Below are positions 1-40,511 of a stretch of 40,511 nt of DNA, piece after piece. The DNA is taken from positions 1 through 40,511 of the forward strand of contig CAJQKW010000054.1 in NCBI GenBank assembly GCA_905478975.1, written 5' to 3'. Below the pieces are notes generated by a model. It was given only the letters and a program-made list of their open reading frames with translations. It had not been told where the DNA came from and made no database searches. How positions within the stretch are numbered: position 1 is the first letter of the stretch; every line of letters begins with the position of its first letter. Both the position numbers and the translations under genes were made by a program. The stretch comes from an uncultured Pseudomonadales bacterium (GTDB lineage: Bacteria; Pseudomonadota; Gammaproteobacteria; Pseudomonadales; Porticoccaceae).

Positions 1-278
1 TTTACATCACGATAAAAATTCTCATGTGAACCAAGGGCCATTAGTTCCAGAGTTAAAGTACCATCATTGAAACTATACCCGAGCAATGTCATTTGCTTGT
101 TCATCTTGAATTTGTGAACATGTAAAAAGGCTAGGTCACCCTTTTTCTGTTCACCAACTGTCGGTTTTGCCATTACTGCTTTAATAGCAGTGTCCAGTTC
201 TTTTTTATGGCTGGGCTTTAGCTTCTTAACGACTTTTTTAAAGGTAGGCGTCTGTAAAACACTGGTAGCCTTAACCAA
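1..278 (-). CDS. RelE/ParE-family toxin, 3' end cut by window edge
   Basis: Reading the minus strand from a TTG at 278 gives 92 residues running off the window edge, beginning (M)VKATSVLQTPTFKKVVKKL and ending LGSHENFYRDV. The basic amino terminus, the GEQKKGDLAFLHVHKFKM segment and the LGSHENFYRD tail are characteristic of a RelE/ParE-superfamily toxin usually found with a ParD-like antitoxin; only a few carboxy-terminal residues are probably missing. Members of this fold are ribosome-dependent mRNA endonucleases or gyrase poisons; which applies here cannot be told. The TTG start overlaps the antitoxin stop by 8 nt, so translation is probably coupled and the toxin made in lower amount. No ATG or GTG lies in frame nearby, which supports TTG. 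Confidence 0.8.
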   Translation of the reverse strand, partial: MVKATSVLQTPTFKKVVKKLKPSHKKELDTAIKAVMAKPTVGEQKKGDLAFLHVHKFKMNKQMTLLGYSFNDGTLTLELMALGSHENFYRDV

Positions 279-492
279 AATCGTAAGCCTCTAGCTTTCC
301 AGCTTCCCGCTCAGCTTTAGCAATAATCGCTTGCTTAACAAATTCATAAGGTAAGTCAGGGTTATCTTCCATCATTTCACCAATTTTTGCCCAGTGCTCA
401 ATCTGCTTTGGTGCTGTGCGGCTCAAGGCTTTTGCCATGATTGTCGCTTTATCAATAAGCTCTTGGTCTAATCGTACACTTGCTGTCGCCAT
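271..492 (-). CDS. ParD-like antitoxin
   Basis: A 73-residue protein opening MATASVRLDQELIDKATIMA, the short beta-strand plus helix layout of ribbon-helix-helix DNA-binding antitoxins, followed by a helical tail with the segment QIEHWAKIGEMMEDNPDLPY typical of the ParD-like family. It should bind and neutralise the adjoining toxin and, with it, repress its own promoter. The start is well supported: GAGGAGGG lies 7 nt upstream of the ATG. Antitoxin-first order with an 8-nt overlap into the toxin is the classic type II layout. The assignment rests on sequence character and the partner gene; the family name is recalled, not searched. Confidence 0.82.
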   Translation of the reverse strand: MATASVRLDQELIDKATIMAKALSRTAPKQIEHWAKIGEMMEDNPDLPYEFVKQAIIAKAEREAGKLEAYDFG

Positions 493-524
493 CGCACGGC
501 CCTCCTCTGATGTATATGGATTGC

Positions 525-564
525 ATTGTAGCGTTACGCTTCAAATGTAGCAACTCGCTACAAT
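525..564 (-). promoter_or_regulatory. Promoter and operator of the toxin-antitoxin pair
   Basis: On the minus strand TTGCTA (553-548) and TACAAT (530-525) are separated by 17 nt, a good sigma-70 promoter. A perfect 9-bp inverted repeat, ATTGTAGCG (525-533) and CGCTACAAT (556-564), covers the -10 and flanks the -35, and a third TGTAGC half-site lies at 546-551. Repression by the antitoxin-toxin complex is inferred from this overlap and from how type II systems work. The leader to the antitoxin ATG would be only about 25 nt. The stretch from 565 to 756 holds no gene I can support. Confidence 0.6.
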
Positions 565-756
565 TGACTTTAGGCAATTGGCTGCCAATAGGTGCCTTCG
601 CCAGGAAGATCTAAGCCTTCCCCTAGCCATCCTAAAATCAACGTATATCCATCAGCCCAAGTTTTAATACATAGCAGAATGCCCCCAGAACCACTACACT
701 CCCCGCCCTAAGCAATTGTCCCGCATTCCGCGGCTGCCCACCTCAGTAGGATGCTC

Positions 757-1092
757 ATGAAAAAAACCTTTAAGTTAGAACACCCGAAAATCAAACTGCC
801 TAGAGTTGTTGATTCGGTGAAACACGATATCCGTAAATTCCTCAAGAAAGAGCGGGCTAATACCCTGCCCTCTGGAGCCAAGTACTGGGCCTTTGATTGT
901 AAATTCGGCGAGTCTGAAGAGACCGCTATTGAAGTGCATCTGTCTTCCCTGACGAAAAACGTCGATGAGTTTGTGGCCAAGGGAAGTATGACGCTATATG
1001 TGGAGCTCAACGCCAAAGCCATTGGCGGCGAAGAAATCTCTACAGCAAAAGCCATTAGCGGCGATGAAACCGCTGCGGTAGAGGAGGACTAG
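757..1092 (+). CDS. DUF6172 family protein
   Basis: A small soluble protein of 111 residues, (M)KKTFKLEHPKIKLPRVVDSV at its start, rich in Lys and acidic residues, with a central WAFDCKFG segment and an acidic tail ending VEED. I recognise it as a DUF6172-type protein; no biochemical role is known to me. An ATG at 751 is also in frame, but AGTAGG at 745-750 touches that codon and is correctly placed, 6 nt away, for 757. It is the first gene of a two-gene operon: its last codons (GAG GAG GAC TAG) form the Shine-Dalgarno sequence of the next gene, so the two are probably translationally coupled. Confidence 0.72.
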   Translation: MKKTFKLEHPKIKLPRVVDSVKHDIRKFLKKERANTLPSGAKYWAFDCKFGESEETAIEVHLSSLTKNVDEFVAKGSMTLYVELNAKAIGGEEISTAKAISGDETAAVEED

Positions 1093-1094
1093 CT

Positions 1095-1556
1095 ATCAAC
1101 AATAACGATATCTTGCGCCGTGTGCGCTACATCTTCGACTTTAGCGATCAGCTGATGATTTCTATCTTTAAGCTCGGCGGCTATGAAGGCAATAAGGCTG
1201 AGCTGGCCACTTGGCTGGCACGGGAAGGGGAGCCCGATTTTGTGCTCTGCGAGGATGTTAATCTTGCGGGCTTTCTCAATGGTCTGATCATTAAGAATAG
1301 AGGGCCAAGCGATAAGGGCACCCCTGAGCCAGAACATTTCCTCAGTAATAACAGTGTGCTGCGTAAGCTGAAGATCGCTTTGAGCCTGCAGGCGGATGAT
1401 TTGCTTGAGATACTGAAGCTCAATGAATTCACCATGAGCAAGCATGAGTTGAGTGCCCTATTCCGTCGCCCCGATCATAAGAACTATCGTGAGTGCCTGG
1501 ATCAGGTGCTGCGTAATTTTCTTGATGGAATGGAAAAACGCTACAGAAAAGCCTAA
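1095..1556 (+). CDS. yehS: YehS-like DUF1456 protein, apparent AUC start
   Basis: The frame reads (I/M)NNNDILRRVRYIFDFSDQ and continues with ELATWLAREGEPDF, FLNGLIIKNRG, NNNSVLRKL-like (NNSVLRKLKIAL) and PDHKNYRECLDQVLRNFL, an end-to-end match to E. coli YehS as I remember it (SNDILRSVRYIL at its amino end; PDHKNFRECGDQFLRYFL near the end). Function is unknown; DUF1456 proteins carry two copies of a small helical repeat. To include the conserved NNDILR block translation must begin at ATC 1095; AGGAGG at 1082-1087 lies 7 nt before it, ideal spacing. The only conventional start nearby, TTG 1113, has no Shine-Dalgarno at the right distance and would remove six conserved residues. Either a true AUC start or an ATG-to-ATC base error. 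Confidence 0.75.
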   Translation: MNNNDILRRVRYIFDFSDQLMISIFKLGGYEGNKAELATWLAREGEPDFVLCEDVNLAGFLNGLIIKNRGPSDKGTPEPEHFLSNNSVLRKLKIALSLQADDLLEILKLNEFTMSKHELSALFRRPDHKNYRECLDQVLRNFLDGMEKRYRKA

Positions 1557-1611
1557 TTGGATTTGATCCAAAATCCCCATAGCCTGCAAAGGCTCATGAT
1601 CTCGGCAATAT

Positions 1612-1670
1612 CACCGGCCTTCTCTATCCTAAGGCCGGTGAGATTGGCCCGGTGATATTGGCCCGGTGAT
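1612..1670 (+). repeat. Hairpin followed by a 14-bp tandem duplication
   Basis: CACCGGCCTT (1612-1621) and AAGGCCGGTG (1631-1640) form a perfect 10-bp stem with a 9-nt loop. Directly after it ATTGGCCCGGTGAT occurs twice head to tail (1643-1656 and 1657-1670), reusing the CCGGTGAT core of the stem. There is no T-run, so it is not a standard intrinsic terminator, though it may protect the 3' end of the DUF6172-yehS message. Apart from this and the palindrome at 1830 the 380-bp gap between yehS and katG shows no gene. Confidence 0.6.
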
Positions 1671-1829
1671 ACATAGCTTAGCAATGGCCAAGATTGCTAA
1701 TAGCTGCTCAATCGAAAACTTACCCCCTTCCTCTAGTATCTGATTCTATTCATCTTTTTCTGCCGACAAATAATAGGACAAGCCTCCGCCCGGTGTTTAT
1801 AGGACTCACCTAGTTCTGCGTATATACAG

Positions 1830-1844
1830 TTACGGGGGCCGTAA
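1830..1844. promoter_or_regulatory. Perfect palindrome upstream of katG
   Basis: TTACGG GGG CCGTAA is a perfect 6-3-6 palindrome about 95 bp before the katG start codon. Its position suits a regulator-binding site for catalase-peroxidase, but it does not look like an OxyR site I recognise, and I could not settle the -10 and -35 elements in this leader. Function is inference only. Confidence 0.35.
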
Positions 1845-1924
1845 TTGCGGACTACTCTATTAAAACGGAGCCATTTGAAAAGAGCTATTTGAACATAGCT
1901 AATGATCCCAAATTCATAGAATAA

Positions 1925-4105
<2,181 letters not shown>

Positions 4106-4152
4106 GAACTTGTGACTGGAGTCTAGGCAAAACTAGGGTGCTTTAATCAGGC

Positions 4153-4186
4153 TTTAGTTTTATCTAGCGCACCAGACAAAACTAAA
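4153..4186 (+). other. Weak inverted repeat after katG
   Basis: TTTAGTTTT (4153-4161) and AAAACTAAA (4178-4186) are perfectly complementary with a 16-nt loop, about 48 bp after the katG stop. The stem is AT-rich with no following T-run, so it is at best a weak terminator or an RNA-stabilising hairpin. Confidence 0.3.
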
Positions 4187-4288
4187 AAGTACTAGAGACA
4201 CAGTCAAATCCATTGATACCTATTTCTTGATTCCCGCAATATAGTGACCGCTGCGGTAGTACAATAGTGATTTATCAAGGGCACAAGA

Positions 4289-5317
4289 ATGCTAAAAGTG
4301 GGTGTAATAGGGTACGGTTATTCGGCCAAGACATTTCATATCCCCCTGATAAATGCATCGGAATTATTTCAACTTGCGGCAATAAGCAGCTCCCAGAAAG
4401 ACACCATTGCAGTTGAATATCCCGACGTTGCAGTTTTTAAAACAGCACAAGACTTGATAGCCAGCACCACTGTTGATTTGGTGGTTATTACGGCCCCCAA
4501 CGCTGCCCATTACCCAATCGCTAAGCAGTGTTTAGAAAACCGCCTGCATATTGTTGTGGAAAAACCCATGGTGACAACCAGCGTTCAGGCAGAAGAGTTG
4601 GTGAGTATTGCCAGTGAGCGCGGCTTAGTCCTATCTGTGTTTCACAACAGACGCTGGGATGGAGACTTTTTAACCGTCAAGACGTTAATCAACAATGATC
4701 TGATCGGCGATATACGTTTTTTTGAATCCCACTTTGATCGATTCCGCCCTGTTGTTCGCCAGCGATGGCGAGAACAACCTGGCCCGGGGTCCGGTATATG
4801 GTTTGATTTAGGCTCTCATTTAGTTGATCAGGCAGTCAATCTTTTCGGCTTACCTGAAGCAGTCACCGCACGATGTTTGCCCTTGAGAGAGGGTTCAGAA
4901 ACCACTGATTATTTTCATGTTTTGCTGCACTACAAAAATCTCGAAGTTGTTCTCCACGGTAGCTGCTTTTCCGCAGCACCCAATAATCGTTTCCGTGTGG
5001 AAGGAACGGCGGGAAGTTACCTCAAGTATGGGCTCGACCCTCAGGAACAGCAGTTAAAGAAGGGTATTAGGCCCGACGATCCTTCATATGGGGTCGAAAA
5101 TACACAGGATTATGGACGCTTCTATTCTGACCTGTCGAATGAGCCTGTTGAAACTGAGAAGGGTTGCTACCAACAATATTACTCGGAGATCAGCGCGGCC
5201 ATAGAGTCCGGAGCTGAGAATCCGGTTAATCCTGAGGATGCAGTCGAGGTATTGAAAATACTCGAGCTGGCTGAGAAAAGCAGCGCCCGCGGTACAACAT
5301 TGTTGCTGCCGAAATAG
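4289..5317 (+). CDS. ydgJ: Gfo/Idh/MocA-family oxidoreductase, YdgJ-like
   Basis: A 342-residue NAD(P)-dependent dehydrogenase of the glucose-fructose oxidoreductase/inositol dehydrogenase family. The Rossmann motif is VGVIGYGYSAKTFH (residues 4-17) and the family's EKP signature is at residues 91-93 (IVVEKPM). Strong blocks FHNRRWDGDFLT, FFESHFDRFRP, GPGSGIWFDLGSHL and LKYGLDPQEQQLK match E. coli YdgJ as I recall it, so this is a true member of that subgroup rather than just a superfamily relative. The substrate is not established. The next gene follows after 25 bp in the same direction, suggesting co-transcription. Confidence 0.88.
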   Translation: MLKVGVIGYGYSAKTFHIPLINASELFQLAAISSSQKDTIAVEYPDVAVFKTAQDLIASTTVDLVVITAPNAAHYPIAKQCLENRLHIVVEKPMVTTSVQAEELVSIASERGLVLSVFHNRRWDGDFLTVKTLINNDLIGDIRFFESHFDRFRPVVRQRWREQPGPGSGIWFDLGSHLVDQAVNLFGLPEAVTARCLPLREGSETTDYFHVLLHYKNLEVVLHGSCFSAAPNNRFRVEGTAGSYLKYGLDPQEQQLKKGIRPDDPSYGVENTQDYGRFYSDLSNEPVETEKGCYQQYYSEISAAIESGAENPVNPEDAVEVLKILELAEKSSARGTTLLLPK

Positions 5318-5342
5318 TTAACCCTAAAAACGGGCAATAGCG

Positions 5343-5627
5343 ATGACCATTGAGATCAAAAATATACCTGAACCTGACGTTAGCTGCTCAACCTGCCAGG
5401 CTAGCTGCTGCCGCTTGGAGGTGATGATTATCACCGACACCGGTGTGCCTGCTGAGCATATTTCAGTGGATCAATGGGGCGCAGAAACCATGCTGCGCTT
5501 AGAGGATGGCTGGTGCTCGGCTATAGATCGCGATACTTTTATGTGCTCTATCTATGAGAACCGCCCGCTGATTTGTCGGGAATTCGAAATGGGTTCCTAT
5601 GAATGTCGCGTGGAAAGAGCGGCCTAA
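5343..5627 (+). CDS. YkgJ-type cysteine-cluster protein
   Basis: A 94-residue protein with eight cysteines at 15, 18, 22, 23, 58, 68, 78 and 88 in the pattern CSTCQASCC ... GWCSAI ... MCSIYENRPLICREFEMG. The C-x2-C-x3-CC start and the C-x(S/I)YExRPxxCR segment define the YkgJ/Fe-S or zinc cysteine-cluster family (CxxCxxxCC). The metal and the function are unknown; membership is clear. It lies 25 bp after the YdgJ-like gene and is probably in the same transcript. The protein is shorter than many family members, with little beyond the cluster. Confidence 0.85.
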   Translation: MTIEIKNIPEPDVSCSTCQASCCRLEVMIITDTGVPAEHISVDQWGAETMLRLEDGWCSAIDRDTFMCSIYENRPLICREFEMGSYECRVERAA

Positions 5628-5707
5628 GCATTGCAGTTTATAGTGAATACTTTGCTGTAAGCTCTATAAAATACTCTCTATATTGAACACCCAATAGGAT
5701 CCTTCCG

Positions 5708-6391
5708 ATGAACGTATTAATTGTCTTAACCTCACATGATCAACTGGGTGATACCGGCCATAAAACTGGCTTTTGGCTGGAAGAATTTGCCAGCCCCTAT
5801 TACAGCCTCTTAGACGCCGGTGCCATTTTGACACTGGCTTCGCCTTTGGGAGGCCAACCGCCACTTGATCCCAAAAGTAGCGAGCCGGGCTTTTTAACCG
5901 ATGCTACCCATAGATTCGACGATGACCCAGCCGCTAAGATGGCACTGGCAAACACGGCCAAACTCTCGACCATGCAAGTAGAGAAATTTGATGCCGTGTT
6001 TTATCCCGGCGGCCACGGTCCTCTCTGGGACCTGCACAATGATCCTGACTCCATTGCCCTAATTGAATCTTTCATTGCCGCAGGCAAGCCTGTCGCCACT
6101 GTATGCCATGCCCCTGCAGTACTGCTTAAGGCCAAGGATGCAAATGGTGATCCACTGGTTATGGGCAAGAATGTTACTGGCTTTAGCAACAGCGAAGAAG
6201 CAGCGGTCGAGTTAACCGATGTGGTGCCTTACCTACTCGAAGACGAGTTGGCTGCCATGGGTGGCCTTTACCAGAAGACTGAAGACTGGAATCCACTGGC
6301 GGTCGTCGATGGATTTATTATCACTGGGCAAAATCCCGGCTCCTCAACTGCGGTTGCCGAAGCACTGCTAAAGGCAATCAACCCATCCTAA
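5708..6391 (+). CDS. DJ-1/PfpI family protein, Hsp31/glyoxalase III-like
   Basis: A 227-residue protein of the DJ-1/PfpI superfamily in the Hsp31-like branch. The nucleophile is Cys133, followed by His134, in VATVCHAPAVLL; the acidic partner is in GFWLEEFASPYY (Glu25/Glu26), and PGGHGPLWDL (100-109) is the oxyanion loop. Enzymes of this branch turn methylglyoxal into lactate without glutathione or act as chaperones and deglycases; which applies is not decidable. The start ATG 5708 follows GGATCC, a moderate Shine-Dalgarno. A second, distinct DJ-1 protein (YajL) is encoded at 17727-18311. Confidence 0.88.
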   Translation: MNVLIVLTSHDQLGDTGHKTGFWLEEFASPYYSLLDAGAILTLASPLGGQPPLDPKSSEPGFLTDATHRFDDDPAAKMALANTAKLSTMQVEKFDAVFYPGGHGPLWDLHNDPDSIALIESFIAAGKPVATVCHAPAVLLKAKDANGDPLVMGKNVTGFSNSEEAAVELTDVVPYLLEDELAAMGGLYQKTEDWNPLAVVDGFIITGQNPGSSTAVAEALLKAINPS

Positions 6392-6491
6392 CCCCCGCAC
6401 CGGACAGGAATAGGCAATGCCATAAAAATTTTAAAAAAGTCTAATCCTCATCTGATTTGTTTATCTTTTTCATATGGGAAAAATTTTTAAT

Positions 6492-6995
6492 ATGACAAGT
6501 TATCGACTAGCAAAATTGAGTGAATTGGATGAATTAAAAACCTTTCTTTTCCACCATGGCGCCAACCCATGGAACCATTTGCCTCTGGAGGCTGTTAATA
6601 GCGAGTTCGCCTTAATCGCCGCAGGTCAGGCTTCGGCAGTGGTGGCGTACAGGGATCAACAGCCCCTGGGGTTGGGGATCTTTTACCATCCTCGGGCGCT
6701 ACCAAAAAACTATATGACCTTCAGTCAGGCTAAGCCCGCGATTTATATTGCCGAGGTGGTTGTGCATAAAGACCATAGTGGGCATGGCATTGGCACAGGT
6801 TTGCTAAACGATATTATTCACCGCGCACCTAAGTTCGGTGCTGAAATATTACTGATTGATCGCCATACAGAAAATATGGGCTCGGCCGGAATGATGAGAA
6901 AATCGGGGTTTAAAGAGCTGTCTACCTTCGTCGACTTGGATCGCCGTGACGTCGGAAATCGCAGTACAACAGTGTTGTATTTTGACTTAATGTAA
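6492..6995 (+). CDS. GNAT-family N-acetyltransferase
   Basis: About 167 residues with a GNAT fold: an amino-terminal TSYRLAKLSELDELK strand-helix, a central strand IYIAEVVVHKDHSGHGIGTGLL carrying the acetyl-CoA loop (Gln/Arg-x-x-Gly-x-Gly/Ala position read as HSGHGIG), and a late segment ENMGSAGMMRKSGFKELS typical of the last helix and strand. The acceptor substrate is unknown. An upstream in-frame ATG at 6474 adds MGKIFN; neither start has a good Shine-Dalgarno, and 6492 was chosen because the domain begins immediately after it. A and T are notably frequent in the leader. The gene ends in the terminator shared with the TonB receptor. Confidence 0.78.
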   Translation: MTSYRLAKLSELDELKTFLFHHGANPWNHLPLEAVNSEFALIAAGQASAVVAYRDQQPLGLGIFYHPRALPKNYMTFSQAKPAIYIAEVVVHKDHSGHGIGTGLLNDIIHRAPKFGAEILLIDRHTENMGSAGMMRKSGFKELSTFVDLDRRDVGNRSTTVLYFDLM

Positions 6996-7030
6996 TTTTA
7001 TTTAATCTATCTTTTTTAATTTTTAACTAT

Positions 7031-7062
7031 AAAAAAAGGGGTGCCAATTGGCACCCCTTTTT
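7031..7062. terminator. Bidirectional intrinsic terminator
   Basis: GGGGTGCC AATT GGCACCCC (7038-7057), an 8-bp GC-rich stem with a 4-nt loop, is preceded by seven A and followed by five T. It works in both directions, ending the GNAT transcript on the plus strand and the TonB receptor transcript on the minus strand. Confidence 0.92.
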
Positions 7063-7107
7063 GTCTTACTTGTTCCTGCTTTTTCCAATTAACTCATACT
7101 GAGTTGC

Positions 7108-9597
7108 TTAGAAGTTGTAGCTGTACTTGGCGTACCAAAATGCACCACTGAAGCCCATTGGCGCGAACTGGCTGTACTTGTTACCGTAAGCCGTTGCGTC
7201 ATGCAATGTATCGCCGGCTTCGTCCAGTACGTTGTTACCGCCAACCATTACAGATGAGCTGTCGTTGAGGTCATAGGATAGTTCCAAGTCAACAACCATC
7301 TCGCCTGAGTAATCCAAGCCTTCGTTACTGTCATACCAATCGCTGTATGAGCTAACACGAGCAAGCATTCTCCAAGCATCCATGGAGTGGTTAGCAGACA
7401 GGTTCCAACGTGTATCTGGAGTCATGTCTTCGATTCTGCGCTCACGCTCAGCATCGATAGTTTCACCACGGTTAGTAATTTCAGTAGTCGTCTTGTTATA
7501 GGCTAGGTTCCAGTCAGTGGTTCCGCCCATCCAATCAGTGCTAGTTGAAACAACCAAATCAATACCGCTTGTGTTGGTATCAAAGTCATTGGTGAAGAAA
7601 CGGAACTGAGACATATCGCCAGCGCCGGGTACGTTTGCGTCTTTCAGTGCCTGGATGTCAGCTGCTGTCAGGTTGGTATCTTTAGACAGGTTTAGACGAT
7701 CTTCAACATCAATATCAAACCAATCCAGAGTGATATCGAACTGACCTATAGTTGTGTAGACACCAACGGTCATGTTAGTTGAATCTTCAGGACCCAACAC
7801 CTTGCCGCCGTATATCAGTGCAACTGGGCTAGTCGATGGAATAACACCTTTGTTGACTAACTGGCCTGTTGTGTTGTCAATGACTGTAGAGATGTTTGAC
7901 GCATTAGACTGGCCTGGAGTTGGTGCTTTAAAGCCAGTGCTGTAAGTCGCACGAATACCAGAGTCATCGGTTAAGTGATAGTTACCACCAATTTTATAGT
8001 TGGTAGTTGTACCAAAGTCATCATAGTCTTCAAAACGAAGCGCAGAAGTCAGTAACAGATCATCTGACACATCCCACTCGCCTTCTACGTAGGCCGCAAA
8101 GTTGCTGCGGTCAAATACACCAGCGATAGACTTAGAGAATCCTGGGAAACCATTACTTGAAAGGCTGAACCCTTGATCACCTAGTACACCGGCAGTTGAA
8201 GAAGCTTCATCGCCTGCGCCAATAGTGAATTCTTCAACACGGTACTCAGCACCAAAGGCCAAGTTTACAGCGTCACTCATGGAGTAAGTAAAGTCAGCAT
8301 TCACAGAAGTCTCAACCTGGCGATATAAGCCTGGATCGAAGTCACGTGGAGAGTTTGGACCCATGCTTGCATTAACAGTGTTGTTAATAAAGAAGTCAGC
8401 TTCGTTGACGCCGTAGTAAGAACTGACATCCCAACCTAAACCATTAGCCGTCTCACCTTTCAAACCAAACAAGAATGCTTGATCAGTAACGGAGCCGCCA
8501 AAGCGTGGCGTGAAACCACCAGGAATAGTTTCCTGGAAGCTGAAGCAGTTATCATCAGCTGCAACGATTGCCATATTGACTGGATCTGGAATATTACCTG
8601 TCAGAAGAACTTCTGGGCAATCTGTACCAACACCAACACCATCCATATCACCGATAAGAAGGTTTGTTCCATCGCCGTATACACCACCACGATTAGTAGG
8701 GTTACGGAAGTAGAATCCACCGTCGATGTCTTTGGTCGTTGAGTTAGCATAACCATACATTTCAGTATTGTTACCTAAGTCAGCACCGAAGTTGATAAAC
8801 ACTTTCATATCGTTATCAACGTTAGGACGGCCCCACTTCATTGCTGGAGATGGAACGCCAGTGTAGCCATCTGCCGTCAGATCAGTAGCATCTGAACGCT
8901 GTATTGAACGATCAGTTTCGTCGCTGGAACCCACTTCAATAGTGGTGTTTACAAAGCCGTTAGCACCAAGAGGCAGGCCAAAGTTGGCTGAAACATACGA
9001 CATTGAACCATCGCCTTCGCCATACTCACCGGCACGAACCTGGATACTACCGCCTTCACTTGCATCTTTAAGATTGAAGTTGATTACGCCAGCAAGTGCA
9101 TCAGAACCATACTGTGATGCTGCGCCGTCGCGAAGTACTTCAATGTTTTTTAACGCTAGACCAGGAATCGAAGATGTATCAGGACCCTGTGCGCCGTCTG
9201 AAATACCACCAGCAGCCCAAAGGATAACTGAAGCACGGTGACGACGCTTGCCGTTAACCAGTACTAAAGTGTGGTCAGCTGCCATACCGCGAAGGCCTGC
9301 TGGACGAACCATTGTGCCTGCGTCACTGATCGGCTGATCGTTAACGTAGTAAGAAGGTACTGAGTTACGCAGTAGGTTGGTAACGTCAATATCGCCTTGG
9401 TTAGTCAACTCAGAACCGCTGATAACATCAACAGCAGATACAGAGTCGATTACTGAACGTGCTTTAGCGCGCGCACCAACCGTTACGATTTCTTCAACCA
9501 GAGCGTCTTCCGCGAAAGCCACTGTTGGCAGCATAGTGCCGCCAGCAATAATTGCTGCTGCTAGTGAAGTTAATTTAAAAATAGATGTGTTTTTCAT
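7108..9597 (-). CDS. TonB-dependent outer-membrane receptor
   Basis: An 829-residue outer-membrane active transporter. Residues 1-29 are a signal peptide ending VAFA; a TonB box EEIVTV follows at 35-40, then a plug domain (roughly 48-170, with LVLVNGKRRHRAS and IEVLRDGAASQYGSDALAGVINF) and a long 22-stranded barrel ending in phenylalanine (KYSYNF), the outer-membrane insertion signal. A cysteine pair (GTDCPE ... DDNCFSF) in an extracellular loop is probably disulfide-bonded. The substrate cannot be told; no siderophore, vitamin or polysaccharide gene adjoins it. GGGGGAGA lies just upstream of the ATG. Energy would come from an ExbBD-TonB complex, of which only an orphan ExbD is in the window. 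Confidence 0.94.
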   Translation of the reverse strand: MKNTSIFKLTSLAAAIIAGGTMLPTVAFAEDALVEEIVTVGARAKARSVIDSVSAVDVISGSELTNQGDIDVTNLLRNSVPSYYVNDQPISDAGTMVRPAGLRGMAADHTLVLVNGKRRHRASVILWAAGGISDGAQGPDTSSIPGLALKNIEVLRDGAASQYGSDALAGVINFNLKDASEGGSIQVRAGEYGEGDGSMSYVSANFGLPLGANGFVNTTIEVGSSDETDRSIQRSDATDLTADGYTGVPSPAMKWGRPNVDNDMKVFINFGADLGNNTEMYGYANSTTKDIDGGFYFRNPTNRGGVYGDGTNLLIGDMDGVGVGTDCPEVLLTGNIPDPVNMAIVAADDNCFSFQETIPGGFTPRFGGSVTDQAFLFGLKGETANGLGWDVSSYYGVNEADFFINNTVNASMGPNSPRDFDPGLYRQVETSVNADFTYSMSDAVNLAFGAEYRVEEFTIGAGDEASSTAGVLGDQGFSLSSNGFPGFSKSIAGVFDRSNFAAYVEGEWDVSDDLLLTSALRFEDYDDFGTTTNYKIGGNYHLTDDSGIRATYSTGFKAPTPGQSNASNISTVIDNTTGQLVNKGVIPSTSPVALIYGGKVLGPEDSTNMTVGVYTTIGQFDITLDWFDIDVEDRLNLSKDTNLTAADIQALKDANVPGAGDMSQFRFFTNDFDTNTSGIDLVVSTSTDWMGGTTDWNLAYNKTTTEITNRGETIDAERERRIEDMTPDTRWNLSANHSMDAWRMLARVSSYSDWYDSNEGLDYSGEMVVDLELSYDLNDSSSVMVGGNNVLDEAGDTLHDATAYGNKYSQFAPMGFSGAFWYAKYSYNF

Positions 9598-9973
9598 AAA
9601 TCTCCCCCGAGATATTGGTGTTTTGGGATGTTTTTTTAGTTATTAGGCCTAATTATTTTTGTTGGCCGTTCTGCACCCTAACACAACATAGTATTTATAC
9701 CTATATCCAGAGATGTGTAAATGACACATATAGTGCTACAAGTAGTCACATTCTATATAAACCGTGAATATACTTGCATTGTAGTGGCTCTACATAGTGG
9801 CAGTAGAGAGACGAGCTATATAGAGAGGTGCGTCGGGAGAGTATGCTGGGGAAATGTTTGCCAAAAACTACCCAGAGAGATTCCATGGCAACCAAACTGC
9901 GGAGTATTTCAACACTTCCCCCTGACCAGGCCTATAATCATCAGCCTTAAAAGCCCAGAGGAGCATCAACACA
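9598..9973. other. Intergenic region between divergent TonB receptor and GFA gene
   Basis: This 376-bp gap should hold promoters for both flanking genes. Two perfect palindromes are visible: ATTAGGCCTAAT (9642-9653), close to the receptor start, and ATGTGT AAATG ACACAT (9713-9729). Either could be an operator for the receptor. The short open frame beginning at 9721 has no family resemblance and overlaps the GFA gene, so I do not call it. GAGGAG at 9958-9963 serves the GFA gene. Confidence 0.5.
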
Positions 9974-10372
9974 ATGTCAGAACTGAAAACTCATCGTGGA
10001 TCCTGTCACTGCGGCGCAGTCAAATTTGAAATCGACGCGCCAAGCAAGCTTCATGCGCACGCCTGCAACTGCTCGATCTGCTATCAGAGTGGTGGCGATC
10101 AGATGATTGTGCCGGCGTCGAAGTTTCGCTTGCTCTGCGGCGAAGATGCCATCACCACCTATACCTTTAATACAGGCACGGCTCAGCACACATTTTGCAA
10201 ACACTGTGGTATTAAAGCCTTTTATACACCGCGCTCTAATCCGGATGGTTTTAGCGTCAATCTGCGCTGCCTCGACCGCAGCCATATTGAATCTATAGTG
10301 GTAGACGCTTTTGATGGCCAGAACTGGGAACAGAACGCGGCATCCCTGGCCCACCTGTCTCGGGAAGACTAA
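9974..10372 (+). CDS. GFA-family zinc protein
   Basis: A 132-residue protein of the glutathione-dependent formaldehyde-activating enzyme/CENP-V family. The zinc ligands are visible as C11 and C13 (GSCHCGAV), C31, C33 and C36 (ACNCSICYQSG) and C75 and C78 (TFCKHCGIKAF). Despite the family name most members have no proven formaldehyde role, so only a small zinc-binding protein, possibly acting on glutathione adducts, can be claimed. It is followed by the MFS gene after 72 bp in the same direction. The ATG is preceded by GAGGAG at 10-nt spacing. Confidence 0.88.
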   Translation: MSELKTHRGSCHCGAVKFEIDAPSKLHAHACNCSICYQSGGDQMIVPASKFRLLCGEDAITTYTFNTGTAQHTFCKHCGIKAFYTPRSNPDGFSVNLRCLDRSHIESIVVDAFDGQNWEQNAASLAHLSRED

Positions 10373-10444
10373 TGTAGTATGCTGCGAGCCATGAGAAAAT
10401 CCGCCACCCCCCTCAATAAAAATAACAATCAATAGGGCAGAGCT

Positions 10445-11779
10445 GTGAATAAACAACAGGGCCAATTCTATCTATTTCGCCAGCGGCGCTTTGTGCCGTT
10501 TTTTATTACTCAATTTCTCGGCGCACTGAACGACAATCTATTTAAAAATGCCCTGCTGGTGATTATTGTCAGCAGTGGCCTGTCAGCCTCAGATAGCAAC
10601 ACCAATTTCCTCACCAATCTGGCCGCTGGCCTGTTTATCCTGCCGTTCTTTTTGTTCTCTACCACTGCTGGCCAACTGGCGGACAAATACGACAAGGCCT
10701 GGCTGATTCGGCGGATTAAGTTTGCCGAAATTCTTATTATGCTGACCGGCAGCTATGCCCTCTACAGCATCAATATCAACCTGATGCTCGGGGTGTTATT
10801 TATGCTCGGTGTGCAGTCGGCATTTTTTGGGCCGATCAAGTATTCGATTATTCCCCAGCACCTTGCCCCGGAAGAACTGATGGCAGGCAATGCCCAAGTG
10901 GGTATGGGCACTTTTACCTCAATTTTGATTGGCACTTTGTTGGGTGCCTGGCTGGTGAGCTACGAGGGTGGCGCCCTGTTGGTTGGCGGCGCCGCCATTA
11001 CCCTGGCCCTAATAGGCTGGCGCGCCAGCTGCGTGATTCCCGATGCCCCGGCAGAGACTAGTGATATTCGTATCAGCCTCAATCCGATTGCCGACGCGGC
11101 GCGCAATATTCGTTTGGCGCGTAAAAATATGACGGTGTTCTACTGCATTATGGGCGTCTCTTGGTTCTGGTTATTTGGCGGCAGCTTTTTAACCCAGGTG
11201 CCAAACTTTGCCGTGACCGTGCTCCAAGGTCATGCCACATTAATTTCTGTGCTACTGGGGGCCTTTATTGTTGGCGTGGCGATTGGCTCCCTGCTCTGCG
11301 CTAAAATATCCGGACGCCAGGTTGAGCCGGGATTGATTCCCTTTGGCGCTATTGGCTTAACCCTGTTTAGTGCCGATCTGTTTTTTGCCTCCACTAGCTA
11401 TCAGCTGGCCAATGCCGCGGTCACTGCGGTGATGCCAATGCAATTTTTGACTCTCAGCGGCGGTGTGCGAATATTTGTCGATCTGATGGCTATAGGTATG
11501 TTTGGCGGCATGTTTATTGTGCCTTTATATGCCATGGTGCAATCCCGCACCGAGAGCCATAAGCGGGCCCGCGTTATCGCCGCGAACAATGTCTTTAATG
11601 CCATCTTTATGGTCTCAGGAGCGCTATTAGGTATTGTCTGTCTGAGTATTGTGCAGATGAGTATTCCAGAGTTTTTTGCCCTTATCTCAGTCGCCAATTT
11701 GCTCTTCTTAATGCTGCTGATATGGCGGGTTCCGGAATTCAAGCTTCGCTTTTTAGCTTGGATAACGAATAATCGATAG
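10445..11779 (+). CDS. MFS permease, LplT-like, without acyltransferase domain
   Basis: A 444-residue inner-membrane permease with about 12 hydrophobic segments. QFLGALNDNLFKNAL near the amino end, GQLADKYDKAW in the first cytoplasmic loop and SAFFGPIKYSIIPQHL followed by NAQVGMGTFTSILIGTLLG are the signature of the LplT lysophospholipid-transporter branch. In many proteobacteria this module is fused to, or next to, acyltransferase and acyl-ACP synthetase domains (Aas), which re-acylate lysophospholipids; here the protein ends after the permease and the next gene is unrelated. Translation starts at GTG 10445 after AGGGCAG. Transport of lysophosphatidylethanolamine is inferred from the family only. 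Confidence 0.8.
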   Translation: MNKQQGQFYLFRQRRFVPFFITQFLGALNDNLFKNALLVIIVSSGLSASDSNTNFLTNLAAGLFILPFFLFSTTAGQLADKYDKAWLIRRIKFAEILIMLTGSYALYSININLMLGVLFMLGVQSAFFGPIKYSIIPQHLAPEELMAGNAQVGMGTFTSILIGTLLGAWLVSYEGGALLVGGAAITLALIGWRASCVIPDAPAETSDIRISLNPIADAARNIRLARKNMTVFYCIMGVSWFWLFGGSFLTQVPNFAVTVLQGHATLISVLLGAFIVGVAIGSLLCAKISGRQVEPGLIPFGAIGLTLFSADLFFASTSYQLANAAVTAVMPMQFLTLSGGVRIFVDLMAIGMFGGMFIVPLYAMVQSRTESHKRARVIAANNVFNAIFMVSGALLGIVCLSIVQMSIPEFFALISVANLLFLMLLIWRVPEFKLRFLAWITNNR

Positions 11780-11816
11780 CTCGTAATAGATAGCTCGCAA
11801 TAGATAGCCCATACTA
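11775..11816 (+). repeat. Three 14-bp tandem repeats over the MFS stop codon
   Basis: GATAGCTCGTAATA (11775-11788), GATAGCTCGCAATA (11789-11802) and GATAGCCCATACTA (11803-11816) lie head to tail; the MFS stop codon TAG is inside the first unit. Degeneration increases away from the gene. No function is evident. Confidence 0.85.
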
Positions 11817-11896
11817 GATGGCCTGAAGAAAATAGTAGATAACAAGCTCACTGCAGGCCTCTGCCTGAGCAACAAAAACAAGGTAGGGATACAACA

Positions 11897-13180
11897 ATGC
11901 AACTCTCATCAAAGATACTTCTCGGTATGGCCCTCGGCATTATCGTTGGCCTGATACTCAATATGATCAGCGACGGCAGTGATTCCGGCCCCCTAACTGC
12001 CTGGGTAGTCGAATATGTCTTTGATGTGGTTGGGCGCATTTTCATTGCCTCACTGAAACTGCTGGTAGTGCCTCTGGTATTTGTTTCACTGGTCTGTGGT
12101 TCCGCGGCTATGGGGGAAAACGTCAAGATGGGGCGCATCGCCTTTAAGACCTTGGCCCTCTATCTGTTTACCACGGCTGTGGCGATCACCATTGCCCTGA
12201 CGCTAGCCAATATTATTAACCCGGGCATGGGTATAGATACCACAGCAACGGCCACCTATGTGGCAGCCACTCCGCCGTCGTTTAAAGATGTATTGATTGG
12301 CATATTCCCTACCAACCCCATCCAGGCCATGTCTGAGGGCAATATGCTACAGATTATTGTCTTCGCCATTTTGGTCGGTGTCGCCATCACTCAGGCCGGT
12401 GCCGCGGGCAAATCGACTCTGGTGGGCTTTCAGACTTTTAATGAAGTGATTATGCGCATGGTCACTATCCTGATGCACCTGGCGCCCTTTGGTGTCTTCT
12501 GTCTGCTGGCCAAGCTGTTTACCGAAGAGGGCTTTACCGCGATCTTCAATCTGGCCCTCTACTTTATGACCGTTACGCTGGTATTGCTGATTCATGCAGG
12601 GGTGGTCTACACCAGTATTTTCAGTTTCTTTACCCGTCTGAATCCCCTGACTCTCATCAAGAATATGCGCCCGGCCATGCTGTTTGCCTTTAGTACCTCA
12701 TCGAGTAACGCGACCATGCCGATCACTCTAAATGTGATGGAAAAGCGCGTCGGCGTGGATAATTCCATCGCCTCCTTTACCGTGCCATTGGGCGCCACCA
12801 TCAATATGGACGGCACCGCGATTATGCAGGGCGTGGCTACCGTATTTATCGCCCAAGCCTATGGCTTAGATTTGGGCATGACCGAATATCTTGCGGTGAT
12901 TGCCACAGCAACCCTGGCCTCAGTGGGCACTGCGGGTGTCCCCGGTGTGGGTCTGATTATGCTGTCCATGGTGCTGCAACAGGTGGGATTACCCGTCGAA
13001 GGCATTGCCTTGATTATCGGCGTCGACCGTCTGTTGGATATGATGCGCACGGTGGTCAATGTCACCGGTGATGGCATGGTGACCTCGGTGGTAGCAAAGA
13101 GCGAGGGCTTACTGGATGAAGCAATTTTCAATGAGATCTCGGATCGCGATGAATACAGCAATCCCCAGCAGAGCAGCTAG
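11897..13180 (+). CDS. Dicarboxylate/amino acid:cation symporter (DAACS)
   Basis: A 427-residue inner-membrane symporter of the GltP/DctA family, taking up acidic amino acids or C4-dicarboxylates with protons or sodium. Hallmarks: the serine-rich HP1 loop FSTSSSNATMPIT, the TM7 motif TINMDGTAIMQ, the HP2 tip GTAGVPGVG, and TM8 DRLLDMMRTVVNVTGD. In the archaeal GltPh structure the corresponding TM8 Asp, Arg, Thr and Asn bind aspartate; all are present, and the Arg favours an acidic substrate. The carboxy end is polar and short. It stands apart from both neighbours (about 117 bp before, 139 bp after), so probably has its own promoter. Confidence 0.92.
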   Translation: MQLSSKILLGMALGIIVGLILNMISDGSDSGPLTAWVVEYVFDVVGRIFIASLKLLVVPLVFVSLVCGSAAMGENVKMGRIAFKTLALYLFTTAVAITIALTLANIINPGMGIDTTATATYVAATPPSFKDVLIGIFPTNPIQAMSEGNMLQIIVFAILVGVAITQAGAAGKSTLVGFQTFNEVIMRMVTILMHLAPFGVFCLLAKLFTEEGFTAIFNLALYFMTVTLVLLIHAGVVYTSIFSFFTRLNPLTLIKNMRPAMLFAFSTSSSNATMPITLNVMEKRVGVDNSIASFTVPLGATINMDGTAIMQGVATVFIAQAYGLDLGMTEYLAVIATATLASVGTAGVPGVGLIMLSMVLQQVGLPVEGIALIIGVDRLLDMMRTVVNVTGDGMVTSVVAKSEGLLDEAIFNEISDRDEYSNPQQSS

Positions 13181-13319
13181 CATCCGGCGATTGCTTGGGC
13201 GCGTATAAAAGGTGTCAACGAATGGCTCTGCGCAGCGTTGTCCGGTGCTTGCTATAAAGGCAGCCGATTAAGAGCCCGTCATTAAAAGCGCCGAGACTAA
13301 TTATCCAAAAGGTTTGTAA

Positions 13320-14543
13320 ATGCCATTGTTTAACCGCCAGGGAAAGATAACCATTGCCGTACTTGTGGCGGGCATACTGTTTATTGTCGGCGTCGCAACG
13401 CTCAAACCCAAACCCGAACGAGTCAAACGCCTGCCACCGCCGCTGTTGGTGGTTGAGGTAATTGATGCCAAGCCACAAACCCTGCGCCCGGGCATAGTTT
13501 CTCAGGGCACTGTGGCACCGCGGCGAGAAATTAATCTGGTGTCACAGGTCTCAGGCAAAGTGATGGCTGTGGCCGAGGCTTATGCCGACGGCAGTTTCTT
13601 TCGCCAGGGGGATCAGCTGATTCAGCTCGAATCCAGCGACTATAAATTTGCCGTGATCCGCGCCCAGGCCCAGGTTGCCAAAGCCGAAGAGCTGGTGGCA
13701 ATGGAACAGGGCCGCTCCCGTCAGGCCAAGCGGGAATGGCGTGACCTCGGGGATAACAGTGCCAATGCGCTATTTTTACGCGAGCCGCAACTGGCCTCAG
13801 CCAAAGCGGCCCTCGAGTCAGCCCGTGCCGATCTGGCTAAGGCCAAACTGGACCTCCAAAGAACCTCTATAACCACGCCATTTCAGGGACGTATCCGGCA
13901 GACTCTTGTCAATCTGGGTCAGTACATTACTCCGGGCACGCCGATCGCCAAGATTTACAGCACCGACGTAGTCGAAGTACGCCTGCCCCTGAGCGATCGC
14001 CAGGCGGCACTGATTGATCTGCCGGTAAACTTCGAAGATGCACAAACCGCCAGCTATCCAGAGGTGGTGTTGCAGCGTAGCGTTGGCGGCAAAACCTATA
14101 AGTGGCAGGGAAAAATTGTTCGCACCGAGGCCTCTATCGATATTCAGAGCCGCATGACCTATGCCGTGGCCGAGGTGCAAAACCCCTTTAAAACCGACCC
14201 CAACAGCGATCGACCGCCGCTCAGTATTGGACTCTTTGTCGAGGCTGAGATTGCCGGTCGGGAGATGGCCAATGCCATGGAGCTACCAAAGCGCATTATC
14301 TATCGCGGCAATGAGGTGTTGGTGCTAAATGATAATAATGAAGTGAGCTTTGCCAAACTCTCGGTGGTGCAGTCGGATACTGACTCGGTGGTGACTGACA
14401 GCTTTGCGCCGGGCACTCGCATTGTCGGCACCCGCATTGCCCTGCCGGTGCCGGGTATGCGGGTTGATGTTTCAGCGACCAGCACAACGGCAACCGGACC
14501 TGCCGATAACAGCGCTCCAACAAACAGCGCTGATCGACTATGA
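13320..14543 (+). CDS. RND efflux periplasmic adaptor subunit
   Basis: A 407-residue membrane-fusion protein linking an RND pump to an outer-membrane channel. One amino-terminal membrane segment (TIAVLVAGILFIVGVATL) anchors it; then come the first half of the lipoyl domain (SQVSGKVMAVAEAYADGSFF), a charged alpha-helical hairpin (roughly 100-180, rich in Ala, Lys, Glu and Arg), the second lipoyl half (TTPFQGRIRQTLVNLGQYI) and beta-barrel and membrane-proximal domains. There is no lipobox. AAAGG lies 7 nt before the ATG. The stop overlaps the permease start as ATGA, so the two are translationally coupled. No TolC-type gene is nearby; a shared channel is inferred. Confidence 0.92.
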   Translation: MPLFNRQGKITIAVLVAGILFIVGVATLKPKPERVKRLPPPLLVVEVIDAKPQTLRPGIVSQGTVAPRREINLVSQVSGKVMAVAEAYADGSFFRQGDQLIQLESSDYKFAVIRAQAQVAKAEELVAMEQGRSRQAKREWRDLGDNSANALFLREPQLASAKAALESARADLAKAKLDLQRTSITTPFQGRIRQTLVNLGQYITPGTPIAKIYSTDVVEVRLPLSDRQAALIDLPVNFEDAQTASYPEVVLQRSVGGKTYKWQGKIVRTEASIDIQSRMTYAVAEVQNPFKTDPNSDRPPLSIGLFVEAEIAGREMANAMELPKRIIYRGNEVLVLNDNNEVSFAKLSVVQSDTDSVVTDSFAPGTRIVGTRIALPVPGMRVDVSATSTTATGPADNSAPTNSADRL

Positions 14544-17500
14544 ATGCCTCCATCGCCTGGTTTGTGCGCAACCCGATTGCGGCAAATCTGCTGATGCTGC
14601 TGATTTTGGCCTCTGGCATTATTGGCGCCATGGGTATGGGCAAAGAGGTGTTTCCCTCCACAACGATTAATCTAATCAATATCTCCATGCCCTACCCCGG
14701 TGCCGGGCCGCGGGAAGTGGAAGAACAGATTGTGGTGCGTATCGAAGAGGCGATCTATAACCTCGAGGGCATCAAGCATATTCGCAGCCAGGCTCGTCAG
14801 AGCAGCGGCAAGATCACTGTCGAGATCGCCGACGGCTACGATATGCCCGATATGATCAATGATATCAAAGCCCGGGTAGATGCCATTATCACATTCCCCA
14901 ACGATGCCGAACGCGCCGTTATCAGTGAACAGAAGATGCGCGAAGAGGTCATTCGGGTAGCGCTGTTTGGGGATGCCGGAGAAGCAGTGTTGCGAGAATA
15001 TGGTCAGCGTATCCGCAATGATTTGGCGGCCCTGCCGGATGTGGACTTTGTCGAACTCTGGGGTGTGCGCCAACCACAGATTGATATCGAATTATCTGAG
15101 ATGGATATGCGTCGCTACGGCATCTCCTTTAATGATGTGGTCGCGGCAGTGCGCCAGTCATCACTGAACCTCCCCGCCGGTACGATTCGTGCCGACAGCG
15201 GCGACATTCAAATTCAAACCCGCGGTCAGGCCTATTACGAAGAAGACTTTAATCAGATCGTCGTGTCCAGTCGCGCCGATGGCACCGAGATTAAAATTGA
15301 AGATGTGGCCACCGTTATCGACGGCTTTGAAGAGCGCAACCTCCGCACCCGCTTCAATGGTGCCAATGCGGTTTTCCTCGGTATCACTGTGGGCAAAAAT
15401 CCCGATGTAGTGGCCACCACCCAAGCGGTGAAAGACTATGTTAATGCCGGTTCAACCTTTCTGCCGCCGGGCCTACAGTTACAGACTTGGAAAGATTATT
15501 CGAATATGTTCTCTGGGCGCCTGACGCTGCTGTCGAAGAATGCCTTCGGCGGATTGATTCTGGTATTTGTGGTGCTGATGCTCTTTCTGCGCCCGCAGTT
15601 GGCCTTTTGGGTGGCCCTGGGTATCGCCATCGCCTATATGGGTGCGCTGTGGATCCTTCCCAGTATGGGGCTGACACTGAATATGATGTCGATGTTCGCG
15701 TTTCTGCTGATTCTCGGGATTATTGTCGACGATGCGATTATTGTCGGTGAGAGTATCTATCGCCATCAACAGCTCGGCTATGACGGCGACACCGCCGCGC
15801 GACTGGGTGCTCAGGCGGTCTCCAAGCCGGTACTACTGGCCGTGGTCAGCACCATGATTGTGTTTTTGCCGATGTTATTTTTGCCCGGCATGTGGCCTAA
15901 ATTTCTCTGGGCCATTCCGGCGGTGACATTAGTCGCCCTGTCTTTTTCACTGGTGGAGTCATTCTGGATTCTACCTTCGCACCTGGCCAAGATGCAGCCT
16001 GAAAAACCGGCTACCACCCAGACCGGTATAGCCATTCGCCGCGTCAGGAAAAAGTTTGCCGATGGTCTGATGGACGTTGCGCAAAACATTTACCGACCGT
16101 TCTTAGAGAAAGCCCTCGACTGGCGCGCCCTGACCCTGATCGGTTTCTGCCTGGCCTTTGCCCTGTCCATCACTCTGATCAGTGCCGGCTATATTAAACA
16201 GCGCTTTATGCCCGATGTGCCCTCGGACTTTATCTCCATGCGTATCGAAATGCCCGACGGCTACTCCGCCGAGGGTAAGATTGAAATCACCCAGAGAGCC
16301 GAGCGCGCAGCAATAATGCTAGCCAGCGACCCGGCGATTAAATCTCAGATCGACACCGATGACCTAGTGGCCAATCAGCTGTCGTTTATGTACGGCGATA
16401 CCATTCGCCTGCTATTGGAATTGCAGCCCGACATGAGTGGTCAGGTGAGTCCAACCCTGGTCGGCGAGCGCTGGCAGAGTCTGATCGGCGAGATCCCCGA
16501 AGCTAAGACCTTTAGTGTCAATGCCTCCGCTGCCGGCCGTGGCAATGGCGCGCGCCTCACCGCGGTGTTGACCTCGAACAATCTCGATCAGCTCACTGCG
16601 GCTGCCCTGTTCCTAAAGCAGCGCATGGGAGATATTCCCGGAGCGCGCAATATTCGCGATGATATTCACTCCGGACGCTCTGATATTGATATCAACCTAC
16701 GCCCCTTCGCGAATAATTTTGGCATTGGTTTAGCCGATATTGCCCGTCAGGTGCGCAATGGGTTTTACGGTGCCGAAGCCCAGCGGGTACCTCGAGGGCG
16801 CGATGATGTGCGGGTGATGGTGCGCTACCCAAAACAGGAGCGCTCTCAGGTGGACACTCTCGACAGCATGCGTATCCGCACTCCCAGCGGCGCTGAGGTG
16901 CCGTTTTATTCGGTTGCCGAAGCCAACTATGTGCCGGGCTATACCAGAATTAATCGCCAGGACCGCCAGCGCAGCGTCAAGGTGTCGGCACGGCCCACGG
17001 CGGGCAAGCTGACCCTAGATGAAATGGCTGGAGTACTCTTCGGTGAGATCGGTCCTGAGTTGCAGCGGCTCTATCCTGAGGTGGTGCTCAACAAAGATGA
17101 ACAACTGGCCGAGCAGGATGAGTTTTTTACCGCGGTGGCCAAGCTTTTCGTACTGGCTCTGGGGATGATTTATATCCTTATGGCGGTGGAATTTAAATCC
17201 TATTTGAAACCACTGGGTGTGCTGTCAGCAGTGCCTTTCGGCATTATGGGCGCAGTCTTTGGCCACTTTATTATGGGGCTCAATTTTAGTGTGCTGTCGT
17301 TTCTGGGTGTGCTGGCCGCCTCTGGTGTAGTGGTCAATGACAACCTGGTATTAATCGACCGGATCAATCAACTGCGCCAAGAGGGGCTGGCGGTAAAAGA
17401 GGCGCTGATGCGTGCCGGGCAGGAACGTTTTCGGCCGATTATTCTGACCTCTCTGACAACCTTTATTGGTCTGGCGCCGATACTCTTAGAAACCAGCATG

Positions 17501-17677
17501 CAGGCGCGCTTTTTGATTCCAATGATCGCCTCACTGGCCTTTGGCGTGCTGTTTGCCACGGTGGTGACGCTGGTCTTTGTGCCCTGCCTGTATCTTTCAG
17601 GGGCCAATTTGAATGCCCGCTGGGAGAAGAGGATGTTGCAGCCAAACCGAGATTCAAGTGCCGAAGACGGCGCTTGA
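14540..17677 (+). CDS. RND efflux transporter permease subunit
   Basis: A 1045-residue inner-membrane pump with the duplicated RND layout: a membrane segment after residues 1-10, a large periplasmic loop, about six helices, a second large loop and six more helices. TM4 carries the proton-relay pair Asp397-Asp398 (LGIIVDDAIIVGES), matching AcrB Asp407-Asp408. In TM10 the position of AcrB Lys940 reads Asp934 (GVVVNDNLVLIDR), as in a broad subgroup of RND proteins with a VNDS/N motif. It belongs to the HAE1-like export class by look; the substrate is unknown. Start ATG 14540 overlaps the adaptor stop. The gene is intact and of normal length. Confidence 0.93.
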   Translation: MNASIAWFVRNPIAANLLMLLILASGIIGAMGMGKEVFPSTTINLINISMPYPGAGPREVEEQIVVRIEEAIYNLEGIKHIRSQARQSSGKITVEIADGYDMPDMINDIKARVDAIITFPNDAERAVISEQKMREEVIRVALFGDAGEAVLREYGQRIRNDLAALPDVDFVELWGVRQPQIDIELSEMDMRRYGISFNDVVAAVRQSSLNLPAGTIRADSGDIQIQTRGQAYYEEDFNQIVVSSRADGTEIKIEDVATVIDGFEERNLRTRFNGANAVFLGITVGKNPDVVATTQAVKDYVNAGSTFLPPGLQLQTWKDYSNMFSGRLTLLSKNAFGGLILVFVVLMLFLRPQLAFWVALGIAIAYMGALWILPSMGLTLNMMSMFAFLLILGIIVDDAIIVGESIYRHQQLGYDGDTAARLGAQAVSKPVLLAVVSTMIVFLPMLFLPGMWPKFLWAIPAVTLVALSFSLVESFWILPSHLAKMQPEKPATTQTGIAIRRVRKKFADGLMDVAQNIYRPFLEKALDWRALTLIGFCLAFALSITLISAGYIKQRFMPDVPSDFISMRIEMPDGYSAEGKIEITQRAERAAIMLASDPAIKSQIDTDDLVANQLSFMYGDTIRLLLELQPDMSGQVSPTLVGERWQSLIGEIPEAKTFSVNASAAGRGNGARLTAVLTSNNLDQLTAAALFLKQRMGDIPGARNIRDDIHSGRSDIDINLRPFANNFGIGLADIARQVRNGFYGAEAQRVPRGRDDVRVMVRYPKQERSQVDTLDSMRIRTPSGAEVPFYSVAEANYVPGYTRINRQDRQRSVKVSARPTAGKLTLDEMAGVLFGEIGPELQRLYPEVVLNKDEQLAEQDEFFTAVAKLFVLALGMIYILMAVEFKSYLKPLGVLSAVPFGIMGAVFGHFIMGLNFSVLSFLGVLAASGVVVNDNLVLIDRINQLRQEGLAVKEALMRAGQERFRPIILTSLTTFIGLAPILLETSMQARFLIPMIASLAFGVLFATVVTLVFVPCLYLSGANLNARWEKRMLQPNRDSSAEDGA

Positions 17678-17691
17678 AACCTTCGGGCTGA

Positions 17692-17723
17692 GAGCTAAGG
17701 AGCTAAGGAGCTAAGGAGCTAAA
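17692..17723. repeat. Four 8-bp tandem repeats between convergent genes
   Basis: GAGCTAAG is repeated three times exactly (17692-17715) and once with a final A (17716-17723) in the 49-bp gap between the RND permease and yajL. Each unit contains TAA on the plus strand. Slippage would change the length by whole units without affecting either gene. Confidence 0.9.
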
Positions 17724-17726
17724 GAA

Positions 17727-18311
17727 TTAGTAATAGGCCGTTGCCGTGGTGGTGAGCACCATAGGCGAACCCACCTCTTCACGCTTGACCACGCCGCACA
17801 GCTGCTCTACCAACTCGAGGGCAAAGTCCAGAGCTGTGCCCGGGCCCTGACTGGTAATGCAGTTGCCATCCACAACCACCCGCGCGGCAGCGTCCACTTC
17901 TTTGGCTTCAAGTGTCTGCTGGTAACTCGGGTAGCAGGTAGCGGTTTTATTCAACAGCAGGCCTTTCGAGGCCAACACCAGTGCCGCCGCTGCGCAGATT
18001 GCAGCAAATAACTTGCCCTGATCCGCTTGAGCTCGAAGCATGCTATCCAATACCGGGTGTTCAGCAAGATGCTCAGAGCCGGGCAGTCCGCCGGGCACGG
18101 CGATCAAGTCATAGTGATTTTTGGCACAGTCATCTAACATCACATCGGCCGTTATTTTCATTCCTCTGGAGGCGGTAATCTCCAGTTTCTGGTGGCTATT
18201 GGCGCTGGCCACCGTGACCTCAACCCCAGCTCTGCGGAGCACGTCAACAATGGTTACTAGCTCAATTTCTTCGCTGCCCTCAGCGATGGGAACAAGTGCG
18301 GTTTTATTCAT
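17727..18311 (-). CDS. yajL: DJ-1 family protein YajL
   Basis: A 194-residue protein matching E. coli YajL in layout: ALVPIAEGSEEIELVTIVDV at the start with the conserved Glu14/Glu15, VPGGLPGSEHL, the nucleophile Cys106 in FAAICAAAALVL, and SQGPGTALDFALELVE near the end. YajL/DJ-1 proteins respond to oxidative and carbonyl stress as covalent chaperones or deglycases; the biochemical role is still argued over. Cytoplasmic, no signal peptide. It is convergent with the RND pair and divergent from the small gene before gshA, with 74 bp between the two start codons. Confidence 0.9.
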   Translation of the reverse strand: MNKTALVPIAEGSEEIELVTIVDVLRRAGVEVTVASANSHQKLEITASRGMKITADVMLDDCAKNHYDLIAVPGGLPGSEHLAEHPVLDSMLRAQADQGKLFAAICAAAALVLASKGLLLNKTATCYPSYQQTLEAKEVDAAARVVVDGNCITSQGPGTALDFALELVEQLCGVVKREEVGSPMVLTTTATAYY

Positions 18312-18385
18312 AGTTTTGCCTTTTTATCCTTTAGCTACATACGGTACACTGTGGCGCAAATTATTCTAACTGTCACGGATTTGGC

Positions 18386-18658
18386 ATGAAAATTTTCATA
18401 ATAAAAAGTCATGATGGAAGTCTATTAGGTAAAGATCTTTGCTGGATTGACGGCGCTAATGCCAACCTGCTTTTCAGTGCTCCGCATCGCGATATAGCGC
18501 TCAATCAGTTGATTGAATTAAACGCCAAAGATATCAATTTGCGCGCCCAAATTATTCAATGCGACGCCGACAAGGAGGGCCGACCGGCACTTCTAACGGA
18601 TGCTACAGTTATAGCATCCAACGCGGCGCCCGATACAGTTCAAGTTAGCGCCGCCTAA
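18386..18658 (+). CDS. Small hypothetical protein upstream of gshA
   Basis: A 90-residue soluble protein, (M)KIFIIKSHDGSLLGKDLCWI at its start, which I do not recognise. The first two thirds look like alternating strands and helices (GANANLLFSAPHRDIALNQL); the last 25 residues are Ala/Val/Thr-rich and probably disordered. There is no signal peptide or membrane segment; two cysteines lie at 19 and about 59. It is likely real: an ATG with GGA upstream, codon use like its neighbours, and only 14 bp before gshA, with whose promoter it must be shared. A link to glutathione synthesis is suggested by position only. Confidence 0.65.
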   Translation: MKIFIIKSHDGSLLGKDLCWIDGANANLLFSAPHRDIALNQLIELNAKDINLRAQIIQCDADKEGRPALLTDATVIASNAAPDTVQVSAA

Positions 18659-18672
18659 CTAGGAGCATATGC

Positions 18673-20268
18673 TTGTCACTTCAAACCCGTCTTACAACAC
18701 TGGCCCATGGGAATAATCTCTCGGCACTAAAGAATATTGTCCGCGGTATCGAAAAAGAGAGTCTCAGAGTGGAGGCTTCCGGTCGTATGGCGGCTACCCC
18801 ACACCCCTCGGCGTTGGGCAGTGCCATGACACATCCGTCGATCACCACCGACTACTCTGAAGCGCTGCTGGAATTTATTACCGCACCCTCGGCCTCGATT
18901 GATGAGGTACTCAATGAGCTTGAAGAGATCCATAGTTACACCTATCAACAAATAGGCCAAGAGCTGCTCTGGGTTAGCAGCATGCCCTGCCAGCTGGGTG
19001 ACGATAGCAGCATTCCAGTGGGCCAATATGGCAGCTCCAATAACGGTACGATGAAAACCGTCTACCGTCTTGGCCTCGGCCATCGCTACGGCCGTCTGAT
19101 GCAGACCATTGCCGGAATTCACTACAACTTTTCAGTGCCTGAAGAACTCTGGCAACAGTTGCATAGCCAGGAAAACAGCCAGCAGTCTCTGAAAGACTTT
19201 AAGACCGATGGTTATTTTGCCCTGATCCGCAATTTCAGGCGCTACTTCTGGCTGCTGCTGTATCTGTTGGGTGCCGCACCGGCTGTCTGCGCCAGCTTTG
19301 TTCGCGGCCGCGAGCACGATCTGGTGCCCCTGGGTACAGACAGTCACAGCCTCCACCTACCCTACGCCACTTCACTGCGCATGGGTAACCTCGGTTATCA
19401 GAGTGATGCTCAGAGCTCGCTGGTAGTCTGCTATAACGATATTGGCCAATACAGCCGCACCCTTAAAAGTGCTCTGGAAACCCCTTACCAGCCCTACGAA
19501 GAGATCGGTTTAAAAGATGCTCAGGGCAATTATCAGCAGCTGACAACTAACCTGCTGCAGATTGAAAATGAGTTCTATAGTCCGATTCGACCTAAGCGAA
19601 CCGCCGCTGTGGGTGAGACGCCCCTAGAGGCTTTAGAAATCCATGGCGTCGAATATATCGAGGTGCGCTGTGTCGATTTAAACCCGCTGCTACCCAATGG
19701 TATCGACAGACAAACCAGCCAGTTTTTGGATACTTTTTTACTTTTTTGCCTGCTTAAAGAGAGCCCCCGCACCAGCAATGTTGAGTATCATCAAATTACT
19801 GAGAATCAGCGCCGCACAGTGGAGCGCGGCCGGGATCCTGAACTACAACTGGTGGACGGGAACAAAGAGCGCAACCTGGTGGACTGGGGTCTGTCACTCA
19901 TGGCCGAACTACAGCCGGTTGCCAAGGTGCTCGACCAGGCCAACAGCACTGCCGAATACAGCTCTGTGGCAGCAGCCATGGAGGCGCGCCTGCATGACAG
20001 TAGCTTGACCCCCGCGGCCCAACTGTTAGCTGAAATGACCGAAAATAATGAGACCTACTATTGCATGGCAATGCGCAAGGCTCAGGAGCATCGCGACTAT
20101 TTTCGCAGCAAGCAGCTGAGCTCAGGGGCGGTGGAAAAATATCGCTGCCTGGCCGCCGAGTCACAGCTCAAGCAGCAACAGATTGAAGCCGCGGACCGTC
20201 TCTCTTTCGATGAATTTTTAGCCGAGTACTTTTCTAATCGAGAGCTCGAAAGTCCTGTAACCTCTTAA
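18673..20268 (+). CDS. gshA: Glutamate-cysteine ligase
   Basis: A 531-residue enzyme joining glutamate and cysteine with ATP, the first and limiting step of glutathione synthesis. The amino half has the proteobacterial GshA blocks IVRGIEKESLRV and THPSITTDYSEALLEFIT (substrate and metal binding), and the middle has GLGHRYGRLMQTIAGIHYNF and SLRMGNLGYQSDAQSSL. Length agrees with E. coli GshA (about 518). The start is TTG 18673 with AGGAG at 18661-18665, 7 nt away; an ATG at 18669 is out of frame and would read only 15 codons. It is the head enzyme of the run leading to dsbB. Confidence 0.95.
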   Translation: MSLQTRLTTLAHGNNLSALKNIVRGIEKESLRVEASGRMAATPHPSALGSAMTHPSITTDYSEALLEFITAPSASIDEVLNELEEIHSYTYQQIGQELLWVSSMPCQLGDDSSIPVGQYGSSNNGTMKTVYRLGLGHRYGRLMQTIAGIHYNFSVPEELWQQLHSQENSQQSLKDFKTDGYFALIRNFRRYFWLLLYLLGAAPAVCASFVRGREHDLVPLGTDSHSLHLPYATSLRMGNLGYQSDAQSSLVVCYNDIGQYSRTLKSALETPYQPYEEIGLKDAQGNYQQLTTNLLQIENEFYSPIRPKRTAAVGETPLEALEIHGVEYIEVRCVDLNPLLPNGIDRQTSQFLDTFLLFCLLKESPRTSNVEYHQITENQRRTVERGRDPELQLVDGNKERNLVDWGLSLMAELQPVAKVLDQANSTAEYSSVAAAMEARLHDSSLTPAAQLLAEMTENNETYYCMAMRKAQEHRDYFRSKQLSSGAVEKYRCLAAESQLKQQQIEAADRLSFDEFLAEYFSNRELESPVTS

Positions 20269-20300
20269 TTTTTAGCCGACCTGTAATCAGGGAGCAAACT

Positions 20301-20792
20301 GTGAACCTGCCAAGTAATCGTATTATCAGCCTATCTGTGGCGGCGGCCTGTGGCGGGCTTATCGCCATTGCTATCTTCTACTTTCAGAATCATCTCGGCC
20401 TTGAGCCCTGCTATCTGTGTATCACCCAGCGGGTCTTTGTTATCGCGGTGGGGGTGATTTTTCTGCTGGCCGGATTACATAACCCAGCAGCCAAAGGCCA
20501 GAAAATTTATGCCGCTCTGGCATCCCTGGCGGCTTTTGGCGGTAGCTTTTTCTCGATCAAACAGCTCTGGCTTCAGGGTCTTCCAGAAGATCAGGTTCCC
20601 GCTTGTGGGCCGCCAGTGGACTATTTGTTTGATGCGTTTTCAGCCTCCGAGGCGATCAGTATGCTGCTCCGCGGCGACGGCAACTGCGCCGAAGTACAGT
20701 GGCAGTTACTCGGTATCAGCATGCCCGGCTGGGTGTTGGTGAGCTTTATTGGTTTAGCGGGAGTGGCGCTTTTTCAACTGCTACGTAAATGA
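20301..20792 (+). CDS. dsbB: Disulfide bond formation protein DsbB
   Basis: A 163-residue inner-membrane oxidase that reoxidises periplasmic DsbA and passes electrons to quinone. Four membrane segments are clear. The periplasmic cysteine pairs are C37 and C40 (EPCYLCITQR) and C102 and C129 (VPACGPPVDY, GDGNCAEVQW), the four essential cysteines of the family. Start is GTG 20301 with AGGGAG upstream. Its stop overlaps the next ATG (ATGA), so dsbB and lrgA are translationally coupled. No dsbA is in the window. Confidence 0.94.
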   Translation: MNLPSNRIISLSVAAACGGLIAIAIFYFQNHLGLEPCYLCITQRVFVIAVGVIFLLAGLHNPAAKGQKIYAALASLAAFGGSFFSIKQLWLQGLPEDQVPACGPPVDYLFDAFSASEAISMLLRGDGNCAEVQWQLLGISMPGWVLVSFIGLAGVALFQLLRK

Positions 20793-21139
20793 AGAAGCTC
20801 TTTGTCGGCCTGCTGATTTTGGTGGTTTTTCAGTGGCTGGGGGAATGGGCGGTTAGATTGTTAGGGCTGGATATTCCCGGGCAGCTATTGGGAATGATTT
20901 TTCTTCTTATCCTGCTGGGCCTAAATCAGTCTCTATTGCCTTGGTTAGAAACAGCTAGCAGCCAGCTTATCCGCTATATCGCCCTGCTATTTGTGCCAGT
21001 TACCACCGGGGCATTTTTTCTCGGGCCTGAAATACTCGATCAATTGCCGCAGATTTTAGCCGTTCTTATCCTCTCAACAGTGCTTGCCCAATGGTTTATG
21101 GCGCTGATAATCAAAGCCGTGCGTGGCTCAGATGACTGA
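20789..21139 (+). CDS. lrgA: CidA/LrgA family membrane protein
   Basis: A 116-residue protein with four hydrophobic segments, including GQLLGMIFLLILLGLNQSLL and the loop FVPVTTGAFFLGPEIL typical of the CidA/LrgA holin-like family. In Gram-positive bacteria these proteins influence murein hydrolase release and overflow metabolism; in proteobacteria they are often paired with LrgB and function is poorly known. It starts at ATG 20789 overlapping the dsbB stop and overlaps lrgB by 8 nt, so the three are made together. Confidence 0.88.
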   Translation: MKKLFVGLLILVVFQWLGEWAVRLLGLDIPGQLLGMIFLLILLGLNQSLLPWLETASSQLIRYIALLFVPVTTGAFFLGPEILDQLPQILAVLILSTVLAQWFMALIIKAVRGSDD

Positions 21140-21851
21140 GATTATTCTGCAACAGTGGCAACTTATCTCCACAACCTCTTGGCCACTGCTACTGACGCTG
21201 GCGGGTTTTGCCATTGGTTGGTGGATCTATAATCGCTCGGGGCGCATTTCCCTGCTGCACCCATTAATGATCGCGACGCCGCTGATCTATCTCACCATGC
21301 AAATAATTGATCTGGATTTCGCCGCCTATGATGCTGGCAACGGCATTTTAAATTGGCTGCTAGGCCCAGCAACAGTGGCCCTGGCGGTACCTCTTTCACA
21401 GCAGATGCGTCAACTTCCGGCGCTGTTTAGGCCGCTCACCCTTGCGCTGTTGCTCGGCGGGCTCTTCGCCACACTGAGCGCGCTGTTGCTGGTTAAGCTG
21501 TTTGGCTTGAGCGATATTATTCTGCTGTCTCTGGCGGCGAAATCAGTGACCTCGCCTATTGCCCTGAGCATAGTGCAGCAAATTGGCGGGCTGGCCGGTC
21601 TGCTGGCGGTGGCGACCATGGTCACTGGCTTGACCGGCATTGTGGTATCGAAATCTCTGTTCCGCTTTACTGGGCTCGAGGATGAGCGCTGGCAGGGGCT
21701 TATTCTCGGCGTCACCGCCCATGCTATAGGCACCGCCAAGGCATTTGAGTCCAGTTCACGCTGCGGCGCCTTCGCCACCTTGGGAATGGGCATAAACGGA
21801 ATCTTGACGGCGATTATCCTGCCAGCCTCAATTAAGCTTTTTATCATTTGA
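21132..21851 (+). CDS. lrgB: LrgB/CidB family membrane protein
   Basis: A 239-residue membrane protein with about seven hydrophobic segments. LLGPATVALAVPLSQQM, LAAKSVTSPIALSIVQQIGG and GVTAHAIGTAKAFE are LrgB-family blocks (LGPATVALAVPLY and KSVTTPIA in others). It is the usual partner of LrgA; together they are proposed to export or take up small organic acids or to modulate cell lysis. ATG 21132 (MTEIILQQ) was preferred over an in-frame GTG at 21123. The stop codon is inside a tandem 15-bp duplication. Confidence 0.88.
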   Translation: MTEIILQQWQLISTTSWPLLLTLAGFAIGWWIYNRSGRISLLHPLMIATPLIYLTMQIIDLDFAAYDAGNGILNWLLGPATVALAVPLSQQMRQLPALFRPLTLALLLGGLFATLSALLLVKLFGLSDIILLSLAAKSVTSPIALSIVQQIGGLAGLLAVATMVTGLTGIVVSKSLFRFTGLEDERWQGLILGVTAHAIGTAKAFESSSRCGAFATLGMGINGILTAIILPASIKLFII

Positions 21852-21870
21852 GTATTTATCATTTGAGTAT
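21841..21870 (+). repeat. 15-bp tandem duplication over the lrgB stop codon
   Basis: TTATCATTTGAGTAT occurs twice head to tail (21841-21855 and 21856-21870) with a few more matching bases after. The lrgB TGA is in the first copy, so the duplicate is non-coding. Confidence 0.9.
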
Positions 21871-21934
21871 TTATTGTTCGACACAAAACAAAGTAAACTG
21901 TCAGTCCATTAGGGAGTGATGAGGTTACCAAGGC

Positions 21935-22423
21935 ATGTTGAAAGATCTAACTAAATTAAAAGAACATTGGGGCGGTGTCAGCGACATCGTCGATCGCTGG
22001 CTCGAAGAGCGCCGCGAGCTGCTGGTCAAGTACTGCGACCTGATTGAAATCCATGACTTCGATAGTGCCAATCGCGCTCATGGGGACAAGCTACAGAGCT
22101 TTTGTGAAGTGATGGTGGACTATGTCTCCGTCGGTCACTTTGAAGTCTATGAGCAGCTGGCTAAAGAAGCGAAAGCCTTTAGTGACAGTGCCGGCTTAAA
22201 AACGGGCGCGGATCTTGTGGACAAAATTCAACCCTCCACCGAATCGGTGTTGGATTTTAATGATAAATACCTTGAGACCGATGATCTTGATACTCTGGCT
22301 AAGGATCTATCGATTATTGGCGAAGCCCTTGAACAGCGTTTTGAGTCTGAAGATAAGATGATTGAAGTGCTGCACAATGCTCACCTTGAGCAACTGCAAA
22401 AGAGTAGTCCAGCGTCAGCATAA
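21935..22423 (+). CDS. rsd: Rsd/AlgQ anti-sigma-70 regulator
   Basis: A 162-residue helical protein resembling E. coli Rsd and Pseudomonas AlgQ: IVDRWLEERRELLVKYCDLI, FCEVMVDYVSVGHFEVYEQL and IGEALEQRFESEDKMIEVL line up with the family. Rsd binds region 4 of the housekeeping sigma factor, freeing core polymerase for alternative sigma factors, notably in stationary phase. This is relevant here because rpoH and sigma-54 and sigma-28 promoters lie in the same window. It is the last gene before a strong terminator; 83 bp separate it from lrgB, so it may also have its own promoter. Confidence 0.88.
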   Translation: MLKDLTKLKEHWGGVSDIVDRWLEERRELLVKYCDLIEIHDFDSANRAHGDKLQSFCEVMVDYVSVGHFEVYEQLAKEAKAFSDSAGLKTGADLVDKIQPSTESVLDFNDKYLETDDLDTLAKDLSIIGEALEQRFESEDKMIEVLHNAHLEQLQKSSPASA

Positions 22424-22459
22424 CCACCGGTGTAAAGTAGTCGCTCAAAAGTAGCCATA

Positions 22460-22487
22460 AAAAAGCCCCGATTAATCGGGGCTTTTT
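22460..22487. terminator. Bidirectional intrinsic terminator
   Basis: AGCCCCGATT and AATCGGGGCT (22464-22483) form a perfect stem (tip bases will be unpaired), flanked by A and T runs. It closes the gshA-rsd run on the plus strand and the FKBP gene on the minus strand. Confidence 0.93.
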
Positions 22488-22521
22488 CGTTTCTGTTGCG
22501 GCAAATGTTTACCGACTAATC

Positions 22522-22560
22522 TTAGCTTTTAACATTAGCTCTCAATATTAGCGTTCAGCA
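22522..22560. repeat. Degenerate 13-bp triple repeat at the FKBP stop
   Basis: Three 13-bp units each starting TTAGC (22522-22534, 22535-22547, 22548-22560) share about 9-10 of 13 positions. The stop codon of the FKBP gene (minus strand, 22537-22535) is at the start of the middle unit. Weaker than the other 3'-end repeats in the window. Confidence 0.5.
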
Positions 22561-23269
22561 GTTCCACTTCAAATACCAATACTGAATTTGGACCTATAGG
22601 GCCAGCGCCGCCGGGACCATATGCCAACTCGGCAGGAATATAGAGTTCCCACTTCGAGCCCTCGGGCATCAACTGTAGTGCTTCAGTCCAACCGGGAATC
22701 ACCTGAGTGACACCAAACTGTGCTGGCACGCCGCGCTTAACCGAGCTATCGAATTCAGTGCCATCTAACAGGCGACCGGCATAGTGAACTTCGACTGTGC
22801 TGTCGGCCGTGGGAACCGTGCCAGTACCGGCGGTGATCACCCTGTACTGCAAACCACTGTCAGTGGTAGTTACGCCTTCTTTGACGCCATTGGCGGCGAG
22901 AAAATCAGCACCCTCTTTAATATTGCCTTCAGACTGCATGGCAGTAGCTTGCTGCTCTGCCTGTTGCATCTCATCGCGCTTGGCAGTCATCTCAGCTTCA
23001 AAACGCTTAATAGTTTCGGCGATCTGCTCTTCACTCAATACCGGTGGCTTCTCATCAAGGCCGTCGGTGAATCCCTGATTAAAGGCTTCGGCATCAATCT
23101 CGAGGCCAATGCCGCGAATATTTTTGCCATTGTCCAGACCCATCAGGTAGCTGATACGTTGGCTGTGGCTTTCCAGGCTGGCAGCGGTTGCCACCTCTGA
23201 AGAACCTGAGGTCTGTGAATCACAGGCTGCAATAACAAACAGCAGTGCGATGGGTAAGATTTTTTTCAT
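22535..23269 (-). CDS. FKBP-type peptidyl-prolyl isomerase lipoprotein
   Basis: A 244-residue prolyl isomerase of the Mip/FkpA type. The signal peptide ends in a lipobox IAAC with lipidated Cys16, so it is membrane-anchored in the periplasm or outer membrane. Residues about 35-125 form the helical FKBP_N dimerisation domain (YLMGLDNGKNIRGIGLEIDA, then a long charged helix); the FKBP fold follows with VEVHYAGRLLDGTEFDSSV, VIPGWTEALQLMPEGSKWEL and YIPAELAYG. It assists folding of exported proteins. The gene has its own leader and ends in the bidirectional terminator. Confidence 0.93.
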   Translation of the reverse strand: MKKILPIALLFVIAACDSQTSGSSEVATAASLESHSQRISYLMGLDNGKNIRGIGLEIDAEAFNQGFTDGLDEKPPVLSEEQIAETIKRFEAEMTAKRDEMQQAEQQATAMQSEGNIKEGADFLAANGVKEGVTTTDSGLQYRVITAGTGTVPTADSTVEVHYAGRLLDGTEFDSSVKRGVPAQFGVTQVIPGWTEALQLMPEGSKWELYIPAELAYGPGGAGPIGPNSVLVFEVELLNANIES

Positions 23270-23436
23270 ATTGGCTTGCCTTCCTTTTATTAACAGTGGA
23301 TTACGTCTAAAAATACAGCCGAAATAATGTTGTGGCTCAAGTTTAGTTTATTTTCTGGCGCCCATCGAATTACTTATGAATGCAGAATAAAAATAGGAGT
23401 AAAAACAGTATAAAGAGTCCCTACAGACAAATTGTC

Positions 23437-24234
23437 CTAGCCTTGTTTTTGGTACAGCAGGTCCCAGACACCATGGCCAAGCCGCTCGCCGCGCTTCTCA
23501 AACTTGGTCAGGGGCCGATAGTCGGGACGGGGCGAATACTGCTGTTCACCGACAGTGTTTTTAAAGCCCGGCGCCACCTCCAGTACTTCAAGCATCTGCT
23601 CAGCGTAGTGCTGCCAATCGGTGGCCATATGCAGAACCCCGCCAATCTCAAGCTTGTCGCGGATCAACTGGACGAACTGTGGCTGCACTATACGGCGCTT
23701 GTTGTGCTTTTTCTTGTGCCAGGGATCAGGGAAATAGAGCTGCAAGCGGTGGAGGCTAGCACTGGGAATGCATTCATTGAGGACATCGGTGGCGTCGGCC
23801 AGATAGACCCGCAGGTTTTTGATCTGCTGTTCTTCAGCACTGGCAATCAAGCGACCCACACCCGGGGGGTGTACTTCAATACCAATAAAATCTTGCTCCG
23901 GTGCGGCACTGGCCATCTGCAACAGCGAGTCTCCCATACCGAAGCCAATCTCGATAATCAGCGGTGCCTTGCGGCCAAAAATAGCCTCGGCATCAATGAC
24001 GCCATCATCCAGCTTTAAGCCATAGACATCCCAGCCGCTACTGAAGGCATTGCGCTGGCCTTCGGTCATGCGACCGGCGCGGAGCACATAGCTGCGAATC
24101 GCTTTCTTGCGATATTCAGGCCTGAAGTCAGAGCTGCGAGTAGAGTCACTCTCGGCGCTGCTGCTATCAGAGCCACTCTCGGGTTTAAGCTCAGCGCCAG
24201 GCTGATCCTGAATGTCGTCGCTATTAATGTCCAT
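23437..24234 (-). CDS. trmB: tRNA (guanine-46-N7)-methyltransferase TrmB
   Basis: A 265-residue SAM-dependent enzyme that methylates G46 of tRNA. The SAM motif is [17 protein letters not shown], and the family signature is [18 protein letters not shown]; the carboxy end has [20 protein letters not shown]. The first 45 or so residues, rich in Asp and Ser, are an extension beyond the core. The start codon overlaps the DUF423 stop by one base (TAATG), so the two are coupled. trmB close to rpoH also occurs in Pseudomonas. Confidence 0.95.
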
Positions 24235-24602
24235 TAATCCTCGGCGCTGGTTGCAGTAAAGAGCAATAACCAGCCGACAATAAATGCGCTGCCGCCTATG
24301 GGTGTGACAATTCCAAGGATACTCAACTCAGAGGTGGCAATCAGGTACAGGGAGCCAGAGAACAGCACAATGCCGAGCATAAAGCAGCGCGCCGCCCAGT
24401 GCAGCGAGCGCTCACTTAACGGCAGACCAAGGGCGCCGAGCAGTGCCACAGTATGAATGAAATGATAGAGCACCCCAGTTTGGTAGATATCCAGCATTTG
24501 CGGGGTCAGTGTTTCTTTCATGCTGTGTGCGGCAAAGGCGCCCAACAGCACAGCGATGGCGCCGCTGAGAGCAGTGAGTCGAATCCAGAGTAGTTTATCC
24601 AT
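24234..24602 (-). CDS. DUF423 membrane protein, YgdD-like
   Basis: A 122-residue inner-membrane protein with four hydrophobic segments; [20 protein letters not shown] and [20 protein letters not shown] are the DUF423 hallmarks seen in E. coli YgdD. Function is unknown. The start is odd: ATG 24602 lies 6 nt after the U-tract of the rpoH terminator, and there is no Shine-Dalgarno in that space. The next Met (about residue 27) would cut off the first membrane helix, so 24602 stands. It is coupled to trmB by TAATG. Confidence 0.85.
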
Positions 24603-24608
24603 AGCAAT

Positions 24609-24630
24609 AAAAAAGCCGCTCTAGGCGGCT
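24609..24630 (-). terminator. Intrinsic terminator after rpoH
   Basis: On the minus strand AGCCGC CTAGA GCGGCT is followed by a run of six T (counting the last stem base), a standard terminator 22 nt after the rpoH stop. It lies immediately before the DUF423 start codon. Confidence 0.88.
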
Positions 24631-24652
24631 CTTGGTCTCTTATAAAGTGAAA

Positions 24653-25510
24653 TTAGGCTTCCATTAATCCGCGAACTTTCTTCATCGCGTTTTTCTCGAG
24701 CTGGCGAATGCGCTCAGCGGAGACACCGTATTCGGCAGCCAGTTCGTGGAGGGTGGCCTTGGCATCGTTCAACCAGCGGCGCTGGATAATGTCGCGGCTG
24801 CGATCGTCGAGGTCTTTGACTGCGGCTACTAGACGAGTACTGTTGTCCACTTCCCAGTCATCATTTTCGGCGAGCTGAGCCGGATCCATGCTTTTGTCTT
24901 CGAGGAAATACACCGGAGCTTGGAAGCTGGCACTGTCATCATCGTCGCCAGCGGGAGCATCAAATGCCGGGTCACGAGAGGTAAGACGCATTTCCATCTC
25001 CATCACGTCTTTAACCTGAACACCCAGGTCGTCGGCAACGGCCTTGGCTTCATCGGCAGATAACCATTGCAGCTGCTTCTTAGCGCTGCGCAGATTAAAG
25101 AACAATTTGCGCTGGGCCTTGGTGGTGGCAATTTTAACGATGCGCCAGTTGCGCAAAATAAATTCGTGAATCTCGGCTTTGATCCAGTGCACGGCGAAGG
25201 AGACCAGACGCACTCCTTTCTCAGGATTAAAACGTCGCACCGCTTTCATCAGGCCAACATTGCCTTCCTGAATCAGATCCGCGAGGGGCAGGCCATAGCC
25301 ATTGTATGAACGGGCTATATGCACAACAAAGCGCAGGTGGGCCATAACCATACGTCGAGCAGCATCGAGGTCTTCTTGGTAATAGAGTGATTCACCGAGC
25401 GCGCGCTCTTCATCAAGGGTCAGAATGGGCACGGTCGAGGTTCCCTGAATATACGCATTCAGGTTGCCGCCGGGGGCCATCCACTCCATGGTTTGAAGGG
25501 CTTTACTCAT
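24653..25510 (-). CDS. rpoH: Heat-shock sigma factor sigma-32
   Basis: A 285-residue sigma factor directing polymerase to heat-shock promoters. Region 2 is seen in [38 protein letters not shown] and [20 protein letters not shown]; the RpoH box QRKLFFNLR is at residues 133-141; region 4 ends in [20 protein letters not shown]. Length matches E. coli RpoH (284). It lies downstream of ftsYEX, as in Pseudomonas and E. coli, separated from ftsX by 110 bp holding a likely separate promoter. Stability control through the RpoH box is family knowledge. Confidence 0.97.
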
Positions 25511-25539
25511 ATCAGACTCTTTCTCTTCGTGGGTCGATT

Positions 25540-25567
25540 ATTCTAGCATTTTTTAATTGCTCGTTCC
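25540..25567 (-). promoter_or_regulatory. Candidate sigma-E-type promoter of rpoH
   Basis: On the minus strand GGAAC (25567-25563) is followed after 17 nt by TAGAAT (25545-25540), about 30 nt before the rpoH ATG. GGAAC is the sigma-E -35 core, and E. coli rpoH has a sigma-E promoter; the -10 is only loosely similar to the sigma-E consensus and could equally be sigma-70. A perfect GCCTTTAAAGGC palindrome (25570-25581) sits just upstream. Confidence 0.33.
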
Positions 25568-25620
25568 TAGCCTTTAAAGGCGACCAGTACAGAGCAGTTT
25601 AGACCTTATTGAGAGGTTTT

Positions 25621-26601
25621 TCAGCGTGGTTTTATATTGCGCAGATGTTGCCCCACGGCCAGCCAAGCGCCTATCAGGCCAATAGTGCCGCCAATCAGCA
25701 ACAGAGTGATCACACCGCCAAGCCCAAGGCCGGTGATACTGAACTGACTCTGGTAGAGCAGTGCCAGTTTATCCACAGGGCCAGCCAGCCAAAATCTCAG
25801 GGCTGTGAGCATCAACGCTGCAACCATTGCGCCAAATATGCCGAACAGTAAACCGCTGTACAAAAAGGGTCTGCGCACATAGGCGTCGGTGCCGCCGACA
25901 AGCTTGACCACGGTGATTTCGTCCCGGCGACTCTGAATCGCCAAGCGGATGGTATTGCCCACAACCAGGATCACACCCAGCCCCAGTGCTGCGCCGAGGG
26001 CGAGAACCAGTTTGCGGCCCATATCCAATAGCGCATCGAGGCGCTGTAACCATTCCAGATCCAGCTGCACATCATCCACCAGATTTAGCTGGCGAATTTC
26101 AGTCACTAAACGAGGGGCATCACTGACTAACAGCGGTTGCACCAGAAAAGAATCCGGCAGAGGGTTTTCATCGAGATATTCCAGTGCCGAGCCAAAGCCG
26201 GACAGCGCTTCAAATTCATCCACCGCCATCTGCGCAGAAATATAGCTCACCGAGGCAACCCCAGAGAGGCTTTCGAGCTTTTCGCCCAGAGCTTCGAGGG
26301 CCGATTCACGGGCGCCCTTTTTGACAAATACGCTAATTTGGGCCGAGGCGTCAACACCGCCACTGAGCTGACGAATATTTTCCACACCCAGATACAGTGC
26401 TGCGGGTAATGTCAGGGCAATGGCAATCACTAAAACGGTGAGCAATGACTGTAGAGGTTCGCGAAGTATTTTAACGGTGCTGCTTTTCAGAGTGGCGCGA
26501 TGGTGCTGCCTATAGCTGTGCCAGCGGTCGAGGCGACTCAGCACCTGACCCCGAGCACCGCGCTGAGCACTGTCACGGGACTTGCTGTTAGTAGCCGCCA
26601 T
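25621..26601 (-). CDS. ftsX: Cell division protein FtsX
   Basis: A 326-residue membrane subunit of the FtsEX ABC complex, which couples ATP hydrolysis to septal murein hydrolase activation. The cytoplasmic tail (about 60 residues, basic) precedes TM1 (LLTVLVIAIALTLPAALYLG), a periplasmic domain with GVASVSYISAQMAVDEF, and three further TM segments (VLALGAALGLGVILVVGNTI, then LFGIFGAMVAALML, and a final one near the end). DEITVVKLVGGTDAYVRRPF is the conserved cytoplasmic loop. Its start overlaps the ftsE stop by 14 nt. Confidence 0.95.
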   Translation of the reverse strand: MAATNSKSRDSAQRGARGQVLSRLDRWHSYRQHHRATLKSSTVKILREPLQSLLTVLVIAIALTLPAALYLGVENIRQLSGGVDASAQISVFVKKGARESALEALGEKLESLSGVASVSYISAQMAVDEFEALSGFGSALEYLDENPLPDSFLVQPLLVSDAPRLVTEIRQLNLVDDVQLDLEWLQRLDALLDMGRKLVLALGAALGLGVILVVGNTIRLAIQSRRDEITVVKLVGGTDAYVRRPFLYSGLLFGIFGAMVAALMLTALRFWLAGPVDKLALLYQSQFSITGLGLGGVITLLLIGGTIGLIGAWLAVGQHLRNIKPR

Positions 26602-27271
26602 AACTGACTCCGTCCTGCTCCATCTCGCCCTGGTTTAATCGCATTATGCGCATATTCATACGGTTGATCAGATTGATATCGTGACTGGCCACCAGCACGG
26701 TGACACCGACATCCTGAAAACGTTTAAACAGCGCCATAATTTCAGCCGAGAGCTGCGGGTCTAAGTTGCCTGTAGGCTCATCGGCGAGAAGAATTTTGGG
26801 TTTATGTACCACAGCTCGAGCTATACCCACCCGCTGCTGTTCACCCCCAGATAGGGCGATGGGATTGGCCTTCTCTCTGTCAAGAAGCCCGACACTGTCG
26901 AGGGCGGCGCGCACTCGGCGACCGATATCGCCCTGGGAATAGCCCGCTACCTGGAGCGGCAGAGCAACATTGTCAAATACCGAACGGTCAAACAGCAGCT
27001 GGTGATTCTGAAATACCACACCCACCTGGCGGCGATAAAAAGGCACCTTGGCATCGGGCAGACGATTTAAGTTTTTGCCGTTAATCAGCAGGTTGCCCGA
27101 AGTCGGCCGCTCGATAAGCATCAATAATTTTAACAGGGTGCTTTTACCGGCACCGGAGTGGCCGGTAAGGAAAGCCATCTCGCCGGCATCCATTTCAAAA
27201 CTGACGCTGCGCAGGGCTTCGTAACCACTCTCGTAGCGTTTGCTAAGATTATCAAAACGGATCATCGACAT
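26588..27271 (-). CDS. ftsE: Cell division ATP-binding protein FtsE
   Basis: A 227-residue ABC ATPase pairing with FtsX. It has Walker [11 protein letters not shown]-loop [10 protein letters not shown], signature LSGGEQQR, Walker [11 protein letters not shown] and the switch His in VASHDINL. An upstream extension to 27322 is open but would overlap ftsY by 47 bp. ATG 27271 ([13 protein letters not shown]) was chosen because it follows the ftsY stop (27278-27276) and has GGGAG about 9 nt before it, and gives the family's usual length (about 222). Confidence 0.95.
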
Positions 27272-27275
27272 CGCA

Positions 27276-28343
27276 TTACTCTCCCGAACCCAATAGCGCG
27301 GAGACAAACTGTTCCGCCACAAAGGGATGCAAGTCGTCGGCCCCTTCGCCTACACCTATATAGCGAATCGGCACCGAAAATTTCTCCGCCAGGGCAAAGA
27401 TAACCCCGCCTTTGGCGGTGCCGTCGAGCTTGGTTAAGGCAATACCGGTGACGCCAGCGGTAGCGTGAAATTCGGTCATCTGGGCCACGGCATTCTGACC
27501 GGTTCCTGCATCTAGAACCAATAACACCTCATGGGGTGCGGCGGCATCGAGCTTGGCCGCCACTCGACGAACCTTTTTCAGTTCTTCCATCAGATTGCTT
27601 TTGTTGTGCAGACGACCGGCGGTGTCGGCAATAATCACATCGACATTTTTTGCTCTGGCGGATTCAATCGCATCAAACACTACCGAGGCACTGTCGGCGC
27701 CCATATGCTGGGCCACCACGGGAATCTGATTGCGCTCACCCCAAACTTGTAACTGCTCGACGGCGGCGGCTCTAAAGGTATCCCCTGCCGCTAACATGAC
27801 TGACCGACCCTGCTGCTGTAACTGTCGCGCCATCTTGCCAATGGTGGTGGTTTTGCCAACACCGTTAACACCCACCACCAAGATTACAAAGGGGCCTTCG
27901 GCATTATTGGTATTGAGGGGCTGCTCGCAGGGGGCCAGTCGTGCCATTAAGATCTCACGGAGGGCCGCCTGGAGAGCGGCGCCATCTTTGAGCATGGCTC
28001 TGTCGGAGTGCTCAGTGAGCTGGGCAATAATTTGCGTGGTCGCCTCGACACCCACATCGGCCATCAACAGCAATGTTTCCAGTTCTTCAAAGAGATCGCT
28101 GTCGATATGTTTAGCACCGAGAAACAGATCCCCGAGGCCACGACTGGTGCGCGATAGGGCGCGCTGCATTTTACCGAGCAGGCCACTCGACTGGGGGGAG
28201 GCGGTTTCATCTGTAGAAGAAGCCACAATCGGGGCAGAAATAGGAGACGCAGGAGCAGGCTCGGCTTTGTTACGCTTGAAGCGATCGAGAAAACTGCGTT
28301 TCTTCTTTTCAGGCTCTGGAGTATTAGTTGAATTAGCGTCCAT
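27276..28343 (-). CDS. ftsY: Signal recognition particle receptor FtsY
   Basis: A 355-residue GTPase that receives ribosome-SRP complexes at the inner membrane. A short charged A-domain (about 60 residues, opening with EPEKKKRSFLDRFKRNKAEP) precedes the N domain (LGDLFLGAKHIDSDLFEELE) and the G domain with G1 VVGVNGVGKTTTIGKMA, DTFRAAAVEQL, DTAGRLHNKSNLMEEL, and TKLDGTAKGG. It heads the ftsYEX operon and is divergent from rsmD, the gene order known from Pseudomonas. Confidence 0.97.
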   Translation of the reverse strand: MDANSTNTPEPEKKKRSFLDRFKRNKAEPAPASPISAPIVASSTDETASPQSSGLLGKMQRALSRTSRGLGDLFLGAKHIDSDLFEELETLLLMADVGVEATTQIIAQLTEHSDRAMLKDGAALQAALREILMARLAPCEQPLNTNNAEGPFVILVVGVNGVGKTTTIGKMARQLQQQGRSVMLAAGDTFRAAAVEQLQVWGERNQIPVVAQHMGADSASVVFDAIESARAKNVDVIIADTAGRLHNKSNLMEELKKVRRVAAKLDAAAPHEVLLVLDAGTGQNAVAQMTEFHATAGVTGIALTKLDGTAKGGVIFALAEKFSVPIRYIGVGEGADDLHPFVAEQFVSALLGSGE

Positions 28344-28434
28344 GAAGGTTCATTTCTAACTGTGGTTATATTCTGGTGTATCCTACCATCTCAATTGATT
28401 TAGGGTGATTAAATGTCACCAAAAGGAGTGGCTT

Positions 28435-28995
28435 TTGACCGTCAGACAACGGGTTCGTATTATCGCCGGAAAATGGCGCAGTCGTGTGCTGACCTTTCCC
28501 AGCGTGGACGGCCTGCGTCCCACTGGTGACCGTATTCGCGAGACCCTATTTAACTGGCTGGCACCCAATATAGCCGGGGCCAGCTGTCTGGATCTGTTTA
28601 GCGGCTCCGGTGCGCTGTGTTTTGAAGCACTATCCCGTGGGGCCGCGGACTGTTTGGCCCTGGAGAAAAGCCCCAAAGCACTGGCTACTCTAAACGAAAA
28701 TAAAGCCCTTTTCGACACTGCGGAGTTAACTCTGCGCCGGACAGACACCGTGGCCTACCTGGGTAATAGCCCAGACAAGCCCTTCGATATCGTCTTTGTC
28801 GACCCGCCCTTTGATCTCAATATTCTCACCGAAGTCTGCGCCCTGCTGGAGAAAAACCAGTGGCTCAGCGCCGACAGCCTGATCTACTGCGAGCTCTCGG
28901 CGCGGCACAATAGTTTCGCTCCACCAGCCAACTGGCGCATCGAAAAAAGCAAAGCCGCTGGCGGGGTAAACTATCTGCTTTACTCGCGCATTTGA
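28435..28995 (+). CDS. rsmD: 16S rRNA (guanine-966-N2)-methyltransferase RsmD
   Basis: A 186-residue SAM-dependent enzyme modifying G966 of 16S rRNA during 30S assembly. RVRIIAGKWRSRVLTFP at the amino end and LRPTGDRIRETLFNWLAP are typical RsmD; SAM motif I is CLDLFSGSGALCFEAL (51-66) and the catalytic DPPF is at 123-126. The frame is open further upstream to 28405, but TTG 28435 has AAGGAG (28423-28428) 6 nt away and gives the normal length. It is divergent from ftsY and followed by coaD after 55 bp. Confidence 0.95.
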   Translation: MTVRQRVRIIAGKWRSRVLTFPSVDGLRPTGDRIRETLFNWLAPNIAGASCLDLFSGSGALCFEALSRGAADCLALEKSPKALATLNENKALFDTAELTLRRTDTVAYLGNSPDKPFDIVFVDPPFDLNILTEVCALLEKNQWLSADSLIYCELSARHNSFAPPANWRIEKSKAAGGVNYLLYSRI

Positions 28996-29002
28996 GCCCG
29001 GA

Positions 29003-29536
<534 letters not shown>

Positions 29537-29606
29537 TAATAGCCCTTAGTCAAAGGCGTTTATAGACGACGCTTATAGAAGGCCCAACCTGTTCAACGGA
29601 TTTTAC

Positions 29607-30413
29607 TCAGCGCTGACAGACCGGACAGAAAACCGAACTGCGCTGACCCAGACGAATATCTTTTAAGGGTTTGGCGCAGGTAACACAGGGCTCACCACCA
29701 CGACCATAGACCATCAGTGTCTGCTGAAAGTATCCCGGCTCGCCATTACCATTTACAAAATCACGCAATGTGGTGCCGCCCTGAGTAATGGCGCTGGACA
29801 GTACCTCTTTAATATACTCCGCCAGCTCTTCATAGCGTTTCAAGGACACTCGCCCCGCGCTTCTGTCAGGTCGAATGCCCCCGCGAAACAACGCTTCAGA
29901 GGCATAGATATTACCCACGCCAACCACCGTGCGGTTATCCATAATAAAAGGCTTTACCGCCATTTTGCGATTCCGCGACAGCTCAAATAGGCGCTGACCG
30001 GTAAAATCATCAGTCAGCGGTTCGGGGCCCAGATGATTCAATTGCGGGAATCCACTGTCAGACCAGAGCCAGGAGCCAAAACGACGGGGATCGTGATAGC
30101 GCAGGCAGGCGCCATTGCTCATCAGCATTTCGATATGGTCGTGCTTGCGCCGTGGTGCCGCTGGATCTGCCACTCGCAGACTGCCGCTCATACCCAAGTG
30201 GATCATCATGGTGCCGCGCTCCAGTTCCACCAGTAGGTATTTGGCTCGGCGAGTAATGGCCAAAACCCGTTGCCCCCTGGTGATTTTGGAGATGCCCTGG
30301 GTCACGGGCCAGCGCAATGAACCATTGTGAATCGTGAGATCGTCGATAAATTGATCTACAATGTGTGGAACTACCCCGCGAAGGGTAGTCTCTACTTCCG
30401 GTAATTCGGGCAT
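29607..30413 (-). CDS. mutM: Formamidopyrimidine-DNA glycosylase
   Basis: A 268-residue repair glycosylase/AP lyase that removes 8-oxoguanine. The catalytic Pro2 and Glu3 are in PELPEVETT, Lys58 is in TRRAKYLLVEL, the void-filling region is IHLGMSGSLRV, and the helix-two-turn-helix is VVGVGNIYASEALFRGGI. The carboxy-terminal zinc finger has C243, C246, C263 and C266 (EPCVTCAKPL ... SSVFCPVCQR). It is complete and normal in length, convergent with coaD. Confidence 0.97.
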   Translation of the reverse strand: MPELPEVETTLRGVVPHIVDQFIDDLTIHNGSLRWPVTQGISKITRGQRVLAITRRAKYLLVELERGTMMIHLGMSGSLRVADPAAPRRKHDHIEMLMSNGACLRYHDPRRFGSWLWSDSGFPQLNHLGPEPLTDDFTGQRLFELSRNRKMAVKPFIMDNRTVVGVGNIYASEALFRGGIRPDRSAGRVSLKRYEELAEYIKEVLSSAITQGGTTLRDFVNGNGEPGYFQQTLMVYGRGGEPCVTCAKPLKDIRLGQRSSVFCPVCQR

Positions 30414-30512
30414 TTATGTCCCTGCTATTCATAGACGAATTGAATGATGTTTTCCTTAATCGCCTTATTTCTGGCAAACTTAAGGCGCTTAGTGGGAGCA
30501 GAGTAAACGGCT

Positions 30513-30541
30513 TTGACAGGCAGGGGTAGTGGCGCTAGCAA
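30513..30541 (+). promoter_or_regulatory. Possible promoter of exbD
   Basis: A consensus TTGACA (30513-30518) is followed after 17 nt by TAGCAA (30536-30541), a poor -10. A better-looking TAGAAT at 30558-30563 lacks a matching -35. The start would lie 50-60 nt before the exbD ATG. Confidence 0.3.
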
Positions 30542-30606
30542 TTCTGACAGAAATCAGTAGAATGCGCGTCTCAATTAACATCAGAAATACAGAAGGGTTA
30601 CATTAG

Positions 30607-31014
30607 ATGGCTCTAGGAAGAAGACGTAAGGAAGAGGATGAGTCAGCAATTGATATGACGCCAATGTTGGACGTTGTATTTATCATGCTTATTTTCTTTA
30701 TTGTAACGGCCTCGTTTGTCAATGAGTCTGGATTGGACGTCAATCGTCCGCCGACCTCTGATGAGCCGCCACCAGAAACTGAAAACACCAATATTGTTTT
30801 TCGCGTATCTGAGAGTAATGAACTCACCTTTGAGGGACGCCGCATTGATGTTCGCGCTGTTCGTGCAAACGTAGAGCGCATGCACGCTGAGAAGCCAGAA
30901 GCCAAGGTGATTGTCAGTGCTCACCCGAAGTCTAAGACTGAGATGTTTGCATTGATCTCTGATCAGGCGCGGGAAGCCGGCGTCTACGACGTGTCACTAT
31001 CGACCGACGAATAA
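30607..31014 (+). CDS. exbD: Orphan ExbD/TolR-family protein
   Basis: A 135-residue inner-membrane protein of the proton-driven ExbD/TolR family. The basic cytoplasmic start (ALGRRRKEEDESAIDMTPM) precedes one membrane helix (LDVVFIMLIFFIVTASFV) carrying the essential Asp22, then a periplasmic domain with VIVSAHPKSKTEMFALIS. In the family it works with ExbB and TonB, or TolQ and TolA, to energise outer-membrane processes. Here no ExbB, TonB or second ExbD adjoins it: it has its own leader and a strong terminator directly after. Whether it serves the TonB receptor at 7108-9597 is unknown. Confidence 0.88.
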   Translation: MALGRRRKEEDESAIDMTPMLDVVFIMLIFFIVTASFVNESGLDVNRPPTSDEPPPETENTNIVFRVSESNELTFEGRRIDVRAVRANVERMHAEKPEAKVIVSAHPKSKTEMFALISDQAREAGVYDVSLSTDE

Positions 31015-31036
31015 CAATACAAGTGCATTAAACGAA

Positions 31037-31067
31037 AGCCCTACAGGAGACTGTGGGGCTTTTTTTT
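31037..31067 (+). terminator. Intrinsic terminator after exbD
   Basis: AGCCCTACAG (31037-31046), a GAGA tetraloop and CTGTGGGGCT (31051-31060) form a 10-bp stem with one G-U pair, followed by eight T. It confines exbD to a single-gene transcript. Confidence 0.93.
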
Positions 31068-31110
31068 ACCTGCAAATTTGCACCCGCACATTGACAACCG
31101 ATTACTGATA

Positions 31111-31148
31111 TCAGCCATCTTGTAATTCAGCCATGTTGTGACAAGATG
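31111..31148 (+). repeat. 16-bp tandem repeat and inverted repeat before the hydrolase
   Basis: TCAGCCATCTTGTAAT and TCAGCCATGTTGTGAC (31111-31142) are adjacent imperfect copies, and CATCTTGT (31116-31123) has its exact inverse ACAAGATG at 31141-31148. This lies 50-85 bp before the hydrolase start and may be a regulator site. Confidence 0.45.
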
Positions 31149-31195
31149 CCCGAACAATTGAAGAAAAAAGCCGCCTATAACCTGCGAGTAAGCTC

Positions 31196-32155
31196 ATGCA
31201 GCAGACAGATTTAAGTCTTACCCAACAACAGATTAAAAGTCTCGCTCAAACACTCCCAGAATTTGGCCCCGAGGCTATAGCCGACCCCGCAGCAAACCCA
31301 ACGCTAAAAACCTATCTAGATTTTTATCAACTGCCAGAGCCCAGTGATACAGTACAGGTGCTAGCCGGGAAGCTTATAAGCGGCGATCAACAAAGCCACC
31401 TGATGCTGTGGCAGCCGGCGAACTCGAAAGCGACAGCAGTGGTGGTGCATGGTTATCTGGACCACACAGGGCTCTATGGCCACCTGATTCGCCAGCTGCT
31501 GGATCGCCAGTTTACGGTTGTCTGTTTTGACTTGATCGGCCACGGCCTCTCCAGCGGCGCCCCAGCCTCAATAGATAGCTTTGATGAGTATATTGAGCAG
31601 CTTAATAAAGTCCTTAAAGCCACAGCCAACCTCTGCCCTGCCCCCCTTCACGGTATTGGCCAGAGCACCGGCGGTGGCATATTACTCAAGCACCTGCTGC
31701 AACAGGGTGACAACCGAGACTATCCCTTTGCCAGCCTCAATCTGCTGGCACCGCTGGTGCAGCCAAGACTATGGAAGCTTGATCGCTGGCTATTTAAACT
31801 GACCCGGCCCTTTCGACCAACTATGAACAGAGTGTTTCGGAAAAATTCTCAGGATGCCGAGTTTTTAGACTTTATTCGCTATATGGATCCTTTCCAGTCC
31901 CATCGATTGCCCGCTGCCTGGGTTGCCGCAATGGCCGAATGGGTGGTGGAGATTGGGCGCTGCTCAGAGAACGGGTTTGCGATTAATGTGATTCAAGGGG
32001 ATCAGGACAGTACCCTGGACTGGAAGCATAATGTGCAGCTGTTGCAGATCAAGTTTCCCAATATGCGTTTGAAGATGATTCAGGGCGCTGGCCATCATAT
32101 GGTTAATGAGGCCCCAGCGCTGCGTGAGGGAATTTTTGCGGCGTTGAAATTCTAG
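31196..32155 (+). CDS. Alpha/beta hydrolase, lysophospholipase-like
   Basis: A 319-residue serine hydrolase. The oxyanion region is AVVVHGYLDHTGLYGHLI, the nucleophile is Ser157 in GIGQSTGGGIL, and the other triad members are an Asp in VIQGDQDSTLDW (269 or 271) and a His in GAGHHMVNEAP (300 or 301). FDLIGHGLSSGAPASIDSF and overall shape suit the monoglyceride lipase/lysophospholipase (PldB-like) group. No signal peptide is evident, so it is cytoplasmic or membrane-associated. Its substrate is not known. Immediately after the stop the 22-bp repeat family begins. Confidence 0.85.
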   Translation: MQQTDLSLTQQQIKSLAQTLPEFGPEAIADPAANPTLKTYLDFYQLPEPSDTVQVLAGKLISGDQQSHLMLWQPANSKATAVVVHGYLDHTGLYGHLIRQLLDRQFTVVCFDLIGHGLSSGAPASIDSFDEYIEQLNKVLKATANLCPAPLHGIGQSTGGGILLKHLLQQGDNRDYPFASLNLLAPLVQPRLWKLDRWLFKLTRPFRPTMNRVFRKNSQDAEFLDFIRYMDPFQSHRLPAAWVAAMAEWVVEIGRCSENGFAINVIQGDQDSTLDWKHNVQLLQIKFPNMRLKMIQGAGHHMVNEAPALREGIFAALKF

Positions 32156-32160
32156 CTATT

Positions 32161-32210
32161 GGGCTCTCTATTAAGCTACCGGCACCTTTCTACCAAGCTA
32201 CCGGCACTCG
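32161..32210. repeat. Left block of 22-bp degenerate repeats
   Basis: Three units: 32161-32179 (19 bp, lacking an ACC triplet), 32180-32201 (22 bp, CGGCACCTTTCTA then CCAAGCTAC) and a partial one from 32202. The core GGCACCTTTCTA is identical to the first unit of the block at 33817, and the ACC deletion also occurs in one unit there, so both belong to one repeat family. Confidence 0.7.
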
Positions 32211-32583
32211 ATTGAGAAACGAGATGCTGGTAATGACCACTAGAAACTAAGTCAGCCATTGCCCTTTTAGGCATGGAGATCACCAAGAGCCCACTTTTAG
32301 CCGCCTCTTTAGCCGACAAACGAACTGATATATAAACTGCTAAAAAATACCACTTTTACTGCCTGTATAAAATTATAATAACTAACAATATCAGTATGTT
32401 AAGTCTCATTTATCCGATAAATTAAAATGATACTTTAAATTAACGCCAGAACTGCTAAAATTGCATCTAAATTAGATAACAAATCATTATAGACGTTTAA
32501 ATTATTTCTATATAAATCAAATAGATAATAAAACATTTATAGAGATTACAACTGATATTTAAACTGATATCTGTGAGCAGGCT
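32211..32583. other. AT-rich leader of the fic gene
   Basis: A 373-bp stretch without a gene. From about 32330 it is strikingly AT-rich compared with everything around it. A 17-bp direct repeat with one mismatch, AACTGATAT(A/T)TAAACTG, is at 32323-32339 and 32550-32566, and a further AACTGATAT is at 32562-32570, close to the fic start. These look like binding sites for an autoregulator. Several AT-rich promoter-like hexamers exist and none could be singled out. Confidence 0.55.
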
Positions 32584-33783
32584 ATGACATCCAGCATGGA
32601 ACCCATGATTCCGTCCGAAAAAGGTATATCTGAATCTGAATTACCTTCACTAGTCTTGGCTTTAGAGCGTAAAGCGGCCGCCTTAGCAGGAACTGTGAAC
32701 CCTATTTCAGCCGGTGTTCTTGAACAGCACATGAGGGTTATTAATTCATACTACTCAAACCTGATTGAAGGCAACCCTACCCTGCCACGAGATATCCGCA
32801 AGGCAATGGAGGGCGAGTACAGTGAAGACCCTGCAAAAAGAGACCTCCAGCTAGAATCTTTGGCCCACATAAAGGTACAGCATACGTTAGCGGAAAACCC
32901 CCTAAATAAGGGAGCGCTCCTTAAGCCGGATTACTATAGCCACATTCATAAGCTTTTTTATGACGAATTACCTGAAAGCCTCAGAGTGGTTAGTGATGGA
33001 GAGGGGAATAGCCGACCGGTGATACCTGGGCAGTTTAGGCAAGCCGGTGAAAAGGTAGTAGTCGGCAAGCATCTACCCCCAGAAGGAAAGAGCTTGGCCC
33101 CCTATTTAAAACGGTTTGCAGAAGCCTATACATTAGATTATCTGCATGGAGAAAAGAAAGTCATAGCGGCTATGGCTGCACACCATAGACTGGCTTGGAT
33201 ACACCCCTTTCTAGACGGCAACGGAAGGGTTGGTAGACTGCATACAGAGTTGTTTTTAAATACTATAGGGCTTGGCGCCTGTGGCATATGGTGCCTAAGT
33301 CGAGGTTTAGCGCGAAGTAATAAGGACTACAAATTAGCCCTGGCAAACGCAGACTCACCTCGCCAAGGAGATAGCGATGGTAGAGGCGCTCTTTCAGAAA
33401 GTGCGCTAATTGATTTTTGTATCTATATGATTAGGACCGCCATCGACCAAGTTGACTATATGGGCGACTTATTGGACTTGAAATCGATGAGTAAGAGAAT
33501 TGGCGTTTATATAGACGACCGCAATAAAGGGTTGGTGAGAGGCATTGGTAAGATTAAGCCTGAAGCCGCTAAGTTAATTGAAAGAGCCTTTATCTTTGGC
33601 GAGTTTGAAAGAGCGGACATGGAAAAAATTAGTGGCTTGAGCCGCAGCGTAACGAGAAAGCTAATACAGCAATTAAAAGAAGAAGGGCTGCTGACAGAAA
33701 CCAGCAGTCGCTCACCGCTAAGGTGGGCAATTCCAGAACATGCAGAGAGATTCTACCTTCCTGAATTGGCACCTGCTGGATAG
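32584..33783 (+). CDS. Fic-family protein (class II, with winged helix)
   Basis: A 399-residue Fic enzyme, probably an AMPylator of an unknown target. The catalytic motif HPFLDGNGRVGR is complete at 207-218. An amino-terminal inhibitory motif S-x3-E-G is at Ser58-Glu62-Gly63 (YYSNLIEGN), which places it in class II, where the same chain holds its own brake and no separate antitoxin is needed. The last 65 residues (FERADMEKISGLSRSVTRKL ... LKEEGLL) form a winged helix that could bind DNA. GAGCAGG precedes the ATG. It stands alone between two repeat blocks, with AT-rich DNA in front, and looks acquired. A role in stress or phage response is possible but unsupported. Confidence 0.92.
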   Translation: MTSSMEPMIPSEKGISESELPSLVLALERKAAALAGTVNPISAGVLEQHMRVINSYYSNLIEGNPTLPRDIRKAMEGEYSEDPAKRDLQLESLAHIKVQHTLAENPLNKGALLKPDYYSHIHKLFYDELPESLRVVSDGEGNSRPVIPGQFRQAGEKVVVGKHLPPEGKSLAPYLKRFAEAYTLDYLHGEKKVIAAMAAHHRLAWIHPFLDGNGRVGRLHTELFLNTIGLGACGIWCLSRGLARSNKDYKLALANADSPRQGDSDGRGALSESALIDFCIYMIRTAIDQVDYMGDLLDLKSMSKRIGVYIDDRNKGLVRGIGKIKPEAAKLIERAFIFGEFERADMEKISGLSRSVTRKLIQQLKEEGLLTETSSRSPLRWAIPEHAERFYLPELAPAG

Positions 33784-33816
33784 TCGATACTTTTATGTCG
33801 CCGAGCAATCACCTGC

Positions 33817-33955
33817 GGGCACCTTTCTATCTCGCTGTAGGCACCTCTTTATTCGCCGCAGGCGCTTTATCCCGCTGTGGGCGGCTCTTTATCTCGCTGT
33901 GGGCACCTCTTTATCCCGCTGTGGGCACCTCTTTATCCCGCTGTGGGCACCTCTC
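33817..33955. repeat. Right block of 22-bp tandem repeats
   Basis: About 6.5 units. Typical unit: GGGCACCTCTTTAT followed by CCCGCTGT; two adjacent copies are exact (33901-33922, 33923-33944). Others are 33817-33838, 33839-33859 (21 bp), 33860-33878 (19 bp, lacking three bases after GGC) and 33879-33900, with a partial unit 33945-33955. Units are contiguous with no spacers. The last ones code for the carboxy end of the convergent yciA gene (REVPTAG). Confidence 0.9.
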
Positions 33956-34325
33956 TAGTATTGCCATTATCATCAATAGCAACAAAGACAAACTCACCCT
34001 CGGTGACCTTGCACTGCTCCCCTTCGGCATCATTATCAATCCAGGCTTCAATCAAAATGCGAATCGAGCTGGTGCCCACAGAGAGGGTCTGGGCATAACA
34101 GCCAACCACCGCACCCACTGGCACCGGGTTAAGGAATGACATACTGCTGATCGCCACTGTGGCAACCCGACCTTTGCCAATTCTACCCGCCAAAATAGCG
34201 CCAGCCAGATCCATCTGACTGAGCAGCCAACCACCAAAAATATCACCATTGGCATTGGTTTCACGGGGCATGGCAATGGTCTGAGAGATCAACTTTCCCG
34301 AGGGTACCGGCGACTGAGTTTCCAT
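33933..34325 (-). CDS. yciA: Acyl-CoA thioesterase YciA
   Basis: A 130-residue hot-dog-fold thioesterase releasing CoA from acyl-CoA. The active-site segment TNANGDIFGGWLLSQMDLAG (catalytic Asp28) and the following AISSMSFLNPVPVGAVVGCYA closely follow E. coli YciA. The enzyme is hexameric and broad in chain length in known cases. The last seven residues and the stop are encoded within the 22-bp repeat array, so the present carboxy end was shaped by repeat expansion; the native end is expected a few residues away anyway, so function is probably intact. Confidence 0.93.
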   Translation of the reverse strand: METQSPVPSGKLISQTIAMPRETNANGDIFGGWLLSQMDLAGAILAGRIGKGRVATVAISSMSFLNPVPVGAVVGCYAQTLSVGTSSIRILIEAWIDNDAEGEQCKVTEGEFVFVAIDDNGNTREVPTAG

Positions 34326-34351
34326 AAATATTTAGTCCTTTGAATTTCCCA

Positions 34352-35716
34352 TCAATTATAAATCAACCCTGGTAACCAGGTAGCCAGTGCCGGCCAAACA
34401 GATAACATCAGCATTAAGAGTAGCTGAATAACAATAAAAGGGATCACGCCGCGATACATATCCGCGGTCTCCACCGAGGCCGGCGCCACACCCCTCAGAT
34501 AGAACAGAGCAAAGCCAAAGGGTGGGGTCAAGAAAGAGGTCTGCAAGTTGATGGCAATCATAATGCCCAACCACACTGGATCTAATCCCATGGCCAGCAG
34601 CACCGGTCCGACAATAGGCACCACCACAAAGGTGATCTCAATAAAGTCGAGCACAAAGCCCAGCAGGAAGATCACCAGCATCACTAAAATCGTCGCACCC
34701 ACCAGCCCACCGGGAAGTCCAGTCAAAAACTGCTCAACCAACTCTTCGCCGCCAAAGCCGCGGAATACCAGGGAGAATACCGCCGCACCGATCAAAATCA
34801 GAAACACCATGGACGTCACTTCTGTGGTGCTCTGGGCCACTTCCCGCAATCGATCCACAGACAGCTGACGTTTAGACAGCGCCAACAGCGTGGCGCCAAA
34901 GGCTCCTACACCCGCCGCCTCAGTGGGCGTTGCCGCACCGGACAGAATCGACCCCAGCACCGCCACAATCAAAAAGATTGGCGGCAGCAAGTTGAGCATG
35001 GCTCGAGACAGGCCCTGCACCGGCCGCTCATCATCGCCCTCTGCCGGCGCTTCAGGCCTGACGAATAGAATCACATAAAGACAGTAAAGCACCACCAAAA
35101 TAAGACCGGGAATAATCGCGCCGACAAATAGGTCGCCAATCGACACCACCTTGGGGGTGAAAATACCCATGCTCAACTGCGCCTGCTGATAGGCACTGGA
35201 GAGAATATCCCCCAGAAGCACCAAAGCAATCGACGGCGGAATAATCTGCCCTAGAGTACCAGTGGCACAAATAATACCGGTGGCCTGAGAGGAGGAGTAA
35301 CCACGCTTAAGCATCGTCGGCAGAGACATCAGCCCCATGGTCACCACGGTGGCGCCGACAATACCGGTACTGGCAGCCAGCAGTGTACCCACCAATACCA
35401 CGGAAATACCCAGACCACTGCGAAAGCCTTTAAATAGATCCGCCATGCTCTCGAGCAGGTCTTCCGCGAGACGTGACTTCTCTAGCATCACCCCCATAAA
35501 CACAAATAGCGGCACCGCGATCAGGGTGGTATTTTTAATCGTGCCAAACAATCTATTGGGCAAGGCCTGCAAAAAAGCCATATCAAAGGTGCCGGTGGCA
35601 AAACCCACTACGGCAAATAATAGTGCCGTACCCGACAGAGACAGGGCCACGGGATAGCCGGCCATCAACACCAGACAGACCGCCAAAAACATTAACAGGG
35701 GAATAAATTCAACCAT
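34352..35716 (-). CDS. dctM: TRAP transporter large permease (DctM)
   Basis: A 454-residue inner-membrane subunit with about 12 hydrophobic segments, the transport channel of a tripartite ATP-independent (TRAP) transporter. Family blocks include LFVFMGVMLEKSRLAEDLLE, GATVVTMGLMSLPTMLKRGY, ATGTLGQIIPPSIALVLLGD and AINLQTSFLTPPFGFALFYL. These import carboxylates or similar solutes using a sodium gradient. Its start overlaps the dctQ stop by one base (TGATG). No solute-binding DctP is nearby, so the substrate cannot be guessed. Confidence 0.94.
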   Translation of the reverse strand: MVEFIPLLMFLAVCLVLMAGYPVALSLSGTALLFAVVGFATGTFDMAFLQALPNRLFGTIKNTTLIAVPLFVFMGVMLEKSRLAEDLLESMADLFKGFRSGLGISVVLVGTLLAASTGIVGATVVTMGLMSLPTMLKRGYSSSQATGIICATGTLGQIIPPSIALVLLGDILSSAYQQAQLSMGIFTPKVVSIGDLFVGAIIPGLILVVLYCLYVILFVRPEAPAEGDDERPVQGLSRAMLNLLPPIFLIVAVLGSILSGAATPTEAAGVGAFGATLLALSKRQLSVDRLREVAQSTTEVTSMVFLILIGAAVFSLVFRGFGGEELVEQFLTGLPGGLVGATILVMLVIFLLGFVLDFIEITFVVVPIVGPVLLAMGLDPVWLGIMIAINLQTSFLTPPFGFALFYLRGVAPASVETADMYRGVIPFIVIQLLLMLMLSVWPALATWLPGLIYN

Positions 35717-36273
35717 CAGATTCGCGGCTCTATATTATGTGGTTCAACTTGGACCGGAGTATTTATAGGCTTACCCATAAGTACCAGCACATTTTTAAGA
35801 ATCTCAGCCACCCCCTGCAACAGCAGAGTCGCCGGCATCAGTAGCAGCAATGTCTTCAACAGGTAGATACCGGCAATACCACTGCGTTCCTCTGAGGTTT
35901 CTCCAATCGCCCAGCTAGCCGCCACATAGTCCCAGGAAAAGAAAAAGATCAGCAGACTCACCGGCAGTAAAAACAGCAGACCACCAATCAGATCCACTAA
36001 CGCTTTACCTGAGGGCGAAAAGCCACGGTAAAAAATATCCACCCGCACATGGCCGCCGCGCTGCAGGGTAAATGCAATACCGAGCATAAATACCAGCCCA
36101 TGGAGATAGGTGATCGACTCTTGCAGAGCGATAGAACCGCTCTCAAAGTAGTAGCGCAGCACCACAGTCACCATGGTTACCAGCACCATGACGAGGGTCA
36201 ACCATGAGACCATTCGGCCGGTCATATCGGTGATCCGGTCAATTGTGCTGATCGTCAGCGAAACAATTTTCAC
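35716..36273 (-). CDS. dctQ: TRAP transporter small permease (DctQ)
   Basis: A 185-residue four-helix membrane protein, partner of DctM. WLTLVMVLVTMVTVVLRYYF and ESITYLHGLVFMLGIAFTLQ followed by RGGHVRVDIFYRGFSP are characteristic DctQ. Start is GTG 36273 with GGAG 5 nt upstream. It is the first gene of dctQM and is divergent from flaG. A binding protein would normally be next to it; upstream there are only 270 bp before flaG, and downstream dctM is followed by yciA. Confidence 0.92.
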   Translation of the reverse strand: MKIVSLTISTIDRITDMTGRMVSWLTLVMVLVTMVTVVLRYYFESGSIALQESITYLHGLVFMLGIAFTLQRGGHVRVDIFYRGFSPSGKALVDLIGGLLFLLPVSLLIFFFSWDYVAASWAIGETSEERSGIAGIYLLKTLLLLMPATLLLQGVAEILKNVLVLMGKPINTPVQVEPHNIEPRI

Positions 36274-36390
36274 AACAGCTCCAACTTGTCAGTTTCAAAA
36301 TAGCGGCCAGTATAACCTCAGGGCAAAGTCCCTGACAGCCACCCACAGAGACCATGAATATAAAAGTAGTAGAAAAATTCTAAATAAGAT

Positions 36391-36417
36391 TAAAGCTTTC
36401 ACTTTAACTGCCGATCT
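36391..36417 (+). promoter_or_regulatory. Sigma-28 (FliA) promoter of flaG
   Basis: TAAAGCTT (36391-36398), 11 nt, GCCGATCT (36410-36417) fits the flagellar sigma-28 consensus TAAAGTTT-N11-GCCGATAA at 7 of 8 and 6 of 8 positions, about 130 bp before the flaG start. It lies in the 272-bp gap between divergent dctQ and flaG. Confidence 0.8.
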
Positions 36418-36545
36418 TAACCTGTGATAAGGGGGATTGCCCCCTCAGTAAAAAGTCTAAAAGCTAAAACCTAATGGCTATGCTGATAAATTTTAAGATC
36501 GCTCAACTTCTAGACCCTGAGCGCTAACCGAGAGTGGTGACAGAT

Positions 36546-36965
36546 ATGTCTGGGATTGATGTTAATCTCAAATCAAACACGCAGCTTGCGACGGCCCCCG
36601 TGCAGTACAAGCCGATACCGAGCCCAGCCAACGCAGTGCCCAGCGTGCCTGCACCCGTGCCTGCGCCCTCAATATCGTCTCAAGAACTAGGGCGCGATGC
36701 CCAGGCGTTAAAAGGTGAGAGCATCAAGCAACTCAGCGACAATTTGGAAGCAGTGCAAGCGGCGGTTAAAACACTGAATAGCGCCATGAGAAAAGCTCCA
36801 ACCAGCCTGGAATTTTCTGTGGACAGCGCCTCACAGCGCTTTATTGTCAATGTCACCAATCAAGATACCGGCGAGCTATTGCGCTCCCTGCCAGGGGATG
36901 CGATTTTGAAGTTTGCTCAGAATCTGGAATCCCTTAAAGGGGTTTTATTTGATGATACCTATTAG
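36546..36965 (+). CDS. flaG: FlaG family flagellar protein
   Basis: A 139-residue protein. After a Pro/Ala/Val-rich linker (residues 20-40) comes a helical stretch and the FlaG domain, LEFSVDSASQRFIVNVTNQD then TGELLRSLPGDAILKFAQNL, near the carboxy end. FlaG affects filament length and is usually encoded between flagellin and fliD. The frame is open to a GTG at 36534, but ATG 36546 with GGTGA 5 nt before it is preferred. A sigma-28 promoter upstream marks it as a late flagellar gene. It precedes the three flagellins. Confidence 0.88.
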   Translation: MSGIDVNLKSNTQLATAPVQYKPIPSPANAVPSVPAPVPAPSISSQELGRDAQALKGESIKQLSDNLEAVQAAVKTLNSAMRKAPTSLEFSVDSASQRFIVNVTNQDTGELLRSLPGDAILKFAQNLESLKGVLFDDTY

Positions 36966-37396
36966 AACAAAGAGACAAATAGACAAATAGATAGCAGGCT
37001 GCATCTCTTGCGGCGCTACCCTGGGCAAGAGCAGAGTCGCTATTAAGCGCCCAAAGACCCCAGCCCAAGCATCCTCTCCGTTCCAACACCTGCACCGCAA
37101 CTAATTTACAGCCAACAGCTCGCCAAACCGGCAAATGTCCTCCGCGATAACTTGCCACTTTGCCGCTTTGTAAAAAGACCCTGTTATAAAATTCATCCTG
37201 ATTTTTATATCTATTAGATGTTAAAGCCCGTAACCACTGGGTTTAACCAATAATGATGGCTGATAAAAATAGCCTTGGCACAGTCTTTGCTTTGTATAGT
37301 TCTGAGTGGCAGTTCCCGGTTAAGAAATTCCAAGCCCGAAAAGCCGCAACCAACTAATTTACAGGCCTTAATTGGCTGCACTGAAAGGCATTTACC
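36966..37396. other. Leader region of flagellin 1
   Basis: A 431-bp gap. It opens with an 8-bp tandem duplication AGACAAAT (36973-36988) just after the flaG stop, then an inverted repeat CTCTTGC (37005-37011)/GCAAGAG (37025-37031) without a T-run, and holds the sigma-54 promoter at 37276. I see no gene in it and no sigma-28 promoter: the TAAAGCCC at 37222-37229 lacks a -10 partner. Confidence 0.6.
37276..37291 (+). promoter_or_regulatory. Sigma-54 promoter of flagellin 1
   Basis: TGGCAC AGTCT TTGCT carries the invariant GG (37277-37278) and GC (37289-37290) exactly 10 nt apart and matches the consensus TGGCACG-N4-TTGCW at all but one position. Transcription would start near 37302, giving a leader of about 95 nt. 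A FleQ/FlrC-type activator is expected but no gene for it is in the window. Confidence 0.85.
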
Positions 37397-38266
37397 ATGA
37401 CAATTATTAATACTAATGTTGCGGCAACAATTACCAGTAATGCACTGGCTAAAAATGATCGCGCGATGGGCCAAGCTATGGAGCGTCTGTCGACGGGTCA
37501 ACGTATTAACTCCGCATCCGATGACGCTGCTGGATTAGCAATATCATCAAAAATGACATCTCAAATTCGCGGCTTGGATCAAGCGGTGAGAAACACCAAT
37601 GACGCCATCTCAATGATTCAAACAGCTGATGGCGCCGCTATTGAAGTCAGCAACATGCTGCAAAGAATGCGAGAGCTTACGGTTCAGGGCGCCACAGGAA
37701 CCAACACCACAACGGATACTGCTTCACTCGACGTCGAGTTTACCGCGCTGCGGGAACAGATTGACTTTATCGCCAACAACACACAGTGGAATGGCATGGC
37801 TATCCTCGACGGCACTGCCGGCGGGACCGTTGGCGCCACCAGAGCGGTGAGCTTCCAGGTCGGTGCCAATAATGCGCAAACTGTATCCATTGATTTTGGT
37901 GACTTTAATCTTGCGGCCGGTGCTACAGCGGCGGCTGCGGGTGTCGCCAAAGGCGCGCTGGGAACTGACTTAAGCGCTGTGAGCGTCACTACTGCGAGTG
38001 CCATTAGTACCCTTGATACGGCCATCGCTGGCGTTAACAGTCAGCGCGCAAGTTACGGTGCCATGATCAACCGTCTTGAATACGCCGGCGATAATCTCGC
38101 CAATGTGTCGCAAAATGCCTCCGCTTCACGCAGCCGCATTCTCGATGCCGACTATGCAACTGAATCTACTGAGCTGGCTCGCACGCAGATTATTCAGCAG
38201 GCCGGTACAGCAATGCTAGCCCAGGCGAACCAGCAGTCTCAGTCTGTACTAACGCTGCTGAAATAA
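37397..38266 (+). CDS. Flagellin 1
   Basis: A 289-residue filament subunit, mostly the conserved D0/D1 domains with a small central part (about 130-200). Hallmarks are RINSASDDAAGLAISSKMTS, LDQAVRNTNDAISMIQTADG and, at the other end, NRLEYAGDNLANVSQNASAS with ILDADYATESTELARTQIIQ. LQRMRELTVQ is the region bound by the host receptor TLR5 in related flagellins. It is the most divergent of the three (TLLK end; GDNLAN where the others have VDNLAN). GAAAGG lies 8 nt before the ATG. Unlike the other two it is driven by sigma-54. Confidence 0.97.
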   Translation: MTIINTNVAATITSNALAKNDRAMGQAMERLSTGQRINSASDDAAGLAISSKMTSQIRGLDQAVRNTNDAISMIQTADGAAIEVSNMLQRMRELTVQGATGTNTTTDTASLDVEFTALREQIDFIANNTQWNGMAILDGTAGGTVGATRAVSFQVGANNAQTVSIDFGDFNLAAGATAAAAGVAKGALGTDLSAVSVTTASAISTLDTAIAGVNSQRASYGAMINRLEYAGDNLANVSQNASASRSRILDADYATESTELARTQIIQQAGTAMLAQANQQSQSVLTLLK

Positions 38267-38279
38267 CTTTTTATTAGAG

Positions 38280-38303
38280 TCTTTAATAAATTCTTTAATA
38301 AAG
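38280..38303 (+). repeat. 12-bp tandem duplication after flagellin 1
   Basis: TCTTTAATAAAT (38280-38291) is followed by TCTTTAATAAAG (38292-38303), 14 bp after the flagellin 1 stop codon. Confidence 0.8.
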
Positions 38304-38375
38304 GAGCCTAATTCAGCCTCAGTTAAAACGGAAAACTACCTCACTGTTTATAAGTAGTATCCAGTGCAACAGCCT

Positions 38376-38405
38376 AAAAACCTGACCTTCGTGTCAGGTT
38401 TTTTT
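38376..38405 (+). terminator. Intrinsic terminator after flagellin 1
   Basis: AACCTGAC (38379-38386), a 6-nt loop and GTCAGGTT (38393-38400) followed by a run of T to 38405. It separates flagellin 1 from flagellin 2 transcription. Confidence 0.92.
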
Positions 38406-38433
38406 ATGCCCATCAAAAAAACAGTCGTAGACC

Positions 38434-38460
38434 TTAAGCTTTCCGAAGTAGTGCCGATCT
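38434..38460 (+). promoter_or_regulatory. Sigma-28 promoter of flagellin 2
   Basis: TTAAGCTT (38434-38441), 11 nt, GCCGATCT (38453-38460): 6 of 8 matches in each half to the FliA consensus, 58 bp before the start codon. Confidence 0.82.
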
Positions 38461-38517
38461 ATAAGGCAAGCTAAAGAACAAACAACTTAAAACAACGAAT
38501 TTTAAAAGGAAGAGATT

Positions 38518-39387
38518 ATGACCGTTATCAATACCAACACTGCGGCGACGATTACCAGTAATGCAATGGCCACTAACAGCCGCTCCATGTCTCAAGCTAT
38601 GGAACGTCTTTCAACCGGTCAACGTATCAATTCTGCATCAGACGATGCCGCCGGTCTGGCTATCTCATCTAAGATGACCTCTCAGATTCGCGGACTAGAT
38701 CAGGCAGTTCGCAATGGCAATGATGCAATCGCCATGATCCAAACTGCCGACGGCGCTGCCATCGAAGTTAGTAATATGCTACAGAGAATGCGTGAACTGT
38801 CCGTTCAGGCTGCCTCGGGCACTAACACTACCGACGATATCACCTCACTCAACACTGAGTTCGCCGCACTGCGCGATCAAATTGACGTTGTTGCCGAAAA
38901 CACTGAGTGGAACGGCACCGCAATTCTCGACGGCTCTGTAGGTTCAACAGTCAGTGCCACTAATGTTGTAAGCTTTCAGATCGGCGCCAACAATGCTCAA
39001 ACTATCGCCATCGACTTTGGTGACTTCAATCTTGCCGCCGGTGCTACCGCAGCTGCAGCAGGTGTCTCCAAGGGCGCTCTGGGAGCCGATATATCTGCTC
39101 TAGAAGTGGATACTGCCGCAGTGATTACCACTCTTGATGCTGCAATCGCTGGTGTTAACAGCCAACGTGCAAGCTACGGTTCCATGGTAAATCGCTTGGA
39201 ATACGCCGTTGATAATCTCGCCAATGTTTCGCAGAATGCCGCAGCGTCACGCAGCCAGATTCTCGATGCAGACTATGCGACAGAATCAACTGAGCTGGCC
39301 CGCACGCAGATTATTCAGCAGGCCGGTACAGCAATGTTAGCCCAGGCAAACCAGCAGTCTCAGTCTGTATTAGCACTGCTTAAATAA
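38518..39387 (+). CDS. Flagellin 2
   Basis: A 289-residue flagellin with the same conserved ends as flagellin 1: INTNTAATITSNAMATNSRS at the start, RINSASDDAAGLAISSK, LQRMRELSVQAASGTN, and NQQSQSVLALLK at the end. The central part (TVSATNVVSFQIGANNAQTI onward) is identical in protein and DNA to flagellin 3 over 437 bp. AGGAAGAG lies before the ATG. It has its own sigma-28 promoter and terminator, so it forms a single-gene late flagellar unit. Confidence 0.97.
   Translation: MTVINTNTAATITSNAMATNSRSMSQAMERLSTGQRINSASDDAAGLAISSKMTSQIRGLDQAVRNGNDAIAMIQTADGAAIEVSNMLQRMRELSVQAASGTNTTDDITSLNTEFAALRDQIDVVAENTEWNGTAILDGSVGSTVSATNVVSFQIGANNAQTIAIDFGDFNLAAGATAAAAGVSKGALGADISALEVDTAAVITTLDAAIAGVNSQRASYGSMVNRLEYAVDNLANVSQNAAASRSQILDADYATESTELARTQIIQQAGTAMLAQANQQSQSVLALLK
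38923..39359 (+). repeat. 437-bp block identical to flagellin 3 (copy 1)
   Basis: By direct reading every base from 38923 to 39359 matches 40027-40463 at a constant offset of 1104. The flanking differences are A/G at 38922 and T/G at 39360. The block covers the central and carboxy-terminal coding sequence. Confidence 0.93.
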
Positions 39388-39438
39388 TATTTTAGGTATT
39401 TTCTAGCTGGCCTTTATTAAATAGCTAACTAGATAACC

Positions 39439-39458
39439 AGCAAAAAGTAGCAAAAAGC
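39439..39458 (+). repeat. 10-bp tandem duplication after flagellin 2
   Basis: AGCAAAAAGT (39439-39448) and AGCAAAAAGC (39449-39458) lie head to tail about 50 bp after the flagellin 2 stop, just before the terminator. Confidence 0.75.
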
Positions 39459-39475
39459 AGCACAATAAGTGGATT

Positions 39476-39506
39476 AAAAAAAACCGGCCTCTGCGCCGGT
39501 TTTTTT
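39476..39506 (+). terminator. Intrinsic terminator after flagellin 2
   Basis: AAACCGGC (39481-39488), loop CTCTGC, GCCGGTTT (39495-39502) and T to 39506; the A-run before it also allows weak reverse function. Confidence 0.92.
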
Positions 39507-39533
39507 ATTTTTGAAAAATATATTTCTGACAAT

Positions 39534-39560
39534 TAAAGCTTTTGGATTTAATGACGATTA
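39534..39560 (+). promoter_or_regulatory. Sigma-28 promoter of flagellin 3
   Basis: TAAAGCTT (39534-39541), 11 nt, GACGATTA (39553-39560): 7 of 8 and 6 of 8 matches to the FliA consensus, about 60 bp before the start codon, at nearly the same distance as in flagellin 2. Confidence 0.82.
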
Positions 39561-39621
39561 ATAAGGTAAGCCTGTTTATAAGCTTATATTTTAACAACAA
39601 CCTTTTTAAGAGGAAATACAC

Positions 39622-40491
39622 ATGACAGTTATCAATACCAATACTGCTGCAACGATTACCAGCAATGCATTGGCCATTAACAGCCGTTCGATGTCTGAGT
39701 CGATGGAGCGCCTTTCAACCGGTCAGCGCATCAACTCCGCGTCAGACGATGCTGCTGGTTTGGCTATCTCATCTAAAATGACCTCACAGATTCGTGGACT
39801 GGATCAGGCCGTTCGCAATGGCAATGACGCCATCGCCATGATTCAAACTGCCGACGGTGCTGCGGTCGAAATTAGCAATATGCTCCAGAGAATGCGTGAA
39901 CTGTCCGTTCAGGCTGCTTCGGGAACCAACACTACCGCCGATGTGACATCACTCAACACTGAATTTACCGCACTGCGCGATCAAATTGAGATTGTTGCAG
40001 ACAACACTGAGTGGAACGGCACCGCGATTCTCGACGGCTCTGTAGGTTCAACAGTCAGTGCCACTAATGTTGTAAGCTTTCAGATCGGCGCCAACAATGC
40101 TCAAACTATCGCCATCGACTTTGGTGACTTCAATCTTGCCGCCGGTGCTACCGCAGCTGCAGCAGGTGTCTCCAAGGGCGCTCTGGGAGCCGATATATCT
40201 GCTCTAGAAGTGGATACTGCCGCAGTGATTACCACTCTTGATGCTGCAATCGCTGGTGTTAACAGCCAACGTGCAAGCTACGGTTCCATGGTAAATCGCT
40301 TGGAATACGCCGTTGATAATCTCGCCAATGTTTCGCAGAATGCCGCAGCGTCACGCAGCCAGATTCTCGATGCAGACTATGCGACAGAATCAACTGAGCT
40401 GGCCCGCACGCAGATTATTCAGCAGGCCGGTACAGCAATGTTAGCCCAGGCAAACCAGCAGTCGCAGTCTGTGTTAGCATTGCTTAAGTAA
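39622..40491 (+). CDS. Flagellin 3
   Basis: A 289-residue flagellin almost identical to flagellin 2. Differences are in the first 135 codons (for example NALAINSRSMSESME against NAMATNSRSMSQAME, and TADVTSLNTEFTALRDQIEI against TDDITSLNTEFAALRDQIDV); from 40027 the DNA is the same for 437 bp. AGAGGAAA lies before the ATG. The sigma-28 promoter is separate. The stop codon is in a 12-bp tandem repeat that runs to the end of the window, so its terminator is not seen. Confidence 0.97.
   Translation: MTVINTNTAATITSNALAINSRSMSESMERLSTGQRINSASDDAAGLAISSKMTSQIRGLDQAVRNGNDAIAMIQTADGAAVEISNMLQRMRELSVQAASGTNTTADVTSLNTEFTALRDQIEIVADNTEWNGTAILDGSVGSTVSATNVVSFQIGANNAQTIAIDFGDFNLAAGATAAAAGVSKGALGADISALEVDTAAVITTLDAAIAGVNSQRASYGSMVNRLEYAVDNLANVSQNAAASRSQILDADYATESTELARTQIIQQAGTAMLAQANQQSQSVLALLK
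40027..40463 (+). repeat. 437-bp block identical to flagellin 2 (copy 2)
   Basis: Second copy of the exact repeat described at 38923-39359. The 405 bp before it carry many mostly synonymous differences between the two genes, so the identity is local rather than a whole-gene property. Confidence 0.93.
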
Positions 40492-40511
40492 GAGTTTAAG
40501 TAAGAGTTTAA
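40484..40511 (+). repeat. 12-bp tandem repeat over the flagellin 3 stop
   Basis: TTAAGTAAGAGT is present at 40484-40495 and 40496-40507, with TTAA starting a third copy at the window edge. The stop TAA (40489-40491) is in the first unit. Confidence 0.88.

What the first reader, a model, noticed from the sequence alone, without database searches (positions are those of the whole stretch)
32161..33955. Fic gene inserted within a 22-bp tandem-repeat array
Degenerate copies of one 22-bp repeat lie directly after the hydrolase stop (32161-32210) and again between fic and yciA (33817-33955). They share the GGCACCTTTCTA core and even a 3-bp deleted unit type. Between them are only an AT-rich leader and a self-inhibited Fic enzyme with a winged helix. 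The simplest reading is that an ancestral array sat in the gap between convergent hydrolase and yciA genes and a foreign Fic cassette entered it. The repeat may act as a recombination landing site.
Basis: partly seen in the sequence, partly recalled or inferred. Interest (0 to 1): 0.6.

Follow-up and report, generated by a model that had tools for sequence, protein, structure and literature searches.

The report
Fic gene within dispersed tandem repeats
An apparently foreign Fic-enzyme gene has landed in, or at the edge of, a short tandem-repeat array that fic-less relatives also carry at the same spot, and that array belongs to a family of related arrays found inside and behind many unrelated genes of this bacterial genus.

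Summary
The right-hand 22-bp array is real (TRF score 165). The left block, two decayed units, beats chance only modestly. The history holds: only this genome of 50 in the genus has the close fic. Of 20 relatives with a readable hydrolase-yciA junction none has fic and five carry a matching array (0 of 2000 shuffles each), including all four readable members of its clade. So the array came first and fic entered it, or its edge, once. "Landing site" is not supported: no junction holds cargo and no gene was found between family arrays elsewhere.

The array belongs to a dispersed family (18-bp consensus GAGCCCTCAGCGGATAAA, 26 of 50 genus genomes), in-frame inside unrelated genes and behind stop codons. 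The yciA unit looks like native codons plus the family linker. A symporter shows the same: a single core in 26 orthologues, three here joined by a family-like linker.

The fic leader carries period-12 direct repeats. CGG-N9-CGG repeats of that period precede 65 of 78 Fic homologues, suggesting fic arrived with its own operator. Insertion chemistry, seeding and regulation are inferred.

The parts
31196..32155 (+). alpha/beta hydrolase (Pfam Hydrolase_4; best NCBIfam model phospholipase BipL, below its cut-off)
   Evidence: next to yciA in relatives
32164..32207 (.). left repeat block: two decayed 22-bp units after the hydrolase stop
   Evidence: D2/D3; unit at 32175, 11.4 bits; 15 of 2000 shuffles; does not match the dispersed family by itself
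32208..32583 (+). leader of the insert (left edge uncertain); 32323-32583 is 24% G+C
   Evidence: in the genus only 22-30-nt matches elsewhere
32323..32342 (+). operator-like direct repeat, first pair (AACTGATATATAAACTGCTA)
   Evidence: D4
32550..32569 (+). operator-like direct repeat with period 12 (AACTGATATTTAAACTGATA), 14 nt before fic
   Evidence: (D4); same period upstream of Fic homologues
32584..33783 (+). fic: Fic enzyme with N-terminal inhibitory motif and C-terminal winged helix
   Evidence: Pfam Fic E 7e-15; S58, E62 and HPFLDGNGR invariant in 21 aligned sequences; fold like SoFic/CbFic2
33812..33957 (.). right repeat array, period 22 with one 19-nt unit; related to the dispersed 18-bp GAGCCCTCAGCGGATAAA family
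   Evidence: 0 of 2000 shuffles
33933..34325 (-). yciA-type acyl-CoA thioesterase; its last codons (EVPTAG-stop) form the array's terminal unit
   Evidence: NCBIfam YciA 150 bits against cut-off 162
34352..35716 (-). dctM (TRAP transporter), conserved neighbour used as anchor

Best explanation
A tandem array grew at the 3' end of yciA, in the short gap between the convergent hydrolase and yciA genes, before the window's species split from its sisters. Its units combine yciA's own last codons (GTGCCCACAGC) with the GGATAAAGAG linker of a repeat family found inside and behind many genes of this genus. Later, in the window's lineage only, a solo Fic gene with its own upstream operator-like repeats entered that array, most likely between the units now ending near 32207 and starting at 33812. 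The insertion was probably a single illegitimate or short-homology recombination, since the insert holds no other ORF of 80 aa or more and no terminal inverted repeats. The Fic protein is probably a self-inhibited AMP-transferase that represses its own gene through the direct repeats.

Shown: order of events, fic-less sites with arrays, family relation of the right array, Fic motifs and predicted fold. Inferred: exact insertion point, chemistry of insertion, autorepression, catalytic activity.
For: Arrays at the fic-less site in 5 of 20 relatives' junctions, fic in 0 of 20. Tree: G000+G054 support 0.996, and the four members of that clade with a readable gap (G054, G036, G037, G048) all have the array. 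Close fic in 1 of 50 genus genomes. GGCACCTTTCTA only in the two units flanking the insert. Right unit versus 18-bp family 0 of 2000 shuffles. Best Fic matches in the named genome collection are 49-54% identical. No inverted repeats at the insert ends. Period-12 repeat upstream of 65 of 78 homologues and 4 of 5 plasmid homologues examined.
Against: The left block is short and decayed, does not match the family alone, and its chance tests are modest. Units near the hydrolase are also decayed in relatives, so the split point cannot be fixed. Only one insertion event is known. The next branches disagree on the array (G002 and G047 none, G046 present), so gain and loss both occur. The window's operator-like repeat lacks the CGG of the homologues, its 8-mer repeat at period 12 occurs in 61 of 5000 shuffles, and its two pairs are 227 nt apart rather than about 68-91.
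Confidence: 0.7

Rival explanations
1. Fic landed beside the array, between the hydrolase stop and the array, and the left block is a chance or only distantly related stretch; the array was never split.
For: Left unit does not match the dispersed family (1909 of 2000 shuffles as good); alignment to the right block is reached by 9 or 15 of 2000 shuffles.
Against: Two units in tandem with the same 22-bp period and a 12-mer shared in this assembly only with the first right unit; 0 of 80,244 other window positions match the pair score; by eye G036 keeps a similar hydrolase-proximal stretch, GGGCTCTC..AAGCT.
Confidence: 0.22
2. The array arose after fic, by slippage at yciA's 3' end, independently in several species.
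For: Short arrays are frequent in this genus, densest in convergent gaps (20, 24 and 23 non-coding arrays in 271, 800 and 400 kb against 2 in 400 kb of another family); G046 has an array while its sister G047 has none.
Against: The four readable sisters of G000 have matching arrays in the same place.
Confidence: 0.1
3. The dispersed repeats are an active landing platform that repeatedly captures cargo by recombination between arrays.
For: Related arrays at many loci give homology for ectopic exchange; fic sits at one.
Against: No cargo in the gap of 20 relatives; among 78 family clusters in 2.19 Mb of partly redundant loci the only close pair lies inside one ORF (L365). That scan cannot see decayed copies: it also misses the window's own pair.
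Confidence: 0.08
4. Assembly chimera in a draft assembly.
For: 142 contigs, 80% complete; arrays promote misassembly.
Against: Both flanks are the conserved neighbours, and repeat units stand on both sides of fic in the orientation expected for one split array.
Confidence: 0.04

Closest known systems
Rickettsia palindromic elements (RPE), passages of PMC10969869
   Same: A repeat family placed in-frame inside unrelated genes
   Different: RPEs are ~150-bp palindromic elements; here 18-22-bp direct tandem units; the window array folds no better than shuffles
PARCEL repeat-coding elements, abstract of PMC2996958
   Same: Tandem coding repeats with patchy distribution and intragenomic spread
   Different: 25-residue units with dyad symmetry, in ORFs lacking assigned functions; here 6-residue units, in conserved genes and behind stop codons
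MIRU/VNTR arrays of mycobacteria (recalled, not tested)
   Same: Dispersed tandem arrays in gene gaps that can overlap stop codons
   Different: Longer units; as far as I recall not described as in-frame inserts in many conserved proteins
Fic-winged-helix enzymes SoFic, CbFic2, CccR
   Same: Inhibitory motif and Fic-plus-winged-helix fold (SoFic and CbFic2 structures); CccR represses its own promoter (passages of PMC9755527)
   Different: CccR binds the inverted repeat AGATAATCAT-N26-ATGATAATCT (PMC9755527); this subfamily has period-12 direct repeats. Far below the SoFic NCBIfam cut-off (33.4 against 550 bits)

Membership tests
Class II Fic AMP-transferase | Fic motif HPFx[D/E]GNGRxxR (motif recalled) | tested here: met
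   H207-R215 and R218 invariant in 21 aligned sequences, the window's included
Class II Fic AMP-transferase | N-terminal inhibitory [S/T]xxxE[G/N] (motif recalled) | tested here: met
   S58 and E62 invariant, G63 90% or more
Class II Fic AMP-transferase | AMPylation activity | not testable with these tools
   needs enzyme assay
SoFic equivalog (NF046030) | score above curated cut-off | tested here: not met
   33.4 bits against 550; the PADLOC SoFic profile does match, E 2e-27
SoFic/CbFic2-type fold | Fic core plus C-terminal winged helix | tested here: met
   model pLDDT 89.3, pTM 0.90; 7xux, 8cil, 3zcn, 3eqx E 1e-10 to 9e-10 over 386-407 columns, TMq 0.54-0.69, 15-20% identity
dispersed 18-bp GAGCCCTCAGCGGATAAA repeat family | tandem units aligning to the consensus better than shuffled units | tested here: met
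   right unit score 127, 0 of 2000 shuffles
dispersed 18-bp GAGCCCTCAGCGGATAAA repeat family | same test on the left unit | tested here: not met
   1909 of 2000 shuffles as good
Transposon/MITE insertion of fic | terminal inverted repeats at the insert ends | tested here: not met
   the two inverted pairs found do not lie at the insert ends
Transposon/MITE insertion of fic | target-site duplication | tested here: inconclusive
   the direct repeats on both sides are array units, which would mask a duplication
Integron cassette | attC site behind the gene | not tested
   no attC model run
Recombination landing site | cargo at the same array in relatives | tested here: not met
   0 of 20 relatives' gaps; no gene found between separate family clusters elsewhere

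The most novel reading that the evidence does not exclude
The genus carries a self-spreading short repeat that seeds new arrays by templated copying: a native sequence resembling the family core (about 11 nt, e.g. GCTGATGGCTC in a symporter, GTGCCCACAGC in yciA) pairs with an existing array, acquires the family linker (TTTATCC/GGATAAA) and is then amplified, in-frame in genes (18 bp, six codons) and with a stop codon in each unit behind genes. The fic insertion would be one by-product of such ectopic pairing.
Probability: 0.2. Interest if true: 0.75.

Novelty: new variant of a known kind. Interest (0 to 1): 0.5.

Why it matters
If right, an 18-bp repeat spreads through a bacterial genus in a frame-preserving way, adding EPSADK-type loops and tails to conserved proteins, with no carrier element seen so far. 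Sister species with and without a given array make the seeding step directly testable. The split array is also a datable case of a solo Fic gene that seems to have arrived with its own operator. The widespread period-12 direct repeat upstream of this Fic subfamily predicts a mode of autorepression different from the inverted-repeat operator of CccR.

Tried and rejected
RNA structure of the array: no better than shuffles on either strand (z -0.32 and -0.19). Terminator scan of 32000-34350: 6 terminator-like sites against 1.8 expected, one of them in the array. The one window position outside the site that scores like a unit (24618) reads as an ordinary terminator hairpin behind the ORF at 24653 (by eye). 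I first took the two C134 BLAST hits in the own genome for unrelated coding repeats; further on, the same ORF carries the EPSADK form of the family, so that dismissal was wrong. I first read the array as a purely local duplication of yciA's end; the genus-wide search overturned this. Arrays anchored at stop codons: weak, 22 observed against 16.1 expected over three genomes, though overlap with ORF starts is rare (2 against 16.2). Restriction-modification neighbourhood of fic: type I genes beside L075 and L078, and restriction and methylase models hit L082 (L079 looks alike by eye but was not scanned), yet a tblastn with the type I subunits of L075 and L078 hits only those 2 of 82 loci, so it is no general rule. 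Helical phasing of operator spacings is mixed: all 41 spacings 0 of 5000, 24 distinct values 552 of 5000 at 10.5 bp and 13 of 5000 at 11 bp, 15 distinct values of 60-120 nt 4 of 5000 at 10.5 bp; the spacings are not independent. The unit comparison used a register off by one and is not used. In G054 the only matrix hit is yciA's own end; the array there rests (gap alone, 0 of 2000) and its 21-nt period. Literature, all in the open-licence PMC library: no paper holds GAGCCCTCAGCGG, CCGCTGAGGGCTC or EPSADKEPSAD; other searches gave nothing directly relevant by their listings.

Full report
Setting. The window is contig C54 of a 2.24-Mb, about 80% complete assembly of 142 contigs. Its genus is represented by 50 genomes here, the own one included. 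Gene order is exbD, hydrolase, [fic], yciA (reverse), dctM, dctQ.

Observation. TRF finds the right array at 33813-33954, period 22, 6.6 copies, score 165. The left block is two units at 32164-32207, 19/22 alike, 68-75% like right units. GGCACCTTTCTA is found twice in the assembly, in the left block and in the first right unit; the other right units read differently there. Chance tests of the left block: 9 of 2000 shuffles and 17 of 3200 other pieces for a strict alignment, 15 of 2000 for a looser one; with a matrix from right units only, 1 of 80,376 positions and 9 of 5000 shuffles for one unit, 0 of 80,244 positions and 3 of 5000 shuffles for a pair. The left block is probably real but decayed. 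The claimed 3-bp-deleted unit is in the right block, not seen in the left.

Which came first. Close fic is in 1 of 50 genus genomes; seven other matches in six genomes are partial and 29-37% identical. Twenty relatives have a readable hydrolase-yciA junction: none has fic, and gaps run from -11 to 136 nt. With yciA coding sequence left out, the gaps of G036, G037, G054, G048 and G046 match the right array, 0 of 2000 shuffles each. Four array-less gaps tested the same way do not: G002 280, G047 629, G050 1894 and G021 1177 of 2000. The other eleven gaps are at most 10 nt long. In G054 the units have period 21 and were not picked up by the matrix except at yciA's own end. On a hydrolase+DctM tree G000 and G054 are sisters (0.996) beside G036, G001, G037 and G048. 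G001's contig ends inside yciA and is uninformative. G002 and G047 have no array, G046 has one, so gain or loss happened there too. Within the window's clade the array predates fic.

What the array is. In array-less relatives the end of yciA mostly encodes a V/L/I-P pair at this place, so the core GTGCCCACAGC is, by inference, native coding sequence. A BLAST of the right array against the genus has matches in 14 of 50 genomes, own and orthologous sites included. Of six non-orthologous loci read, four are arrays of 18-20-bp units, one is a 21-bp coding array and one lies at a contig edge. The 18-bp consensus is GAGCCCTCAGCGGATAAA. The 22-bp unit aligns to it as GGATAAAGAG-GTG-CCCACAGC against GGATAAAGAGCCCTCAGC; 0 of 2000 shuffled units score as well, the same for two G048 units, while G046's unit is reached by 1-4, G036's by 12-20 and the window's left unit by at least 1909 of 2000. 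With up to 2 mismatches the 18-mer is in 26 of 50 genus genomes, with 1 match for the reversed control. Across the order, with up to 1 mismatch, it is in 32 of 390 genomes and 20 of 142 genera, with 2 control matches. The own genome has 14 matches with up to 3 mismatches on 7 contigs. By a shuffled-unit test, 6 of 43, 7 of 41 and 7 of 46 sampled arrays of G000, G048 and G018 look family-like, 0 of 7 in G027; the low-scoring ones may be chance.

Where the family sits. The loci read place arrays in-frame inside unrelated proteins, as EPSADK on one strand or SLSAxG on the other, and between genes, several directly behind stop codons. By their sequences (names are my reading, no family scan) the proteins include ComF, a RimK-like ligase, an ExeA-type ATPase, an NtrC-type regulator, LolD, an MFS carrier, a sodium-solute symporter and DEAD-box helicase tails. 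Two orthologue tests. The ComF insert is in G054 only among 30 orthologues aligned (48 genomes had a match), but that loop varies in length anyway. The symporter's ADGSLSADGSLSADGSG is in G000 only; 26 other orthologues read have a single copy (42 genomes had some match, many to paralogues). There the core GCTGATGGCTC is present once in the sister G054, while the linker CCTATCC is not seen in the five other sequences printed and resembles the family's TTTATCC. From yciA and the symporter I infer templated seeding; it rests on these two loci and is the boldest step here.

The insert. Fic has the inhibitory motif and the Fic motif, invariant in 21 aligned sequences. The AlphaFold model (pLDDT 89.3) matches 7xux, CbFic2 (8cil) and SoFic (3zcn, 3eqx) over 386-407 columns at 15-20% identity; rmsd is 4-12 A, so domain orientations differ. 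The best matches in the named genome collection are 49-54% identical, in other gammaproteobacteria, one a Porticoccaceae genome (their genus was not checked). The plasmid collection gives about 40%. The leader has only 22-30-nt matches elsewhere in the genus. It holds AACTGATATTTAAACTGATA and a second copy 227 nt upstream; an exact 8-mer at period 12 occurs in 61 of 5000 shuffles.

Operator. In 80 upstream regions (the window's included, three loci too short dropped) exact 7-mers with at least 3 G+C repeat at period 12 in 54, against 0.4 in shuffles; the window's own repeat is too A+T-rich for that filter. CGG-N9-CGG is on the gene strand in 65 of 78 upstream regions and on the other strand in 19, against 4 and 7 of 78 inside genes and 10 and 9 of 77 downstream. 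Thirty-eight of 78 have two or three pairs, often 68-69 or 86-91 nt apart. Four of five plasmid homologues used have it, three with pairs 69 nt apart; in one of the four it is a single weak match. Related sequences are not independent. Autorepression by a Fic-winged-helix protein is known for CccR, through inverted repeats (passages of PMC9755527). CbFic2 was tested with random DNA (passages of PMC10628234).

How fic entered. No inverted repeats lie at the insert ends; the direct repeats on both sides are array units. No other ORF of 80 aa or more lies wholly in the insert. Fic's stop codon is 28 nt before the first clear unit. A single short-homology or illegitimate event is the plainest reading. 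A landing-site role is not supported: no cargo in 20 relatives' gaps, and among 78 family clusters in 2.19 Mb of partly redundant loci the one close pair lies within one ORF (that scan also misses the window's decayed left block).

Background. Non-coding short tandem arrays are common in this genus (20, 24 and 23 in 271, 800 and 400 kb sampled) and rare in G027 of another family (2 in 400 kb); in the three genus genomes convergent gaps are densest. Standing in such an array is thus less odd than it seemed.

Verdict.

Noticed in passing
L075-L156 (upstream of fic homologues); window 32323-32342 and 32550-32569: Period-12 direct repeats (CGG-N9-CGG) upstream of 65 of 78 Fic-winged-helix genes, often as two pairs 68-91 nt apart: a likely operator for autorepression, different from CccR's inverted repeat.
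   Followed up: yes
L317 (ComF, G054), L294 (symporter, G000), L297, L304, L311, L316, L315: In-frame 18-bp arrays inside loops, linkers and tails of conserved, unrelated proteins.
   Followed up: partly
window 11770-11819: A 14-bp tandem array (TAATAGATAGCTCG) overlapping the stop of an MFS-like ORF (10445-11779).
   Followed up: no
L157 (G016 contig C57), 4259-4378 and 10262-10498: yciA of G016 is broken into two pieces on opposite strands; the ORFs between look (by eye) like a TonB receptor, FecR and a sigma factor: a rearrangement or misassembly in the same neighbourhood.
   Followed up: partly
window 37397-40491: Three tandem flagellin-like genes; the contig ends just after the third in a 12-bp repeat (40484-40511).
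   Followed up: no
window 33933-33957: YciA ends EVPTAG here but EVPTA or EVPSA in G036, G037, G048 and G054; G046 also has an extra Gly, apparently because the stop codon now comes from an array-type unit.
   Followed up: no
L075, L078, L079, L082: Some of the nearest fic homologues lie beside restriction-modification genes, but this does not hold across the 82 loci.
   Followed up: partly
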